Origin: Phyllobacterium sp. OV277
GTDB lineage: Bacteria > Pseudomonadota > Alphaproteobacteria > Rhizobiales > Rhizobiaceae
Reading direction: 5' to 3'
DNA length: 64,000 nt
Assembly: GCF_900104355.1 (NCBI RefSeq)
Contig: NZ_FNIY01000005.1
Span: 248,001 to 312,000 of the forward strand
Shown: positions 1 to 64,000 of the stretch, one piece after another
How positions within the stretch are numbered: the stretch's first letter is position 1
Layout of the letters: each line of letters begins with the position of its first letter
The notes under the pieces: generated by a model
The model's input: only the letters and a program-made list of their open reading frames with translations
The model's database searches: none
Told to the model about the DNA's origin: nothing
Made by a program: the position numbers and the translations under genes

Positions 1-964
1 TATAGATATTGGTGCCATCCAGATTGAAGGAATAGCCTGTTGGAATAACAAGACCGACGACAGACTTCTTGCAGCCCGCCTTTTCCATTTTCGCCATCAG
101 GGTCGGCAGGGCAGCTTCCGAAGAGCTGGTGCCGAGAACGAGGAGCAATTCTTCCTTGATGTAACGGACCAGGGCGAAGATCGAGAAGCCGTTATACTTG
201 GCAACGGCACCCAGAATGATCACCACGAACAGGATCGACGTCAGGTAGAATGTACCGATGAGCATCAGCAGATTGGCAACCGATGCAATGCCGTATTTGC
301 CGATGGTGAAAGCCATGGCACCGAAAGCACCGATCGGGGCAGCCTTCATCAAAATGGCAACCAGCTTGAAAACCGGTGCTGACAATGTTTGCAGGAAGTT
401 GGTGACAGGCTCGGCGCGCTCGCCAACCATGGCCAGCGAAATACCGAAGAGAACCGAGAAGAACAGGACCTGCAGGATATCGCCGGATGCGAACGCACCG
501 ACAATGGTTGTTGGAATAATGTTTTGCAGGAAGCCGATAACGCTCTGTTCATGCGCCTGCTGCGTGTAGGTGGCAACGGCTGCTGGATCAAGTGTTGACG
601 GATTGATGTTCATGCCCGCGCCGGGCTGAATGACATTGGCCACGATAAGGCCAACGATAAGCGCCAGTGTTGAGAAGGTCAGGAAGTAGATCATTGCCTT
701 GCCGGCAACACGGCCGACCTTTTGCAGATCGCTCATTCCGGCGATGCCGGTTGTCACGGTCAGGAAGATTACCGGGGCAATAATCATCTTCACCAGTTTG
801 ATGAAGGCATCGCCGAGCGGCTTCATGCTCGTGCCGATATCTGGATAGTAATGGCCAAGCGCGATGCCGATGGTGATGGCAACGATGACCTGAAAATACA
901 GATGGGTATAGATTGGTTTCTTGACGCGCGGCTGCGGCGCTGCGCTGATGGTCACAGGACTCAT
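1..964 (-). CDS. dctA: C4-dicarboxylate:cation symporter DctA (3' end cut off by window edge)
   Basis: Inner-membrane uptake carrier for succinate, fumarate and malate (DAACS family). Reading from ATG at 964 the protein begins [21 protein letters not shown], and 321 residues are present of the roughly 440 usual for DctA, so the C-terminus lies beyond base 1. Visible family features are the long hydrophobic segments and the serine-rich re-entrant loop [21 protein letters not shown], followed by the GYSFNLDGT motif close to the window edge. A good ribosome site (GGAGGA) sits 5 bases before the start. The gene is divergent from dctB/dctD, and a sigma-54 promoter lies about 100 bases upstream, so expression should depend on DctB/DctD sensing of dicarboxylates. 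Confidence 0.95.
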
Positions 965-1062
965 ATCTTCCTCCATGGTGCGAGCCGCGTCTGGCAGAAA
1001 CCCTGTCAGCCTCCCGGGCCCTTGTTCTCGAGAACAACCTACGCATTCTCTTCAGTCTCATT

Positions 1063-1078
1063 AGCAAGGGCCGTGCCA
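1063..1078 (-). promoter_or_regulatory. Sigma-54 (-24/-12) promoter of dctA
   Basis: On the minus strand the sequence is TGGCACG-GCCC-TTGCT, an exact match to the RpoN consensus TGGCACG-N4-TTGC(A/T), with GG and GC elements in the right register. It lies 99 bases upstream of the dctA start and next to two DctD-like activator sites. This is the textbook arrangement for rhizobial dctA. Confidence 0.93.
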
Positions 1079-1150
1079 ACCGGAAATTATTTGTCAACTA
1101 TCTGATTTTTAATAATATTATTTTAGACGAAGAAATCTTCAACCTACACA

Positions 1151-1200
1151 TGTGCGAAATTACGCACAAAATTATTGTCAATCGTGCGGATATATGCACA
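1151..1200. promoter_or_regulatory. Two tandem DctD-type upstream activator sites
   Basis: Two 18-base dyads: TGTGCG-N6-CGCACA at 1151-1168 (perfect arms) and CGTGCG-N6-TGCACA at 1183-1200 (one arm position differs). Their centres are 32 bases apart, about three helical turns, and they lie 73 and more bases upstream of the dctA -24 element. Tandem DctD sites at this distance are known for rhizobial dctA; assignment to DctD here is by position and symmetry. They also argue against any dctB start upstream of about 1200. Confidence 0.8.
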
Positions 1201-1208
1201 AATCAGAT

Positions 1209-3065
1209 ATGGAAAGTTCGCTTGAGAAAGACGCCGATACACTGCCTATGGTGGCAGGGTCGAGCGCCATATCCAAATTGATCTATGGGGCGCTGGCGGT
1301 GTTCCTGATCCTTGGCGCATTGCTGGCGGCCAATGATTATGGCCGCAATCGTGCTTACCAGACACTTGAAACGAGAGCGACAAGCGCTGCGGAACTTAAC
1401 GCTGTTCTCCTGCGGACAGTGCTGGAAAAGCAGCGTTCCCTTCCATTTGTACTTTCACAGGACCGGGATCTCATCAGCGCGCTGACTTCCCGCAGTGAAA
1501 GCATGCTGCATCTTGTCGATCGCAAGCTGGAAAGCCTGATCGAAGGAACACACGCGTCGGTTATCTATCTTCTCGATGCCAAAGGCACGGCACTGTCGGC
1601 CAGCAATTGGCAAGAACCGACGAGCTTTGTCGGGATAGACTATAGTTTCCGCCCCTATTATCTGCGCGCCCTGGCAAGCGGAAGCGCTGAACATTATGCG
1701 CTTGGGACGATCAGCAAGCGGCCGGGTCTTTATATTTCACGGCGAATTGATGGACCTTCAGGCTTGCTTGGTGTGATCGTCGTGAAAGTCGAATTTGATG
1801 AACTTGAAGCCGACTGGCGCAAAAGCAGCGACCCATCCTATGTGATCGATCCTCGCGGTATTGTGTTGATCACCAGCTTTCCCGAATGGCGGTTCATGGC
1901 GCAGGCTGCAATACCGGCTGATCAGGTCGGGCCCATTCGCGAAAGCCTGCAATTTGGCGCTGCGCCGCTTGCTCCCTTGAGTGTCACTCCGGCATTGACG
2001 CAATCAAGCCCCGACCGGGTAACGGCGCAACTGCCCGGTTCCAATCAGGATGCGGAATTCATCCGTGTTCGCGTCCCTGTGCCGACCACAAGCTGGTCAT
2101 TGCAGTTGCTGGCTCCCGCCGGAGCGGCAGTGACCGAATCCATACGTTCAGCACAACTCGCCGCTTTGGCCGTTCTTGCACCCGTCCTCGGCTTCACTGC
2201 CTTTTTCCTGTATCGCCGGGGCCGTGCATTGCGGCGCCTACACTATCAGGAACAAGCACGCCTTGAGCTTGAGCGCCGCGTGGCGGAACGTACGGAAGCG
2301 CTGAGTACGGCTCATGCCGAACTGGTGATGCAGGCTGAAGAGCGGCAGAAGACAGAAAACAAACTGCAAACCGTGCAACAGGAACTCGTGCAGGCCAACC
2401 GTCTGGCCATTCTTGGGCAGGTGACAGCAGGTGTGGCCCACGAGATCAACCAGCCAGTGGCCGCCATTCGCTCCTATGCTGATAATGCCAAGACCTTTCT
2501 GTCACGCAATCAAATGGAGCCGGTGAAGGAAAACCTGTCAGCAATTGCAGGTCTCACAGAACGCATCGGCAGCATCACTGACGAGTTGCGCACCTTCTCC
2601 CGCAAGGGCACCAGCGATGCAGGCCCGACGGCGGTCAGCGACGTTATCGAAGGTGCGTTGCTCCTCCTTGGCAGCCGCTTCCGGCAGACCGTTGGCAAGA
2701 TCACCACCGAGACACCGCCTGTAGACGTGAAAGTCCACGGCAATCGTATCCGGCTGGAACAGGTTCTGATCAATCTGATGCAAAATGCACTTGAGGCAAC
2801 GGAGGGTGGGCCGTCGAGCCGGATCAGCGTTGGCTATGCGCTTGCCGATGCGGAGGTGCTGCTGACCGTGGCTGATAATGGTCCCGGCATCCCCCCCGAA
2901 ATCATGCAGGCTTTGTTTACCCCTTTCAATACGTCCAAAGACCGTGGCCTCGGACTTGGACTGGTGATCTGCCACGACATCGTCGCCGAGTATGGCGGAC
3001 GCATTGAAGTGGAGAGCAGCAACGCAGGAACCAAATTTACCGTTCATCTCAAGAGGGTTGTTTGA
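1209..3065 (+). CDS. dctB: C4-dicarboxylate sensor histidine kinase DctB
   Basis: Membrane sensor kinase that detects external dicarboxylates and phosphorylates DctD. It has a first membrane helix near residues 22-42 ([20 protein letters not shown]), a periplasmic PAS/PDC-like sensor of about 270 residues, a second helix ([18 protein letters not shown]), a coiled-coil linker, then a kinase core with H-box [21 protein letters not shown]-box NLMQNALEA and G-boxes [10 protein letters not shown] and GLGLGLVI. The frame is open back to 1152, but that start would sit inside the DctD sites, so I take ATG 1209; ATG 1248 is another option. The stop overlaps the region just before dctD, suggesting coupled translation. 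Confidence 0.93.
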
Positions 3066-3067
3066 TC

Positions 3068-4429
3068 ATGGATTTTCAACCTCACATTGCGTTTGTCGAT
3101 GATGATGACGACCTGCGCAATGCCAACCGGCAAACATTGGAGCTGGCCGGTTTCAGTGTGGTGCCCTTTGCCGACGCGATGAGCGCACTGCGATTTCTGA
3201 CACCGGATTTTGCCGGAGTGGTCGTCAGCGATGTACGCATGCCGCATATTGATGGCGTGGAGTTTTTCCGGCGCTTGCGCGAGATGGATTCGGACCTGCC
3301 CGTCATCCTGATCACAGGGCACGGCGACATTGAGATGGCCGTTCAGGCCATGCAGGAAGGTGCTTACGATTTCATTGCAAAGCCCTATCCCGCCGAACGA
3401 CTTGTCCAAAGTATTCGCCGTGCTGCCGACAAGCGTCACCTCGTTATGGAGAACCGCCAGCTGCGGCAAATCATGGAAGCTTCGGATGAGGCTGTGCCGC
3501 TGATTGGCCAGACGCCTGTCATGCAAAACCTGCGCAAGACTTTACGTCATGTGGCCACTGCGGACGTGGATGTGCTGATTGCCGGTGAGACCGGCAGCGG
3601 CAAGGATGTTGCCGCCGGGCTCCTGCATGAATGGAGCCGGCGCAAACAGGGGAATTTTGTTGCGCTGAATTGCGGGGCATTACCGGAGTCTGTGATCGAA
3701 AGCGAGTTGTTCGGCCATGAGGCTGGAGCCTTCACAGGCGCTCAGAAAAAGCGCATCGGCCGGATAGAATATGCCAGCGGCGGCACGCTCTTTCTCGATG
3801 AAATTGAGAGCATGCCGCTGGCGACGCAGGTGAAACTCCTGCGCGTGCTGGAAATGCGCGAGATCACGCCGCTTGGCACCAATGAGCATCGCCCCGTTGA
3901 TCTACGTGTGGTCGCCGCCGCGAAGGTCGACCTTGGCAGCCCGGAACAGCGCGCCAATTTCCGCGAGGACCTGTTCTATCGCCTGAATGTCGTCACGGTA
4001 TCAATACCGCCTTTGCGTGAGCGCAAGGAGGATATTCCGCTATTATTCACGCATTTCCTGCACCGCGCAGCCATTCGCTTCAAGACGGAACCGCAGGAAA
4101 TGACCTCAGCCATGCGGGCGCGACTGATGGAGCATGACTGGCCCGGCAATGTGCGCGAACTGGCGCATTTCGCCGAACGGGTCGCCCTTGGACTGGGGGA
4201 AATGGGCGGCGAACGCGTTGCCTCGCATACCGTAACGCCCGTTAATCTGCCCGAGGCTATGGAACAGTACGAAGCCAAGCTCATTCGTGACGCGCTATCA
4301 GGCAATAATGGCGATGTGCGCACAACGATTGAGGCGCTGGGGATTCCGCGCAAGACGTTTTATGACAAATTGCAGCGTCATGGCATTGATCGCGCCAACT
4401 ATATCAAGGCAAAGGCTGCCCAAGATTAG
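3068..4429 (+). CDS. dctD: Sigma-54-dependent response regulator DctD
   Basis: NtrC-family activator of dctA. It has an N-terminal receiver domain with phospho-acceptor Asp in [12 protein letters not shown] (about residue 55), a central AAA+ domain with Walker A GETGSGKD, the sigma-54-contacting loop GAFTGA, and a C-terminal Fis-like helix-turn-helix ([21 protein letters not shown]). About 453 residues, normal for DctD. ATG 3068 follows the dctB stop by 2 bases; TTG 3062 is an alternative start with better spacing from AGAGGG. The 3' end overlaps the convergent LacI gene by 26 bases. Confidence 0.94.
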
Positions 4430-5555
4430 ATTGATACGGATGTTGTTCGACACAATCCGTCACCGAGAGGCGCTCCACCAATGGACATTCCAGCTTGGTA
4501 ATGGGGTAGCGTGTGCCGCTGCCCGGAATATAGGTATCCAATTGCTCTATGGCCCAGCGGCCCATAGCGCGGTGCGGCAGAACCGAAGTGGTCAATTGCG
4601 GGTGCAGGTGCCGTGAGATTTCTTCATCGTCATAGCCAATGACGGAAATATCTTCCGGGATACGGATACCCGCCTCTTTCAACGCTTCATAGCAACCGAT
4701 GGCGGATCGGTCATTCTGGCAGAAAATGGCAGTAGGCCTGTCTTTCAGCGCAAGAAGCGACCGGGTAGCCTTGTACCCCGCGCTTGCTGACCAATCGCCC
4801 TCCATGACCAAATCAGGATCAAAGGGAATATCCGCCGTCGCCAATGCCCGGCGATAGCCGCGTAGCCGGTCTTGCGCTGCTTCCATCCATGGCTCGCCGG
4901 TAATAATGCCGATACGTTTGTGGCCATGCTGGATCAGATGGCGGGTCGAATGCTGACCACCGGCAATCTCGCTCGGAATAACAGCCGGAAACGCATAGTC
5001 CGAGGTGTAACAGTTCAAAAGAATAAGCGGGATATCGAGATCATAGAGATAATCAGGCAAGGTCACTTCACGCGTGAAAATCGCCATATAGATCAGCGCG
5101 GATATCCCCTGTTCACGCAGGGCGCGGATGGTGCGCGGTTCCATCTCTGGATCATTTAGGGTCTGGGCAACCAGAATGATGTTGCCAGCATTCCATGAAG
5201 CCTGCCGTGCTCCCTCAATCGCAACTACCGCTTCCGGACTGGTTGCCAGCTGATCGACGACAAAGCCGATTTTGCCATCAACGGCGGGCACATAGGTGTC
5301 ACTGGCATCAAGATGGGCAAAATTCGGCGCCGCGTAACCAAGCGAACGCGCGGCTTCAATCACCCGCTCCCGCGTTTCGGTGGCAAGCTTGATACCCGGT
5401 GTTTTGTTCAGAACAAAAGAAACCGTCGCTTGCGAACACCCGGCGATGCGCGCAATATCCGTCATTGTCACCCGCTTGTTCACGCGCTTGCGCCGGGCTG
5501 TAATCCGGGCGGACTTTTTCTTGTCAGTGGTCGTATCATCCACTGTGTCGTTCAT
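4404..5555 (-). CDS. LacI-family transcriptional regulator of the adjacent sugar importer
   Basis: DNA-binding repressor of 383 residues. A basic N-terminal extension of about 30 residues precedes the LacI helix-turn-helix ([25 protein letters not shown]), followed by a periplasmic-binding-protein-like effector domain ([13 protein letters not shown]...). It is transcribed away from the YtfQ-type importer, the usual position for a local regulator. If ATG at residue 31 were the start, the protein would have the normal LacI length without the tail, so the start is uncertain. Its effector is probably the imported sugar or a derivative, by inference from context. The C-terminal codons overlap dctD on the other strand. 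Confidence 0.9.
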
Positions 5556-5602
5556 GTCGAAAATAGCCCTTTGCCATGCTCAGACGCATCTGAATCGATG
5601 AA

Positions 5603-5626
5603 GCTGCATCCGGATGATTATGCAGC
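5603..5626. promoter_or_regulatory. Dyad symmetry between lacI and the ytfQ-like gene, candidate operator
   Basis: Perfect inverted repeat GCTGCAT-N10-ATGCAGC. Nested inside it is the 10-base palindrome CATCCGGATG (5607-5616) with the central CG step typical of LacI-family operators. It lies in the 177-base divergent region. Assignment to the neighbouring LacI protein is inference. Confidence 0.45.
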
Positions 5627-5732
5627 GAACCACCGACTAATCAACATAAATAATTATTGACTAATTTTTATAAATGAAGATGATCAAGCCAGTGGAATAT
5701 CCACGCTCTGAATTTCTGGGAGGAAAATTCGT

Positions 5733-6713
5733 ATGTCTATTACCCGTCGTACTCTCTTGCTTACATCCGCCGCTGGCCTCGTTGCAGCGCTGGCAGCGGG
5801 CAGTGTTTTTGCCGCTTCGCCGCCGCTGAAGAAGAAAGATACCTACAAGGTTGGCTTTGCCCAGACCGAAAGCAACAATCCGTGGCGCCTCGCCCAGACC
5901 GCCAGCATGCAGGAAGAAGCCAAGAAGCGCGGCTGGCAGCTTGTTTACACGGATGCGGCAAGTTCCGCAGCCAAGCAGGTTGCTGACGTCAATTCGATGA
6001 TCGCACAGGGCGTCGACCTGATTTTCCTGGCACCTCGTGAAGAAAAGCCGCTGATCCCAGCGATCAAGGCCGCCAAAAATGCTGGTATCCCGGTTATCCT
6101 GCTTGACCGCAGTGTCGATGCATCGCTTGCCAAGGCTGGCGATGATTATGTGACCTTCATCGGCTCCAACTTCATTGAAGAAGGCCAGCGTATCGGCGAA
6201 TGGCTGGTCGCAAATGCCAAGGGCAAGACGAAGATCATCGAACTGGAAGGCACCACCGGTTCATCCCCGGCTAATGATCGCAAGAAGGGTTTTGACGACG
6301 TCATCGCCAAGCACTCCGACTTCAAGATTGTTGCCTCGCAAACAGGCGATTTCGCCCGCGACAAGGGCCGTCAGGTTGCCGAAACTCTGCTTCAGGCCCA
6401 CCCCGATGCCAATGTGATCTATGCCCATAATGACGAAATGGCCATTGGTGCGATCTCGGCCATTGAAGCCGCTGGCAAGGTGCCCGGAAAAGACATTCTT
6501 GTTCTGTCAATCGATGGCGGCAAGGAAGCCGTACAGGCTGTTGTTGATGGCAAGATTGCCGCGGTGGTTGAATGTAATCCCCGCTTCGGCCCCAAGGCCT
6601 ATGACACCGCTGCTGCCTACGCTGCTGGAGAGAAAATCGCTCCATTGATCATCAATCCAGATCAGTTCTACGATGCCAGCAACGCGGCAAAATTGTTAAG
6701 CTCCGCCTATTGA
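5733..6713 (+). CDS. Sugar ABC importer, periplasmic binding protein (YtfQ-like)
   Basis: Periplasmic solute receptor of 326 residues in the ribose/galactofuranose-binding family. A cleavable N-terminal signal with a twin-arginine-like SITRRTLLLTSAAG segment ends near AGSVFA. The mature part begins KVGFAQTESNNPWRLAQTASM, a pattern close to E. coli YtfQ, which binds galactofuranose. A strong ribosome site (GGGAGGA) lies 9 bases upstream. It is the first gene of the operon and is followed by a strong hairpin, consistent with higher expression than the membrane components. The galactofuranose preference is from family resemblance and the accompanying mutarotase; it is not proven by the sequence. 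Confidence 0.9.
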   Translation: MSITRRTLLLTSAAGLVAALAAGSVFAASPPLKKKDTYKVGFAQTESNNPWRLAQTASMQEEAKKRGWQLVYTDAASSAAKQVADVNSMIAQGVDLIFLAPREEKPLIPAIKAAKNAGIPVILLDRSVDASLAKAGDDYVTFIGSNFIEEGQRIGEWLVANAKGKTKIIELEGTTGSSPANDRKKGFDDVIAKHSDFKIVASQTGDFARDKGRQVAETLLQAHPDANVIYAHNDEMAIGAISAIEAAGKVPGKDILVLSIDGGKEAVQAVVDGKIAAVVECNPRFGPKAYDTAAAYAAGEKIAPLIINPDQFYDASNAAKLLSSAY

Positions 6714-6724
6714 TATCTGACGAG

Positions 6725-6757
6725 GCCAGCGCTCCAATGGAGCGCTGGCTTTTTCTT
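6725..6757 (+). terminator. Intercistronic hairpin with T-tract after the binding-protein gene
   Basis: Stem GCCAGCGCTCC / GGAGCGCTGGC (11 perfect pairs, loop AAT) followed by TTTTTCTTT. It looks like a full intrinsic terminator but lies inside the operon, so it probably acts as a partial terminator or stabilises the upstream message. Confidence 0.88.
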
Positions 6758-6815
6758 TGCCCGCTGCATCCCAGTACTGGCAATAGCTTCCGATAACTTC
6801 AGAAATGGCTTTGCA

Positions 6816-8354
6816 ATGGACACCGATATTCTTCTATCGATGACAGGTATCGACAAGCGTTTTGCCGGAATCCCCGCCCTATCAGCTGCTTCGTTCACTG
6901 TGGCGCGCGGCGAGGTGCATGCGCTCATCGGCCAGAATGGTGCGGGAAAATCAACACTGATCAAAGTTCTGACCGGCTATCACCGGCGCGACGCGGGCGA
7001 AGTGACGTTCGATGGCAAACCGTTTGAGGTCTTCTCGCCGCAGCAGGCACAGGCGAGCGGCATCAGCACCATCTATCAGGAAATCAATCTGGTTCCTTAC
7101 CGGTCCCTGACCGAGAATATTTGCCTTGGACGCGAACAGCGCCGCTTCGGTTTGCTTGACTGGGCGAGCATGCACCGCGAAGCCGAAGGTCTATTGCAGC
7201 GTTTCAATATCAGGGTCGACGTGCGCCGGCCGCTGATGGAGTTCAACACGGCAACCCAGCAGATGGTGGCTATTGCCCGGGCAATCGGTTTTTCGGCCAA
7301 GCTCGTGATCATGGATGAACCGACCTCATCGCTCGACGAGCGCGAAGTCGGTGTCCTCTTCAATGTCATCAGGCAGTTGAAACAGGAAGGCGTTTCGGTT
7401 GTCTTTGTCAGCCACAAGCTGGATGAGCTTTATGCGGTGTGTGATCGCGTCACGATCATGCGCGATGGCAAGACAATCAGAACCGCCCGTATGGACGAAA
7501 TCGAAAAAATCGATCTTGTCTCGTCCATGCTTGGTCGCAGCATTGAAAAGACAGAAGGCCACGCCACGGCTTTTACCGCGCGTGATGAAAAGAATATCGG
7601 CAAAATCCTGCTCTCCGCCGACAATCTGGCCGTGGGACAGATCGTTCAGGATGTTTCATTCAATATTCGCAGCGGCGAGATCGCCGGTTTTGCCGGACTG
7701 CTCGGTGCTGGCCGCACGGAAACGGCGCGGCTGGTCTTTGGCATTGACCGCGTGAAAAAAGGCGCCATGACCTATGGCGACAAGACATTCGAACCGAAGC
7801 GACCAGCCGATGCCATCGCGGCGGGCATGGGCTTTTGCACCGAGGATCGCAAGAGCGAGGGTATTGTCCCCGATATGAGCGTTGCTGAAAACATGATGCT
7901 GGCGCTCATGCCCAAACTCAGCAAGTCGGGTGTTATCGACGAGAAAGCCCAGCGGGAAATTGTCGAGCGTTTCATCAAGCAGCTTGGCATTAAATGTTCG
8001 GGGCCAGATCAGAAGGTGCGCGAACTCTCTGGTGGCAATCAGCAGAAGGTTCTGCTTGGTCGATGGCTGGCGATGAACCCGCGCCTGCTTATTTTGGATG
8101 AACCAACACGCGGGATCGATGTCGGCGCCAAGGGCGAGATTCAGTCTTTAATCAAATCTCTGGCGGATCAGGGTTTGGCCGTATTGATGATCTCTTCGGA
8201 GCTGGAAGAAGTCATTGAAGGCGCTGACCGGGTGTTTGTTCTGCGCGACGGCATCAGTGTTGCCGAATTTGACCGATCAGCCGCAACGGAAGACGCACTT
8301 ATGGGTGCCATGGCGCATGGCAATGCGCCTGTCATCGAGAAAGCCCTGACATGA
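6816..8354 (+). CDS. Sugar ABC importer, duplicated ATP-binding protein (YtfR-like)
   Basis: Cytoplasmic ATPase of 512 residues with two fused nucleotide-binding domains, as in RbsA, MglA and YtfR. The first domain has Walker A GQNGAGKST and Walker B VIMDEPTSSLD. The second has the degenerate Walker A GLLGAGRTE normal for this family, signature LSGGNQQKV and Walker B LILDEPTRGID. It overlaps the next permease gene by four bases (ATGA), so translation is coupled. No strong ribosome site is seen, but the ATG at 6816 fits the family's N-terminus (SMTGIDKRFAGIPAL). Confidence 0.95.
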   Translation: MDTDILLSMTGIDKRFAGIPALSAASFTVARGEVHALIGQNGAGKSTLIKVLTGYHRRDAGEVTFDGKPFEVFSPQQAQASGISTIYQEINLVPYRSLTENICLGREQRRFGLLDWASMHREAEGLLQRFNIRVDVRRPLMEFNTATQQMVAIARAIGFSAKLVIMDEPTSSLDEREVGVLFNVIRQLKQEGVSVVFVSHKLDELYAVCDRVTIMRDGKTIRTARMDEIEKIDLVSSMLGRSIEKTEGHATAFTARDEKNIGKILLSADNLAVGQIVQDVSFNIRSGEIAGFAGLLGAGRTETARLVFGIDRVKKGAMTYGDKTFEPKRPADAIAAGMGFCTEDRKSEGIVPDMSVAENMMLALMPKLSKSGVIDEKAQREIVERFIKQLGIKCSGPDQKVRELSGGNQQKVLLGRWLAMNPRLLILDEPTRGIDVGAKGEIQSLIKSLADQGLAVLMISSELEEVIEGADRVFVLRDGISVAEFDRSAATEDALMGAMAHGNAPVIEKALT

Positions 8355-9349
8355 CCGACACGCCGCAAACCGCACACACCAACAAGCGTTTCGATGCATT
8401 CGAGTTTCTCGCACGTTATGGCACGCTGATCGCCCTGCTTCTGCTCGTCCTGTTCAATCTGGCGTTCACCCGTAATTTTGCAACGATCCAGACCCTGAAT
8501 GTGAATCTCACGCAGGTCTGCACCATTGTTATCGTCGCAGTTGGTATGACGCTGGTTATTGCCACTGGCGGCATTGACCTCTCCGTCGGCTCGCTCATGG
8601 CCATCTCAGGCGCTTTGGCGCCAATGATCTTTCTCGGTAAGATTATTCCTATCGACAATATCTATCTGGCTGTTGCCACCGCCATAATCATTTCCATCGC
8701 CGTGGCCGGACTGTTTGGCTTGTTCAATGGCTGGCTTATATCAGCATTTCGAATTCAGCCGATCGTTGCCACGCTGGTGCTTTTCATCGCCGGGCGCGGC
8801 ATTGCGCAGGTCATGACCAACGGCAATCTTCAGACATTTCGCGTGCCGCAATTCCAGTTCATCGGGCTTGGCCGGATATTCGGCATCCCCGTACAGGTGA
8901 TCCTGATGGTGATCATTGTGCTTGCCGCCGCATGGATGCTGAAACGCACTGTTTTTGGCCGCCAGATTATCGCCATTGGCGGTAATGAGCGGGCGGCTGA
9001 ACTCTCCGGCATTGCTGTCGCCAAGGTAAAACTGCTCGTCTACGCCATTAGCGGTCTTTGCGCCGGTATAGCCGGGCTCGTGGTCATCGCCATCAATTCA
9101 TCCAGCGACGCCAATCAGGTCGGTCTTGGCATGGAACTTGATGCCATCGCTGCCGTCGCCGTCGGTGGCACACTTCTATCGGGCGGCAAGGCAACCATCA
9201 TCGGCACACTGATCGGCGCCATGACAATCCAGCTGGTGCGTTACACCTTGCTCGCCAATGGCGTGCCGGATGCGGCGGCGCTGGTGGTCAAGGCCGGAAT
9301 CATCGTGCTCGCCGTCTGGATTCAGCAACAAGGCAGGGCACACGCATGA
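8351..9349 (+). CDS. Sugar ABC importer, permease (YtfT-like)
   Basis: Inner-membrane permease of 332 residues, BPD_transp_2 family, with eight or more hydrophobic segments and the family motif GGIDLSVGSLMAISG. It overlaps the ATPase gene upstream and the second permease downstream by four bases each. The pairing of two non-identical permeases with one duplicated ATPase is the YtfT/YjfF layout, unlike the single RbsC of ribose systems, and supports a YtfQRT-YjfF-like transporter. Confidence 0.94.
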   Translation: MTDTPQTAHTNKRFDAFEFLARYGTLIALLLLVLFNLAFTRNFATIQTLNVNLTQVCTIVIVAVGMTLVIATGGIDLSVGSLMAISGALAPMIFLGKIIPIDNIYLAVATAIIISIAVAGLFGLFNGWLISAFRIQPIVATLVLFIAGRGIAQVMTNGNLQTFRVPQFQFIGLGRIFGIPVQVILMVIIVLAAAWMLKRTVFGRQIIAIGGNERAAELSGIAVAKVKLLVYAISGLCAGIAGLVVIAINSSSDANQVGLGMELDAIAAVAVGGTLLSGGKATIIGTLIGAMTIQLVRYTLLANGVPDAAALVVKAGIIVLAVWIQQQGRAHA

Positions 9350-10320
9350 CCAGGGCAAAATATATATCCTTGCTTGGCAGTTACGGTGTAGTGCTGGCAC
9401 TCCTGTTGCTCATCGTCTTCGGCTGGGCGCGGTACGACTATTTCCTCGGCTTTTTCAACATCACAAGCGTCCTGCGCTATAACTCGATGTTTGCGCTGGT
9501 GGCGCTTGGCATGTGCTTTGTCATCATGACCGGCGGTATCGACCTTTCAGTGGGTTCGACAGCCGCGCTTGGCAGTGTTGTCGCAGCGCTTTTCAGCCCG
9601 CAAGGCGCGTGGATCGGGCTCGGCGCAGGCGTCGGCGCGGGGCTCTGCGTTGGCCTTATCAATGCGACACTGGTGACCCGATTGAAAATCATGCCATTTA
9701 TCGCCACGCTGGCAATGATGCTTGCCGCCAGTGGCACCGCCTTGCTGCTCGCGGACAACCAGTCGGTTTCCGTGTCCTATGACAGCGGCTTTACCACCAT
9801 AGGGCAGGACAATTTCCTCGGATTCCCCATCCCCGCATGGATTGCCCTTGGCGCCTATATTGTTGGCTGGATTGTGCTCAATTTCACCAGTACAGGACGC
9901 GGTGTGCTTGCTGTCGGTGGTAATGAAGATGCAACGCGGATGATGGGCCTGCCAGTTAATCGGATCAAATTTCTCGTCTATCTTGCCAGCGGCGGCCTTG
10001 CGGGCCTTGCGGGCGTGATCCTCGCGTCGCAGTTCGGCGCTGGTCAGCCGATTGAGGGCGTAGGCTGGGAACTGTTTGCCATTGCTGCGGTGGTCGTTGG
10101 CGGCACTTTGCTGACTGGCGGCGTCGGTTCCGTCGGTGCGACGCTAGCGGGTGTGCTCCTGCTCGGTATTCTCTTCAATGTCCTGAATTTTGAGAACGGT
10201 AAAGGCTGGATTTCGCTTTCCGCCTATTGGCAATCGGTCATTCGTGGCCTGTTCTTGCTCATAGTGGTCATCTTGCAGGCCAAGCTGTCCTCGCGCGGCA
10301 ATGCTGTGAAGGACCATTGA
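9346..10320 (+). CDS. Sugar ABC importer, second permease (YjfF-like)
   Basis: Second inner-membrane permease of the transporter, 324 residues, with the matching family motif GGIDLSVGSTAALG and a similar pattern of hydrophobic helices. Its start overlaps the YtfT-like gene, and two bases separate its stop from the epimerase start. It should form a heterodimer with the preceding permease. Confidence 0.93.
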   Translation: MTRAKYISLLGSYGVVLALLLLIVFGWARYDYFLGFFNITSVLRYNSMFALVALGMCFVIMTGGIDLSVGSTAALGSVVAALFSPQGAWIGLGAGVGAGLCVGLINATLVTRLKIMPFIATLAMMLAASGTALLLADNQSVSVSYDSGFTTIGQDNFLGFPIPAWIALGAYIVGWIVLNFTSTGRGVLAVGGNEDATRMMGLPVNRIKFLVYLASGGLAGLAGVILASQFGAGQPIEGVGWELFAIAAVVVGGTLLTGGVGSVGATLAGVLLLGILFNVLNFENGKGWISLSAYWQSVIRGLFLLIVVILQAKLSSRGNAVKDH

Positions 10321-10322
10321 AC

Positions 10323-11408
10323 ATGCATGCGGTGCTGAGGCCCCAGCCATTCGGGATGTTTGCCGGAGAACCGGTGTTTCAGGCGACAATCCAGTCAGCA
10401 TCGGGTGCAATAGCGCATATCCTCAACTGGGGTGCGGTGATCCGCGATCTGCAAATCCCTTTGACGGATGGCACATTGCAACGGGTTGTCCTCGGTTTCG
10501 ATCAATTCGATCCTTATCCGCATCAGTCACCTTATTTCGGCGCACTGGTCGGGCGCTACGCCAACCGGATTGCCCATGGCCGGTTTACTCTCGACGGCAA
10601 GGATTATGCGCTTGACCTTAACGAAGGTGGAAAGCAGACCCTCCACGGCGGTTCAAAAGGGGTGTCACAACGCCTCTGGGAAATTACCGACTGGAGCACA
10701 TCTTCAGTCACGCTCGAACTGCAACTGCCCGACGGCGATCAGGGTTTTCCCGGCGCAATGAATGTGCGCTGCACCTACAGTTTCAGCACCGGATCAACGC
10801 TGCGCATAGACATTGAAGCGACAAGCGATGCGTTGACCGTCGCCAATTTCGCTCAGCACAGTTACTTCAATCTGGATGGTTCGGATGATATCCGCAGCCA
10901 TGAGTTGCAGATTTTTGCCGATAGCTACACGCCGGTGTCAGACGATCTCATTCCCATAGGCGAAATCCTGCCTGTGGATCAGACACCGTTTGATTTTCGT
11001 CAGCCGCGTCTGATCGGCGCGCACTCATCATCGACATATGATCATAATTGGGTTTTGAACGGTGATGCGAAGAACGGTTTGCGCCATGCCGCATCGCTGG
11101 GAGGCCGCACGGGTCTCGAAATGCAGGTTCACACCACCGAACCCGGTCTGCAATTCTACGATGGCAGGATGATCGACCCTTCGCTGATCGGTCTTGAAGG
11201 CAAACGCTACGGCCCGCATGCCGGATTGTGCCTTGAGGCGCAGCGTTTTCCTGACAGCCCAAACCAGCCGGATTTTCCAAGTGCGGTGCTTCGCCCTGAT
11301 GAGACTTACCGGCAGCATACGGAATTCCGGTTCCTGCATCGCCAGCTGTTGCCAAGCGCCCTCTCCCGTCCTATGCCGGAGCAAAGCAGCCAGATGAGGA
11401 GCGTTTGA
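10323..11408 (+). CDS. Aldose 1-epimerase (galactose mutarotase family)
   Basis: Cytoplasmic enzyme that interconverts sugar anomers. The chosen ATG at 10323 gives 361 residues; the frame is open further back but only through the preceding permease gene. Family features are FGALVGRYANRIAHGRFTLDG, the catalytic-region histidine in NFAQHSYFNLDG and the C-terminal glutamate in GLCLEAQRFPDSPNQPDFP. Position directly after the importer suggests it acts on the imported pyranose or furanose sugar. Confidence 0.93.
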   Translation: MHAVLRPQPFGMFAGEPVFQATIQSASGAIAHILNWGAVIRDLQIPLTDGTLQRVVLGFDQFDPYPHQSPYFGALVGRYANRIAHGRFTLDGKDYALDLNEGGKQTLHGGSKGVSQRLWEITDWSTSSVTLELQLPDGDQGFPGAMNVRCTYSFSTGSTLRIDIEATSDALTVANFAQHSYFNLDGSDDIRSHELQIFADSYTPVSDDLIPIGEILPVDQTPFDFRQPRLIGAHSSSTYDHNWVLNGDAKNGLRHAASLGGRTGLEMQVHTTEPGLQFYDGRMIDPSLIGLEGKRYGPHAGLCLEAQRFPDSPNQPDFPSAVLRPDETYRQHTEFRFLHRQLLPSALSRPMPEQSSQMRSV

Positions 11409-11411
11409 GGT

Positions 11412-12728
11412 ATGGCGAGCAATGTAGCATTGACGGGATTGGCGCGGGACATGCAGGCGCGGGCGGATGCGGGGCGTCCCATCCGCATTGGTCTGATCGG
11501 ATCAGGCGAGATGGGCACGGATATCGTCACCCGCGTCGCCCATATGCCCGGCGTCGAAATCGGGGCGATTTCCGAATTGAACCTGCCCAATGCCCTGAAG
11601 GCCGTCGATATCGCCTATCAGGAACCGGGCCATGCCCGCGAGGTGAATACGGCTTCGGCGCTGACATCAGCCATGGAAAGCGGCAAGATTGCCGTCACCA
11701 GCAATGCGGATCTCATCCTTGAGAATGATCTCATCGACGTGGTGATCGACGCGACAGGTGTTCCGGCTGTCGGTGCCGAGATCGGCCTTCGCGCCATGGA
11801 ACATGGCAAGCATCTCGTCATGATGAATGTCGAGGCTGATGTGACCATCGGCGCATACCTTAAAAGCGAGGCTGACCGGCTTGGCGTGACCTATTCGCTC
11901 GGCGCTGGCGACGAGCCTTCCTCCTGCATGGAACTGATCGAGTTCGTCTCGGCCATGGGCCATCCGATTGTCGCTGCCGGTAAGGGCAAGAACAACCCGC
12001 TCAACATCGATGCCATTCCTGACGATTATGAGGAAGAGGCAGCGCGCCGCCACATGAATGTGCGCATGCTGGTGGAATTCGTCGATGGGTCGAAAACCAT
12101 GGTGGAAATGGCAGCCATTGCCAATGCCACCGGACTGGTGCCTGACAAGGCGGGCATGCATGGTCCGGCGGCAACGCTCGACCAGCTCAACAAGACACTC
12201 ATCCCGCAAAAGGATGGCGGGCTGCTCTCACGCGTCGGCGTTGTCGACTATTCCATCGGCAAGGGCGTTGCCCCCGGCGTGTTCGTCGTCGCCGACATGT
12301 CACATCCGCGCATATCGGAACGGATGGAAGATCTGAAGATGGGCAAGGGTCCTTACTTCACCTTCCACCGGCCCTATCACCTGACCTCGCTGGAAGTGCC
12401 GCTGACCTGCGCCCGTGTCGTGCTCTATGGCAAGGCCGATATGGTGCCGCTGTCGAAGCCCGTGGCGGAAGTCTGTGCGGTTGCCAAAAAGGACCTCAAG
12501 GTTGGCGAGACGCTCGATGCCATTGGCGAATATTGCTACCGCGCCTGGATCATGACGGCGCAGGAGGCGCGTGATGCCAAGGCGATCCCCTGCGGCCTGC
12601 TGCAGGGCGGTACGGTGACAGCACCGATTGCCAAAGGCGAACTCATCACCAGCGCCAATGCCGCGCCTATCGCGGGCTCAAAGATCGTCGAACTCAGACA
12701 GCGGCAGGACAAGCTTGTTTATGGCTGA
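11412..12728 (+). CDS. NAD(P)-binding oxidoreductase with C-terminal SAF domain (COG4091-like)
   Basis: Protein of 438 residues with an N-terminal Rossmann fold (IRIGLIGSGEMGTDIVTRVAHMPG), a homoserine-dehydrogenase-like middle and a C-terminal SAF-type segment (AVAKKDLKVGETLDAIGEY...). It resembles the group annotated as predicted homoserine dehydrogenase with SAF domain, whose members often sit in sugar or sugar-acid operons and are unlikely to be true homoserine dehydrogenases. It starts three bases after the epimerase stop and ends the operon before a terminator. The substrate is unknown; a sugar-derived compound from the importer is the natural guess. Confidence 0.85.
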   Translation: MASNVALTGLARDMQARADAGRPIRIGLIGSGEMGTDIVTRVAHMPGVEIGAISELNLPNALKAVDIAYQEPGHAREVNTASALTSAMESGKIAVTSNADLILENDLIDVVIDATGVPAVGAEIGLRAMEHGKHLVMMNVEADVTIGAYLKSEADRLGVTYSLGAGDEPSSCMELIEFVSAMGHPIVAAGKGKNNPLNIDAIPDDYEEEAARRHMNVRMLVEFVDGSKTMVEMAAIANATGLVPDKAGMHGPAATLDQLNKTLIPQKDGGLLSRVGVVDYSIGKGVAPGVFVVADMSHPRISERMEDLKMGKGPYFTFHRPYHLTSLEVPLTCARVVLYGKADMVPLSKPVAEVCAVAKKDLKVGETLDAIGEYCYRAWIMTAQEARDAKAIPCGLLQGGTVTAPIAKGELITSANAAPIAGSKIVELRQRQDKLVYG

Positions 12729-12758
12729 TTCGGGTCAAGCCAGATGACGCCACTATTG

Positions 12759-12791
12759 AGCCGTTCTGGTCCAAGATCAGGGCGGCTTTTT
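12759..12791 (+). terminator. Intrinsic terminator of the sugar operon
   Basis: Stem AGCCGTTCTG / CAGGGCGGCT (10 pairs including two G-T wobbles), loop of 9 bases, then TTTTT. It lies 30 bases after the last stop codon of the operon. Confidence 0.8.
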
Positions 12792-12970
12792 ATTGCGAGT
12801 ATGGAATAAATTCACTTTCTCTTTGCAAAACAAAGACTTGATGAAAGCGTGGGCAACAATAATCCCATGCAAATAAATCTGTATAAAACCTGCATCTCCT
12901 TGAAAAAACCGTGTCAAGCGCCAATATTAATAATTGGTTAACGACTGAGTCTTTGGTGCAGGAGAATGCA

Positions 12971-13330
12971 GTGCCAGCGTATCAAGTCAAATTTGCCTAT
13001 CTGACCAAGTATAAACAGACACGCCATCTGTTTCATCAGCTTGTCATTGCCGACGACGAGGCAACAGCGCTCGCCGAAGGCCGCAGGTTGATGAACAAGC
13101 GGTCTCCCAATGCGCGGATTATGCATGAATCATGCGTTGTTCGTCCCGACAGTCAGGAAGTTGAAAGCGCTACAGCCAAGGGTTGGGTTCTCAACGACAA
13201 CTGGTGGTCGCGGCCGATTATGCCTGATGATGATCTTGCTGCCATTGCCAAACATGGTTTTACCCACAGCAACCACATCCACGCCAAGTCGGCGATGGAT
13301 TGCGTTGCCATCGACAAATACGCCGCATAA
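12971..13330 (+). CDS. Hypothetical protein, about 119 residues
   Basis: I do not recognise this gene. The GTG start at 12971 is chosen because GGAG lies 6 bases before it; the frame is also open back to GTG 12911, which lacks a ribosome site. The product begins VPAYQVKFAYLTKYKQTRHL and continues with a basic, soluble sequence containing WVLNDNWWSRPIMPDDDLAAIAKHGF. No signal peptide or membrane segment is seen. It converges on kynA, with 15 bases between them, and the two genes share a GC-rich hairpin (GCGGACCG / CGGTCCGC, 13336-13361) at their 3' ends. Codon use is like its neighbours, so it is probably a real gene. Confidence 0.65.
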   Translation: MPAYQVKFAYLTKYKQTRHLFHQLVIADDEATALAEGRRLMNKRSPNARIMHESCVVRPDSQEVESATAKGWVLNDNWWSRPIMPDDDLAAIAKHGFTHSNHIHAKSAMDCVAIDKYAA

Positions 13331-13345
13331 GCCCGGCGGACCGGC

Positions 13346-14185
13346 CTAGAGCTCGGTCCGCATGCTCCACAATTCAGGAAACAGCACGATATCCAGCATC
13401 TTGCGCAGATAGTTGACGCCAGATGTGCCGCCGGTGCCTGTCTTGAAGCCGATGATGCGTTCAACCGTGGTGACATGGTTGAACCGCCATCGCCGGAAGT
13501 AATCCTCGAAATCAACAAGCTTTTCCGCAAGTTCATAGAGCGGCCAATGGGTTTCAGGTGAGCGGTAGACTGCAAGCCAGGCATCCCGCACACTGTCATT
13601 GGCCTCATAGGGCAAAGAGCAGTCCCGTTCGAGCATAGCCTTGTCGATGGCAAAGCCCTTGCGCGCCAGCAGGCGGATCGACTGGTCGTAAATGCTGGGT
13701 GCATGCAAAATACCATCAAGCCACGCATGAATATCGGGCTTGTGTGCATGCGGACGCATCATGGCGGCGTTCTTGTTTCCCGCTAAAAATTCGATTGCAC
13801 GGTACTGGAATGACTGAAAGCCCGAGGACATGCCAAGCGCTTCACGAAACGTCGTATATTCGCTCGGGGTCATGGTTCTGAGCACATCCCAGGCGGAATT
13901 CAACTGATCGAGAATGCGCGACACCCGGCTCAGCATCTTGAACGATGGCGCAAGATCGTCCTTCGCAAGGTGTTCGCAAACGGACATCAGCTCATGGATC
14001 ACAAGCCGCATCCAGATTTCCGAGGCTTGATGCTGAACGATGAAGAGCATTTCGTCATGGGCATCGGAGAGTGGTGATTGTGCCGTGAGAATCTTGTCGA
14101 GGCGCAGATAGTCGCCATAGGACATGCGCCCATCAAACGACATTTGCGCGCCCTCGGTCTCAGGATTATAGGGTGTGCGGCTCAT
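13346..14185 (-). CDS. kynA: Tryptophan 2,3-dioxygenase
   Basis: Haem enzyme that opens the indole ring of L-tryptophan to N-formyl-L-kynurenine, the first step of the kynurenine pathway. 279 residues, the normal bacterial length. Signature segments are [13 protein letters not shown], the active-site motif [16 protein letters not shown] and the C-terminal [23 protein letters not shown], which carries the proximal haem-ligand histidine. Its start overlaps the kynU stop by four bases, so the two are co-translated, with kynU first. Confidence 0.97.
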
Positions 14186-15423
14186 GTTACAGCTCCCCTC
14201 ACCTTATATTCTGGAGCATCCCATGCGCGTGTCGCCAGAATTTCCTTGAGGATACCAACCGCTGCGGACACTTCGGCAAAGCTCAGATAAAGCGGCGTGA
14301 AACCAAAGCGGATAATGTCAGGGGCACGGAAATCACCGATAACACCGCGCGCAATCAGTGCCTGCATGATGGCATAGCCATTATCGCATGAATAGGAAAC
14401 CTGACTGCCGCGCTGGTCGGGGTTGCGTGGTGTGACCAGTTTCAGGCCGAACTCACCGGCAAATCCTTCCACCTCCTGAATGAAGAAATCGCAAAGCGCT
14501 ATGGATTTTGCCCGCAATGCGTCCATGTCGACCTCGTCCCACAGGGCAAGTGCCTCATCCATCGCCACCATGCCAAGCACCTGCGGCGTGCCGCAAAGAT
14601 ACTGGTCGATACTGTTCGACGGCGCATAGGCCGCTTCGAATGCGAAGGGCGCACGATGCCCGAACCAGCCGGACAAGGGCTGGCGGAACCCGCCCTGATG
14701 ACGCGGATTGACATAGAGGAATGCTGGGGCACCGGGGCCGCCATTCAGATATTTATAGCCGCAGCCAATGGCGAAATCCGCACCGGCTCCCGCCAGATCA
14801 ATCGCCATGGCACCAGCCGAATGCGCCAGATCCCATATGACCAGAATGCCCTTCTCATGCGCCGCCTTGGTCATTTCGGCCATATCGTGCCGATACCCGG
14901 TGCGATAGTTGACATGGGTCAGCATCAGCACGGCCACGTCCTCATCAAGCATCGCCGGAATATCGGCGGGCTTTTCCGATAACACCAGCCGATGATCCTT
15001 TCCGATCTGCTTGGCCACGCCTTGCGCAATATAAAGATCAGTCGGGAAATTCTCCCGCTCCGAAACAATTTTGCTCCGACCTGGATTGAGGCCGAGTGCC
15101 GCAGACAGCACCTTGAACAGATTGATCGAAGTACTGTCAGCCGATACGACGCTCCCGTCCTGCGCACCGATCAAACGGCCAATCTTGCCGCCGACCTGTT
15201 GCGGCAGGTGAACCCAACCCGCCGTATTCCAGCTGCGGATAAGCTGCTCGCCCCACTCTTCGCTGATGGTCCTGGCAACCCGGGCCTTTACGGTCTTGGG
15301 CAAAGCGCCGAGGGAGTTGCCATCGAGGTAGATGACACCTTCAGGCAGTTCGAACCGCTCCCGGAAATGCCGCAAAGTGTCCGTTTCGTCCTGATGCGTC
15401 GCGTCGATTCGTGTCATCGTCAT
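14182..15423 (-). CDS. kynU: Kynureninase
   Basis: PLP enzyme that splits L-kynurenine into anthranilate and L-alanine. 413 residues. Visible motifs are [14 protein letters not shown] near the N-terminus, the PLP-site aspartate in [16 protein letters not shown], and the Schiff-base lysine in [17 protein letters not shown]. It is the middle gene of a three-gene minus-strand unit: GntR regulator, kynU, kynA. The formamidase needed between the two enzymatic steps is not in this unit but lies at 19205 on the other strand. Confidence 0.97.
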
Positions 15424-15437
15424 TGTCTCTTTGGTTT

Positions 15438-16181
15438 TCAGGCAGCGGTATCAAAGCCGGCAATGCCGCTGGCTTTGGCGAGTTTCACAAAGGCATCCTT
15501 GGCAAGCCTGACATGATCAAGCATCAAGGCCTCAGCCTTGACCTTGTCGCGGGCAAGCGCGGCTTCCATCAGGGCTGAATGCGCATCGATGCCCAAGGCT
15601 TCGCGGGAAAGATTACCGAGCGACTTGTCGCTGTTTTCCTGCGCGGCGCGGGTCAGATGATCAATCCGCAGAATGATATGGCGGCGATAGCGATGCAGCT
15701 GCGCATGCAGTTGCTGGGCAAAATTCAAAAGCCACTTGGATGAGGCCCCCGCAATGAGTGCCATGTGAAATTCCGTGTGGGCTGCATCCCAGATATCAAT
15801 CGCCTCGAACTGCGAGAATGAATTGGGCACATCGCATTTCGACAGGCGGTAATGCGCGCCGACGAGAGTGGCTTCCCAGTTACGATCGCCATTCTCGATG
15901 GAACTGACGAGCAATTGCGTTTCAATGACAGAGCGCGCCGCCTCAAGGTCCTGCAACTCCTCCAGCGTGACGATAGCCACCCGAAAGCCCTTGTTCGCCT
16001 CGGTTGTCACAAAACTTTCGGCCTGCAGGCGGTTCAGCGCTTCCCGCACCGGCGTCGCGCTGCTACCGAGTTCCGCGGCGAGTGCGCGCAGACGCAGGGA
16101 TTGCCCCGGTTGCAAATCCCCGTTCAGGATGCGCGAGCGCAACGCTGTATAAAGGTTTTCAGACTTGATGCTTTCGGCCAT
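15438..16181 (-). CDS. GntR-family (FadR/FCD type) regulator of the kyn locus
   Basis: 247-residue repressor-type protein with an N-terminal winged helix (LYTALRSRILNGDLQPGQSLRLRALAAELGSSATPVREALNRL) and an all-helical FCD ligand-binding domain with candidate metal-site histidines (DAAHTEFHMALIAG). It is 14 bases from kynU and divergent from the transporter genes at 16299. The divergent gap contains TTGTATATCA (16212-16221), similar to FadR-subfamily half-sites. It probably responds to tryptophan, kynurenine or anthranilate; this is inferred from position only. Confidence 0.9.
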   Translation of the reverse strand: MAESIKSENLYTALRSRILNGDLQPGQSLRLRALAAELGSSATPVREALNRLQAESFVTTEANKGFRVAIVTLEELQDLEAARSVIETQLLVSSIENGDRNWEATLVGAHYRLSKCDVPNSFSQFEAIDIWDAAHTEFHMALIAGASSKWLLNFAQQLHAQLHRYRRHIILRIDHLTRAAQENSDKSLGNLSREALGIDAHSALMEAALARDKVKAEALMLDHVRLAKDAFVKLAKASGIAGFDTAA

Positions 16182-16298
16182 TGTGTTCCCTCGGCCTTTG
16201 CCATTTTCTATTTGTATATCATTTCACGTTTGTTATATTATTTTCAAGCCTGAGGAGGCGAGGCCAATAAAAAGCCAACAAAAAGTGGAGAACAATAA

Positions 16299-17273
16299 AT
16301 GATCGGTGCAAAATACGTCGTGCGGACAGCGCTTGCTGCAGCACTGGGAATGACGCTTGGGCTGAGCGCAGCCTATGCAGAGACAAAAATCGGCATTGCG
16401 CAGTTCGGCAAGCATCCGCAGCTCGATGAAACCGTCACGGCATTCAAGGCTGAGCTGGTCAAGCTCGGCATCGCCGATGCGGTTTTCGATGAGTTGCAGG
16501 TCAATTTCGACGCAACACTCATCCCGCAAATGGTCACCAAGCTGACCTCGGCCAATCCAAAACTCATTCTTGCCGTCACCACGCCAGTGGCGCAGGGCGC
16601 GCGCCAGATCGTCGGCAACACCGGGACTCCGGTTGTATTCGCTGCTGTGACTGACCCTGTCGTTGCCAAGCTCACCCCTTCGTGGGAAGCAGGCGACAAG
16701 AACATGACAGGCGCATCCGATTTGCAGGATGTGGATTCGGTCGTCAAGTTCATCAAAAAGCTGCTGCCTGACGCAAAGCGCCTCGCTTATCTCTACAATC
16801 CCGGCGAAGACAATGACGTTGCCGTTTTGAAGCTGATCAAGACAGCTGCCGCCGCACAGGGCCTGCAGGTTGTCGAAGTCGGCCTTGATAACACCAACGA
16901 CATTCCAATCCGCGTCAGCTCGCTCGCAGGCAAGGCCGATGTCATTTACGTGCCGGCATCAAACCTCGTACAGCCAGCTGTTCCTGCTGTTGCCGCTGCA
17001 GCGCTCAACATCAACATCCCGATCGTCAACGCATCGGCGCAGGCTGTGCGTGATGGTCTTGTCGCTGCGGCGTTTGAAGTGTCCTACACCAAGGTCGGAC
17101 AGAACGCCGCCAAGCTTGCATCCGAAATCATTGCCGGAAAGTCACCTGCCAGCCTTGCTCCAATCAAGCCGTCCTATGAGGATCATACGGCGCTGATCAA
17201 CGAGAAGGTTCTGGCGAAAACCGGACAAAAAGTTCCGGATACATTCAAAGATTGCGGCTGTTTCGTCAAATAA
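16299..17273 (+). CDS. ABC importer substrate-binding protein, TrpX-like family
   Basis: Secreted binding protein of 324 residues with a signal peptide ending AAYAE and the ABC_sub_bind (PF04392) pattern (TKIGIAQFGKHPQLDETVTAFKAELVKLG; IPIVNASAQAVRDGLVAA). Members of this family with the same ATPase and permease partners (TrpXYZ) are predicted tryptophan transporters in Firmicutes. Here it lies between the kynU-kynA unit and the formamidase gene, so tryptophan or kynurenine is the most likely ligand by context. A good GGAG ribosome site precedes ATG 16299. A strong hairpin follows the gene. Confidence 0.9.
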   Translation: MIGAKYVVRTALAAALGMTLGLSAAYAETKIGIAQFGKHPQLDETVTAFKAELVKLGIADAVFDELQVNFDATLIPQMVTKLTSANPKLILAVTTPVAQGARQIVGNTGTPVVFAAVTDPVVAKLTPSWEAGDKNMTGASDLQDVDSVVKFIKKLLPDAKRLAYLYNPGEDNDVAVLKLIKTAAAAQGLQVVEVGLDNTNDIPIRVSSLAGKADVIYVPASNLVQPAVPAVAAAALNINIPIVNASAQAVRDGLVAAAFEVSYTKVGQNAAKLASEIIAGKSPASLAPIKPSYEDHTALINEKVLAKTGQKVPDTFKDCGCFVK

Positions 17274-17301
17274 GCCTTCTCCTATCGTCTGCAAACATAT
17301 A

Positions 17302-17333
17302 GTTCCTGCGCCATAAAAGGCGCAGGAACTTTT
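17302..17333 (+). terminator. Intercistronic hairpin with T-tract after the binding-protein gene
   Basis: Stem GTTCCTGCGCC / GGCGCAGGAAC (11 perfect pairs, loop ATAAAA) followed by TTTT. It lies inside the transporter operon, between the binding protein and the ATPase. Confidence 0.87.
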
Positions 17334-17371
17334 GACACGGAGCAAAAAGCTCCGGTTTGAGGGGCTCAAAC

Positions 17372-18166
17372 ATGACTACCGACATGCTTGCCGTCACAGG
17401 CGGCACAAAGATTTTTTATCGCGGCACACCGGATGAACGCCGGGCGCTTGATGGGTTGAACATCGCGCTCAAACCTGCCGATTTCTGCATTGTCATCGGC
17501 AGCAACGGCGCCGGAAAGTCCAGTTTCCTCAATGCGGTCTCCGGTAAGCTGCCACTCGATTCCGGGCGCATCAAGATTGACGGACTGGATGTTACCAAGC
17601 TGAACGCCCACAGGCGCGCCCAGTTCATCGCCCGCGTCTTTCAGGACCCGATGATCGGCACCGCGCCCACCATGACGATTGGCGAGAACATGCTTCTGGC
17701 GGAACTGCGCGGCAAACCGCGCGGGTTCTCCTACGGATTGACGGCGAACCGCCGGGCAAAATATCGCGAGCAGTTGTCGGAACTCAATCTTGGTCTTGAA
17801 AACCGGTTGGATATGCCGGTTGGGCTCCTGTCCGGCGGCCAGCGCCAATCATTGTCACTGGTGATGGCGGTTTCAACGCGCCCGAAACTTCTGTTGCTTG
17901 ATGAGCATACGGCGGCGCTCGACCCGCGCACGGCCAAACTGGTGATGGATACGACAGTGCGGGCCGTCGAGGAATTACACCTCACCACGCTGATGGTGAC
18001 GCACAATATGGATCATGCGATCAAATATGGAAACAAGATCGTCATGATGGACGCAGGCAAGGTGTTGCTTGAAATCGGACCGGAAGAAAAGCGGGGCATC
18101 ACGGTGCCTGATCTTATTGACCGGTTTCACACCAAGTCCGACGCCATCGCGTTGCAGGGGAGTTGA
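17372..18166 (+). CDS. ABC importer ATP-binding protein (TrpY/TrpZ-type partner)
   Basis: Cytoplasmic ATPase of about 264 residues from ATG 17372, which follows GAGGGG by 8 bases; an upstream TTG at 17357 is in frame but lacks a ribosome site. Walker A is GSNGAGKSS, signature LSGGQRQSLSLVMA, Walker B LLLDEHTAALDP. The His after the Walker B Asp-Glu replaces the usual Pro (DEPT), a variation seen in this subfamily. It partners the permease that follows, with the stop codon just before the next start. Confidence 0.92.
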   Translation: MTTDMLAVTGGTKIFYRGTPDERRALDGLNIALKPADFCIVIGSNGAGKSSFLNAVSGKLPLDSGRIKIDGLDVTKLNAHRRAQFIARVFQDPMIGTAPTMTIGENMLLAELRGKPRGFSYGLTANRRAKYREQLSELNLGLENRLDMPVGLLSGGQRQSLSLVMAVSTRPKLLLLDEHTAALDPRTAKLVMDTTVRAVEELHLTTLMVTHNMDHAIKYGNKIVMMDAGKVLLEIGPEEKRGITVPDLIDRFHTKSDAIALQGS

Positions 18167-18171
18167 GTACT

Positions 18172-19092
18172 ATGGATATTCTTGGCACCCTCACCAGCTT
18201 CTACGCCCTCATTCCTGTCACCATCGCCCAGAGCCTCATCGTTGCCTTCGTGGTGCTTGGCGTCATGCTGCCATTTCGCATCCTGAATTTTCCCGACCTG
18301 ACATCGGAAGGTGCCTTTCCGCTAGGCGGGTGCGTTTGTGGCACGCTCATTACAATGGGTGTCAATCCATTCCTTGCCTGCGGCGTCGCGTTGATCTGCG
18401 GCTTTCTCGCGGGCTGTACGACGGCTTTCATCCATCTGCGCTTCAAGATCAACACATTGCTGGCCGGTATTCTTGTGATGACGATGCTCTACAGCATCAA
18501 TCTGCGCATCATGGGCCGCACCAATATCCCGCTTTTCACCTATGACACGGTCTTCACCATTCTGGCAGGATCATCGGCCAATGTTTCCTGGGTTAAAATC
18601 CTGATCGTCGGTGCTTTGATTGCGCTGGTCGTCGGCGCCATGCTGTATTTCTTCATGTCGGAGAAAGGCACGTCTATGCGCGCGGTTGGAGCAAGCCCTG
18701 ACATGGCCGAGGCACAGGGCATCAATGTTGGCATCGCCACCATACTGGGCGTTGGTGCCGCAAGTGCGCTTTCAGCAACCGGCGGCAGTATCATGGTCCA
18801 GACTCAGGGCTTTGTGGACGTCAATATGGGTTTTGGTATCCTGATCAACGGCCTTGCAGCTCTGATCATTGGCGAGGCTGTCACCGGGCGGCAATCGATC
18901 CTGCGCCAGGTGATGGCCCCCGTAGTCGGCTCGATTGTCTATTATCAGCTGATTTCCTTCTGTCTGACCCTCGGATTGGCACCTGCTGATCTGAAGTTTG
19001 CCACAGGTGCATTCGTTCTGCTCATGCTGGCTCTGCCGAACCTGCGCAAATCCGGCGGAAGCACGCAAATTCGCGAAAAGGTGCGGGAATAA
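18172..19092 (+). CDS. ABC importer permease (TrpX-associated family)
   Basis: Inner-membrane permease of about 306 residues, BPD_transp_2-like, with eight or so hydrophobic helices (for example LIPVTIAQSLIVAFVVLGVM, LLAGILVMTMLYSINLRIMG, GFGILINGLAALIIGE). ATG 18172 has GGGGAG 10 bases upstream; TTG 18163 is an alternative that would overlap the ATPase stop. It is encoded 112 bases upstream of the formamidase and probably in the same transcript, because no terminator is seen between them. Confidence 0.92.
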   Translation: MDILGTLTSFYALIPVTIAQSLIVAFVVLGVMLPFRILNFPDLTSEGAFPLGGCVCGTLITMGVNPFLACGVALICGFLAGCTTAFIHLRFKINTLLAGILVMTMLYSINLRIMGRTNIPLFTYDTVFTILAGSSANVSWVKILIVGALIALVVGAMLYFFMSEKGTSMRAVGASPDMAEAQGINVGIATILGVGAASALSATGGSIMVQTQGFVDVNMGFGILINGLAALIIGEAVTGRQSILRQVMAPVVGSIVYYQLISFCLTLGLAPADLKFATGAFVLLMLALPNLRKSGGSTQIREKVRE

Positions 19093-19204
19093 CAGGCCCG
19101 CATTTGTCGGGACGGAGATTTTGATCCGCGCCCGGCCTCTGCTAATCTGGAGCAAACAGGCTTGATCCGCGCGACGGCCGGATTGGAGGGGGACTGTTAC
19201 GGAT

Positions 19205-20029
19205 ATGACGAAGAAATTCGACTGGGATGCTGCTTACTCCAATGGCGCCTATATTCCGGGTGGAAATGACTTCCCGCCCCGATGGAAGAGCCTGGCCGCC
19301 GAATTTCGAGCGGAAATAGCTGCCGCTGGCCGCCTGCGGGCGGATATCAGCTACGGCCCGCATGAGCGCAACACTCTCGATCTCTTCATGCCGCGCGGTG
19401 AAGTCCAAGGCCTCGTCGTGTTCGTGCATGGCGGATACTGGATGAGTTTCGACAAATCGACCTGGTCACATCTGGCAAAGGGCCCGCTCGCGCACGGATT
19501 TGCCGTGGCCATCCCGTCCTATGTGCTTTGTCCGCAGGCGCGTATCAGTGAGATTACCGTGCAGATCGCCACTGCCATCACCCACGCCGCTGCGGAGGTT
19601 CCGGGGCCTGTTCATCTGACAGGGCATTCGGCGGGCGGGCATCTGGTGGCGCGCATGGCGTGTTTCACCTCGCCGCTCGGCCAGCCGATTCGCCACCGCA
19701 TCCGCAAGACGGTGGCTATATCTACCCTTGGCGATTTGCGCCCTCTCATGAAGACGCGGATGAATGAAACGTTTCATCTCGACGCTGTAGAAGCGCGTCT
19801 TGAAAGCCCTTCCCTGCTTGAGCCGCAGGAAGGCGTTGACATCACGGCATGGGTGGGTGGTGCAGAACGGCCGGAGTTCATCCGGCAGAGCACTTTGCTG
19901 GCCAATATCTGGTCAGGCTTCGAGTGTGATGTGAATGCCGTGGTGGAGCCGGAGAAGCACCATTTTAACGTGATCGACGGCCTTGCCGATGCGGATCATG
20001 CGCTGACACGCACGCTGCTCTGCCTGTAA
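19205..20029 (+). CDS. Alpha/beta-hydrolase, AFMID-type kynurenine formamidase
   Basis: Hydrolase of 274 residues predicted to convert N-formylkynurenine to kynurenine. It has the HGGYW oxyanion motif at residues 75-79, typical of the animal and yeast arylformamidase type, the nucleophile serine in GHSAGGH (about residue 142) and a late histidine in EKHHFNVIDGL. It is not the metal-dependent bacterial KynB family. Function rests on the HGGYW motif plus location beside kynU-kynA, which otherwise lack a formamidase in this window. No signal peptide, so cytoplasmic. Confidence 0.82.
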   Translation: MTKKFDWDAAYSNGAYIPGGNDFPPRWKSLAAEFRAEIAAAGRLRADISYGPHERNTLDLFMPRGEVQGLVVFVHGGYWMSFDKSTWSHLAKGPLAHGFAVAIPSYVLCPQARISEITVQIATAITHAAAEVPGPVHLTGHSAGGHLVARMACFTSPLGQPIRHRIRKTVAISTLGDLRPLMKTRMNETFHLDAVEARLESPSLLEPQEGVDITAWVGGAERPEFIRQSTLLANIWSGFECDVNAVVEPEKHHFNVIDGLADADHALTRTLLCL

Positions 20030-20048
20030 AATTCAATAGATACGAATC

Positions 20049-20089
20049 AAAAGACTGCCAGAGTTGGGATATAGCTCTGGCAGTCTTTT
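20049..20089. terminator. Bidirectional terminator between the formamidase and XRE genes
   Basis: Fifteen-base perfect stem AAAAGACTGCCAGAG / CTCTGGCAGTCTTTT with an 11-base loop. T-rich on both strands, so it can end both the plus-strand operon and the minus-strand XRE gene at 20121. Confidence 0.92.
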
Positions 20090-20120
20090 GTGATTTTTTG
20101 ATTTAAATAAATCAATTATC

Positions 20121-20387
20121 TCATGCACTTAGACGCTTTGAAACTTCAGGCGTCATAGCATTTGCCGGCAGCCCGAGGGCATGGGCAATGCGTTCCAATT
20201 TAGTCGGGTCGGAATTCTGACCGCTTTCAATTGTATCAATTTCGAGGGTCGTAAGACCGCACGCAACGGCCAGATCCTCTACGGAATATCCGAATTGCTC
20301 GCGGAACGCCCTAACAATGTTTGTACCATTGGCTATCGCCGTGGAAATGGCTTCTGGCAATGAATAGTCGCCGACGGTTGTGCTCAT
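20121..20387 (-). CDS. Small XRE-family helix-turn-helix protein
   Basis: 88 residues; the middle and C-terminus (IVRAFREQFGYSVEDLAVACGLTTLEIDTIESGQNSDPTKLERIAHALGLPANAM) form a Cro/C1-type helix-turn-helix. A GGAG ribosome site precedes ATG 20387. It has no partner domain and stands alone between two terminated regions. Target unknown; it could control itself or the divergent lipoprotein gene. Confidence 0.8.
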   Translation of the reverse strand: MSTTVGDYSLPEAISTAIANGTNIVRAFREQFGYSVEDLAVACGLTTLEIDTIESGQNSDPTKLERIAHALGLPANAMTPEVSKRLSA

Positions 20388-20652
20388 CGCTTTGCTCCTA
20401 ACGTGAATGGTTGGTTAACAAATCGGAAGGCAGAACTTATACGTCCATCCTGCTGGATCAAGCCTTTTATCTGCAATCACATAAAACGTGATCGTAAAGC
20501 TGCGTCCGAACATGCCTTATTTAGGCACCAGATCTCTGTACAATACTGTAATTCGCGGAATGTTAACTCGACCAATTCCTAAAGAATATCAGTGGATTGT
20601 TACGCCACTGTGTCAGATATGACAGGGTATATATAGGAGCGATGAGACGAAA

Positions 20653-20838
20653 ATGAACCATCACACCTTGAAATATTTCAGACCGGCATTTTTGCCTCTT
20701 ATTGTAACAATTCCCCTGCTGACAGGATGTGCCGGCGGTGTCTACTATGACACATTCCGGTATGATGCGACCTGCACCGACTCGGATGCACGCCATCCGG
20801 ACAGGGGCCCGGTTTGCGAGGTAAGGAAGACGCGTTAA
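20653..20838 (+). CDS. Small hypothetical lipoprotein
   Basis: 61-residue protein with a type II signal peptide: basic start MNHHTLKYFRPAF, hydrophobic stretch LPLIVTIPL and lipobox LTGC with the modified Cys near residue 26. The mature part is only about 36 residues (AGGVYYDTFRYDATCTDSDA...), with two further cysteines that could pair. It lies just upstream of the peroxidase-like gene and may share its transcript. Family not recognised. Confidence 0.65.
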   Translation: MNHHTLKYFRPAFLPLIVTIPLLTGCAGGVYYDTFRYDATCTDSDARHPDRGPVCEVRKTR

Positions 20839-20858
20839 GCCCTGAAGAGGCCACAACG

Positions 20859-21431
20859 ATGTCAACCCCATCCATCAGCCGTTTCCCGACACCCTCCATT
20901 ACTGAACTGCCGCAGGACATCGCCGACCGGATACTCGCCGTACGGGAGAAGTCCGGTTTCGTACCGAATGTCTTTTTGGTGCTCGCACATCGTCCGGACG
21001 AGTTTCGCGCCTTTTTCGCCTATCATGATGCCCTTATGGACAAGCCCGGCGGCCTGACAAAGGCCGAAAGGGAAATGATCGTGGTGGCGACGAGCGCCGC
21101 CAACCAGTGCCAATACTGCGTCATTGCCCATGGCGCGATCCTGCGTATCCGCGCCAAGAACCCGCTGATCGCCGACCAGATCGCAACCAACTACCGCAAA
21201 GCCGATATTACGCCCAAGCAAAGAGGGATGTTGGATTTTGCCATGAAGGTCTCTGTGGAAGCCTACAAGGTCGAGAGCGCCGATTACGAGCAGTTGAAAG
21301 CACACGGGTTTTCTCAGGACGATATGTGGGACATTGCGGCAATCTCCGCTTTCTTTGCCCTGTCGAATCGCCTCGCCAATGCAACAGACATGCGCCCCAA
21401 CGATGAGTTTTATGTGATGGGTCGGGGATAG
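20859..21431 (+). CDS. Peroxidase-related protein, AhpD/CMD-like fold
   Basis: 190 residues from ATG 20859, which has AGAGG about 10 bases upstream; the frame stays open further back only because it runs through the end of the lipoprotein gene. The AhpD-type redox motif is CQYCVIAHG (CxxC followed by His). This matches the group called uncharacterised peroxidase-related enzymes, thought to reduce peroxides or act as carboxymuconolactone decarboxylase-like proteins. No specific substrate can be assigned. Confidence 0.87.
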   Translation: MSTPSISRFPTPSITELPQDIADRILAVREKSGFVPNVFLVLAHRPDEFRAFFAYHDALMDKPGGLTKAEREMIVVATSAANQCQYCVIAHGAILRIRAKNPLIADQIATNYRKADITPKQRGMLDFAMKVSVEAYKVESADYEQLKAHGFSQDDMWDIAAISAFFALSNRLANATDMRPNDEFYVMGRG

Positions 21432-21497
21432 GTGCTTCACGCCCCTGTCATCGTGACGCGCTAGGCCTGAAGCACAATCTTGCCGGAGGATGACATC

Positions 21498-22460
21498 ATG
21501 TCTGCATTGCGAAACACACTTCCCATAGCAATCACCATATTCACGGTGATTGCCGGTTCATCCGCAAACGCTGAAATCATTCAAGCCGGACGTACGATCA
21601 GCGAGCGTCTCAAAACATTCGACAGGAATACCGTCTGGAAGCCGGTTGAGCAGATCACCTTGAACTTCCCGACCTTCCATCCGCAGGGAATGGTAAAAAT
21701 CGGTGACGTCTTCTACATAACCTCCGTCGAAATCACCAAACCCACGACCAAATATGACCAACCGCGCGACGGCTATGACCGTGATACGGGTGAAGGCAAG
21801 GGGCATCTGTTCAAAGCGGATGCCAAGGGCAATCTGCTTGAGGACCTCGCATTGGGTGAAGGATCGATCTATCACCCCGGTGGGATCGACTTTGACGGTA
21901 CTTCGATCTTTGCTCCTGTCGCGGAATACCGTCCGAACAGCGCCGCCATTATCTATAAAGTCGATCCAAAGACCATGAAACCGCAGGAAGTGTTCCGTTA
22001 CAAGGATCACCTCGGCGGGGTTATTCACGACACCGAGAACAAGACGCTCAACGCGGTCAGTTGGGGATCACGGCGCTTCTATGCGTTCACGCTCGACAGC
22101 GCAGGCAATGTCACCAACGCTGATGTGGAGCGGACAAAGCTGGCCAAGCTCAATCCCTCGCACTACATCGATTATCAGGACTGCAAATATCTCGGCGCAA
22201 GCGAAATGCTGTGCGGCGGGCTGACTGCGTACCAGACGAAGAAGGACGGTCCCAAATTTTCGCTGGGCGGGCTTGAGATCGTCAACCTTGCCTCCAATCA
22301 GCCCGTCTATCAGGTACCCGTACAACTCTGGACGGAAGCAGGGCTGCCCATGACCCAGAACCCCTTCTGGATCGAACCCGTAGACAAAGGGCTGAAAGCC
22401 TACTTCATGCCTGAGGATGACAAGTCCACGATCTATATTTATGAAGCACAGAGCAAGTAA
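21498..22460 (+). CDS. Secreted DUF6454-type protein
   Basis: 320 residues from ATG 21498, chosen because CGGAGG lies just upstream. A signal peptide (ALRNTLPIAITIFTVIAGSSANAE) is followed by a predominantly beta-strand sequence with repeated short motifs (FHPQGMVKIGDVFYITSVE, YHPGGIDFDGTSIFAPVAEYRP, HLGGVIHDTENKTLNAVSWGSRRFYAF) suggestive of a beta-propeller. I match it to the DUF6454 group from memory of its sequence pattern. Likely periplasmic; function unknown. Confidence 0.75.
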   Translation: MSALRNTLPIAITIFTVIAGSSANAEIIQAGRTISERLKTFDRNTVWKPVEQITLNFPTFHPQGMVKIGDVFYITSVEITKPTTKYDQPRDGYDRDTGEGKGHLFKADAKGNLLEDLALGEGSIYHPGGIDFDGTSIFAPVAEYRPNSAAIIYKVDPKTMKPQEVFRYKDHLGGVIHDTENKTLNAVSWGSRRFYAFTLDSAGNVTNADVERTKLAKLNPSHYIDYQDCKYLGASEMLCGGLTAYQTKKDGPKFSLGGLEIVNLASNQPVYQVPVQLWTEAGLPMTQNPFWIEPVDKGLKAYFMPEDDKSTIYIYEAQSK

Positions 22461-22918
22461 CGGCTCGCCTTCCCCCAATTTGCGTGATCTGTCACCCGCG
22501 ACTAAGATCATGCAAAGCAAGGACGCGGGTGGTGGCACCTGCTTCGGCATAACAATCCCGCAGTGAAGCCAGACCGATCAAATTCCTTAAAAATCCGTAA
22601 ACAAAAATACTATAAATTATTGAAATATATAATAAAATCTCTCATTTTGCCGTTTTGTGCAATGTGGGGGCAATCTTCGACTGCAAAATAAACCATGTCT
22701 TCCGGCGCTATAGATTTCGCAGGAAGTGGGGTGGTCGATTGCAAGGGTTTTGCGTCAGTTTCGGTGGCCAGCTCATAGATCAGGCGATCATCGCGCCGGA
22801 AGACATCTGTATCAGAGCGTGATCAGCCCAAGTGTATCAGGCTCTCGGGAGTTGAACCGCGCAACATGTCGCCGGACAGTTCGGTGGATCATGCGCTTGT
22901 ATGTTTGGAGTAATGCGA
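22461..22918 (+). other. 458-base region without a gene, upstream of the Omp25/31-like gene
   Basis: The first half is very AT-rich (about 22570-22650) and could hold the omp promoter. The second half contains a 14-base inverted repeat (22695-22708 with 22793-22806) listed separately. No open frame here has a ribosome site or codon use that convinces me. Confidence 0.5.
22695..22806. repeat. 14-base perfect inverted repeat bounding a 112-base segment
   Basis: ATGTCTTCCGGCGC at 22695-22708 is the exact reverse complement of 22793-22806. The 84 bases between could fold into a large stem-loop RNA in the omp leader, or the segment could be a miniature inverted-repeat element. No flanking target duplication is visible. 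Confidence 0.6.
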
Positions 22919-23551
22919 ATGTCCTCTCAAAGAAAGACTGTCTTGCTGGCTGGCGTGTTTGCGCTGCTAGCTTTTACAACCGGTACGGCGATGGCAGCCG
23001 ATTATTACAATCCGGCCCCTGTCTACAACGATCCACCCGCGTTCGATTGGAGCGGTGCCTATATCGGTGCTCATGGCGGTACGGCCTTTACCAAGATGCC
23101 AAACCCCTTTGCCGACAGAAATGGCTGGAGCGGTGGTATCCAGGGCGGCTACAACGTCCAGATGGGACCGGCTGTTCTCGGTGCTGAACTTGAAGGTTCC
23201 TATCTCGGTGGCGCTGAACACAAGGTGCGCGGTGGCAAGATAGAAGAAAAATGGCGCGCTGCGGCAAAGGCCAAGGCCGGTCTGACATTCAATCAGACAC
23301 TCGTTTTTGGTACCGCCGGTGTGGCCCTGACCAAATTCGACGCCGGTGACAGGGTGCGCGACACCAGCAGCTGGAAGACCGGTTACCTCGTGGGCGGCGG
23401 TGTCGAGCAGGCATTCGCCGGCGGCCTCTCAGCCAAGATTGAATACAACTACATCCACACACCCAATGTGAAGGCGACCACGGCTCTTGGCCGCAGCGAA
23501 ACCGACATTGGAAGCCATGAACTCAAGGCCGGTCTCAATTACCGGTTCTAG
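22919..23551 (+). CDS. Omp25/Omp31-family outer-membrane protein
   Basis: Small outer-membrane beta-barrel of about 210 residues, typical of Brucella and relatives. It has a signal peptide (TVLLAGVFALLAFTTGTAMA), mature start DYYNPAPVYNDPPAFDWSGAYIGAHGG, the family's FDWSGxYxGxxGG motif, alternating glycine-rich strands and the C-terminal aromatic ending GLNYRF needed for barrel assembly. ATG 22919 is chosen for spacing from GGAG at 22906; ATGs at 22901 and 22913 are alternatives. Confidence 0.93.
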   Translation: MSSQRKTVLLAGVFALLAFTTGTAMAADYYNPAPVYNDPPAFDWSGAYIGAHGGTAFTKMPNPFADRNGWSGGIQGGYNVQMGPAVLGAELEGSYLGGAEHKVRGGKIEEKWRAAAKAKAGLTFNQTLVFGTAGVALTKFDAGDRVRDTSSWKTGYLVGGGVEQAFAGGLSAKIEYNYIHTPNVKATTALGRSETDIGSHELKAGLNYRF

Positions 23552-23565
23552 CAATCAAGCACGAC

Positions 23566-23586
23566 CCCGGCAGACATATTGCCGGG
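23566..23586 (+). terminator. Hairpin after the omp gene, weak terminator candidate
   Basis: Stem CCCGGCA / TGCCGGG, loop of 7 bases, 14 bases after the stop codon. There is no clear T-tract, so termination may be Rho-assisted or the hairpin may protect the message end. Confidence 0.45.
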
Positions 23587-23665
23587 ATCGTACCCGGACT
23601 ACGCTGCGCGAGAATGTGGATACTAGTCCCGTTCACATGCTTGCGGTGTAGAAGTGCCTATCCGT

Positions 23666-23757
23666 GATGGGCGCTGTTCGGAGAGAAAATGGTTTGCAGC
23701 GCCGGCGGCGATCCCGCCCATCAGTCTCTGCCCGCCCTAAAGACTGTTTTCTCTCCG
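23666..23757. repeat. Two interleaved inverted repeats (pseudoknot-like topology)
   Basis: Pair A: GATGGGCG (23666-23673) with CGCCCATC (23715-23722). Pair B: CGGAGAGAAAA (23679-23689) with TTTTCTCTCCG (23747-23757). The pairs cross, so they would form a pseudoknot or two alternative folds. The surrounding 23590-23950 region has no convincing gene. Confidence 0.5.
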
Positions 23758-23952
23758 TTCGCACTTGGGCTAAGGCCGTGCAGACCGGCTATTTCCCCCA
23801 CGATGTCAGAAAGATTAGACGGAGTGGATCGCTCAGATATCGCATCACATTGATGCTAATTTTTGCTGGAATATTTGTCAGTAAAATTTTCTATTGTTAA
23901 TGTATTTATGTATAAATTTATACTTCGGTATAAGCAACTTTAAATATATATA

Positions 23953-23984
23953 CACCCGGATGCTCTTTAACGAGCATCCGGGTG
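23953..23984 (-). terminator. Strong intrinsic terminator of the exporter/peptide unit
   Basis: Thirteen-base perfect stem CACCCGGATGCTC / GAGCATCCGGGTG, loop of 6 bases. On the minus strand an A/T-rich tail follows. It begins 7 bases after the stop codon of the 26-residue peptide gene, and no other terminator is seen between here and the macB-like gene. Confidence 0.88.
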
Positions 23985-23991
23985 AAATATC

Positions 23992-24072
23992 TTAGATAGG
24001 CAAACTACCGAGTAAACCTGCAATGAGGTTAACGACAGCTTCAAGAAGGTGCTTAAGAAGATCTCCGAACAT
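23992..24072 (-). CDS. 26-residue amphipathic helical peptide
   Basis: Too short for standard gene finding. On the minus strand a near-perfect ribosome site GGGAGG (24081-24086) stands 8 bases before ATG 24072, and the frame ends in TAA at 23992-23994, directly before a strong terminator. The product starts MFGDLLKHLLEAVVN and ends LIAGLLGSLPI. Leu, Val, Ile and Phe repeat every three to four residues while Asp4, Lys7, His8, Glu11 and Asn15 fall on the opposite face, so an amphipathic helix is expected. No signal peptide or Cys. It lies 187 bases downstream of the macB-like gene on the same strand. It could be an exported peptide of phenol-soluble-modulin or bacteriocin type, or a small membrane toxin; family not recognised. 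Confidence 0.7.
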   Translation of the reverse strand: MFGDLLKHLLEAVVNLIAGLLGSLPI

Positions 24073-24259
24073 ATAAATGTCCTCCCGGTTAAGTAAGTCA
24101 GCGCTATCATTATTATCAGACGCGCAATTGTTTACTAATAAATTGTTATCATTCGTCTTTACTATTAAATTTGAACCACTTTGTTTTAACCGTATGTTTT
24201 TGGCTGTATTTGATCACCTTATTTTAGGTAAATATTTAGGTCATCATCACTTTAATTGA

Positions 24260-25459
24260 TTATTCATAGCGCAGGGCATCGATCGGGTTCATCCGTGCGG
24301 CGCGACGCGCCGGGAAATAACCAAAAATTACACCGATCAGAGCGGAGAAGCCAAAAGCAATCAGCACAATGGATGGATCAACCACGAAGGGCACGCTCAT
24401 CAGGCTGACCGCTGTATAGGCGAGCACCAGACCGATGATCATGCCGATCAGACCGCCAATCAGGCACAGGACGATAGCCTCCACCAGAAATTGGGTCAGA
24501 ACCTGCCGTTCCGTCGCACCAATGGCCAGACGTACGCCGATTTCGCGCGTTCGCTCCGTCACCGAAACCAGCATGATGTTCATAATGCCGATACCGCCGA
24601 CAAGCAGGCTGACCGCCGCAATAGAAGAAAGCAGTCCAGTCAGAATAACCGTCGTCATGGAAACAATTCCAAGTATCTGACTGAGATCAGTGACTTCAAA
24701 GTCCCGGTCACCCGTTTCACGGATCTTGCGCCGCTCTTTGAACAGGTCCTCAAGTGCAGCCTTGACCGGGCCCGTCGCGCCATCCTTGGCCGAAACCGTT
24801 ATCAACGACACATCGGTTGAACCGGCAATCCGGCGCTGGAACATGCGGAACGGGATAAGAACCATGTTGTCCTGATCCTGTCCGTCAATGGCTTTGCCCT
24901 TGGAAACCAGCGTGCCTATGACCTCGCAGGAAATGCGGTTGACGCGAATACGGTCCCCATCCGGAATAGTATCTCCGAACAGGACCTTTCGCACCGTTCC
25001 ACCGATAATACAGACGGATCGACCGCTGCGCTCTTCTGATTCCAGAAAGTTGCGTCCAGATGCCAGCTGCCAGTTCATCGTGGTGAAAAAGTCATTGGTT
25101 GAGCCAATAACCGATACAGTCCGGCTATTGCCCTCCCGGATGGCTGTGCCGGACACCTGACCGAAGGGGGCGACGGCCGCAATGCCTGGAATCTGATCGC
25201 GGATCGCGTCAACATCCCGGACATCAAAGGTGCGTGGTGCAAGGGTTGAACGCCGCTCCGGGTTGCCGGGCGACACGAAAAGCAGGTTGGTACCAAGCTT
25301 TGAAATTTCACCCGTGACCCGCTGCCGCGTGCCATTGCCGACGGTGACCATGGCAATTACCGCACCAACGCCAATGACTATGCCCAGCATCGTCAGGAAC
25401 GAACGCATCATATTGCGTGACATGGAATGCAGTGCCAGCCGGAACGCTTCGATCAGCAT
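24260..25459 (-). CDS. MacB-type ABC exporter permease (FtsX-like)
   Basis: Inner-membrane protein of 399 residues with the MacB topology: one N-terminal helix (FLTMLGIVIGVGAVIAMVTVG), a large periplasmic domain of about 220 residues, then three helices (LLSSIAAVSLLVGGIGIMNIMLVS, VEAIVLCLIGGLIGMIIGLVLAY, VLIAFGFSALIGVIFGYF). MacB of E. coli fuses ATPase and permease; here the ATPase is a separate gene two bases upstream. Such exporters move macrolides, peptides or siderophores from the periplasm through a TolC-type channel. No channel gene lies nearby. Confidence 0.93.
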   Translation of the reverse strand: MLIEAFRLALHSMSRNMMRSFLTMLGIVIGVGAVIAMVTVGNGTRQRVTGEISKLGTNLLFVSPGNPERRSTLAPRTFDVRDVDAIRDQIPGIAAVAPFGQVSGTAIREGNSRTVSVIGSTNDFFTTMNWQLASGRNFLESEERSGRSVCIIGGTVRKVLFGDTIPDGDRIRVNRISCEVIGTLVSKGKAIDGQDQDNMVLIPFRMFQRRIAGSTDVSLITVSAKDGATGPVKAALEDLFKERRKIRETGDRDFEVTDLSQILGIVSMTTVILTGLLSSIAAVSLLVGGIGIMNIMLVSVTERTREIGVRLAIGATERQVLTQFLVEAIVLCLIGGLIGMIIGLVLAYTAVSLMSVPFVVDPSIVLIAFGFSALIGVIFGYFPARRAARMNPIDALRYE

Positions 25460-25461
25460 TG

Positions 25462-26181
25462 TTATAAATCCTGTCTGCGTTCATCGCTCTGGATGTGACC
25501 ATCGACAAAGCGGATTATACGCCGGGCATAGGCGGCAATATCGGGTTCATGGGTGACCATGATGACAGTGATGCCATTATTCCTGTTGAAACCGGAGATA
25601 ACGTCCATGATCTCGGCACTGGTTTTCGTATCGAGATTGCCGGTGGGTTCATCGGCGAGCAACACCTGCGGATTGGTGACAATGGCGCGCGCTATGGCCA
25701 CACGCTGCTGCTGGCCACCTGACAGTTCGGAAGGCACATGACTGGCACGGGTTGCCAGACCCACCTGCCGCAGGGCCTCCAAAGCCCGCTCCCGACGCTC
25801 CGCGCGGCCCATGCCACGATAGATCAGCGGCAGTTCGACATTCTCAACCGCAGATGTACGGCGCAGAAGATTAAAGCCCTGAAAGACAAAGCCCAGCAGT
25901 TCCCGCCGCAGCGTTGTCTGTTGATGCCGGTCAAGTTGGTCGATGCCAGTGCCACCAAACAGATATTGCCCCGTGCTTGGCCGATCGAGGCAGCCAATCA
26001 GGTTCATGGCAGTGGACTTACCGGAGCCCGATGGCCCCATGATTGCAACGAAATCCCCCCGCTCAATGGCAAAGTCGACACCCGCCAAAGCGTGAACGGC
26101 CGCCTCACCTTCTCCGTAACTCTTGGTGACTCCACGGAACTCGATCAATGGCACCGGTTTTTGCATGGGCTGCGCGGTCAT
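25462..26181 (-). CDS. ABC exporter ATP-binding protein (MacB/LolD-like)
   Basis: 239-residue ATPase with Walker A GPSGSGKST, signature LSGGQQQRVAIARA, Walker B VLLADEPTGNLD and switch region VTHEPD. Belongs to the MacB/LolD/FtsE class that drives mechanical transmission rather than substrate passage through the membrane. Its start overlaps the MacA-like stop by four bases and its stop is two bases before the permease start, so the three proteins are made together. Confidence 0.94.
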   Translation of the reverse strand: MTAQPMQKPVPLIEFRGVTKSYGEGEAAVHALAGVDFAIERGDFVAIMGPSGSGKSTAMNLIGCLDRPSTGQYLFGGTGIDQLDRHQQTTLRRELLGFVFQGFNLLRRTSAVENVELPLIYRGMGRAERRERALEALRQVGLATRASHVPSELSGGQQQRVAIARAIVTNPQVLLADEPTGNLDTKTSAEIMDVISGFNRNNGITVIMVTHEPDIAAYARRIIRFVDGHIQSDERRQDL

Positions 26182-27437
26182 TTTGGCGGTGTGCTTGCAG
26201 CCACGATCACCTGATCGCCCGCTTTGATCTCACCGGAAAGAACGATTGTGTTGCGCCCGTCTGTCGCGCCGGTGCGCAGTTCAAGCTTCTCTGGCTTGCC
26301 ACCACGCAACACCCAGACATTCCGCTGTGCCCCGGCATCCTTCTTGACTGGATCAGGTATAGCTGGTGTCTGATCAGCAGGATTGGCTGCCTCAACCTTT
26401 ACCGGTTCATTGGGTGGTGTAAACCGCAATGCCGCATTGGGGACAAGCAACGCATCCTTGACTTCCTTGACATTAATGTAAGCCGTGGCGGTCATACCCG
26501 GACGCAAGGCAAGGTCTTCATTGTCAACGGCCAGCATGGCCTTGTAAGTGACAACATTCGAGACTGTTTCGGGTTGAAAACGGATATTGACGATTTTTGC
26601 CGGGAAAGTGCGGTCCGGATAGGCATCCACATTGAAGGTCGCGTCCTGTTCCGGCTTGACGAGACCAACATCAGCCTCATCAACATTCACCTGCAACTCC
26701 ATCCTTTTCAGATTACCGGCGAGCTTGAACAAAACAGGCGCTTGAAAAGCAGCGGCAACCGTCGCACCCGGATCAACCGAACGGCTCAGCACGACACCAT
26801 CAATCGGCGATATGATCTTGGACTTGCGCAAGGAGGTTTCATTGACCTGCAGTTCCGCTTCCGAAACGGCCACCTCGGCATTCGCCACATCAAGCGCGGC
26901 AACGGCTGAGTCATATTCCGACTTGGCAACGTCAAGCTCGCGCACGGATGAAACCCTGCTGTCCTGCAGGGCCGTCATGCGTTCAAACGCATTCTTTTTG
27001 GCCGCGAGAGTTGCCTGTGCCTGCACAACACGGGCACGCGATGCCAGAAGCTTTGATTTCGAGCTCTCGATATTGGTGTTGATCGTGTCAATATCGAGCG
27101 TTGCCAGCACATCGCCCTGGCCGACGAAACTATTGTAATCGACCAGCACCGTGCGAACCGTGCCGGAAAGCTCACTGGACACATCCACCTGTTCGGTGGG
27201 CTGCACAGTTCCCGTTGCCGATACGGTGATGGAAAGCGTACCCTTGGTCAGCGGCTTCTCGGTATAGCTATATTGCGTGCCACGAGAATACCACGACATG
27301 GCTGCCAGAATCGCGACAATGAGAAGCCCGCCGCCCCACAGGAAGGGGTGTCTGCGAAAAACATTCCGCTTGCCCCTGTTGTCGACAATGGAAGCCAGTG
27401 TTTTGCTCAGGTCCGGTTGGTTTGTCGAAGAGTCCAC
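26178..27437 (-). CDS. MacA-like periplasmic adaptor (HlyD family)
   Basis: Membrane-anchored adaptor of 419 residues linking the inner-membrane exporter to an outer-membrane channel. One N-terminal helix (PFLWGGGLLIVAILAAMSWY) is followed by the lipoyl halves (VTGTVQPTEQVDVSSELSGTVRTVLVDYNSFV and ISPIDGVVLSRSVDPGATV) flanking a coiled-coil hairpin of about 100 residues, then beta-barrel and membrane-proximal domains. First gene of the exporter unit. GTG start at 27437 has no strong ribosome site, so the exact N-terminus is uncertain. Confidence 0.93.
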   Translation of the reverse strand: MDSSTNQPDLSKTLASIVDNRGKRNVFRRHPFLWGGGLLIVAILAAMSWYSRGTQYSYTEKPLTKGTLSITVSATGTVQPTEQVDVSSELSGTVRTVLVDYNSFVGQGDVLATLDIDTINTNIESSKSKLLASRARVVQAQATLAAKKNAFERMTALQDSRVSSVRELDVAKSEYDSAVAALDVANAEVAVSEAELQVNETSLRKSKIISPIDGVVLSRSVDPGATVAAAFQAPVLFKLAGNLKRMELQVNVDEADVGLVKPEQDATFNVDAYPDRTFPAKIVNIRFQPETVSNVVTYKAMLAVDNEDLALRPGMTATAYINVKEVKDALLVPNAALRFTPPNEPVKVEAANPADQTPAIPDPVKKDAGAQRNVWVLRGGKPEKLELRTGATDGRNTIVLSGEIKAGDQVIVAASTPPK

Positions 27438-27671
27438 GCTGTTACGCCATTCGCTTTATCGGTTGCATGATGCGCCAAAGCGCTTTGAGTGACATAAGCC
27501 CATAAAAATCAGACTTCAATGCGATAGACCCTTTCGCTACCGACCGCTTAATATAGGCGAACGGGTATAATTCAATCCAGTGCCCGATCATTGCAGGAGG
27601 AGATTGCGTCAGCATTGCAGACGAAATGCCAGTAAAACGGGCGGAAATAAGGATGTGAGCTTCAAAACGAG

Positions 27672-27704
27672 AAAAACCGGCGGAGGATTATCCTCTACCG
27701 GTTT
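27672..27704 (-). terminator. Terminator of the CoA-transferase operon
   Basis: Stem AAACCGG with CCGGTTT, continued after one mismatch by GGAGGA/TCCTC-type pairing around a TTA loop. On the minus strand it is followed by TTTTTC, 26 bases after the stop codon of the B subunit. Confidence 0.82.
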
Positions 27705-27729
27705 CCATTAGGCATAATGCAAAATTATA

Positions 27730-28371
27730 TTACAGGGCAACGTCAAAAGTCGCTTGTGTCTTGGCTTTGATTTCTTCCACCGTAAGGCCAGGCGCAATCT
27801 CGATCAGCGTCATCTTCGGCTCGCCGCGCCGCTCGATTGTGAAAACACCGAGATCAGTAATGACGAGATCGGTGACACGCTGTCCGGTAAGTGGCAACGT
27901 ACATTCCTCGAGAAGCTTGGCCTCACCCTTGGCCTCGTGTTCCATGACGACGACAACCTTCTTCACGCCGGCCACCAGATCCATGGCACCGCCCATGCCC
28001 TTCACCATCTTGCCGGGAACCATCCAGTTGGCCAGATCGCCATTGCGGGCAACCTGCATGGCACCGAGGATCGATAGATCAATATGCCCCCCGCGGATCA
28101 TACCGAAACTGTCGGCACCGGAAAAATAACTCGTTGTCGGCAGCTCCGTAATTGTCTGCTTACCGGCATTGATAAGGTCGGCATCTTCTTCGCCCTCATA
28201 GGGGAAAGGTCCCATGCCCAGCATGCCGTTCTCGCTCTGCAGCTGAACGCTCATGCCTGTCGGAATAAAATTGGCAACAAGTGTCGGAATACCGATGCCC
28301 AGATTGACGTAAAAACCGTCCTGCAATTCCTTTGCGGCCCGTTCGGCCATCTGATCACGTGTCCAGGCCAT
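27730..28371 (-). CDS. 3-oxoacid CoA-transferase, subunit B
   Basis: 213-residue beta subunit of succinyl-CoA:3-ketoacid (or 3-oxoadipate) CoA-transferase. The catalytic glutamate lies in [14 protein letters not shown], and the family start [30 protein letters not shown] is clear. It follows subunit A with one base between. Transfers CoA from succinyl-CoA to acetoacetate or a related 3-oxoacid so that it can enter thiolysis; the exact acid cannot be read from the sequence. Confidence 0.93.
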
Positions 28372-28372
28372 C

Positions 28373-29095
28373 TCAGTTCACCTCACTTGCAGCGACAAGA
28401 CGCGGACGGGTCGTCCGTTGTTCAATATGTTTGACGGGATTGGGCACATGCACGATGCGTTTGACGAAAATGCCGGGTGTATGGACATGGTCGCCATCGA
28501 TCTTGCCCGCATCCACCAGATTTTCAACTTCGGCAACCGTGACCTTGGCGGCTGTGGCCATGATCGGGTTAAAGTTGCGTGCAGTCTTGCGATAGACAAG
28601 ATTGCCTTCCGTATCGCCCTTGAAGGCGTGAACGATGGAAAGATCGGCAAACAGGCCGCGCTCCATCACATAGGATTCGCCGTCAAACTCGCGCACATCC
28701 TTGCCGTCGGCAATAATGGTGCCAACGCCGGTCTTGGTGAAGAATGCCGGAATGCCCGCGCCACCGGCACGAATGCGCTCGGCAAGCGTGCCCTGCGGGT
28801 TGAATTCCAATTCCAGTTCGCCCGACAGATATTGCTGGGCAAACAGTTTGTTCTCACCCACATAGGACGAGATCATCTTGCGGATCTGCTTGGTTTCCAA
28901 GAGAACACCAAGGCCGATGCCGTCAACGCCTGCATTGTTGGAAATGACCGTCAGGTCCTTCACACCGGAATCGCGGATTGCGTAGATCAGGGCTTCGGGA
29001 ATACCACAGAGGCCAAAGCCTCCGGCCATAATGGTCATGCCGTCAAACAGCACGCCATCCAGCGCATCGCTTACATCTGAACGAACTTTTTTCAA
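28373..29095 (-). CDS. 3-oxoacid CoA-transferase, subunit A
   Basis: Alpha subunit with the family glycine-rich motif [19 protein letters not shown] and [13 protein letters not shown] choose TTG at 29095, giving the usual [11 protein letters not shown] start, because GGGAGAG lies 5 bases upstream; the upstream ATG at 29119 has its AGAGG almost touching the start codon and would add eight residues. Functions as a pair with subunit B. The LuxR gene that diverges from it may be its regulator. Confidence 0.92.
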
Positions 29096-29201
29096 GAACA
29101 CTCTCCCATTGTTCTCCATCCTCTGCGGCAGGTTTTGCAGGCTGCCGTTGCCGCAACGGTATGGCTTGTCTTGGTGGCACAGGTAGTCGTATTAATACTG
29201 C

Positions 29202-29789
29202 ATGACCGCAGCCGAGTTTCCTATCTCCGACATTGCCGTTTCAGGAAGCGCAAAACGCTTCATCTTAACCGACATGCCAGTGCCGATGGTCTATGCGACG
29301 CACCGTATCATACGCGATTGCAATTTCGAATTCGCCGAGACCTTCGGCTATGAACGCGGCGAATTGATCGACCAGAGCTTTAGCCGTCTCTATCCGAAAA
29401 TTACGGACTTTGTTCGTACCGGAGAAATGTGGCGAACAAATTTCGCTGGCGGGCGTGTCTATTATGACGAGCGGGTGATGCGGCGGCGTGATGGGGCGAG
29501 TTTCTGGTGCCGCGTACGCGGGCGCAGCGGTAATCATACCGATCCGTTCGCCGAAGCGCTTTATTGCTTTGAGCCGATGAACCGCACCGTGGCTGGAAAT
29601 GCCAACCTGATCTCGGACAGGCAGAGACAGGTGCTCACCCTTGTCTCACAGGGCAAGACCAATGCGCAGATCGCCCATGAAATTGGCCTGTCAAAACGAA
29701 CCATAGAAGCGCACCGCGCCCGCATCATGCGTGCCTTCGGGCTTCACAATAGTGCCGAACTCATTGCCTGGTTTTCGTCGCTGCGGTAG
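29202..29789 (+). CDS. PAS-LuxR transcriptional regulator
   Basis: 195 residues with a PAS-like sensor in the first 130 (ATHRIIRDCNFEFAETFGYERGELIDQSFSRLYP; VMRRRDGASFWCRVRGR) and a C-terminal LuxR/FixJ helix-turn-helix (LISDRQRQVLTLVSQGKTNAQIAHEIGLSKRTIEAHRARIM). The PAS-LuxR layout without a receiver or autoinducer domain points to direct small-molecule or redox sensing. No ribosome site is evident before ATG 29202, so the start may be further in. Divergent from the CoA-transferase, and 8 bases from the convergent XRE-cupin gene. Confidence 0.87.
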   Translation: MTAAEFPISDIAVSGSAKRFILTDMPVPMVYATHRIIRDCNFEFAETFGYERGELIDQSFSRLYPKITDFVRTGEMWRTNFAGGRVYYDERVMRRRDGASFWCRVRGRSGNHTDPFAEALYCFEPMNRTVAGNANLISDRQRQVLTLVSQGKTNAQIAHEIGLSKRTIEAHRARIMRAFGLHNSAELIAWFSSLR

Positions 29790-29797
29790 GACGCTGA

Positions 29798-30346
29798 TCA
29801 AAACGTCGGCGGCGTACAGGCGCTGACGACTTCGCAAGGATTTGGACCGACACAACGAAATCGGTGCGGCTGGCGGCTCTCGAAATAATAGGCGTCGCCG
29901 GGCCCGAGAATGCGCCGTTGATCGTCGACTGTGACCTCAATTCTGCCGCTGATGACAACACCACCTTCCTCGCCCTCATGCACAAGCATGACACGGCCGG
30001 TATCGCCGCCCGGTTCATAGCGTTCTTTGAGGATTTGCAACGCCCTGCCAAACAGGTTTTCGCCAATCTGGAGATAAGAGATATTGCCCTTGCCGATCTC
30101 GACCAGTTCACCCGCCTCGTAGAACACTTTTTGCTTGAGATCAGGCTCGATAGCAAAGAACTCGGATAGGCCGATTGGAATGCCATCGAGGATGCGTTTG
30201 AGTGCTCCAACCGACGGATTGGTCTGATTGGACTCGATCAGCGAAATCGTGGAATTGGTCACACCGGCCCGCTTGGCAAGTTCACGCTGCGACAGATTGT
30301 GTCTTTGCCGGAGATAACGGAGCCGTCCGCCCAGATCAATTTGCAC
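29798..30346 (-). CDS. XRE-cupin transcriptional regulator (PuuR-like)
   Basis: 182 residues: N-terminal helix-turn-helix (LRYLRQRHNLSQRELAKRAGVTNSTISLIESNQTNPSVGALKRILDGI) and a C-terminal cupin barrel (GGVVISGRIEVTVDDQRRILGPGDAYYFESRQPHRF). This architecture is that of PuuR and related regulators of amine and amino-acid catabolism. It is divergent from the omega-aminotransferase at 30496, so control of that gene, with a beta-amino acid or polyamine-derived effector, is the natural inference. Confidence 0.9.
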   Translation of the reverse strand: MQIDLGGRLRYLRQRHNLSQRELAKRAGVTNSTISLIESNQTNPSVGALKRILDGIPIGLSEFFAIEPDLKQKVFYEAGELVEIGKGNISYLQIGENLFGRALQILKERYEPGGDTGRVMLVHEGEEGGVVISGRIEVTVDDQRRILGPGDAYYFESRQPHRFRCVGPNPCEVVSACTPPTF

Positions 30347-30495
30347 ACCCTGCCTCCTCGACTGTTCTCCATGTTCGATATAGCGAACTTATGAAACATC
30401 AGATCAGTAAATTCAATAGGTTATAGAATCAAAGAAAAGGACTTGTTGGTGAATAGAAAGCATGACCTGCTGGCGGGAGAAGAGGAGTCTCCACC

Positions 30496-31824
30496 ATGCT
30501 GATGAGCAATACCCCGTCACTCGAAAATTACTGGATGCCCTTTACGGCGAACCGGCAGTTCAAGGCGGCACCACGCCTGCTCGCCTCCGCCAAGGGCATG
30601 TATTACATCGATGTCGATGGCGGACAGGTACTCGATGGCACGGCGGGACTCTGGTGTGTCAATGCTGGCCATGGCCGCGAAAAGATCGCCGATGCGGTGG
30701 CGCGCCAGCTGGTGACCATGGACTATGCGCCCTCCTTCCAGATGGGACATCCGCTCGCATTCGACTTTGCTGAAAAGCTTGCAGCACGCGCGCCCGGTGG
30801 CAAGAAGGCTGGACTGACAAAAGTGTTCTTCACCGGTTCCGGTTCAGAGTCCGTTGATACCGCGCTCAAGATCGCCATCGCCTATCAGCGCGCCATCGGT
30901 CAGGGTACACGCACGCGCGTCATTGGCCGCGAACGCGGTTACCACGGCGTCGGCTTTGGCGGTATCTCCGTCGGCGGGCTGGTCAATAATCGCCGCGTGT
31001 TCCCGCTTCTGCCGGGCACCGACCATATCCGCCATACGCATGATCCGGTTCGCAATACCTTCGTCAAAGGTCTACCTGAGCATGGCGCTGATCTGGCTGA
31101 CGATCTGGAACGGCTGGTCGCGCTGCATGGCGCCGAGACCATTGCCGCCGTTATTGTCGAGCCTGTTGCCGGATCAACCGGCGTTCTCCTGCCGCCAAAG
31201 GGTTATCTGGAACGGTTGCGTGCGATCAGCCAGAAACACGGCATTCTCCTGATTTTTGATGAAGTGATCACCGGCTTTGGCCGTCTTGGCACACCCTTTG
31301 CCGTCGATTATTTCGGCGTCGTGCCTGATCTCGTCACCACCGCCAAGGGGCTGACCAATGGTGCCGTGCCGATGGGTGCTGTATTTGCCAGCGAAACTAT
31401 TCACGATGCGCTGATGCACGGCCCTGAAAATCAGATCGAGCTTTTCCACGGCTATACCTATTCCGGCCATCCCGTTGCCTGTGCCGCCGGTCTGGCCACG
31501 CTTGAAGTCTATGAAGAGGAGGGCCTGCTCACCCGCGCCGCCGAAATGGCTGAGCACTGGCAGGATGCACTCCATAGCCTGAAGGGTCTTGCGAACGTCG
31601 TTGATATCCGCACGATTGGTCTGGTTGCCGGTATCGAGCTTGCCTCACGTCCTGATGCCGTCGGCGGGCGCGGTTACGACGTCTTCACCGACTGCTTCAA
31701 GAAGGGTCTGCTGGTGCGCGTCACCGGCGACATCATCGCTCTTTCGCCGCCGCTGATCGTCGAGAAAGAACAGATGGATACTATCGTGTCGATGCTGGGT
31801 GACGCGATCAAAGACGCGGCTTAA
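30496..31824 (+). CDS. Omega-amino acid:pyruvate aminotransferase (beta-alanine type, class III)
   Basis: PLP enzyme of 442 residues in fold type I, class III. The family start NYWMPFTANRQFKAAPRLL, the glycine turn FFTGSGSESVDTALKIA, the PLP-binding aspartate in LLIFDEVITGFGRLG and the Schiff-base lysine in LVTTAKGLTNGAVPMGAV are all present. Members move the amino group of beta-alanine or other omega-amines to pyruvate. The start has GAGGAG 8 bases upstream. Its 3' end overlaps the convergent ROK gene by four bases. Confidence 0.92.
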   Translation: MLMSNTPSLENYWMPFTANRQFKAAPRLLASAKGMYYIDVDGGQVLDGTAGLWCVNAGHGREKIADAVARQLVTMDYAPSFQMGHPLAFDFAEKLAARAPGGKKAGLTKVFFTGSGSESVDTALKIAIAYQRAIGQGTRTRVIGRERGYHGVGFGGISVGGLVNNRRVFPLLPGTDHIRHTHDPVRNTFVKGLPEHGADLADDLERLVALHGAETIAAVIVEPVAGSTGVLLPPKGYLERLRAISQKHGILLIFDEVITGFGRLGTPFAVDYFGVVPDLVTTAKGLTNGAVPMGAVFASETIHDALMHGPENQIELFHGYTYSGHPVACAAGLATLEVYEEEGLLTRAAEMAEHWQDALHSLKGLANVVDIRTIGLVAGIELASRPDAVGGRGYDVFTDCFKKGLLVRVTGDIIALSPPLIVEKEQMDTIVSMLGDAIKDAA

Positions 31825-33035
31825 GGGGTCTTCAAGATTGCCGAGAAGCGCGGATCGAAAGCCCGCGCGATCGGTTCCGCGGCCGCTCCCAAGGCAACGG
31901 ACCAAGGATCAGCGAGCCCCGCCTGCAGACGGGGCTCGGGGTAACGCAGCGCCCGGTCGGCGATAGACGGCAAGATGGGTTCCATGCGCGTGATAAGGCT
32001 GTCGATCAACACCTTCGGCGCGCCTCCACACAAAATCGTGGTTTGGGGATCAAAAATGGATTCCAGCATCTGCACCGTGCGGCGCAGGCGATCCGCAGCA
32101 TTGTCGATCCAGCGTTCCACCACGGGTCCGCCCTTGACCACCGCATCGGTGACAAGTTCGAACAGCTTCGGATCAGATCGATCGAGCCCCAGCACATTGC
32201 ATAGCGAGGCCATGGATGTGTAATGCTCCAACGGCTCCACATCCGCACCGTCACCCGGTGCCAGCGCCAGCATCATGCCGATCTCACCAGCATTGGAATA
32301 GGCACCGCCATAGATTTCGCCGTTGAGGATCAATCCGGCACCGAGGCCATAGCCAAGATAGATGCAGACCACATGATCAAGGCCGTGCGCAGCCCCCATC
32401 AACCGCTCGGCGGTTGCCGCCGCAGAGGCGTCGTTTTGCAAGGCAACCTCAAGGCCCGTGCCTTCAGCGATCCGCTCAACCAGCGGGAAATTCTGCCAAG
32501 CCGTCATCATCCATGGATCGTCATAAAGCTCGTTAATCCCGAATGGCCCCGGCATGGCGAGGCCAAGGCCAACAAGCTTTCTTGCCGCCTGCGGGAACTG
32601 CGCCGTTAGCGCTTTACGGGCCTTTTCAACCAGATCAAGAATGACGACAACACCTTCGGCTGGGCCCCCAGCAGGTAACTTGGACTCGAACTGAACCAGC
32701 ACATCGCCAACAAGATTGACAATCACCGCTCGCGTGATGTGCCTGTCAATCTGCAAGCCGATGGCAAAGGCCCCTTCAGGCACAAGCTGGTAAGGCGTTG
32801 CTGGCTGGCCGCGTCCTTTGCGGACGCTCGCCTGTGATTGCACAAGCCCGTCACTGGCCAGTTCTTCAATGATGTTGGAGACTGTCTGCGGCGTCAGTCC
32901 GGTCGCTCGTGCAAGATCGGCACGGGACAGCGCACCATTCACCCGCAAAGCATCAATCATGATGCGCCGGTTATGTGCACTGGCACCACCCAGATTGGTT
33001 CCGCTCTTCGCCCGGATCGATTTTCTCGCGTCCAT
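31821..33035 (-). CDS. ROK-family transcriptional repressor
   Basis: 404 residues from ATG 33035, chosen for the AGAGGGGAC ribosome site 8 bases upstream; the frame runs on for 40 codons without one. A MarR-like winged helix (RRIMIDALRVNGALSRADLARATGLTPQTVSNIIEELASDG) precedes a ROK sugar-kinase-like domain (AIGLQIDRHITRAVIVNLVGD; YLGYGLGAGLILNGEIYGGAYSNAGEIG). The region after GEIG lacks the CxCGxxGC zinc-site cysteines normal in ROK proteins (it reads MMLALAPGDGADVEPL), as in some XylR-type members. Divergent from the sugar importer at 33254, which it probably controls. Confidence 0.92.
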   Translation of the reverse strand: MDARKSIRAKSGTNLGGASAHNRRIMIDALRVNGALSRADLARATGLTPQTVSNIIEELASDGLVQSQASVRKGRGQPATPYQLVPEGAFAIGLQIDRHITRAVIVNLVGDVLVQFESKLPAGGPAEGVVVILDLVEKARKALTAQFPQAARKLVGLGLAMPGPFGINELYDDPWMMTAWQNFPLVERIAEGTGLEVALQNDASAAATAERLMGAAHGLDHVVCIYLGYGLGAGLILNGEIYGGAYSNAGEIGMMLALAPGDGADVEPLEHYTSMASLCNVLGLDRSDPKLFELVTDAVVKGGPVVERWIDNAADRLRRTVQMLESIFDPQTTILCGGAPKVLIDSLITRMEPILPSIADRALRYPEPRLQAGLADPWSVALGAAAEPIARAFDPRFSAILKTP

Positions 33036-33188
33036 TCTGTCCCCTCTTGACACCAGAACAATATTGATCAAGAAATAAGTCAAGACAATTGATTTAATGC
33101 AAAAGACCACAAGAGTCTTGGGGAATGTGAGCACTGGCTGGGCGTAACACGTCACGGGCAGATCCTGAACAAGAAAAGCTCCCGGACT

Positions 33189-33216
33189 GTGACGACCAAT
33201 CGGCGCCGTCTATAAT
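33189..33216 (+). promoter_or_regulatory. Predicted sigma-70-type promoter of the 33.2-39.3 kb sugar operon
   Basis: GTGACG (-35, four of six matches) and TATAAT (-10, perfect) separated by 16 bases, about 30 bases upstream of the GGAGGT ribosome site. It also rules out a start at 33215. In the same divergent region, TTGATCAA (33064-33071) and TCAA-N5-TTGA (33080-33092) are possible ROK operator elements. Confidence 0.6.
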
Positions 33217-33253
33217 GGATGGTGCGCGAGCTACAAGGCCAATAGGAGGTATC

Positions 33254-34492
33254 ATGTTGAAATCCATTCAGACAGCGCTTCTAAGCGCAACCCTTTTGGG
33301 AGCGGCGCTCGCCTCTCCTGCCCATGCGGAAACCAAGATCAACGCCCTGTTCATGGCGCAGGCCGCCTATAGCGAGGCGGATGTCCGCGCGATGACGGAA
33401 GCCTTCACCAAGGCCAATCCTGATGTGACCGTCAATCTCGAATTCGTTCCTTACGAAGGTCTGCACGACAAAACCGTTCTGGCGCAGGGTTCCGGCGGCG
33501 GTTACGACGTTGTTCTGTTCGATGTGATCTGGCCTGCGGAATACGCCACCAACAAGGTGTTGCTTGACGTATCGGACAAGATCACCGGCGATATGAAAAC
33601 GGGCGTTCTCCCCGGCGCATGGACGACCGTCGAATATCAGGGCAAGCGCTACGGCATGCCATGGATTCTCGATACCAAATATCTGTTCTACAACAAAGAA
33701 ATCCTCGAAAAGGCAGGGATCAAGAACCCGCCAAAGACTTGGGGCGAACTCGCCGAACAGGCCAAAATCATCAAGGACAAGGGTTTGCTGGCAACGCCGA
33801 TCGCCTGGAGCTGGTCGCAGGCGGAAGCGGCCATTTGCGATTACACCACGCTGGTCAGCGCCTATGGCGGCAGCTTCATCAAGGATGGCAAGCCTGTGTT
33901 CCAGACAGGTGGCGGTCTTGATGCACTCAACTATATGGTCGACAGCTATAAGTCTGGCCTGACCAATCCCAATTCCAAGGAATTCCTTGAGGAGGATGTG
34001 CGCCGGGTATTCCAGAATGGCGAAGCCGCTTTCGCGCTCAACTGGACCTACATGTACAATATGGCCAATGACCCGAAGGACAGCAAGGTCGCGGGCAAGG
34101 TCGGTGTCGTGCCCGCTCCCGGCATTGATGGCAAGAGCACGGTCTCTGCCGTCAACGGTTCCATGGGTCTTGGCATCACCTCGACCAGCAAACACCCTGA
34201 CGAGGCATGGAAATACATCACCTTCATGACTTCGCAGCAGACGCAGAACCAGTATGCCAAGCTGAGCCTGCCGATCTGGGCATCGTCCTATACGGATCCG
34301 GCCGTATCCAAGGGGCAGGAAGAACTGATTGCAGCGGCCAAGCAAAGCCTTGCCGCCATGTATCCACGCCCGACAACGCCAAAGTATCAGGAACTGTCGA
34401 CCGCCCTGCAACAGGCTGTTCAGGAATCGCTGCTCGGCCAGAGCAAGCCTGAGGATGCGCTGAAAACCGCCGCTGAGAACAGCGGTCTTTGA
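33254..34492 (+). CDS. Sugar ABC importer, solute-binding protein family 1
   Basis: Periplasmic receptor of 412 residues for a sugar or sugar derivative. ATG 33254 has GGAGG 6 bases upstream. Signal peptide LLSATLLGAALASPAHAE; mature start TKINALFMAQAAYSEADVRAMTEAF. The family pattern is clear (YDVVLFDVIWPAEYA; GKRYGMPWILDTKYLFYNKEILEKAGI). It is first in an operon with two permeases, SIS and PfkB enzymes and a MalK-type ATPase, and is followed by a strong hairpin. The ligand cannot be named from the sequence. Confidence 0.93.
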   Translation: MLKSIQTALLSATLLGAALASPAHAETKINALFMAQAAYSEADVRAMTEAFTKANPDVTVNLEFVPYEGLHDKTVLAQGSGGGYDVVLFDVIWPAEYATNKVLLDVSDKITGDMKTGVLPGAWTTVEYQGKRYGMPWILDTKYLFYNKEILEKAGIKNPPKTWGELAEQAKIIKDKGLLATPIAWSWSQAEAAICDYTTLVSAYGGSFIKDGKPVFQTGGGLDALNYMVDSYKSGLTNPNSKEFLEEDVRRVFQNGEAAFALNWTYMYNMANDPKDSKVAGKVGVVPAPGIDGKSTVSAVNGSMGLGITSTSKHPDEAWKYITFMTSQQTQNQYAKLSLPIWASSYTDPAVSKGQEELIAAAKQSLAAMYPRPTTPKYQELSTALQQAVQESLLGQSKPEDALKTAAENSGL

Positions 34493-34502
34493 TGCAACCA
34501 TG

Positions 34503-34530
34503 CGGGCGGCAGAAACAGTGCTGCCGCCCG
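34503..34530 (+). terminator. Intercistronic hairpin after the binding-protein gene
   Basis: Stem CGGGCGGCAG / CTGCCGCCCG (10 perfect pairs), loop of 8 bases, followed by TATCTTTCTC. It lies between the solute-binding protein and the first permease, so is likely an attenuator or message-stability element. Confidence 0.82.
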
Positions 34531-34570
34531 TATCTTTCTCAATGATTGATATTGTGGCAGGCTGATTTTT

Positions 34571-35452
34571 ATGACGAGCAATTGGATTACGACCCGCGCG
34601 TGGCTTCTGATGTTGCCACTCCTCATCGTCATGATCGCGATTATCGGCTGGCCGCTTGTCGATACGGTGCGCCTGTCCTTCACCGATGCCAAACTGGTTG
34701 GCACCGAAGGCAATTTCGTCGGCATCGACAATTACGTGAAAATCCTGTCCGGCTCCAATTTCCAGCGTACATTGATCACCACCACGCTGTTCGCCGTCCT
34801 CTCCGTTGCGGCGGAAATGGTGATCGGCGTCCTCGCCGCCCTGCTCCTGAACCAGCAGTTTTATGGCCGCTCCGTGCTGCGAGCGTTGATGATCCTGCCA
34901 TGGGCATTGCCTACGGTGGTCAATGCGACTTTGTGGCGGCTGATCTACAATCCTGAATATGGTGCCCTCAACGCTGCGCTGACGCAGATCGGCCTTCTCG
35001 ATACCTACCGGTCGTGGCTGGGGGAGCCCGGCACTGCCTTGACCGCATTGATCGTTGCCGATTGCTGGAAGAACTTTCCACTGGTAGCTCTGATTGCGCT
35101 TGCCGCGCTTCAGGCTGTTCCTCGCGATATCACCGCCGCCTCCATGGTGGACGGTGCCGGTGCATGGTCGCGCTTCCGCTTTGTCATCATGCCCTATCTC
35201 GCAGGCCCGCTGATGGTTGCGCTGGTTCTGCGCACCATCGAAGCCTTCAAAGTCTTTGACATTATCTGGGTGATGACCCGTGGCGGTCCCGCCAATAGCA
35301 CCCGCACCCTGTCAATCCTCGTCTATCAGGAAGCCTTTTCATTCCAACGCGCAGGTTCCGGTGCATCGCTTGCATTGATTGTCACGCTTCTCGTCACCAT
35401 TCTTGCCGTGGCCTATGCGGCACTCATCCGCAAAAGTGCAGGAGCCTCCTGA
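34571..35452 (+). CDS. Sugar ABC importer, permease (MalF/UgpA-like)
   Basis: Inner-membrane permease of 293 residues with six hydrophobic segments and the EAA loop that contacts the ATPase (AASMVDGAGAWSRFRFVIMPYLAGPL). Its stop codon shares one base with the start of the next permease. Partner of the 33254 receptor and the 35452 permease. Confidence 0.94.
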   Translation: MTSNWITTRAWLLMLPLLIVMIAIIGWPLVDTVRLSFTDAKLVGTEGNFVGIDNYVKILSGSNFQRTLITTTLFAVLSVAAEMVIGVLAALLLNQQFYGRSVLRALMILPWALPTVVNATLWRLIYNPEYGALNAALTQIGLLDTYRSWLGEPGTALTALIVADCWKNFPLVALIALAALQAVPRDITAASMVDGAGAWSRFRFVIMPYLAGPLMVALVLRTIEAFKVFDIIWVMTRGGPANSTRTLSILVYQEAFSFQRAGSGASLALIVTLLVTILAVAYAALIRKSAGAS

Positions 35453-36297
35453 TGGAACGCCGCAGCCTGACAGCCACTATTTTTGTTTATATTGCGGCCC
35501 TGCTACTGGCAGCAGTTATTCTTGCGCCTGTGGTCTGGCTGTTCATCATGAGCATTTCTTCGACCACCGACCTCATTACCAAGCCGCTGCGCTGGTGGCC
35601 TGAGACCATCGATTTGTCGCGTTATGGTGTTCTCCTGTCGAGCGCCGCCAATAGCGCGGGTGAAGCATTCGTTGCCTCGCTGTTCAACAGCCTTGAGGTG
35701 GCAGGCATGGCAACAGCGGCGGCGCTTCTTGTCGCTATCCCCTCCGCATGGGCGGTATCGCGCACACCAAGTGTCGGCTGGTCGCTTTATGCCGTCATCG
35801 CCACCTATATGCTGCCGCCCGTCGCCTTGGCTGTCCCGCTTTACATGGCCCTGTCGTGGCTCGGGCTTCTGAACAATGTCTTCGGATTGGCATTGGTTTA
35901 TCTCACCATCCTTGCCCCTTTCACCACATGGCTGATGAAATCCGGCTTCGATTCCATTCCGCGCGAAATCGAAAGCGCCGCCACCGTTGACGGCGCGCGA
36001 CTTGACCAGATCCTGCGCCTGATCACCCTCCCGCTGGCAGCGCCTGTTATGGCAACCGCCGCGCTCTTTGCCTTTCTGCTTGCGTGGGATGAATTCTTCT
36101 ATGCCCTGCTGTTCACCTCTGACCAGCGGGCAAAAACCCTCACCGTCGCCATTGCCGATCTCGCGGGCGGGCGGGTCTCCGATTATGGACTGATAGCCAC
36201 AGCGGGTGTGCTGGCCGCCTTGCCGCCGCTGATCATCGGTCTCTTTATGCAGCGTGCCCTGATTTCAGGCCTGACCAATGGCGGCGTCAAAGGATAA
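35452..36297 (+). CDS. Sugar ABC importer, permease (MalG/UgpE-like)
   Basis: Inner-membrane permease of 281 residues, six hydrophobic segments, EAA loop in ESAATVDGARLDQILRLITLPLAAPVM. Start overlaps the previous stop (TGATG). Followed after two bases by the SIS-domain gene, so transporter and enzymes are made from one message. Confidence 0.94.
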   Translation: MERRSLTATIFVYIAALLLAAVILAPVVWLFIMSISSTTDLITKPLRWWPETIDLSRYGVLLSSAANSAGEAFVASLFNSLEVAGMATAAALLVAIPSAWAVSRTPSVGWSLYAVIATYMLPPVALAVPLYMALSWLGLLNNVFGLALVYLTILAPFTTWLMKSGFDSIPREIESAATVDGARLDQILRLITLPLAAPVMATAALFAFLLAWDEFFYALLFTSDQRAKTLTVAIADLAGGRVSDYGLIATAGVLAALPPLIIGLFMQRALISGLTNGGVKG

Positions 36298-36299
36298 GT

Positions 36300-37316
36300 A
36301 TGACTTCTGATACAAACCGGCCTGCCGGCCTTGTGGCAATCGAAAAGGAAACGGCACGGCAGAATGCCGATGCAATTGCCTCCTTCGAGGCCGCTGCACC
36401 GCTTGCCGCAACAATCGCCCAATCGCTGCGCAAGACTGGCCGCCTTCTCCTGCTTGGCATGGGCGGTTCTCACGCTGTTAACCGTGCCGTTGAGCCGCTC
36501 TATCGCAGCTTGGGTATTGATGCCGTCGCCATGCCTTTGTCGGAGCAGCTTGGCCAGCCCGTGCCAATTGCCGGTAAAACAATTCTTGTGACCTCCCAAT
36601 CAGGCGAAAGCGCTGAAGTGCTGCGCTGGTTTGATGAGGCCGGGATTGCCCCTGATACGTTTGGGCTGACACTTGAAGGCGGATCAACGCTCGCCCGTAC
36701 CGTGCCTTCACTGGTTGGTGCCGGTGGAACTGAAAACGCTTTCGCTGCTACCCGCAGTCTCACCGTCAGCTTTGCGCTGCATCTTGCCGTCCTGGCCGCG
36801 CTTGGCGACGATCCGTCGGCTGCGCTGAAGCTCCTTGAAGAAGGCAGCAAACCCGACATTGATGCTGCCGTTAAGACACTGAGTGGAGTTTCCTCCGTCG
36901 TCACATCAGGTCGCCGTTTGCAGGGTGTTGCCGAAGCCATTGCGCTGGGGCTGACGGAGTTGTCACGGATTCCCTGCTTCTCATTGGAAGGCGGGCAGCT
37001 GCGTCACGGTCCAATGGAAATGCTCGGACCAAAAATTGGCGTGGTGCTGTTTCGCGCCAAGGATGCCACGGCTGAACTCGTCGCAAGAATGGCAATCTCC
37101 GCATCCGAGGCTGGATCACCTGTCGTCGTGTTTGACGCATCAGGCGAAGCACCGATTGATGGAGCGACAACTGTAAATGTCGGTGAAGCCACCGGTATCG
37201 CAGCCATCTTCGCTCTTCTGCCTGCCGCTCAGCGTTTCATGATCGCTTTCTCAGGTGAGCGCGTAGCCGATGTCGGAACGCCCGTTCGCTCAACCAAGAT
37301 TACACGGAGCGAATGA
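36300..37316 (+). CDS. SIS-domain sugar isomerase/deglycase-like protein
   Basis: 338 residues with two SIS (sugar isomerase) halves: RLLLLGMGGSHAVNRAVEPLYRSLG and KTILVTSQSGESAEVLRWF in the first; GLTELSRIPCFSLEGGQLRHGPMEMLG in the second. It resembles the isomerase half of GlmS and the FrlB/AgaS group, which act on amino-sugar phosphates or fructosamine phosphates. The amidotransferase half of GlmS is absent. With the adjacent PfkB kinase and importer this suggests catabolism of an amino sugar or Amadori-type compound, by analogy to frl operons; unproven here. Confidence 0.88.
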   Translation: MTSDTNRPAGLVAIEKETARQNADAIASFEAAAPLAATIAQSLRKTGRLLLLGMGGSHAVNRAVEPLYRSLGIDAVAMPLSEQLGQPVPIAGKTILVTSQSGESAEVLRWFDEAGIAPDTFGLTLEGGSTLARTVPSLVGAGGTENAFAATRSLTVSFALHLAVLAALGDDPSAALKLLEEGSKPDIDAAVKTLSGVSSVVTSGRRLQGVAEAIALGLTELSRIPCFSLEGGQLRHGPMEMLGPKIGVVLFRAKDATAELVARMAISASEAGSPVVVFDASGEAPIDGATTVNVGEATGIAAIFALLPAAQRFMIAFSGERVADVGTPVRSTKITRSE

Positions 37317-37319
37317 GAC

Positions 37320-38255
37320 ATGCGTCCACTGGCCGTTATTGGAAATGTGAATGTTGACCTGATCCTCGGGCCTGCCGATCCCTGGCCGACGCCCGGAACC
37401 GAGATCATGGTTGATTATGACGAACTGCGCGTTGGTGGTTCTGCCGGTAACTCCGCCCTGACCTGGGAAGGACTAGGCATCGATTTCCAGATCGCCGCCA
37501 ATGTCGGGACTGACCAGTTCGGCGAATGGCTGCACAAGGAATTTGGGGAACGGGGTAAGCGCTGGCCGATTGCTCCAACCGGAACCACTCTTTCTGTCGG
37601 CATCACCCATCCCAATGGTGAGCGCACATTCTTCACCACACGCGGGCACCTCGGTGCGCTTTCATGGCCGGAAGTGCTTGATATGCTCGATGTCAGGCAA
37701 TTACGTGGTGGTTACATCCTTCTGTGCGGATCATTCCTGACCGACACACTGGTTGCAGATTACGATGCGCTGTTCGATTGGGCTGATGCCAACGATATTC
37801 GCATTGCACTGGATACGGGCTGGCCAATCGGCGGCTGGACAGAGGCCAATCGCGCGGCAACCCGCAAATGGCTATCGCGCTGCCATTGCGCCCTGTTCAA
37901 TGAGGTGGAAACAACCCGCCTTGCCAATAGTGTTGAGCCTGCCGATGCCGCGCACAAACTCAAGGCGCTGATGCCGGACAATGCGATTGTCGTGGTCAAA
38001 TGCGGACCGGATGGGGCATTGGCCATTGGCTCGGATAATGAGTTGGTAAAAACCGATGCGCCGCCGGTTTTCGTTGCGGACACGATAGGTGCTGGTGATG
38101 TTTTCAACGCCGCTTTTCTGGCAGCTCTCGCCAGAGAAATGCCGCTGCAGCAATGCATCGCCGCCGGTGTCCATGTGGCTTCCAAAGCCATTTCAACCGT
38201 ACCGCGCCGCTATGACAGCCATGACCTCGATACTATGCCGGAGAATGCGCTATGA
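37320..38255 (+). CDS. PfkB-family carbohydrate kinase
   Basis: 311 residues. Starts LAVIGNVNVDLILGPADPWPTPGTE, with the PfkB glycine motif RVGGSAGNSALTWEGLG and the catalytic signature DTIGAGDVFNAAFLA, including the general-base Asp. Phosphorylates a sugar or sugar derivative, probably the one that enters through this operon's importer. Overlaps the ATPase gene by four bases. Confidence 0.93.
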   Translation: MRPLAVIGNVNVDLILGPADPWPTPGTEIMVDYDELRVGGSAGNSALTWEGLGIDFQIAANVGTDQFGEWLHKEFGERGKRWPIAPTGTTLSVGITHPNGERTFFTTRGHLGALSWPEVLDMLDVRQLRGGYILLCGSFLTDTLVADYDALFDWADANDIRIALDTGWPIGGWTEANRAATRKWLSRCHCALFNEVETTRLANSVEPADAAHKLKALMPDNAIVVVKCGPDGALAIGSDNELVKTDAPPVFVADTIGAGDVFNAAFLAALAREMPLQQCIAAGVHVASKAISTVPRRYDSHDLDTMPENAL

Positions 38256-39328
38256 GCGCCCTTGACCTTATCGACATCCGCAAGCGCTACGGCACTGTTG
38301 AAACCCTGAAAGGCATTGACCTTTCATTGGCAAGCGGAGAGTTTCTGGTGCTGCTTGGCTCATCGGGCTGCGGGAAATCAACGCTTCTCAATATCATCGC
38401 CGGACTAGCCGAAGCAACGGAAGGTGATGTGCGGATCGGCGACCGCTCGGTGACGGGCGTGCATCCGAAGGATCGCGACATCGCCATGGTGTTCCAGTCC
38501 TACGCGCTCTACCCAAACATGTCCGTAGCACGCAACATCGGTTTCGGGCTGGAAATGCGCAAGGTTCCGGCGGAAGAGCGCACGGAGGCGATCCAGAAGA
38601 CCGCCAAAATCCTACAGATCGAGAATCTGCTTGAACGCAAACCCTCCGAACTCTCGGGCGGTCAACGCCAGCGCGTTGCCATCGGACGGGCTTTGGTGCG
38701 CAACCCGCAAATCTTTCTCTTCGACGAGCCGCTTTCCAACCTTGATGCCAAACTGCGCATGGAAATGCGCACGGAACTCAAACGTCTGCATCTGATGCTG
38801 GGAACCACGATTGTCTATGTGACCCACGATCAGATCGAGGCAATGACCCTTGCAACACGGATCGCGGTGATGCGCGACGGCCAGATCGAACAGTTGGCAA
38901 CGCCGGATGAGGTTTATAACCGCCCCGCTACACGGTATGTGGCCAGCTTTGTCGGGTCGCCGCCAATGAACATGCTGGAAGCAACCGTGGCTGACGGAGT
39001 GGCTCATATTGACGGGTCGATCGGCAGTTTCGTCTTGCCGGAAGAGATCAGGGAAAAGGCCGGTCAGGTGCGTGATGTGGTGATCGGCATTCGCCCGGAA
39101 AGCCTCAGCCTGACAGCATCAGGAGATACTGCGCTGGGCATTGATGCGATGGTGGAAGTGGTTGAACTGACAGGCCCGGAACTGGTTGTTACCTCAACCA
39201 TCGGCAATCAGCGCTTAACCGCCAGCCTGCCGCCAAAATCCAGCATCACGGCAGGGGCTGCCCAACGTTTCGCCATCGATGCCGGTGCCCTGCATATTTT
39301 TGACAAGGCAACCGGCAAGCGGCTTTAA
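38252..39328 (+). CDS. Sugar ABC importer, ATP-binding protein (MalK/UgpC-like)
   Basis: 358-residue ATPase with Walker A LGSSGCGKST, signature LSGGQRQRVAIGRALV, Walker B IFLFDEPLSNLD, switch histidine VTHDQIEAM and a C-terminal TOBE regulatory segment. As the last gene it powers the 34571/35452 permeases. Its end overlaps the convergent AraC gene by four bases. Confidence 0.95.
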   Translation: MSALDLIDIRKRYGTVETLKGIDLSLASGEFLVLLGSSGCGKSTLLNIIAGLAEATEGDVRIGDRSVTGVHPKDRDIAMVFQSYALYPNMSVARNIGFGLEMRKVPAEERTEAIQKTAKILQIENLLERKPSELSGGQRQRVAIGRALVRNPQIFLFDEPLSNLDAKLRMEMRTELKRLHLMLGTTIVYVTHDQIEAMTLATRIAVMRDGQIEQLATPDEVYNRPATRYVASFVGSPPMNMLEATVADGVAHIDGSIGSFVLPEEIREKAGQVRDVVIGIRPESLSLTASGDTALGIDAMVEVVELTGPELVVTSTIGNQRLTASLPPKSSITAGAAQRFAIDAGALHIFDKATGKRL

Positions 39329-40227
39329 CCCTCGAGCAGATAGTCCGGCATGTCTTTCAACCGGGCTATATCGCGCAGTGGTGGCTGACCGAAGAGACGC
39401 GCATATTCACGGCTGAACTGTGACGGACTGTCGTAGCCAACCGTATGACCGGCTGTTGCCGCATCCAATGACTGGCTGAGGATCAGTCGGCGCGCTTCCT
39501 GCAAGCGAAGCTGCTTTTGATATTGCAGCGGGCTCATGGACGTTACCGCCTTGAAATGCTGGTGGAACGAAGACGGGCTCATATTGGCTTCGGAAGCCAC
39601 ATGTTCGATACGCAGCGTTTTGCGGAAATTGCGTTTGATCAGCCCTATCGCCTTGTTCACCTGATGCAGACGGCTTTCCGACTGGGCAATCTGGCGCAAA
39701 CGCCCTGACTGTTCACCGGTCAGGAGCCGATAGAGCAACTCCCGCTCGGTGAGCGGTGCCAGCATCGGAATGTCTTTTGGCGAGTCGAGAAGGCGAATGA
39801 GGCGCACGACATTGTCAAGCAGTTCCGGTCCCATGGGATTGAGCGACATCCCGCGGTCTGGAAGCTGGTTGCTGAAACTTTCCTTCGGCGCTTCAAGCAG
39901 CAATGCGCTGAGCATGGTGGGGTCAAGATCAAGTTTCATGGAGAGATAGGGCTCGTCCTCCGATGCCTCGATGACATGACCAACAATGGGAAGGTCAACG
40001 GATACGGTCAGGTAGGTTGCCTTGTCGTAGTAATAGACTTCATCGCCAAGCATTGTCCGCTTGCGACCTTGCGCGATGACGCAGACGGCAGGTTCGTGGA
40101 CAACATGGTTCGGTTCAGTCGGGGCCGTGGCGCGCGCGAGATTCAAACGCGGAATATCCGTCGAAAACAGGCCATCGGCGCCCGTATGCTTTTCGATCAA
40201 TTGTGCGAGTTCGGTGATTTTGTCCAC
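39325..40227 (-). CDS. AraC-family transcriptional regulator
   Basis: 300 residues from GTG 40227, which follows GAGGAG by 9 bases; the frame is open for 23 further codons without a ribosome site. An N-terminal cupin-like AraC domain (HVVHEPAVCVIAQGRKRTMLGDEVYYYDKATYLTVSVDLPIVGHV) is followed by two C-terminal helix-turn-helix units (IEHVASEANMSPSSFHQHFKAVTSMSPLQYQKQLRLQEARRLI). It matches the YqhC-like AraC_N group. It lies downstream of the Opp-type operon on the same strand, so it may or may not control it. Confidence 0.92.
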   Translation of the reverse strand: MDKITELAQLIEKHTGADGLFSTDIPRLNLARATAPTEPNHVVHEPAVCVIAQGRKRTMLGDEVYYYDKATYLTVSVDLPIVGHVIEASEDEPYLSMKLDLDPTMLSALLLEAPKESFSNQLPDRGMSLNPMGPELLDNVVRLIRLLDSPKDIPMLAPLTERELLYRLLTGEQSGRLRQIAQSESRLHQVNKAIGLIKRNFRKTLRIEHVASEANMSPSSFHQHFKAVTSMSPLQYQKQLRLQEARRLILSQSLDAATAGHTVGYDSPSQFSREYARLFGQPPLRDIARLKDMPDYLLEG

Positions 40228-40363
40228 GGCAGGTCTCCTCGGATAACACCCGCCCAATCTAGGTACTATCACGCACGCGAACCAGAGCCGGAACATCGGC
40301 TTTGGTCCAATTTGGAGGATTGTGCAATCATCCGGCAGTTTCAGTCAATCGCGAGGAGGCGTT

Positions 40364-41290
40364 TTACGCCGCACGCGTGCTCGCCACCTGACGGATGAAA
40401 TGGTCCTGATCAATGGCAATGACACGATCCTGCGGAACCGCAGACAAACGCCTGACCTCCTCGACATCCGCAGCCTTCAATTGGGCCTTTGGATCATCGA
40501 ACCGCATTTCTGGGTCTGGCACGGCTGACAGGAGAAGCTTGGTATAGGGATGCTGCGGATTATCGATGACCTTGTTGACATTACCCCACTCGACGATCTG
40601 CCCTGCATACATGACGACAATATCTTCCGCGACATAGCGGGCCGTGGCGATATCATGGGTGATGTAAAGCAGCGCCAGCTTCATATCACGCTTCATCTCA
40701 TTGAGCAGATTGAGCACACCTAGCCGCACCGAAACATCGAGCATGGAGGTGGGCTCATCAGCAACAATCACTTCAGCACCGACCGCAAGAGTACGGGCAA
40801 TGTTGACACGCTGGCGCTGGCCGCCGGAAAGTTCGTGCGGATGTTTCTGCGCAACAATTCTTGGATCGAGCTTGACCCGGGTCAGCAGTTCTTCAATCGC
40901 CGCATCGACCTGTTTGCCCCTGAGATCACGCTGGTGCAATTGCAACGGACGGCGCAAATGATAGTCAATCGTATGAGCCGGATTGAGCGAGGAAAACGGG
41001 TCCTGAAAGATCATCTGAACCGAACGGCGATAGGCGGCGAGCGCTTTGGCATTATCCGTTGAAACGGGCTTGCCCTTGAACAGCAACTGGCCGTCGCTCG
41101 GTGTATATTCCCGCATCACCAGCCGTGCACAGGTGGTCTTGCCGCTGCCGGATTCGCCTACGAGCGCAAGGGTTCTGCCTGCATGGAGTTCAAAGGAGAC
41201 TGACTGCGCGGCATTCACCTGAAACGGCGGGCGGCCAAAGGATTTTGATATCCGGTCAAGCGCGAGGATAGCAGAATGCGGCTCGCTCAT
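40364..41290 (-). CDS. Opp/Dpp-type ABC importer, second ATP-binding protein (DppF-like)
   Basis: 308 residues; Walker A GESGSGKTT, signature LSGGQRQRVNIARTL, Walker B VIVADEPTSMLD and switch histidine YITHDIATA. Last gene of a seven-gene minus-strand operon (GNAT, GH3, receptor, two permeases, two ATPases). Starts with a four-base overlap with the preceding ATPase. The C-terminus lacks the cysteine-rich extension of true oligopeptide ATPases, in keeping with a sugar-oligomer transporter. Confidence 0.92.
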   Translation of the reverse strand: MSEPHSAILALDRISKSFGRPPFQVNAAQSVSFELHAGRTLALVGESGSGKTTCARLVMREYTPSDGQLLFKGKPVSTDNAKALAAYRRSVQMIFQDPFSSLNPAHTIDYHLRRPLQLHQRDLRGKQVDAAIEELLTRVKLDPRIVAQKHPHELSGGQRQRVNIARTLAVGAEVIVADEPTSMLDVSVRLGVLNLLNEMKRDMKLALLYITHDIATARYVAEDIVVMYAGQIVEWGNVNKVIDNPQHPYTKLLLSAVPDPEMRFDDPKAQLKAADVEEVRRLSAVPQDRVIAIDQDHFIRQVASTRAA

Positions 41291-42102
41291 GTCGGCACCC
41301 TTTCCATAACCGGTTCACCATGCAGCGACGGGAAGGAAGCCCAGAGTTTCTTTGTATAGTCGTGCTGCGGATCACCGTAGATCTTCTCGGCGGTATTCTG
41401 CTCAACCAGTTTGCCCGCCAGCATGATGCCGATACGGTCGCAGAACTGGACCATCAGACCAAGATCATGGGTGATGAACAATACCGAAAAGCCGAAGGTG
41501 CGGCGTAGCTCATTGATGCGTTGCAGGATTTCCCGTTGCACCACCACGTCGAGCGCCGTTGTCGGCTCGTCCATGACGACGATCTTCGGGTTCAGCGAAA
41601 GGCAGATGGCAATGACGATACGCTGACGCATGCCACCGGAAAACTGGTGCGGATAATCCTTCATACGATCCGGCGGGATATCGACAAGACGGAGCATTTC
41701 CGCAGTGCGCTCGCGTGCTTGCGCCTTGCTCATCCCTTGGTGCGTACGCAGCACATCATAGAACTGCGCTTCAACACGCAGCACCGGATTGAGAGAATTC
41801 ATTGCGCTCTGGAATACCATGGCAACTTCCCGCCAGCGAAAATCACGCAGCTGCGCCGGATTGAGGTCAAGGACATCCCTGCCCTCCAGCAATATCTGGC
41901 CGGAGCGGATCAGCGCCGGAGGTTTGTGCAAGCGACTGATGGCAAAGGCAATCGTGCTTTTGCCGCAACCGGATTCACCGGCAAGTCCAAACGTCTCACC
42001 ATGGGCCACGTCAAAACTGACATCATCCACAGCGCGAAAATCTGTCTTGTCGCCAATATAATCGATAGTGAGGTTCTTCACCTGAAGCAGAGGCGTAGTC
42101 AC
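41287..42102 (-). CDS. Opp/Dpp-type ABC importer, first ATP-binding protein (DppD-like)
   Basis: 271 residues; Walker A GESGCGKST, signature FSGGMRQRIVIAI, Walker B IVVMDEPTTALD, switch histidine FITHDLGLM. About 50 residues shorter than peptide-type DppD because the cysteine-rich C-terminal extension is missing (it ends HDYTKKLWASFPSLHGEPV...). Overlaps both neighbours by four bases. Confidence 0.92.
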   Translation of the reverse strand: MTTPLLQVKNLTIDYIGDKTDFRAVDDVSFDVAHGETFGLAGESGCGKSTIAFAISRLHKPPALIRSGQILLEGRDVLDLNPAQLRDFRWREVAMVFQSAMNSLNPVLRVEAQFYDVLRTHQGMSKAQARERTAEMLRLVDIPPDRMKDYPHQFSGGMRQRIVIAICLSLNPKIVVMDEPTTALDVVVQREILQRINELRRTFGFSVLFITHDLGLMVQFCDRIGIMLAGKLVEQNTAEKIYGDPQHDYTKKLWASFPSLHGEPVMERVPT

Positions 42103-42989
42103 AGGCGGCCCTCCCCGGAACGGATGAGCGCCGACCAGCGGCTCATGCTGTTTCCTGTCCGAAGACGCGGATTGGCGATCTCATCCACGGCAAAATTCAA
42201 CAGGGAAAGCCCGATGCCGAGAAGCGCGAGCGCGAAACAGGGCGTGAGAATATCCCACCACGCACCAACCGACAGGGCGGATGCCTTCTGCGCATTATAA
42301 AGCATCATGCCCCATGACACGGTCTTGGGATCGCCAAGACCAAGGAACTCCAGCGTCGCCTCGGTGATAATGGCGAAGATCACGCTGCCAATGAAATTGA
42401 TTCCAACGATGGAAATCAGGTTCGGGAAGATTTCGAAGGCCATGATGCGCCAGCGCGGCTCGCCCATCATCTCGGCGGACTTGACGAAATCCTTTTGCTT
42501 GACGGAAAGCGTCTCCGCACGGGTCACGCGTGCGCCCCACGCCCACGACGTAAGCCCAAGAATAACGGCTATAACCAGCGGACTAGCCTGACCGATGAAT
42601 GAAGCAAGCACGAGGAGGAGCGGCAGGTTGGGAACAACCAGCACCATATTGGTGAAGAAGCTGATGACTTCATCGGTCTTACCGCCGCGATAACCGGCAA
42701 TAATACCAAGCGCAGTGCCTAGCACCGTGATTATTAGTCCGGCACCGAAACCGACCGCGAGCGATGTTCTTGCTCCGTAAATCAGGCGGGCGAACACATC
42801 TTGCCCGATGCGCGTCGTGCCAAGCCAATGGTCAGCTGATGGCGGCTGATGCGGCCTGCCAACACGCGCGGCCGGATTATATTCTGTCAAAAGTGGTGCC
42901 GCGAGGGCAATCAGCACGATGATCAGGAGGATGATCATGCCGACAAGTGCTTTGCGGTTGCGGACAAGTCCGGCAATGAGTGTTTTCAT
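42099..42989 (-). CDS. Opp/Dpp-type ABC importer, permease (DppC-like)
   Basis: Inner-membrane permease of 296 residues with the DppC start (LVGMIILLIIVLIALAAPLLTEYNP; HWLGTTRIGQDVFARLIYGARTSLAVG) and EAA loop (KSAEMMGEPRWRIMAFEIFPNLIS). Overlaps the DppD-like gene by four bases and follows the DppB-like gene by three. Confidence 0.94.
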   Translation of the reverse strand: MKTLIAGLVRNRKALVGMIILLIIVLIALAAPLLTEYNPAARVGRPHQPPSADHWLGTTRIGQDVFARLIYGARTSLAVGFGAGLIITVLGTALGIIAGYRGGKTDEVISFFTNMVLVVPNLPLLLVLASFIGQASPLVIAVILGLTSWAWGARVTRAETLSVKQKDFVKSAEMMGEPRWRIMAFEIFPNLISIVGINFIGSVIFAIITEATLEFLGLGDPKTVSWGMMLYNAQKASALSVGAWWDILTPCFALALLGIGLSLLNFAVDEIANPRLRTGNSMSRWSALIRSGEGRL

Positions 42990-42992
42990 GGC

Positions 42993-43970
42993 TCATGTCC
43001 TCCGCAGGCGTGGATCGAGCAGCACATAACTGATATCCACGATGAAATTGGCGATAAGCATAGCGATGGTCATGATCAGAAGCTGGCCCTGAATGACGGG
43101 ATAATCACGGGCGAGGATCGCCTGATAGAGAATATTCCCAAGACCGGGATAGTTGAACACAACCTCGGTTACCAGTGAGCCCCCAAGCACCGTGCCAATG
43201 GCGATGGCAAGACTGCTGACGGTTGGCAAAAGCGCATTGCGCGCCGCATACCAGATCATCACCCGGCTGTCGGAAAGGCCTTTTGCCCGCCCCATGACGA
43301 TATAATCCTCACCGAGGAGATTGATCATGTTGTTGCGCATGGTCACGGCAAAGCCGCCTGTGAGCACCGAGCACAGCGTCACCATTGGCAGAATGCCGTG
43401 ATAGAGCACACTTGCGATATAGGTGAACGAAAAAGACGGATCGAGCGCAGGATCGGCGGAATAGCCTGTCGGAAACCAGTTAAGCGTGAAACCGAAGAAG
43501 AACAGTACGATCAGCGATGTAACAACTGCTGGAACCGACGTAGCGAAGATCGCGCCAACGGATACAACCACATCGAAAGCACTGCCGCGCCGCCATGCAG
43601 CGAGAATACCAAGGAATGTCCCAAGCGTGAAACTAATCAGCGTTGCCGTTCCCATGAGCGCAACGGTCCAGATCAGCGCATGGCCGAGAACCTCGGTTAC
43701 AGGTAGCGGGAAATATTTGATCGAGCGACCGAGATCGCCAGTGAAAATACTCTGCAGATAGGTCAGATATTGCTGCCAAAGCGGCCCATCGACAAAGCCG
43801 AATGTCAGCTTCAACGACTCAAGATTCTCCGCCGACAGTTCGGTGCCGGTGCTGGAAAACATGATCTGGATCGGATCTCCCGGCATGAGGCGTGGCAGGA
43901 AGAAATTAATCGTGGCCGCCGCGATGAAGGCAGCCAGATAGAATCCGAGGCGTCGAAGCAAAAAAGCCAT
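42993..43970 (-). CDS. Opp/Dpp-type ABC importer, permease (DppB-like)
   Basis: Inner-membrane permease of about 325 residues from ATG 43970, which has GGGGG 6 bases upstream (an in-frame ATG at 43976 is too close to it). N-terminal helix FLLRRLGFYLAAFIAAATINFFLPRLMPGDP, further helices, and EAA loop VMGRAKGLSDSRVMIWYAARNALLP. Pairs with the DppC-like protein. Confidence 0.93.
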   Translation of the reverse strand: MAFLLRRLGFYLAAFIAAATINFFLPRLMPGDPIQIMFSSTGTELSAENLESLKLTFGFVDGPLWQQYLTYLQSIFTGDLGRSIKYFPLPVTEVLGHALIWTVALMGTATLISFTLGTFLGILAAWRRGSAFDVVVSVGAIFATSVPAVVTSLIVLFFFGFTLNWFPTGYSADPALDPSFSFTYIASVLYHGILPMVTLCSVLTGGFAVTMRNNMINLLGEDYIVMGRAKGLSDSRVMIWYAARNALLPTVSSLAIAIGTVLGGSLVTEVVFNYPGLGNILYQAILARDYPVIQGQLLIMTIAMLIANFIVDISYVLLDPRLRRT

Positions 43971-44026
43971 ATGCATCCCCCATCGCGGCAAAGGCGGTTA
44001 TAACCCGCCCTCGCCTGTTGCGATGC

Positions 44027-45679
44027 CTATTTGACCGGCTCAAGCGCCAGAAGGTGAATGAGACGCGCCGGATTGTTGCGCGTGATCGAAGGATTGACGA
44101 ATGGATGCTCCTTCGTCGACCAGCCGGTGAAACGTTTGGTGTTATACTGATACCAGTTCGGATTGTTAAACACCGGCATCATAGGCAGATTTTCCGCCAC
44201 GATGCGCTGGGCCTTGTTCATCACATCCTTCTGGGCCGCCGGATCGGCGGTGCGGGTGAAATCAACCAGCAGTTTGGCGAGATCGGGATTGAACCAGCGC
44301 TGCGCGGTAAAGCGGGTCTTGCCCTTGTCGGTCTCGTTAAAGGCGCGCTGATAGGGGTAATAGGGCGATGCGGCGGCCGGCAGACTGTTGATGGCCATGT
44401 CGAATGAGCCATTGATGAGATTACCGGACCAGACAGCCTCCTCCGGTGTGGCAATCTTCACATCGAGGCCCGCCGCCTGCATGCCTTCAATGGCAATCTG
44501 AACCGTGTCGATCCAGTCGGTCCAGGCGTTGGGCACGATCAGCGAGAATGACAGCTTCGACCCATCAGGATTGTCGCGGAAACCATCGCCATCCTTATCG
44601 GCATAACCAGCTTCATCAAGCAGAGCCTTGGCAGCATCAGTGTCATATTTGCCGTATTTGCCGAAGTCCGCGAGGACTGATGGATCGGACCAGTTCTTGT
44701 AGAGTTCACCCATGCCTGATGGATCATCGTTCAGGGTCGGGTAGCCATAACCAGCCACATCAATCATCCCCTGACGGTCAAGCGCCATGCTGACGGCACG
44801 GCGGAATTTCACGTCATTGAACGCTTTGCGGTTATTCTCATTGGCCGTTTCCAGATTGAACAGGAACGCGACCATACTACCGGGCGTATACCAGTAATGG
44901 AAATGCGCGGGGTCCTTGGCGACGTAGGTATTTTCCACGTCGGGCAGGAACGAGACACCCCAATCAAGCGTGCCATTGGCGGTCGCCGTCAATATCTGAT
45001 TGTTGTCAGCCAATTGCGGAAACCGCATGCAGTCAATCTTGAGGTCAGCAGCATCCCAGTAATTCGGATTGCGGCACTGGTCATAAGTCTGGCCGGTGAA
45101 CCTGACAATCTCGGTCATGGGGCCGCTACCAACGGGGCTTTCATTGGCAAAGGTCACAGGATCGGCAATATCCTTCCAGACATGCTCCGGAATGATTGGC
45201 ACCTGCACCAGCTGGTCAGCCGCAAGCGAGCTTGGATTGACCAAGGTGAAGCGCACGGTCTGTGCATCGACAACTTCGACGCCATCAATGAATTTCCAGA
45301 TACTGACAAAATCCAGCGCCGGGAATTTCTTCAGATAGTCATAGGTGAACTTCACATCAGCAGATGTGAACGGCTTGCCATCGGACCATTTGAGATCAGG
45401 CCGCAGCTTGAAATCGATGCTCTTCAGGTCATCCGCCAGCTTAAAACTTTCAGCCAGACGGAAGTTCGGCTTGTTATTGTCAAAGCGGTTGAAGATAACG
45501 AGCGGCTCATAGATGAAATCGAGCGTACTCTGGCGAGCCGATGTCTGGTTGAACGGATTAAAGTTGCGCACCCAGGTGGTGGCGGGCTCGATATTGACGG
45601 TCAGCACACTCTGCGCCATGGCAGGCGCTGACAAAAACATCATTGCAGAAGCTGCTGCAAACAGACGGTTTCTCGACAT
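44027..45679 (-). CDS. Family 5 extracellular solute-binding protein, probably for an oligosaccharide
   Basis: Periplasmic receptor of 550 residues with a signal peptide ending SAPAMA. The sequence pattern (TVNIEPATTWVRNFNPFNQTSARQSTLDFIYEPLVIFNRFD; RNPNYWDAADLKIDCMRFPQLADNNQILTATANGTLDWG) resembles family 5 receptors for cello- and chito-oligosaccharides more than peptide receptors, from memory of those families. Directly downstream of a NagZ-like GH3 gene on the same operon, which fits a beta-linked GlcNAc ligand. A GAGGGG ribosome site precedes ATG 45679. Confidence 0.87.
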   Translation of the reverse strand: MSRNRLFAAASAMMFLSAPAMAQSVLTVNIEPATTWVRNFNPFNQTSARQSTLDFIYEPLVIFNRFDNNKPNFRLAESFKLADDLKSIDFKLRPDLKWSDGKPFTSADVKFTYDYLKKFPALDFVSIWKFIDGVEVVDAQTVRFTLVNPSSLAADQLVQVPIIPEHVWKDIADPVTFANESPVGSGPMTEIVRFTGQTYDQCRNPNYWDAADLKIDCMRFPQLADNNQILTATANGTLDWGVSFLPDVENTYVAKDPAHFHYWYTPGSMVAFLFNLETANENNRKAFNDVKFRRAVSMALDRQGMIDVAGYGYPTLNDDPSGMGELYKNWSDPSVLADFGKYGKYDTDAAKALLDEAGYADKDGDGFRDNPDGSKLSFSLIVPNAWTDWIDTVQIAIEGMQAAGLDVKIATPEEAVWSGNLINGSFDMAINSLPAAASPYYPYQRAFNETDKGKTRFTAQRWFNPDLAKLLVDFTRTADPAAQKDVMNKAQRIVAENLPMMPVFNNPNWYQYNTKRFTGWSTKEHPFVNPSITRNNPARLIHLLALEPVK

Positions 45680-45702
45680 GCGTATTCCCCTCTTATTATT
45701 GA

Positions 45703-45716
45703 TTAAACGCGTTTAA
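45703..45716. promoter_or_regulatory. 14-base perfect palindrome between GH3 and receptor genes, candidate operator
   Basis: TTAAACGCGTTTAA overlaps the GH3 stop codon and lies 24 bases upstream of the receptor start. The central CG step resembles LacI/ROK-type operators. It could be a second, internal control point for the transporter genes. Confidence 0.4.
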
Positions 45717-46738
45717 CTGACGAGTGCACTGGCAAACATGTCTTCAACTTCCGCATGAACTGCTTTGACATCGACTTTCAACGAACCAAGGCGCGCATTG
45801 GCTGCTGCGATACGGCGGGCGGCCGCTTCAGTCAGCGGGCGGGAAGCCTTTGCAGCCGCTTCACTATCGGCAAGATCGCCATGGCTGTGCAGTGCAATGT
45901 CAAAACCCGCATCAAGAACCTGCGCGACGCGTTCGGGCATCGTGCCAGTCAGCGAGTTCATGAAAATGCAATCGGAGATAAGCACGCCCTCATAACCCAG
46001 ATCCTTGCGGATCACATCAAGCATGACAGGCGAAACGGAAGCGGGCTGTTCCTTGTCATAGGCGGAATAAACCACATGGGCCACCATCGCCCATGGCGTA
46101 TCCTTCAGATCAACAAACGGTTTGAAATCGGTAGCCAGAAGAGTTTCCTTGCTGGCGTCAACAACCGGGCGTTCCTTATGGGAATCGAGCGTCGCACGGC
46201 CATGGCCGGGAATGTGTTTGATCACGGGCATGTTGCCGGTTTCGAGGAGACCATCGACAACTTCACGGCCAAGAATGGTGACAAGCGCGGGATCAGAACC
46301 AAACGAACGCGCACCGATGACATCGCTTGTCGTCTCGAACACCAGATCAAGCACCGGTGAGCAACCACTGGAAAGACCAAGCTCGCTCATCATGGTGCCC
46401 ATCGCGCGGGAGGAAAGGCGCAGGGCTTTGCGCGCCAGTTCAAGGTCATGCTGGGCCAGCTTTGCAAATTCACCAAAGCTGCGGAACAGCGGCCATGGGC
46501 CGGCGTCGAGATGCTGCACACGTCCGCCCTCCTGATCAGTAAAGACAGGTGCGTCCTCGCGGCCTACCGCTTCGCGGAAGCTTTCGATCAGCGCCTTGAC
46601 CTGCTGCGGCTCGCGTTGATTGCGGCGACCAACGAAGAGGCCAAGCGGGTTAGTCTCGCGAAACAGCGCAATTTCGTCTGAAGACAAGGTTGTGTTCGGA
46701 ATGCCGACAAACAGGGCGAGAGGCAATTGGCTGGACAC
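45713..46738 (-). CDS. GH3 family glycosidase, NagZ-like beta-N-acetylhexosaminidase
   Basis: 341 residues, no signal peptide, so cytoplasmic. It carries the NagZ-specific loop KHIPGHGRATLDSH, whose His and Asp serve acid/base catalysis in beta-N-acetylglucosaminidases, and the GH3 nucleophile region LISDCIFMNSL, where the Asp after Ser is kept but the usual SDD of NagZ is SDC. It removes terminal GlcNAc-like residues from chito-oligosaccharides or muropeptides. Its place before an Opp-type importer suggests action on the imported oligomer rather than in general cell-wall recycling. Confidence 0.9.
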   Translation of the reverse strand: MSSQLPLALFVGIPNTTLSSDEIALFRETNPLGLFVGRRNQREPQQVKALIESFREAVGREDAPVFTDQEGGRVQHLDAGPWPLFRSFGEFAKLAQHDLELARKALRLSSRAMGTMMSELGLSSGCSPVLDLVFETTSDVIGARSFGSDPALVTILGREVVDGLLETGNMPVIKHIPGHGRATLDSHKERPVVDASKETLLATDFKPFVDLKDTPWAMVAHVVYSAYDKEQPASVSPVMLDVIRKDLGYEGVLISDCIFMNSLTGTMPERVAQVLDAGFDIALHSHGDLADSEAAAKASRPLTEAAARRIAAANARLGSLKVDVKAVHAEVEDMFASALVS

Positions 46739-46773
46739 TGTATTTACTCCATAAGGTCTGATTGGAAACGAGG

Positions 46774-47253
46774 TCAGGTGCGCTTGGCGCGCAACATGCC
46801 CTCATAAACGCCTTTGTCTTTGGCAGGGATTTCGATGGCACCGGCTGCCTTGGCGTAGAAATCCACAGGCCCCGCATCGCCGATAAAGGCATAGGCATGA
46901 CCGAGCGTTTTCATTGTCTGCAGGGTGGCCGAAAACAGAGCAAGGCCAATGCCTTTTCCCTGTTTGTCAGGGTGAACGCCAGTGGGGCCGAAAAAGCCGC
47001 GCGCGGTTGCATCATAGCAGGCAAATCCGACAAGCTCGCCGTTTTCAATCGCGATGAGACAGGCGGAGGGTTGGCGCGTGATGGCAACGGCAACTTCACT
47101 GCCCCAGTTGGCGCTGAAGTGCTCACGAACCCAATCTGTGACCAGCTGCGCTTCTGGCGCAAGCACAGGGCGGATGGTGACAGCGACATTGTCAGCTTTG
47201 CTTTTCAGCTCAGACAGCTTGTCCGTGTACAAGCTTACAAGTAAATCAGCCAC
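46774..47253 (-). CDS. GNAT-family N-acetyltransferase
   Basis: 159 residues with the acetyl-CoA-binding motif GVHPDKQGKGIGLALFSATL and a C-terminal FYAKAAGAIEIP. GTG 47253 is used because GAGGAG lies 6 bases upstream. First gene of the GH3/Opp operon. It could acetylate an amino sugar released by the pathway, but GNAT substrates cannot be predicted from sequence. Confidence 0.88.
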   Translation of the reverse strand: MADLLVSLYTDKLSELKSKADNVAVTIRPVLAPEAQLVTDWVREHFSANWGSEVAVAITRQPSACLIAIENGELVGFACYDATARGFFGPTGVHPDKQGKGIGLALFSATLQTMKTLGHAYAFIGDAGPVDFYAKAAGAIEIPAKDKGVYEGMLRAKRT

Positions 47254-47274
47254 CGCTGCTCCTCATTCAATAAC

Positions 47275-47288
47275 TCCATTATAATGGA
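47275..47288. promoter_or_regulatory. 14-base palindrome TCCATTATAATGGA upstream of the GNAT/GH3 operon
   Basis: A perfect palindrome 21 bases upstream of the first start codon. It contains TATAAT on both strands, so a repressor bound here would cover the -10 box. The rest of the 47254-47489 gap shows no gene. Confidence 0.45.
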
Positions 47289-47489
47289 ATATATCCCCTT
47301 TTTATGTAATAGAATTGGATTTTTGAATAGGCTTGTCAACTGGTTTTTGCCAGTAGCATTTGGCGTCCCGCCGTTTCCGGCAATTACTGGGCTTTGAATG
47401 ATCCTGATCATCAGCGGTATGGAATAGTACTGCCCCAAATGGAGGCCGCTGCTTCGATTCGGGGCAATATGGTTATCGCCGACGTTTTG

Positions 47490-47858
47490 CTAGACAGTTG
47501 GACGTGACATGACATACCAGGCGCAGGCGATGAAGAATAAAGCGACCACCGCGCCGAGAAGCGGGCTCGGCCGGGCAAAATACCAGAACGAGCCATAGCC
47601 GAATGCCATGCCGCCACAGGCAATGCATTTCACCCGAACCGGAATGGCACCATGGCGCTGCCACTGGACCAATGTCGGCCCAAAGACAGGATGTTCCAGC
47701 AGCCATTTCTCAAAGCGAGGGGAAGAGCGACCAAAGCACCACGCGGCGATGATCAGGAAAATGGTCGTAGGCATGACGGGAAGCAGCGCCCCGATAAACC
47801 CGAGCGCGACCATCACCCAGCCAAGCGCAAAATAAACCGCGCGTCGTGTCCCGTTCAT
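47490..47858 (-). CDS. DUF454 (YbaN-like) inner-membrane protein
   Basis: 122 residues from ATG 47858, which has GGAG 8 bases upstream. The family pattern is clear: helix YFALGWVMVALGFIGALLPVMPTTIFLIIAAWCFGRSSPRFEKWLLEHPVFGPTLVQWQRHGAI, then two more helices. Function of YbaN/DUF454 proteins is unknown. Confidence 0.88.
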   Translation of the reverse strand: MNGTRRAVYFALGWVMVALGFIGALLPVMPTTIFLIIAAWCFGRSSPRFEKWLLEHPVFGPTLVQWQRHGAIPVRVKCIACGGMAFGYGSFWYFARPSPLLGAVVALFFIACAWYVMSRPTV

Positions 47859-47951
47859 TTCATCCGCTCCTCCGCCTCGCATCGACGGCATAGCAGCGGT
47901 TTAACCGGAAAGGCTGTAAATGTCAGCCTGTACACTTGCCGCCCATATATT

Positions 47952-48377
47952 TCAGAAGCCAAAATGGCCTTTTAACCCGGGAACAGAGGCTACGATCTTA
48001 TCGATCAGTTCCGGGTCAGCGGAAGCCTTGGCATGGGCAACGACCGCAGAACCAGCCTGCTGAATTTGTTCCACTGTCAAACCGCTCGCCTTGAGCGTCG
48101 CGACACCATTGACGATTGCCCCGACTTTTTCACCCGCAGCGCCACCGAGAAACCCGGTTATGCTGGACAGTAAACCACCCGCCTGATTGCCCGCAGCCAT
48201 AACATCGAAGCTCTGCGCCAGCTGCGCGGCGCCGGGTAGCTTGGCAAAGAGAGTTGCGGTCTGCTCAGGTGCTTCATGCTGAAGCACGGAAAGAACAGTG
48301 CCCGCCGCCTTTTCCGCCACCTGCGGATCAAGATTGGCTTCAGTTGCTATCGTGTTGACCAGATCCTGTATCGGCAT
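47952..48377 (-). CDS. Small DUF2780/DUF2267-like protein
   Basis: 141 residues, helical, with a glycine-rich middle (GGLLSSITGFLGGAAGEKVGAIVNGVATLKASGL) and an N-terminus ANLDPQVAEKAAGTVLSVLQHEAPEQTATLFAKLPGAAQL like DUF2267/DUF2780 proteins. No signal peptide. AGGAG lies 7 bases before ATG 48377. Single-gene unit; function unknown. Confidence 0.75.
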   Translation of the reverse strand: MPIQDLVNTIATEANLDPQVAEKAAGTVLSVLQHEAPEQTATLFAKLPGAAQLAQSFDVMAAGNQAGGLLSSITGFLGGAAGEKVGAIVNGVATLKASGLTVEQIQQAGSAVVAHAKASADPELIDKIVASVPGLKGHFGF

Positions 48378-48467
48378 GGGGTTCTCCTTTTGCGAGTGCA
48401 GAACTGAACATTATCCAGTCTCTATGGGAATTGGATGACGCCAGAAAAGGCCAGAGGTTGCAAGCAG

Positions 48468-48504
48468 AAACGCCCGAACAGGAGATCGTCCTATCCGGGC
48501 GTTT
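48468..48504 (-). terminator. Terminator after the triple-repeat protein gene
   Basis: Stem AAACGCCCG / CGGGCGTTT around a 19-base loop with an inner GGA/TCC pair. A/T-rich at both outer ends, so possibly bidirectional. It lies 41 bases after the stop of the gene at 48545. Confidence 0.78.
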
Positions 48505-48544
48505 ATAGAGTTTCAAAGAGCAAACGCCTGATGGCTGTTCGCTG

Positions 48545-49237
48545 TTATTCGGCCTTCAGGCGCGTGTTGCAAGCGCTCCAATATTGCGGCCATGTTTGAC
48601 CGGCAACCTTGTTGGCAGCCTTCGCCTTCTGCCAATCGTCGCCGCATTCGCGAATGCGTGAACGGAACGCAATCTCGCCTGCGGACAAGGGTTTGCCATT
48701 GGCGGATGTTTCCGGTGCTGTGGCAGCTTTACTGGCCGCAGCTTTGGTTGGCGCAACAGTTGGTTCCGGCGGCGGTGTCGCATCGGATTGATCTGACTTC
48801 AGGCTGTCACTGCAAGCCGAAAGGAACTGCGGCCACTTCTGGCCATTCAGCGTACCAGCTGTTTTGGCTGCCTGATACTGCGTGCTGCATTCCTTGGTTA
48901 CAGCCTTCCCGGACATCGCGCCGGCAGCTGCGGGTGCTGCCGCCGTTGTCTGTGCCTTTGCCGGTTTCATGGCGTCCTTCGCCTTCACCGCCGGAGCGGG
49001 AGCAGGTGCTGCTGCATCTGTCTTCAGATTGGCACTACAGGTTGAGAGGAACTGTGGCCATGTCTGGCCGTTCAGCTTATTCCCATCCTTGGCTGCCTGA
49101 TATTGAGTGCTGCATTCTTTGGTGACGGACTGGGCCGCGGTGCTGGCTGCAGATGCCGGGAGGGCAAATAAGGTCATTCCGGCGCCAACAATCACCGATG
49201 CGGCGAGCGTCTTTGTAAGAAACTGGTTCATTTTCAT
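48545..49237 (-). CDS. Secreted protein with three PsiF-like two-cysteine repeats
   Basis: 230 residues from ATG 49237 (AAGGA upstream). Signal peptide through about residue 31 (TLFALPASA). Three repeats follow at about residues 38-73, 113-148 and 195-229, each of the form KECSxQYQAAK...LNGQxWPQFLSxCSxxLK. Each has two cysteines exactly 25 residues apart (42/67, 117/142, 198/223). Ala/Pro/Lys-rich linkers separate them. The repeat resembles PsiF repeats. Likely a periplasmic protein with three disulfide-stabilised modules; function unknown. Confidence 0.8.
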   Translation of the reverse strand: MKMNQFLTKTLAASVIVGAGMTLFALPASAASTAAQSVTKECSTQYQAAKDGNKLNGQTWPQFLSTCSANLKTDAAAPAPAPAVKAKDAMKPAKAQTTAAAPAAAGAMSGKAVTKECSTQYQAAKTAGTLNGQKWPQFLSACSDSLKSDQSDATPPPEPTVAPTKAAASKAATAPETSANGKPLSAGEIAFRSRIRECGDDWQKAKAANKVAGQTWPQYWSACNTRLKAE

Positions 49238-49690
49238 GTGTTCCTTGCGAGTATGGTTCGCGTTTCCCCCGGTACGCACCATGCGTTCCGGTTTAACAAT
49301 GCCTCGATGGCTCCCGTCCCTATTGAATGAAACGCGTTCAACGCATCACTCGAAGTCATCGCGCGGAATCTGCACTTCGATTGTGGCTGAAAATGTCTCG
49401 AATTCAGGAATATTTGCAGGTGAATTGCGCATCAAATTTACCCCAGAGTCGCAGTCGATGGCATTGCAAAGACAGCATGATCTTCTCGCCCAATGATTGC
49501 AAGTGAGATCACATTCCACCCTGAGTACGCATAGGTAGACTGAAACAACCATCAAAACCCGAGAGGGTATGCAGGTTGAGTGATTGGCGATTTGGTTTTG
49601 AGATTGGTATCGGCGCTCAGTTACGTCGACAACTGGACCAGATAAGTACGCACATATTGTGCAAAGGCCGGAAGGCCTACCAAAGAGAAA
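49238..49690. other. About 450 bases without a supported gene between the repeat protein and the glnII terminator
   Basis: Contains the promoter side of the repeat-protein gene. Open frames here lack ribosome sites and overlap on both strands. I see no RNA gene or repeat of note. Confidence 0.5.
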
Positions 49691-49721
49691 CGGCATGGCG
49701 CAGAAAACCCGCGCCATGCCG
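49691..49721 (-). terminator. Terminator of glnII
   Basis: Perfect stem CGGCATGGCGC / GCGCCATGCCG with a 9-base loop, followed on the minus strand by TTTCTCTTTG. It starts 13 bases after the glnII stop codon. Confidence 0.88.
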
Positions 49722-49733
49722 GAAGCATTAAAG

Positions 49734-50774
49734 TCAGGCAGCCAGTGTGTCGGCAACAGGCTCCGGAACCGAAGCAATTGTGCGCAGAATCTGCGAAGCG
49801 ATCTGGTAGGGATCGCCCTGCGAGTTCGGACGGCGATCTTCAAGATAACCACGGTAGCCACTGTTCACAAAGCTATGTGGCACGCGGATCGACGCACCGC
49901 GATCAGCAACACCATAGCTGAACTGATGAATGGACTGGGTCTCGTGCTTGCCAGTCAAACGCAGATGGTTGTCTGGTCCATACACGGCAATATGATCATC
50001 GCAGGCATCGGCAAATGCAGCCATGACCTGTTCAAAATAGTCCTTGCCGCCGACTTCGCGCATAAAGGCAGTCGAGAAATTGGCATGCATGCCGGAACCG
50101 TTCCAGTCCGTATCGCCGAGCGGCTTGCAATGGTATTCAACATCAATGCCGTACTTTTCGCACAGACGCTGCAGAAGATAACGTGCCATCCAGATTTCGT
50201 CGGCAGCCCGCTTGGAGCCCTTGCCGAAAATCTGGAATTCCCACTGACCCTTGGCAACCTCAGCATTAATGCCTTCATGGTTCAAACCGGCAGCGAGACA
50301 GATATCAAGGTGCTCTTCGACAATCTGGCGGGCAACGCTACCAACATTGCTGTAACCCACACCCGTGTAATAAGGACCCTGTGGCGCCGGATAGCCTGCA
50401 TCAGGAAAGCCGAGCGGGCGACCGTTCTGGTAGAAGAAATATTCCTGCTCAAAACCGAACCATGCGCCTTCATCGTCAAGAATGGTTGCGCGATTGTTGG
50501 ATGGGTGCGGTGTCTTGCCATCGGGCATCATAACTTCGCACATGACCAGAACGCCGTTCTTGCGCTCGCTATCTGGATAGATCGCAACAGGCTTCAGAAC
50601 ACAATCGGAGCTGCGGCCTTCGGCCTGCAAAGTCGAACTTCCGTCGAAGTTCCAGAGCGGCAGCTGTTCCAACTTTGGAAAAGCGTCAAATTCCTTGACC
50701 TGCGTCTTGCCGCGAAGATTTGGGACCGGTGTGTAACCGTCGAGCCAGATATATTCGAGTTTGTATTTTGTCAT
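49734..50774 (-). CDS. glnII: Glutamine synthetase II (eukaryotic type, GSII)
   Basis: 346 residues from ATG 50774 (GAGAGAAG upstream). Makes glutamine from glutamate, ammonia and ATP in the cytoplasm. It has the short GSII length instead of about 470 residues for GSI, with KLEYIWLDGYTPVPNLRGKTQV, the active-site segment WFGFEQEYFFYQNGRPLGFP, and NGSGMHANFSTAFMR. GSII alongside GSI is characteristic of rhizobia and relatives. An exact sigma-54 promoter lies about 90 bases upstream, consistent with NtrC control under nitrogen limitation. Confidence 0.97.
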   Translation of the reverse strand: MTKYKLEYIWLDGYTPVPNLRGKTQVKEFDAFPKLEQLPLWNFDGSSTLQAEGRSSDCVLKPVAIYPDSERKNGVLVMCEVMMPDGKTPHPSNNRATILDDEGAWFGFEQEYFFYQNGRPLGFPDAGYPAPQGPYYTGVGYSNVGSVARQIVEEHLDICLAAGLNHEGINAEVAKGQWEFQIFGKGSKRAADEIWMARYLLQRLCEKYGIDVEYHCKPLGDTDWNGSGMHANFSTAFMREVGGKDYFEQVMAAFADACDDHIAVYGPDNHLRLTGKHETQSIHQFSYGVADRGASIRVPHSFVNSGYRGYLEDRRPNSQGDPYQIASQILRTIASVPEPVADTLAA

Positions 50775-50863
50775 TGTGGCTTCTCTCACTACCTAGTTGT
50801 GCGCGCTAATCTTGCAGGTCCAGCGCCCAATCGTGCGCCGCCACCTGCGGATATTTTCTGCAA

Positions 50864-50879
50864 AGCAAGTTGCGTGCCA
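50864..50879 (-). promoter_or_regulatory. Sigma-54 (-24/-12) promoter of glnII
   Basis: Minus strand TGGCACG-CAAC-TTGCT, an exact RpoN consensus match, 90 bases upstream of the glnII start. NtrC-dependent expression of glnII from such a promoter is established in rhizobia; I could not identify a clear NtrC site by eye. Confidence 0.9.
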
Positions 50880-51522
50880 CTTTTGCAATCAAGAGGATTG
50901 CCAGCGTTGGAAAAGTTCAAAAAACGAAATTTTAGCTTGCCAACGAACTAACCCGCAGAGGATTTTGACAGGCGTTCAAATGCGCACGCTTTATTCCGTC
51001 GAATTTCCGGCTCGTATTGCGTCAAAAAACAATCTGCTCGACGCGTACTAAACGATTGCCAGCCCAACAATTGAACATTTCATGATGATATTTTGGGCAG
51101 TTGCGAAAATCCTGTGCAGATGCGAGGCTGGTGGCAAGCGTGTCATATGACGCAAATACAGCTTGGCAAACGAACTCATCATACTTGCACTGCTGCCGGA
51201 ATCTCTCAAACTCCGCAGTCATACTTCTCTTCGCACATCGCAACTGCCGGATAAATCACCGAAAATGTGGTTTTGTGATTTCTTCTAAAATATTTACAAT
51301 CGGCCGTTCTATCCATTTTTGCTGAATCCAAGTGCAAGATGGCTTGTCCTTGAGCGCATAACACCGAAATTTGGGCAGATATCTATCTATACTGCCTATG
51401 TTTTGACCGTTGTATAGTTTCTCAGAGCATTGACTGCCGAAGAGCCGAAACTACCCCTATTGTCACATTCGAAATCCTTTGTTAGCCTCATGAAAACCAC
51501 AAAACCACAAAAGGGGAATTCA
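50880..51522. other. 640-base region with no convincing gene between glnII and the peptide-type importer
   Basis: Holds the glnII upstream control region and the promoter of the downstream operon. A minus-strand frame at 51022-51222 (MTAEFERFRQQCKYDEF...) has only a weak ribosome site. Two similar stretches, AGCTTGCCAACGAACT (from 50934) and AGCTTGGCAAACGAACT (from 51160), are noted without explanation. Confidence 0.5.
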
Positions 51523-53106
51523 ATGCCAACTATCAGCAGGCGTAATTTCTTGACACATGCGGCGTCGCTGGGCGCCGGTGCTGCTCTTTTGAATGTGAAT
51601 CCGGACTTCTTCTTTTCTTCTGCCTTTGCCCAAAGCGGCAAGCCGATGGTTTTTCTCTCGGCCGAGAACATCACGGGCAACTGGGACCCGACATCCCATA
51701 CGACACTTTCGCAAATTAACGTCCAGGCTTTCGTCATGGGCTTTCTGACGCGCACGCCAATGCGCCTCGATAACCCGGAGGAAACGGTCTATGAACTGGC
51801 AACCAGCATCAAGCTGCTTGATGCCAATACGCTTGAGATCAAGCTGCGCGATGATGTGAAATTTCACGACGGCAAGCCGTTCAAGGCTGAAGATGTCAAG
51901 GCGACTTTCGAATATGGCTCCCGCAAGGATCGTCCGGCACAATGGTATCCCGGTCCGACTGAGACCCTCGATATCACCACCCCAGATGATCACACCGTCA
52001 TCGTCAACACGGCAAAGGGCGGCTACCCTGCGCATCTCTTCGTATTTCTCGCGTCTTATTTGCCGATGATGTCGGCAACGGACATTGCAGGCGGACCATC
52101 TGGACCTTTGACCCAAAGATTGAATGGTACGGGTCCTTTTCGTTTCGTCGCCCAGAAGGGCAATGACACCGTGCTGGAAGCCAACAAGGATTATTTTCGT
52201 GGCGAACCGAAAATTCCAGGCATCAATTTTACCTTCGTCGGTGATGCCACCACCCGAATGCTGTCACTGCTGAATGGTCAGGCTTCCATTGTCGAGCGGC
52301 TTGAACCCGAACAGGTAACGACACTGGAAGGCAACAAGGCCATTGCTATCAACAGCGTTGTCTCTGTTGAAAACAAATATCTCTGGTTCCGTTGTTCCAA
52401 GCCCCCCTTCAATGACCCGAAGGTGCGCATGGCCGCCTGTCACGCCATTGATCTTGCCATGATCCGCGAGGTGCTGGGCTCCGCCGGGCATGAATCCTAC
52501 AACTACGTATCACCTGTGAAATTCGGCTATACGGACCTGCCCAATTATCCGAAATATGATCCTGAAGCTTGCCAGAAACTTCTGGCAGAGGCAGGTTTCC
52601 CGAAGGGCAAGGGCCTGCCTGATCTCGAATACATCACGTCAGTCGGGTTCTATCCAAAGACCAAGGAATATGGCGAGGTCATCACCGCCATGCTGCAGGA
52701 ACAGGGTTTTCCTGTAACCCTTACAGTGCTCGAACCGGTGGCGTGGAATGAACGGCTCTATGATCGTCCGGGCGGTGGCCCCGGCCACATGATCGATTGT
52801 GGCTGGTCGACTGGCTCGCCGGAACCAGATCTGGTGCTGCGCACCCACTTCCACTCCAGTTCCAAGCGCATCACCGGCATCGAAGATCCGCAGATTGACG
52901 CGTCGCTCGACAAGGAGCGCAACGCCCCCAATCTGGAAGAGCGCAAGAAAATCCTGCAGGGTGAAACCATGCCGCTTCTGGCCGAAAAAGTGCCAGCGCT
53001 CTCACTGTTCACCTCGGTGATGATCCACGCCATGCAAAAGGACCTGGCCGGGCTCTTCATCTATCCTGATGGGACAATGGACGCTTCGAAAACCACGTTT
53101 GCGTGA
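51523..53106 (+). CDS. Family 5 extracellular solute-binding protein, Tat-exported
   Basis: Periplasmic receptor of 527 residues. ATG 51523 follows AAGGGGA by about 6 bases and gives a twin-arginine signal (TISRRNFLTHAASLGAGAALL). The family 5 pattern includes ETVYELATSIKLLDANTLEIKLRDDVKFHDGKPFKAEDV and YPKYDPEACQKLLAEAGFPKGKGLPDLEY. It is the first gene of an operon with two permeases, a fused ATPase, DeoR regulator, M20 hydrolase and two kinases. The ligand is unknown; it is probably an amide-bearing compound, judging from the enzymes. Confidence 0.92.
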   Translation: MPTISRRNFLTHAASLGAGAALLNVNPDFFFSSAFAQSGKPMVFLSAENITGNWDPTSHTTLSQINVQAFVMGFLTRTPMRLDNPEETVYELATSIKLLDANTLEIKLRDDVKFHDGKPFKAEDVKATFEYGSRKDRPAQWYPGPTETLDITTPDDHTVIVNTAKGGYPAHLFVFLASYLPMMSATDIAGGPSGPLTQRLNGTGPFRFVAQKGNDTVLEANKDYFRGEPKIPGINFTFVGDATTRMLSLLNGQASIVERLEPEQVTTLEGNKAIAINSVVSVENKYLWFRCSKPPFNDPKVRMAACHAIDLAMIREVLGSAGHESYNYVSPVKFGYTDLPNYPKYDPEACQKLLAEAGFPKGKGLPDLEYITSVGFYPKTKEYGEVITAMLQEQGFPVTLTVLEPVAWNERLYDRPGGGPGHMIDCGWSTGSPEPDLVLRTHFHSSSKRITGIEDPQIDASLDKERNAPNLEERKKILQGETMPLLAEKVPALSLFTSVMIHAMQKDLAGLFIYPDGTMDASKTTFA

Positions 53107-53119
53107 CGCGAATGTCGCT

Positions 53120-53151
53120 GACCCGCAATCCCGCACAGCGGATTGCAGGTC
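53120..53151 (+). terminator. Intercistronic hairpin after the binding-protein gene
   Basis: Stem GACC-x-GCAATCC / GGATTGC-x-GGTC (11 pairs with one mismatch), loop of 8 bases, no T-tract. Position parallels the hairpins after the other binding-protein genes in this window. Confidence 0.65.
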
Positions 53152-53172
53152 GATGATGCGGAGACCGCCTTC

Positions 53173-54153
53173 ATGTTTGTTCTGAGTTTTCTGGTCAGAC
53201 GGTTGTTGCAGGGAGCACTGATTGTGTTCATTGTTTCGCTGTTGATTTTTACCCTGCTGCGTGTCGTTCCTGGCGATCCTGTCCGGTTGATGGCTGGTGG
53301 CATGGCACCGGAAGCTCTGATCGAACAGATTGCCAAGGATATGGGCCTTCGCGACCCGATTATCGTGCAGTTCGGCCGCTATATGAGCGGGGTGGTTCAG
53401 GGTGATCTCGGGCAGTCATTTGTACGGCCTGCCAATGGCGCTTCGACAGGTGGCGCAAACTTTAATGACTCAACGCGCGGCGAGCGGGCCAAAGTTCTCG
53501 ACCTCATTCTCGAAACCTTGCCGATGACGCTGCAATTGGCAGGTCTTGCAATCGTGATTGCGCTGGCTTTCTCTTTTCTCGTGGGCATACCCGGTGGCCT
53601 TGCACCAGGGCGATGGCCGGATAGGCTGGCCTTTTACATATCGTCCATATTCGTTTCCCTGCCGAATTTTTGGCTCGGGATCATTCTCGCACTGCTGCTT
53701 TCGGTCAAACTTGGCTGGCTTCCGGCGATCGGCTATCAGGGATTTGCCTATACGATCCTCCCCGCGATTGTTCTTGCCGTTGAACTATCACCCGTTTTGA
53801 TCCGCACGCTGACCGCATCCATGGCGGGGATCATGATGGAACCTTTCGTGGCTGTTGGCAAAGTGCGCGGCCTCAGTCGGCGACGCATTGTCTTCGGTCA
53901 TGCGCTGCGCAATGCCTCCGTCCCTCTACTTAATCTTCTGGGTATCCAGTTCAGCGGACTGCTCGGCGGAGTGCTGATTGTCGAATTCATCTTCGATTAT
54001 CCGGGGCTTGGGCTGCTGACTATCAATGCCGTTCTTCAGCGTGATTTCCCGCTCATTCAGGGCATTGCGATTGTCACCAGTGCCATCTTTGTCTTCATCA
54101 ATATTGCCGTCGACCTGGTGGCGACGATGATCGATCCGAGGCTCGAATACTGA
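53173..54153 (+). CDS. Opp/Dpp-type ABC importer, permease (DppB-like)
   Basis: Inner-membrane permease of about 326 residues from ATG 53173. N-terminal FLVRRLLQGALIVFIVSLLIFTLLRVVPGDP, later helices and EAA loop AVGKVRGLSRRRIVFGHALRNASVPLLN. It shares one base with the DppC-like gene. Confidence 0.94.
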   Translation: MFVLSFLVRRLLQGALIVFIVSLLIFTLLRVVPGDPVRLMAGGMAPEALIEQIAKDMGLRDPIIVQFGRYMSGVVQGDLGQSFVRPANGASTGGANFNDSTRGERAKVLDLILETLPMTLQLAGLAIVIALAFSFLVGIPGGLAPGRWPDRLAFYISSIFVSLPNFWLGIILALLLSVKLGWLPAIGYQGFAYTILPAIVLAVELSPVLIRTLTASMAGIMMEPFVAVGKVRGLSRRRIVFGHALRNASVPLLNLLGIQFSGLLGGVLIVEFIFDYPGLGLLTINAVLQRDFPLIQGIAIVTSAIFVFINIAVDLVATMIDPRLEY

Positions 54154-55076
54154 TGAGTGTGCTTGAAGCCATCCCTGCCAAGAGTGTCGAGCCTGAATCA
54201 ATCAGGGGGGCGTCAATTTCGCGGCGTATCTGGCGTCTCGCCATGTCCTCGAACGAGTTTCGCTTTGGCCTCGCCATCTGCCTCATCCTGCTTATTGCCG
54301 CAATATTCTACCCTGAGTGGAGCGGCATCGACCCCACCAAGATGAATGTGAAAGATCGCCTGATTCCGCCGCTGTTCCTGCAACAGGGCTGGACATGGGC
54401 GCATCCATTGGGCACGGACCAGATCGGCCGGGATATGCTGGTGCGCTCGCTCGTCGGACTGCGCTATTCATTTCTCATTGGCGTGAGTACCGTCGCGCTT
54501 ATGCTCTGCGTCGGCTGTTCCCTCGGCATGATTGCCGGTTATTTCGGCGGCAAGATCGATACGGTGATCATGCGCATCACCGATGCCCAGCTGTCGATTC
54601 CGATGATCATCCTTGCCATTGCGGTGCTTGGCGTCTCACGCCCGACCATACCGGCAATCATCCTTGTCCTCGGGCTTTCAAGCTGGCCGACCTATGCGCG
54701 TGTGACCCGCAGTGTGGTCATGACCGAGCGTAAGCGCGAATATGTCAGGGCGGCACAGGTCATGGGCGCTTCGAACTTCCGCATCATGGTGCGTCTGCTG
54801 GCACCGCTCATTCTGCCACCCATTATATTCGTGTCAGTCCTTGATGTAGCCCGCATGATGATTTTCGAATCCATCCTCGGCTTCATCGGGCTCGGCGTGC
54901 AGCCGCCAACCCCGACCTTCGGCAATATCATCGCGGACGGGCGCAAATATCTTCTCAACGCGTGGTGGATTGCCACCATGCCGGGTGTGTTCCTGTGCGT
55001 GACATTAACAAGCATCAATCTGATGGGTGCCGTGCTTGAGCGGGCGAGAAACCGCATCCATGGAGGTGCGTCATGA
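54153..55076 (+). CDS. Opp/Dpp-type ABC importer, permease (DppC-like)
   Basis: 307 residues with DppC features: helix FGLAICLILLIAAIFYPEWSG, HPLGTDQIGRDMLVRSLVGLRYSFLIG and EAA loop RAAQVMGASNFRIMVRLLAPLILPP. Overlaps the fused ATPase by four bases. Confidence 0.94.
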   Translation: MSVLEAIPAKSVEPESIRGASISRRIWRLAMSSNEFRFGLAICLILLIAAIFYPEWSGIDPTKMNVKDRLIPPLFLQQGWTWAHPLGTDQIGRDMLVRSLVGLRYSFLIGVSTVALMLCVGCSLGMIAGYFGGKIDTVIMRITDAQLSIPMIILAIAVLGVSRPTIPAIILVLGLSSWPTYARVTRSVVMTERKREYVRAAQVMGASNFRIMVRLLAPLILPPIIFVSVLDVARMMIFESILGFIGLGVQPPTPTFGNIIADGRKYLLNAWWIATMPGVFLCVTLTSINLMGAVLERARNRIHGGAS

Positions 55077-56905
55077 CACAGACCTCGCCGGTTCTCTCCG
55101 TTCGCGATCTTTCAATTGACCTGCGCACCGGATCAGGCAAACGCCGGGTGTTGAGTGATATCAGTTTTGATCTTGCCCCGCGCGAGATTGTCGGCCTGAT
55201 CGGCGCCAGTGGTTCCGGCAAGACCATTCTGTCCAAGGCTTTGGTCAACTGGATCGAACCACCGCTGGAGATTGCAGCAGGACGGGTGGAATATAAGTCC
55301 AACAATATTCTCACCGTTGCATCCGGGCCCATGCGCAAGCTACGACGGGAAATCGCCTATGTCGGCGGCGATCCCATGGGCGCGCTCGACCCTACCCTGC
55401 CTGTCGGGTATCAAATCGTCGAAAAGCTCCAAGCTGTTGCACCTGAGATTGGTACTGCGGAAGCAAGGAAACGTGTGGTCGACCTGCTCGATGCGGTACG
55501 GATACCCTCAGCCAAGAACCGCTTCCACGAATACCCCTCGCAGTTCAGCGGCGGTATGATGCAGCGGGCGCTGATTGTTGACGCTCTTGTCAGCAATCCG
55601 GCCTTTCTGGTGGCTGACAATATTACCCAACCGCTGGATGTGACAGTTGCAGCGCAGGTGCTGCGGCTTCTGCGCGAACTGACAGAGCGCTTCGATACGG
55701 CGGTCTTTTTCGTTTCCTCATCGCTTCCCGTTGTCAGCGACGTCGCTTCCCGCATTCTTGTTCTGGAAGAAGGCAGGATTGTCGAACAGCAGGAAACAAC
55801 TGCTTTGGTGCAACATCCCAAGCATCCCTATACATCGGAACTGATGGCGCAAATTCCCAAGCTCTGGGCGGAGGGGGCAGCCAATGTCCCCGCTTCGACA
55901 GGCAAGGAGGTCGTGATCAGCGTGCGGGATGTCAGCCGGTCCTATAGCGTGCGCAAGCGCGGCACTTTCGCGTCGCATAATACGGTACGTGCCGTGCGCA
56001 ACGTCACCTTTGATGTGTTTGCCGGTGAGAATTTCGGGGTCGTCGGCGAGTCCGGCTGTGGCAAATCTTCGATGATGCGGCTTCTAAGCAGACTGGAACT
56101 TCCCGATAGCGGTCAGGTTCTCTGCAATGGTGACGATATTTCCCGCCTTTCCGGAAAAGACCTTCTGAAATTCAGACGGAATTTTCAGCTTGTCCTGCAG
56201 GACCCGTTCAGTTCCCTTCCTCCGCGAACTGCTATCGGCGCCATTCTGGAGGAGCCCCTGCGCACGCATGGGGTGCCTGACAGGAAAGAGCTGCGACAAC
56301 GGGCTCTGACAGTTATGGATGAAGTCGGTCTTCCCTCGTCGCTCTACGAGGAACTGCCCATCGGCCTTAGCGCCGGACAGCGCCAGCGCATCAATGTGGC
56401 ACGGGCCATGGTGCTTCAGCCCAAAGTGCTGATCATGGATGAAACGCTGTCATCCCTCGACCAGACCGAGCAATTCAAACTCCTGAAGCTGTTCGAAAAG
56501 CTGCAGGCACAATACGGCCTGACCTATGTTTTCATCTCGCATGACCTTGCCATGGTACGCCGCGTTTGCAACCGGGTGGCAGTCATGTATCTCGGTGAAA
56601 TTGTCGAAATTGCCCATAATCAGCGATTGTTCTTTGATCCCGGCCATCCCTATACCCGCACCTTGATGAGTGCGGTTCCAACGCTAGAAGAACGGCGGTA
56701 TCATCAGGCGGATTATCTTCTGGAAGGCGAGCCGCCGAGCCCCATCGATCTGCCAGTTGGATGCAGCTTTGCCGGGCGATGCCCGAACGTCATGGATCGG
56801 TGCCTGACGCAAAGCCCTGTTCTGACAGACCGGGGATCGAAGGACATGGCAGCCTGCTTCCTTCTTGATGAGCCCATAAACCGGGATATGAGGGTCGTTG
56901 CATGA
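55073..56905 (+). CDS. Fused Opp-type ABC importer ATPase (DppD-DppF), first site degenerate
   Basis: 610 residues with two nucleotide-binding domains. The second is intact: Walker A GESGCGKSS, signature LSAGQRQRINVARAM, Walker B VLIMDETLSSLD, switch histidine FISHDLAMV and a C-terminal CSFAGRCPNVMDRC motif of Opp ATPases. The first has Walker A GASGSGKTI and signature FSGGMMQRALI, but after Walker B Asp182 the catalytic Glu is Asn183 (ADNITQPLD instead of ADEPTTALD), and the switch His is Ser (FVSSSLPVV). So one of two ATP sites is probably inactive, an asymmetric ABC engine that is unusual for importers of this class. Confidence 0.93.
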   Translation: MTQTSPVLSVRDLSIDLRTGSGKRRVLSDISFDLAPREIVGLIGASGSGKTILSKALVNWIEPPLEIAAGRVEYKSNNILTVASGPMRKLRREIAYVGGDPMGALDPTLPVGYQIVEKLQAVAPEIGTAEARKRVVDLLDAVRIPSAKNRFHEYPSQFSGGMMQRALIVDALVSNPAFLVADNITQPLDVTVAAQVLRLLRELTERFDTAVFFVSSSLPVVSDVASRILVLEEGRIVEQQETTALVQHPKHPYTSELMAQIPKLWAEGAANVPASTGKEVVISVRDVSRSYSVRKRGTFASHNTVRAVRNVTFDVFAGENFGVVGESGCGKSSMMRLLSRLELPDSGQVLCNGDDISRLSGKDLLKFRRNFQLVLQDPFSSLPPRTAIGAILEEPLRTHGVPDRKELRQRALTVMDEVGLPSSLYEELPIGLSAGQRQRINVARAMVLQPKVLIMDETLSSLDQTEQFKLLKLFEKLQAQYGLTYVFISHDLAMVRRVCNRVAVMYLGEIVEIAHNQRLFFDPGHPYTRTLMSAVPTLEERRYHQADYLLEGEPPSPIDLPVGCSFAGRCPNVMDRCLTQSPVLTDRGSKDMAACFLLDEPINRDMRVVA

Positions 56906-57096
56906 GGACCCAGAAGATCGGCATTCTTGATCTTGAGCAGATAAACCGGTGGGGCGTGCGGTCAAAATGGCGACGCGGCCCCTATCCGGATAGCCGCAGT
57001 TCTGTACGGATTTATCATCCCGCCCGACATTCGGCGGCAACATTAGCCAGTAAGTTCAGCCACGATTTACTTTGGCACGGCATTGGAGATGGCAAC

Positions 57097-57858
57097 ATGG
57101 CTCTTCCTGAAATGAGAGTGCAGGTTATTCTTGCAGAACTGGCCAAGCATGGACGTGTTTCGGTCAAGGATATTTCCCGAAGACTTGATGTCAGTCGCGA
57201 GACCATCCGCCGCGATCTGAAGGTGCTTGAACGGGAGGGACATATGCGCTGCGTCTATGGCGGCGGCGTGAAGCAGGCTATCGGACTGGATCAACCCGCC
57301 GCAGAACGCATGCGCATCAATGCACGGGAAAAGGGGCGGCTTGCCGTTCATGCAGCAAAACTGGTGAAGAGTGGCAGCAAGATATTCGTTGATTCCGGCA
57401 CAACCACGCTGGCGTTTGCGCGGCACCTGATCAACATCGAAGGGCTAAACATTTTCACCAACTCGCTTGATATCGCCCAGCTCTTCGACGCGGGTTATTC
57501 GGGCAGCGTCACCGTGGTGGGCGGCACACTCAATCCGAGCTATCGCGCGCTGTTTGGGCCCTCCACCCTCGAAGCCATCAAGGGACACCTGTTCGATACC
57601 GCCTTCGTTAGTATTGCAGCGGTCGACTATGCCTACGGCTTTATGGATTACGGCGAAGACGAAGCCGCGGTGCGCCGCGAACTGCGCACCCGCTCACGCC
57701 ATTACGTGATGCTGGCTGACAGCAACAAGTTTGGTCGAACGGGAAACATACGGACACTCGAACTCAAGGATATAGATACGCTCGTGACAGATGCGCAACC
57801 GCGGGCGGATTTTGCCGAAAAACTGAAAGAAGCGCAGGTTGAGGTTATTTATGCATGA
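57097..57858 (+). CDS. DeoR-family transcriptional regulator
   Basis: 253 residues from ATG 57097, which has GGAG 8-10 bases upstream and gives the normal DeoR start. The frame is open back to 56902, but the extra 65 residues are unlike the family. Winged helix VQVILAELAKHGRVSVKDISRRLDVSRETIRRDLKVLEREG followed by the DeoRC sugar-isomerase-like effector domain (VKSGSKIFVDSGTTTLAFARHL). DeoR proteins usually sense phosphorylated metabolites, which fits the two kinases downstream. Its stop overlaps the M20 gene by 8 bases. Confidence 0.92.
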   Translation: MALPEMRVQVILAELAKHGRVSVKDISRRLDVSRETIRRDLKVLEREGHMRCVYGGGVKQAIGLDQPAAERMRINAREKGRLAVHAAKLVKSGSKIFVDSGTTTLAFARHLINIEGLNIFTNSLDIAQLFDAGYSGSVTVVGGTLNPSYRALFGPSTLEAIKGHLFDTAFVSIAAVDYAYGFMDYGEDEAAVRRELRTRSRHYVMLADSNKFGRTGNIRTLELKDIDTLVTDAQPRADFAEKLKEAQVEVIYA

Positions 57859-59131
57859 AATCGGCAGGGTCGCCGTTCCCGTACCGGCAATTGATGAGGT
57901 CGAACTCCATCGCTTGATGGATGAAGTGTCACTCATTGGTGGCGGCGAAGGTGGATCAATGAATCGTCTGACCTTGTCGAAAGAAGACGGGCAGGCGCGC
58001 GATTGGTTTGCAGCCTGGGTACGAGACCGGGGCCTGCGGCTTGAGGTCGATGGTATCGGCAATATGTTCGGAATTCTCGATTGGGCTGGACCTGATGCAC
58101 CTATGGTTATGACCGGTTCTCACCTCGACAGCCAGCCAAATGGCGGTCGGTTCGATGGTGCGCTTGGTGTCATCGCTGCCTGCACTGCGGTCGATACAAT
58201 CAAACAGGCCGTCGAGAAAGACGGTCTTACGCCCAAGGTCAATCTGACAGTGGTCAACTGGACCAACGAGGAAGGCGCGCGCTTTCAGCCCAGTCTCCTC
58301 GGAAGCTCTGTTTACACCGGTGCTTTGACACTGGATTTTGCCCTTGATCGCCGGGATGGTGACAATATTTCGGTGCGCGAGGCCCTGACTGATATCGGCT
58401 ATGCCGGTGAGGCTGCGCCTGCCCTGCCTGATGCCTATATAGAATTGCACATTGAAGGCTCGGATAAGCTCGAAAAGGCGGATTTGAAATTCGCGGCGTT
58501 CACACGGTATTGGGGCGCAACCAAGTATCGGCTGGCCTTTCTCGGCAAGCAGGCTCACACCGGTCCGACACCCATGGCAGAACGCAAGGATGCCTTGCTT
58601 GCTGCCGCTTATCTTATCGCCGAACTTAAGACCATGGCCGACAAGGGTGGACTTGATCTCCACACGTCGGTCGGGCGGCTCGAAGTGTTCCCGAACTCTC
58701 CCAATGTCGTGCCTGCGGAAGCCGTTTTGTTCGTCGAACTGCGCTCCGGCTCTCCCGATATTCTCCAAAGCGCCGAAGACGAGTTCAAAAGCAAGATCGA
58801 AGCGTGCGCACAACGTGCAGGAGTCGGCTACGAGGTAAGGTTCGTCGATTATCGCAAAGCGGGCCGGATGGATGAAGGTCTTGTCAATCTGGCAACCAAG
58901 ACAGCCAAAAGCCTCGGCCATTCGACCCTCTATCTCGATACAATCGGCGGTCATGATGGCGTGGCTCTGGCCGATAAATGTCCAGCCATCGTCATTGCAG
59001 TTCCCAGCGTGGATGGTGTGATTCATCATCCGACCGAATTCACCACGCCGGAAGACCGGGCGATTGGCACTCATATCCTCACGGCTATGCTCTGGGATTT
59101 CTGCATGCATGGCAATGTTCTGAAAAGCTGA
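57851..59131 (+). CDS. M20-family Zn amidohydrolase (N-carbamoyl-amino-acid hydrolase/allantoate amidohydrolase-like)
   Basis: 426 residues from ATG 57851. It has the metal-site motifs of the HyuC/AllC/AmaB group: GSHLDSQPNGGRFDGALGV (bridging Asp), NWTNEEGARFQP (Glu pair), IELHIEGSDKLE where the usual HIEQG is changed to HIEGS, and a C-terminal VIHHPTEFT histidine. Such enzymes cut N-carbamoyl or related amide bonds in the cytoplasm. The change at HIEQG suggests a substrate different from the known members. Translationally coupled to deoR. Confidence 0.88.
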   Translation: MHEIGRVAVPVPAIDEVELHRLMDEVSLIGGGEGGSMNRLTLSKEDGQARDWFAAWVRDRGLRLEVDGIGNMFGILDWAGPDAPMVMTGSHLDSQPNGGRFDGALGVIAACTAVDTIKQAVEKDGLTPKVNLTVVNWTNEEGARFQPSLLGSSVYTGALTLDFALDRRDGDNISVREALTDIGYAGEAAPALPDAYIELHIEGSDKLEKADLKFAAFTRYWGATKYRLAFLGKQAHTGPTPMAERKDALLAAAYLIAELKTMADKGGLDLHTSVGRLEVFPNSPNVVPAEAVLFVELRSGSPDILQSAEDEFKSKIEACAQRAGVGYEVRFVDYRKAGRMDEGLVNLATKTAKSLGHSTLYLDTIGGHDGVALADKCPAIVIAVPSVDGVIHHPTEFTTPEDRAIGTHILTAMLWDFCMHGNVLKS

Positions 59132-59140
59132 AGGCACAAC

Positions 59141-60106
59141 ATGAAAAAGCCCGGCGAAGCATCCAGCCCCGAAGAACAGGCACTTGAACGGGCGATCCTC
59201 GCCATCCCCGAATGGCAGGGCCAACCGGTCACCTACGAACGACTGGTCCCGCCAGTCGTTTCGCCGGTGCATCGGGCTGTTGACGGCGATTGTTGGATCG
59301 TTTCTGCCGGAGCAGATCAGCGAAAAGTCTTCGTCAAAATCCTGCATACGGATTTCCTGCCCTATAGTTCCGGTACCGTCGCCCACAAGGCGGCTGAAAA
59401 TGCCGCCAGACTTGGCCTAACGCCAGAGCCAAGACATTTTCTGCCTGAACATAATGCCTATATCTCCGATCTGCTGGATTCGTCCTGGCGTACAGGCCGG
59501 ATGGACGATTTCGGAAATGCTCTGATCACTGCCAATGTAGTCAGGGCCAAGAAGATGTTTCACGCCACGCCACGCCTCGGAAAACCTTGGTCTGTCTTCG
59601 ACGGGATCAAAAGGTTTGGGGCTGATCTGGCAGCGGCATCCACCGTGCCGGAAGGCGATATCTGGTGGATGCTGGAGAATGTCGCGACGATTAAAGCCGC
59701 GCTTGATGCAGCAGGGATTGATGTAAAGCCCGCCCACGCGGATGGGCTTTCTTCCAACATCATGATCAATGGATCAAATGAAGTGCAGCTCGTCGATTTC
59801 GATCAGGCTTGTGACACGGACCCCTATTATGACCTCGGTGTTTTTCTCAATGAGGCATTCCAGTTCGACGACGGCAAGCAACTGGCTCTGGAAATATTTG
59901 ATGGTCACTGTCACGAGACGTCCATGCACCGCTGCAAACTCTATGGCATTGCTGACGATCTGATGTGGGGACTGTGGGGAATCTTACTCGACGCAACTTC
60001 GCCACGGACCGGACTTGAATATCTCAAATATGCACAATGGCGATTATTGCGGTGTCGGATGGCCATTCTCGACCCGCACTTCGAGATCATGCTGCGCAAA
60101 CTTTGA
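59141..60106 (+). CDS. Phosphotransferase of the choline/aminoglycoside kinase fold, copy 1
   Basis: 321 residues. Kinase-like motifs: HADGLSSNIMI (catalytic loop His-x-Asp...Asn) and VQLVDFDQACDTDPYYDLGVF (metal-binding Asp), as in APH and choline/ethanolamine kinases. Starts nine bases after the M20 stop. Likely phosphorylates a hydroxyl group on a small molecule made by the hydrolase. It shares length and layout with the next gene, so the two are paralogues. Confidence 0.85.
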   Translation: MKKPGEASSPEEQALERAILAIPEWQGQPVTYERLVPPVVSPVHRAVDGDCWIVSAGADQRKVFVKILHTDFLPYSSGTVAHKAAENAARLGLTPEPRHFLPEHNAYISDLLDSSWRTGRMDDFGNALITANVVRAKKMFHATPRLGKPWSVFDGIKRFGADLAAASTVPEGDIWWMLENVATIKAALDAAGIDVKPAHADGLSSNIMINGSNEVQLVDFDQACDTDPYYDLGVFLNEAFQFDDGKQLALEIFDGHCHETSMHRCKLYGIADDLMWGLWGILLDATSPRTGLEYLKYAQWRLLRCRMAILDPHFEIMLRKL

Positions 60107-60132
60107 CCGATAATCCGACTTGGAGAACTGGC

Positions 60133-61074
60133 ATGCAGGGTAAATTACTGGGTCAGGCGGTAACAGACTCCGAACGGGCGCTCGAAGCAGTCCTATTGGA
60201 AATCTCCGAGTGGCCAAGCGAACATATCTCCTATGCGCCTGTGCTCGGCGGCATCAGCAATACCAATTGGCAGATCAGGATCAACGGCCATAAGATTCCC
60301 TATTTCCTGAAAATGCCGGGTCAAGGCACGGAGATGTTTATTGACCGGCAAGCCGCACTTGAGGCCAGCAGGCGAGCCGAGGAAATCGGAATCGGACCCA
60401 AAGGCTATCCTTACCTTGCCCATAAAGGCATCGAAATTACGGATTTCATCGAGGACCGTCGTTCCTGCACCAACAAGGATTTTCGCGATGTTGAAATTCG
60501 CAATGCCGCCATTGGCGCTTACAGGCAGTTTCATAATGCCGGTCAGTTGGGGCTGACCAAAACCGTTTTTGATATGATCGAGGAACATATCGATCAGGCC
60601 CGCACCCTGAATGGGTTTTTTCCGCAAGATTTCGACTGGCTGTACGCGCAATATCGCATGGCGCGATCGGCGCTTGAAGCATCGGGCATTGATCTTGTCG
60701 CCTGCTTCAATGATCCCATGCCGGGCAATTTCATGGTCGACGAGGCCAAGACGATCATGCTCATCGATTACGAATACGCGTCGAATAATGACCGATGCTA
60801 CGATCTTGGTATCTGGTGCGGCGAGATGTTTTTCTCCAATACCATAGAGAATGAAGTGATCGAGGAGTATTTCGGTCATTTTGATCCGCAAATGTATGCC
60901 CGGCTCTACGTCCACAAAGCGCTTGCCGATATCAAATGGTCCACATGGGCCATGGTCCAAAGGGAAGTGTCCGCGCTTGACTTTGATTTCCATAAATATG
61001 GCGCGTGGAAACATATGCGCGCGCGCAGCTATATGCGCGATCCCCGTTGGAAAGATTATCTGAAAATTGTCTGA
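60133..61074 (+). CDS. Phosphotransferase of the choline/aminoglycoside kinase fold, copy 2
   Basis: 313 residues from ATG 60133 (TTGGAGAA upstream). Catalytic loop CFNDPMPGNFMVDE has Asp and Asn, but the usual His before it is Phe; the metal-binding segment is IMLIDYEYASNNDRCYDLGIW. The N-terminal part YAPVLGGISNTNWQIRINGHKIPYFLKMPGQGTEMFIDR resembles choline/ethanolamine kinase ATP-loops. Last gene of the operon, before a terminator. It may act on a different step, or form a heterodimer with copy 1; neither is shown by the sequence. Confidence 0.86.
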   Translation: MQGKLLGQAVTDSERALEAVLLEISEWPSEHISYAPVLGGISNTNWQIRINGHKIPYFLKMPGQGTEMFIDRQAALEASRRAEEIGIGPKGYPYLAHKGIEITDFIEDRRSCTNKDFRDVEIRNAAIGAYRQFHNAGQLGLTKTVFDMIEEHIDQARTLNGFFPQDFDWLYAQYRMARSALEASGIDLVACFNDPMPGNFMVDEAKTIMLIDYEYASNNDRCYDLGIWCGEMFFSNTIENEVIEEYFGHFDPQMYARLYVHKALADIKWSTWAMVQREVSALDFDFHKYGAWKHMRARSYMRDPRWKDYLKIV

Positions 61075-61097
61075 CGGCGAGGCTGGCCAAAAGAAAA

Positions 61098-61130
61098 CCG
61101 GCGGCCCTCATGGAGGCCGCCGGTCTTTTC
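61098..61130. terminator. Terminator between the kinase operon and the small minus-strand gene
   Basis: Stem ACCGGCGGCC / GGCCGCCGGT (10 perfect pairs), loop CTCATGGA, flanked by AAAA and CTTTT, so it works in both directions. Confidence 0.9.
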
Positions 61131-61159
61131 AAAACAGCAATCGAATAGTTGATCGAACC

Positions 61160-61414
61160 CTAGACTGCACTTCCGCAACAAGCCGATGCCATGCGGTTGC
61201 CTATGGCAGCCAGACTTTTGGTCACTGCAGGTCCATCGACTGTAAAAGGTCGTTGCCAATTGGTTGAAGCGGTGGCTTCAAAATTTTTGCGTGCCACAGA
61301 CTTCATAAGGAGTTCGAGCTCGCTGCGGGTCACATGATCAGCGCTCATGACAGCGTTGATCAGGGGATCTGACAGGGCTTCAGCAAGGGTAAGATCGGCA
61401 TATGTCTGTGGCAT
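61160..61414 (-). CDS. Small hypothetical protein, 84 residues
   Basis: Begins MPQTYADLTLAEALSDPLINAVMSADHVTRSELELLMKSVARKNFE and is mostly helical; ends with CCGSAV. AAGGAG lies 7 bases before ATG 61414. It is divergent from the TetR gene with shared control region, including two TetR-type operators. Family not recognised. Confidence 0.7.
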   Translation of the reverse strand: MPQTYADLTLAEALSDPLINAVMSADHVTRSELELLMKSVARKNFEATASTNWQRPFTVDGPAVTKSLAAIGNRMASACCGSAV

Positions 61415-61536
61415 GATGCACTCCTTCTCAGCGGCGTCGTTGCCGCGTTTTCAAATAGAAACGTCAATCCGTACTTTTCTGTGGCGGCGGCCCGGATACC
61501 AATTTCAAATAAAATTGACACACGAACCAAATGCGT

Positions 61537-61577
61537 GTTACCGGTAAGTAACAAGCCAATAGTTACTGGACGGTAAC
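61537..61577. promoter_or_regulatory. Twin TetR-type operators with overlapping promoter
   Basis: Two 16-base dyads of the form GTTAC-N6-GTAAC, at 61537-61552 and 61562-61577, centres 25 bases apart. The second touches the TetR start region at 61582. A TTGACA box lies at 61515-61520, so the first operator covers the likely -10. Autorepression, and possibly control of the divergent 61414 gene, is expected. Confidence 0.8.
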
Positions 61578-61581
61578 ATCC

Positions 61582-62214
61582 ATGTCAAGCGCACCAACGC
61601 AAGAAATATCAAAGCCTCACGAGACTGTTATATCGGTGGAATCCGAAGGCAGCCGAATGCCGCCACGGGCGCGTATTATGGCGAGCGCCATTGATTTGTT
61701 TCGCCAACAGGGCATCAAGGGTGTTGGTGTTGACGCGATTGCAGAGGCTGCTGATTCCAACAAGATGACGCTTTATCGCCATTTCGGATCAAAGGACGAT
61801 CTGATCTGCGAATGCCTCAAACAGGTGTCCGAACGCCGGGAACAAATTTGGCGCGACCTGGAAACAACCTTCCCTGACAATCCACTTGCCCAGATACGCG
61901 GCTGGATTGAAGAAGCTGCGGAATGCATATTCAATGACCGGCGCGGTTGCGATCTCGCAAATGCCGCTGTCGAATTGAAAGAAGCCAATCACCCGGCTTT
62001 CAAGGTGATCGTAGATGCCAAAAAAGCGCATATGGACCGCCTGACCGATCTTTGCCGGCAGGCTGGAGTGAAACAGGCCGAGCAATTGGCCGATGCACTG
62101 ATGCTGCTCGTCGAGGGTGCGCGGGTATGCAGCCAAAGCGCTGGCGCAGAAGGCCCTCAACAACAATTGAAACGCGCCTGCGACGCAATGATAGCCGCCT
62201 ACGCCTCGGATTAA
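61582..62214 (+). CDS. TetR-family transcriptional regulator
   Basis: 210 residues with N-terminal helix-turn-helix (RARIMASAIDLFRQQGIKGVGVDAIAEAADSNKMTLYRHFGSKDDLICECL) and a variable helical effector domain. It has no standard ribosome site; the second operator overlaps this position. Likely represses itself through the twin operators. The ligand is unknown. Confidence 0.93.
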   Translation: MSSAPTQEISKPHETVISVESEGSRMPPRARIMASAIDLFRQQGIKGVGVDAIAEAADSNKMTLYRHFGSKDDLICECLKQVSERREQIWRDLETTFPDNPLAQIRGWIEEAAECIFNDRRGCDLANAAVELKEANHPAFKVIVDAKKAHMDRLTDLCRQAGVKQAEQLADALMLLVEGARVCSQSAGAEGPQQQLKRACDAMIAAYASD

Positions 62215-62507
62215 TTTACACCCATATCATTGGTTCCCGATCCAATTGCTTATCTCGAAAGAGAATAAAGCCTACTGGATTAAACCCAATAACCAGCAGC
62301 ACGACATTCATCGTGGTGATCAACAATCAACGGCTACCTACTTACTATCACGAAAAGCCCTTCCCGGATTCACGCACTTGTTATCGGTGTCTTCAGCCAA
62401 AACATGTAGATTGCGCAATCAGGAGAGGGCTCCCCGACACCCCGCCAAATGAGCTGCCCGCAAAGGGTGTATTTGTCCTGGTAAAACCCAGACGGAGAGT
62501 CAATCGC

Positions 62508-63470
62508 ATGGGAATCGCATTTATGAACGACGGCGTGCCGGAAACTCTTCCCTGCATCAGTCATGAAACGCGTTCAAAGTGGCTGCTGCAAAGAGTGGCT
62601 ATCCTGAGACGAAATCCCAACTTCGGGGCCGCTGCCACTGACTACGCAAACGGTGCCGTCAGGATTTTCGAAGGTCGATATATGGCCAACAAAGTCATGG
62701 CCAATGTTGCTCGCCAAGTGATCTGTATGTCTATTCTGGCGTTGCATTTTACACGCAGCAATGGAAATCACGGCGCAACAATATCCGGCATCCAGAACAT
62801 AACGTCGGGTTTGAAGCTATGCAGCAAAAACACCACTGCCGCTACGATCGACCTTTTGGAAAACATTGGACTTGTTACCCGTGTGCTGGACGAAAGTGAT
62901 CACAGAAATCACCTGATCCAACCAACCAACAAGATGATATTCGGCATCAGAAGAATTACCGGCATAGCCCTCAGCGCAGCGGACAAACTATTCCCCTCAC
63001 GGCATTACAAACAGCTGATTGAAGGGTCGGATGATTTTGTGGAACGCTATTTCGCGTCCAGCCTGCACTCGCTGCTGAATATCAGCACAATGATCTCCAA
63101 GCTGCACAGTTCGAAACTGTTCGCGATCAGCGACGGGGGCGGCATCCTGCTTTGCAAACTTATGTCAATGAAGGGACAGCCATCAACAGTTACTGAAAAT
63201 ACTGTCTGCTTTCCCTATGATGATATCGGTCATCTCTACGGCGTTTCCCGCACACACATTCGCCGTTTAATGAAGCGAGCGGAAGCAGAAGGCCTCGTGC
63301 GCTTGCTGGAAGATGGAGGCCGACGGATAGATATATTGCCTCCACTCGATGATGTTTTTGAGAATATGGTTGCCGCGCATATCGCTCGCGCTCAGTTCGA
63401 TATTCATCTTGCCAACAAAGATTACGATCTATTGCCCATAGATCGTACGCCTGACTATTACGCCGTCTGA
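62508..63470 (+). CDS. Protein with two winged-helix-like DNA-binding segments
   Basis: 320 residues from ATG 62508 (GGAGAG upstream); the frame is open much further back, but that part runs through the TetR gene. Two parts resemble winged helices: residues about 65-140 (VARQVICMSILALHF...NTTAATIDLLENIGLVTRVLDESDHRNHL) and residues about 235-285 (FPYDDIGHLYGVSRTHIRRLMKRAEAEGLVRLLEDGGRRIDIL). There is no obvious ligand domain. Family not recognised; probably a transcriptional regulator of MarR/Crp-like character. Followed by a strong terminator. Confidence 0.75.
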   Translation: MGIAFMNDGVPETLPCISHETRSKWLLQRVAILRRNPNFGAAATDYANGAVRIFEGRYMANKVMANVARQVICMSILALHFTRSNGNHGATISGIQNITSGLKLCSKNTTAATIDLLENIGLVTRVLDESDHRNHLIQPTNKMIFGIRRITGIALSAADKLFPSRHYKQLIEGSDDFVERYFASSLHSLLNISTMISKLHSSKLFAISDGGGILLCKLMSMKGQPSTVTENTVCFPYDDIGHLYGVSRTHIRRLMKRAEAEGLVRLLEDGGRRIDILPPLDDVFENMVAAHIARAQFDIHLANKDYDLLPIDRTPDYYAV

Positions 63471-63507
63471 AAAGCAAGAATTCCACGTTAACAAGCCCAA
63501 ATAAAAT

Positions 63508-63535
63508 GGCCCTGCCTTTAAAAGCAGGGCCTTTT
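63508..63535 (+). terminator. Terminator of the 62508 gene
   Basis: Perfect stem GGCCCTGC / GCAGGGCC, loop of 8 bases, then TTTT. It begins 38 bases after the stop codon. Confidence 0.9.
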
Positions 63536-63551
63536 GAGCATTGACTGGAGA

Positions 63552-63749
63552 TCAACTGAACTCAATTGCCTTCTTGTTGAAGCGCAGTCCTTCTACGTCA
63601 ACGAGAATATGCATTGTCACGTTGCATCCGATTTTCAAGGCAGTCAAAGGACATAACTGGTCGCATTTTGCTACCATTTTGATAGCCATTTTTCCGCTGG
63701 CAAACTGTTTCGCAAAGATATTTACCCGAAAAACCGATCCATTCGACAA
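63552..63749 (-). CDS. Possible small protein, perhaps a frameshifted or remnant gene
   Basis: A 65-codon frame ending DVEGLRFNKKAIEFS. The reading frame stays open further upstream with protein-like sequence (IKLGKTQTKGRLADEDLSNG) but no start codon in that stretch, while GAGGAGGG plus GTG near 63825 opens a different frame of about 35 codons. A single frameshift could join them. Confidence is low. Confidence 0.3.
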   Translation of the reverse strand: MSNGSVFRVNIFAKQFASGKMAIKMVAKCDQLCPLTALKIGCNVTMHILVDVEGLRFNKKAIEFS

Positions 63750-64000
63750 ATCCTCATCGGCGAGCCTCCCCTTGGTTTGCGTCTTGCCAAGCTTGATTTT
63801 TGCGCGAAAACAGTAAGTCGGCTGGGCACTTTACCCTCCTCACTGCTTCATCCCTTGGTTGTAAGTCCCCGCGCTTTAAGACCTACAGATTGTAGCAAAA
63901 CGGCAACAGGAGCATTGGTAGCATGATACCACCAGTTATGTCCTTTGACGAAAAGGGTGCCAAAGTAAGACATAAGTGAGGCACTGCGTCTTTGGCTTGC
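63750..64000. other. Right edge of window, no supported gene
   Basis: Nothing convincing is seen. An 18-codon frame at 63923-63979 has GGAG upstream but is too short to support by itself. Confidence 0.4.

Follow-up and report, generated by a model that had tools for sequence, protein, structure and literature searches.

The window, a 64,000-nucleotide stretch of the Phyllobacterium sp. OV277 genome (contig NZ_FNIY01000005.1, positions 248,001 to 312,000), carries on its minus strand an exporter operon followed by a very small gene. The features at this locus are as follows.

22919..23551, plus strand: outer-membrane beta-barrel gene (OMP_b-brl), convergent
23953..23984, minus strand: 13-pair terminator-like hairpin, beginning 7 bases after the peptide stop codon
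23992..24072 (stop codon counted), minus strand: gene for a 26-residue amphipathic peptide, MFGDLLKHLLEAVVNLIAGLLGSLPI, recognized by its sequence, conservation in five strains and purifying selection
24081..24086, minus strand: Shine-Dalgarno sequence GGGAGG, 8 bases 5' of the peptide ATG
24132..24200, minus strand: conserved element upstream of the peptide, found by alignment, a candidate promoter or leader
24260..25459, minus strand: MacB-like permease of 399 amino acids with MacB_PCD and FtsX domains and without a fused ATPase domain, assigned from Pfam and PDB matches
25462..26181, minus strand: exporter ABC ATPase of 239 amino acids, its gene overlapping the adaptor gene by 4 bases
26178..27437, minus strand: MacA-like periplasmic adaptor of 419 amino acids with an R-x3-L-x6-S motif, assigned from profile matches and the motif

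The peptide frame runs from the ATG at 24072 to a stop codon that finishes at 23992, and its sequence and translation agree with those of the first-pass annotation, as does the GGGAGG at 8-base spacing (24086-24081). In strains DSM 5892, AN3 and 628, this ribosome site reads GGAGGA, and another ATG is found two codons further 5', just 1 base off the ribosome site. In strain T1293, a root-nodule isolate, an in-frame TAG stands immediately 5' of the ATG, which fixes the start at MFGDL; therefore, no leader is read. The predicted product is leaderless in that it begins at the initiator methionine, behind a conserved ribosome site. It is acidic, with a net side-chain charge of -1, and has no cysteine. 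The hydrophobic and polar faces described earlier are borne out, with a helical moment of 0.56-0.60 for the predicted helix and a permutation p of ~0.0001 or less in all four distinct peptides; the hydrophobic face spans ~200 degrees as judged by eye. The best 19-residue Kyte-Doolittle mean was 1.60-2.06 across the peptides, which is borderline for a transmembrane segment. The gene is present as a single copy in the window's genome.

We found the peptide gene in five strains of Phyllobacterium, a genus of soil and root bacteria; they encode four different proteins with 62-100% identity to that of the window. The ribosome site and hairpin were at the same places in all five. Relative to the window, the DSM 5892, AN3 and 628 copies differ at 22, 22 and 27 of 78 bases, respectively, with the frame intact. 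In neutral simulations (20,000 for each strain, in the same order), the observed BLOSUM score was reached 0, 3 and 0 times, and a cruder count of changed residues was reached 0, 350 and 35 times. Ten pairs were available for dN/dS, one of them saturated, and of the nine computable pairs, eight gave values of 0-0.32 and the ninth (AN3 versus 628) gave 0.60. Codon position 3 had more changes than either other position in 9 of 10 pairs, with positions 1 and 3 tied for AN3 versus 628. Residues F2, G3, D4, L5, E11, A12, V13, L21, G22, L24 and P25 were invariant among the peptides. Taken together, the 26-codon frame is a real gene whose protein sequence is preserved by purifying selection. The conserved hairpin and upstream element would also suit a conserved RNA that is not translated and contains an open frame by accident, but the excess of third-position changes, the retention of frame and start, and a protein similarity above the neutral expectation make this very improbable.

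Next to the gene, stem pairs of the hairpin were counted directly. Placed earlier at 7 bases past the stop, the hairpin lies 6-8 bases 3' of it in all five copies. Five stem positions show paired changes, and AN3 and 628 each have one pair that does not form; the T-tract is weak in several copies. On the other side of the gene, a 69-base element 60-128 bases 5' of the ATG has 73% mean identity among diverged strains, against 40% and 42% for its flanks, and it is missing, by eye, along with the peptide in one further Phyllobacterium genome (G003). Given the conservation of this element and its absence where the peptide is absent, the peptide gene probably has its own promoter. A scan of both strands of 23990-24260 with a single sigma-70 consensus, which may miss alphaproteobacterial promoters, detected no promoter-like site, and by eye the alignments showed no regulatory motif shared by the sequences 5' of macA and of the peptide gene. 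The gap between the end of macB (24260) and the peptide gene is 187 bases as first described, and a consensus scan found no minus-strand terminator in it. The peptide's own conserved upstream element weakens the proposal that pump and peptide share one transcript and leaves it unproven.

These features raise the idea of a small RNA gene, type I toxin-like or dual-function, that stands alone: a short RNA with the hairpin at its end would encode a membrane peptide acting on its producer, and the pump would be just a neighbor. The gene is short and comes with a hairpin and a conserved upstream element of its own, the product is small and amphipathic, and the stretch, hairpin included, folds better than shuffled sequences (z = -2.95). 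Set against this, there was no candidate for an antisense RNA, as judged from the same promoter scan of 23990-24260 with its limited reach for alphaproteobacterial promoters; Rfam gave no match at the gathering threshold, and Pfam gave none for the peptide. A single-copy gene whose peptide was found only in pump-bearing genomes also argues against this explanation, which we consider improbable.

The pump itself is well defined. The permease matched MacB_PCD (4.2e-48) and FtsX (3.2e-22) in Pfam and MacB in the PDB (4.2e-66). All six adaptors carry R-x3-L-x6-S, which we take to be the TolC-docking motif of adaptors, and three TolC-type (OEP) proteins are encoded in the genome on contigs other than that of the pump. 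By its MacB_PCD and FtsX permease, docking motif and TolC-type partner, the exporter qualifies as MacAB type, with docking predicted from the motif. It does not have the fused form of E. coli MacB: the ATPase is a separate 239-amino-acid protein, and against the NCBIfam equivalog model for fused MacB, the ATPase scored 252 bits and the permease 251 bits (cut-off, 966). The adaptor scored 158 bits against the MacA equivalog model (cut-off, 342). Split ATPase and permease forms are known, as described for YknYZ (PMC8277102). PADLOC matched only the ATPase and permease; we attributed these domain matches to broad ABC or AAA similarity and set them aside.

To follow the association between pump and peptide, we compared Phyllobacterium genomes. 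The pump occurs in 5 of 19 genomes and the barrel in exactly those five, and an empty site was present in six of the seven pump-less genomes inspected (14 pump-less in all). Of 20 genomes searched, four contained the peptide gene, all four among the five with the pump, and each of the 5 known copies is preceded by the same macA-ATPase-macB operon. G003, which groups with the peptide-bearing DSM 5892, retains pump and barrel but no longer has the peptide. In DSM 5892 and G003, the block is without the DUF6454 and peroxidase genes but includes pump and barrel, and in DSM 5892 the peptide as well. Each genome has either both pump and barrel or neither of them, and the block to which they belong carried the peptide. 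Because the flanking gene order is largely common to the strains, the five pump linkages are not five independent events. This conserved order, and the presence in G003 of a pump with no peptide, would suit a signalling or surfactant peptide tied to the pump merely through shared inheritance of the block. That explanation is quite unlikely given that the four peptide-bearing genomes fall within the pump-bearing set and that blocks lacking DUF6454 and peroxidase genes have pump and barrel, in DSM 5892 with the peptide.

Farther afield, we scanned 28 loci, from 81 matched genomes of other genera, that encode more distant pumps (57-61% identical). Four of the 28 had any Shine-Dalgarno-led amphipathic frame at threshold, none of them resembling the peptide, and no barrel gene like that of the window lay within 1.5 kb of these pumps. 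The link between peptide and exporter suggested by the first-pass annotation therefore holds for all five copies behind this operon, but the pairing is not obligate, given G003 and the distant pumps.

Searches for relatives of the peptide covered draws of 394 genomes from the family (profile of 3 rows), 397 from the order (profile of 4 rows) and 385 from the class, which overlap and are samples, as well as 72,556 plasmids, GTDB contigs (a single N-terminal pattern, which a copy with a different N-terminus would escape) and viral contigs (two patterns). None of these yielded a convincing relative outside Phyllobacterium. Conservation beside macAB, which the first-pass annotation proposed to check, was seen in five strains of the genus and, in these searches, not convincingly beyond it. 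As a positive control, a search with just the peptide of the window recovered the copies of 62% and 65% identity (E = 1.2e-5 and 3.9e-6, respectively). A match in the order draw (G769; E = 5.5e-5) lay inside a 330-codon frame and was rejected. Weak family-draw matches (E = 0.001-1) were mostly within long open frames, although short frames also occurred. Within the genus, another six weak matches (E = 0.76-1.78) fell in frames of 272-319 amino acids and were dropped. Pfam returned no families for any of the four peptides at E values up to 10 and NCBIfam no matches; two PDB matches (E = 1.1 and 1.7) were to short pieces of larger unrelated proteins.

How might peptide and pump work together? 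We favor, at a probability of roughly 0.4 and by analogy with known systems, a leaderless amphipathic peptide that inserts in the producer's own inner membrane and is extruded by the pump, which would provide both export and self-protection. The peptide would be translated from its own promoter and, being amphipathic with a charge of -1, would partition into the inner membrane without a leader. Transport by MacB-type proteins takes place on the periplasmic side, so the peptide would be picked up from the outer leaflet or periplasm and expelled by the permease working with MacA and an unlinked duct of the TolC type. Outside the cell, it could be a surfactant-like or membrane-active peptide against neighbors, or a signal. 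Loss of the peptide in G003 with the pump retained is as expected if the pump gives immunity; the same genome suggests that the pump may have another use.

Three further observations speak against this reading. The net charge of -1 is unlike that of the usual cationic antimicrobial peptide. No immunity protein was found among the annotated neighbors. No inner-membrane peptide exporter was found among the annotated neighbors of the peptide gene either, while MacB is described as not moving substrates across the inner membrane (PMC5985334).

Alternatively, the peptide could be a small membrane subunit that binds the MacAB-type pump and tunes it, in the manner of AcrZ with AcrB. This fits almost as well, and we regard it as somewhat unlikely. 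The peptide adjoins this pump in every copy, its invariant residues suggest a fixed contact surface, it is hydrophobic enough for a membrane (Kyte-Doolittle, 1.60-2.06), and a review of MacB names AcrZ and leaves room for other MacB-affecting proteins (PMC5985334). However, the peptide gene has a conserved upstream element of its own, G003 dropped the gene but not the pump, and the hydropathy of the peptide is borderline for a transmembrane segment. Its residues also vary more than the pump's do: identity to the window across the three diverged strains is 62-77% for the peptide, compared with 91-93% for macB, 92-93% for the ATPase and 86-88% for macA.

To our knowledge, many MacB-type pumps have no known natural substrate. 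A conserved, overlooked peptide beside a split MacAB-type pump is a concrete candidate for such a substrate (or for a subunit). Annotation can miss genes this small, as in the gene tables of two public plasmids, which omit the peptide gene. If the peptide is exported, a Gram-positive theme, the leaderless peptide with a MacB-like pump, would extend to a Gram-negative genus and would raise the matter of how a leaderless peptide passes two membranes. More doubtful is the broader proposal of a new family of leaderless, acidic peptides like the phenol-soluble modulins, each made next to a dedicated MacAB-type pump and an outer-membrane barrel within a portable block; this would be a Gram-negative counterpart of enterocin DD14 and SDP, in which G003-like strains dropped the peptide and kept the pump as immunity.

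Staphylococcal phenol-soluble modulins are short, leaderless and amphipathic and have a dedicated ABC exporter. They belong to other species and another exporter class, and the Phyllobacterium peptide has no Pfam family match. AcrZ is longer than 26 residues and acts on an RND pump, unlike the MacAB-type pump here. Like the peptide, AcrZ-type modulators are small hydrophobic proteins tied to a tripartite pump (PMC5985334). The adaptor and permease are homologous to those of E. coli MacAB-TolC over most of their length, and export of a periplasmic peptide is described for a MacAB-TolC pump (PMC5985334). In E. coli MacB the N-terminal ATPase is fused, whereas the Phyllobacterium ATPase is a separate protein and scores fall far from the NCBIfam equivalog cut-offs. 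In Bacillus, YknWXYZ is a MacAB-like pump with a separate ATPase that shields the maker from its own peptide, SDP (PMC8277102, PMC5985334); mature SDP has 42 residues with a disulfide bond (PMC5985334), whereas the Phyllobacterium peptide has 26 and is cysteine-free. Both YknWXYZ and AS-48EFGH are reported to act on, or to give protection from, peptides that the cell itself makes (PMC5985334). For enterocin DD14, DdHIJ (adaptor, ATPase and MacB-like protein) aids export of the leaderless peptide and DdGHIJ confers intermediate resistance to it, with the ABC pump alone reported as insufficient and DdE and DdF as required (PMC9865063). Counterparts of DdE, DdF and DdG were absent among the annotated neighbors in Phyllobacterium, as far as annotation goes. 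As in Phyllobacterium, the genes for the DD14 and AS-48 peptides of Enterococcus accompany those for an adaptor, an ATPase and a MacB-like permease that are separate proteins; the former is leaderless and the latter circular, and their pumps export or protect (PMC9865063, PMC5985334). Those hosts are Gram-positive, and the Phyllobacterium peptide, from a Gram-negative genus, 26 residues long and acidic, is likened to them by description.

The 26-codon frame on the minus strand behind a MacB-like permease gene is a gene. The first-pass annotation had described it with a GGGAGG ribosome site 8 bases before its start, a 13-pair hairpin 7 bases past its stop and a gap of 187 bases, with no terminator seen, back to the end of macB, and we recovered each of these features, a consensus scan of the gap showing no minus-strand terminator.

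Exporter operon, peptide gene and peptide signals (window coordinates)
27437-26178, minus strand, MacA-like adaptor gene, operon 5' of the peptide gene
26181-25462, minus strand, ABC ATPase gene, overlapping the adaptor gene by 4 bases
25459-24260, minus strand, MacB-like permease gene (MacB_PCD and FtsX)
24086-24081, minus strand, GGGAGG site, 8 bases 5' of the peptide ATG
24072-23992, minus strand, peptide gene, 26 codons with an ATG start (sequence and translation)
23984-23953, minus strand, 13-pair hairpin, beginning 7 bases past the peptide stop

A genus search with the window peptide found matches in 4 of 20 genomes at E < 1e-4, its own included: Phyllobacterium sp. T1293 (100% identity), P. 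myrsinacearum AN3 (65%) and Phyllobacterium sp. 628 (62%). A scan of GTDB contigs added the copy of P. myrsinacearum DSM 5892 (77%). Residues M1 F2 G3 D4 L5, E11 A12 V13, L21 G22 and L24 P25 are common to the four distinct proteins. Conservation of the frame among relatives, on which the first-pass proposal partly hung, was borne out by these five copies, with dN/dS of 0 to 0.32 in 8 of 10 pairs; AN3 against 628 gave 0.60, and one pair was saturated. When neutral change was simulated from the window sequence (20,000 runs per strain), the observed BLOSUM similarity was reached in 0 runs for DSM 5892, 3 for AN3 and 0 for 628, and a cruder count of changed residues gave 0, 350 and 35, respectively.

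The signals around the frame are conserved as well. In T1293, a TAG stands directly 5' of the ATG, so the product there begins at MFGDL; DSM 5892, AN3 and 628 have an additional in-frame ATG two codons 5' of the start, one base from the ribosome site. The hairpin lies 6 to 8 bases past the stop in all five copies, and its stem carries paired changes at positions 2, 3, 11, 12 and 13 counted from the base; pair 1 is unformed in 628 and pair 13 in AN3. Plasmids NZ_CP088275.1 and NZ_CP050300.1 have no gene entered at the locus in their tables, which are stated to be incomplete. We found no published report of the peptide among the matches listed for the MacAB, leaderless bacteriocin/PSM and Phyllobacterium literature, a coverage that leaves out most subscription journals.

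The helical moment of residues 1 to 24 is 0.56 to 0.60 in the four sequences; when each was shuffled 20,000 times, no more than about 0.01% of the shuffles attained its value. The best 19-residue hydropathy is 1.60 to 2.06, and the polar strip runs through D4, K7, H8/G/T, E11 and N15/H/S to the small residues A18 and G22. Judged from sequence, the peptide could be positioned on or in the membrane.

The earlier suggestion that pump and peptide genes may form one transcript is weakened. The peptide gene may still be partly read through from macB, but the peptide has a conserved upstream element of its own. In the macB-peptide gap, alignment columns 63 to 131 (window 24200-24132) average 73% identity across the four distinct copies; the flanks average 40% and 42%, and the peptide coding region 72%. 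By eye, this element is unlike the conserved region before macA, and in G003, a Phyllobacterium genome with the pump and without the peptide, it is missing along with the peptide while macB is retained. The simplest inference is that it is the peptide gene's own promoter or leader.

The permease matches MacB_PCD, FtsX and solved MacB structures, and the ATPase is a separate protein. Scores against the NCBIfam MacA and MacB equivalog models fell far short of the cut-offs. The ATPase also resembles two other models without reaching their cut-offs: that of the darobactin exporter ATPase, with 241 of the 375 bits required, and that of the lactococcin 972 type, with 203 of 255. Adaptors of all six known loci carry R-x3-L-x6-S, which we take to be a TolC-docking motif; the genome has three TolC-type proteins, each on another contig than the pump. 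The macA start is GTG, right after a short upstream frame, and a promoter-like TTGAAG-17-TATGTC pair before it (both in window 27437-27615) is, by eye, mostly retained in the six loci.

Close macB orthologues (92% or more) occur in 5 of 19 Phyllobacterium genomes, and the same five have the outer-membrane beta-barrel gene at 22919-23551 (plus strand), convergent with the peptide gene; the flanking CoA-transferase subunit B gene occurs in 18 of 19. We inspected the site in 7 of the 14 pump-less genomes. It was empty in six (G018, G012, G005, G016, G001 and G013): the HTH and hydrolase genes that border the block in the window come 0.47 to 1.12 kb after the CoA-transferase gene there. The seventh, G011, has a different insert at the site (1874-6342 of its locus extract, L105), apparently encoding a sugar-type ABC transporter and a dehydrogenase. 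Insertions may thus recur at this site as a hot spot, and the pattern of presence and absence may reflect either movement of the block or several losses.

Variable part of the block (window coordinates)
20856-22460, peroxidase-related enzyme and DUF6454 genes, in four of six blocks

These two genes are present in the blocks of the window, T1293, AN3 and 628; neither turned up in the DSM 5892 or G003 block. Since they vary while pump and barrel stay, pump and barrel are the core of the block, and the peptide accompanies them in five of six known blocks. G003 groups with DSM 5892 in an unrooted tree built from the concatenated pump and barrel genes (100/100 support) and in a macB tree with outgroups (84/95); its lack of the peptide is therefore best read as a single loss.

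Several further features of the region were seen. DUF6454 lies at another location in G018 and G012. The barrel scores 52 bits of 220 against the NCBIfam CLIBASIA_05150 family, far below cut-off. In 628, the match to the CoA-transferase subunit A gene is split into two overlapping segments (303-1047 of locus extract L065); the gene is absent from the plasmid's gene table and may be frameshifted. The interval from the peptide hairpin to the barrel holds a non-coding element (23630-23775, minus-strand reading) that is conserved at 83 to 98% identity in the four other pump-bearing genomes among the 19; by eye, it has two complementary arm pairs arranged A B A' B', which would form a pseudoknot if the element is RNA, and it had no Rfam match at the gathering threshold.

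We give a probability of roughly 40% to the reading that the pump exports the peptide. A leaderless amphipathic peptide would enter the inner membrane unaided, and the pump would then clear it via MacA and a TolC-type duct; G003 would be a strain that lost the product and kept the protection. The G003 pattern is also expected if the pump simply serves other substrates. The pump linkage seen in five strains reflects mostly a single inheritance, the side-chain charge of -1 in all four sequences sets them apart from typical antimicrobial peptides, and no similar peptide was found behind the 28 more distant pumps scanned. That the peptide is instead a small subunit modulating the pump is a serious rival, though we consider it rather unlikely; a MacB review leaves room for further small proteins that affect MacB (PMC5985334).

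Export of the peptide by its neighboring pump would have parallels. YknWXYZ acts against SDP and AS-48EFGH against AS-48 (PMC5985334, PMC8277102). Within the DdGHIJ transporter of enterocin DD14, DdHIJ comprises an adaptor, an ATPase and a MacB-like permease; deletion of ddI lowered exported enterocin DD14 by about 75%, and DdGHIJ gives intermediate resistance (PMC9865063). Enterocin DD14 is a precedent for a self-made peptide with a MacB-type pump, but its export requires DdE and DdF, both of which are essential (PMC9865063).
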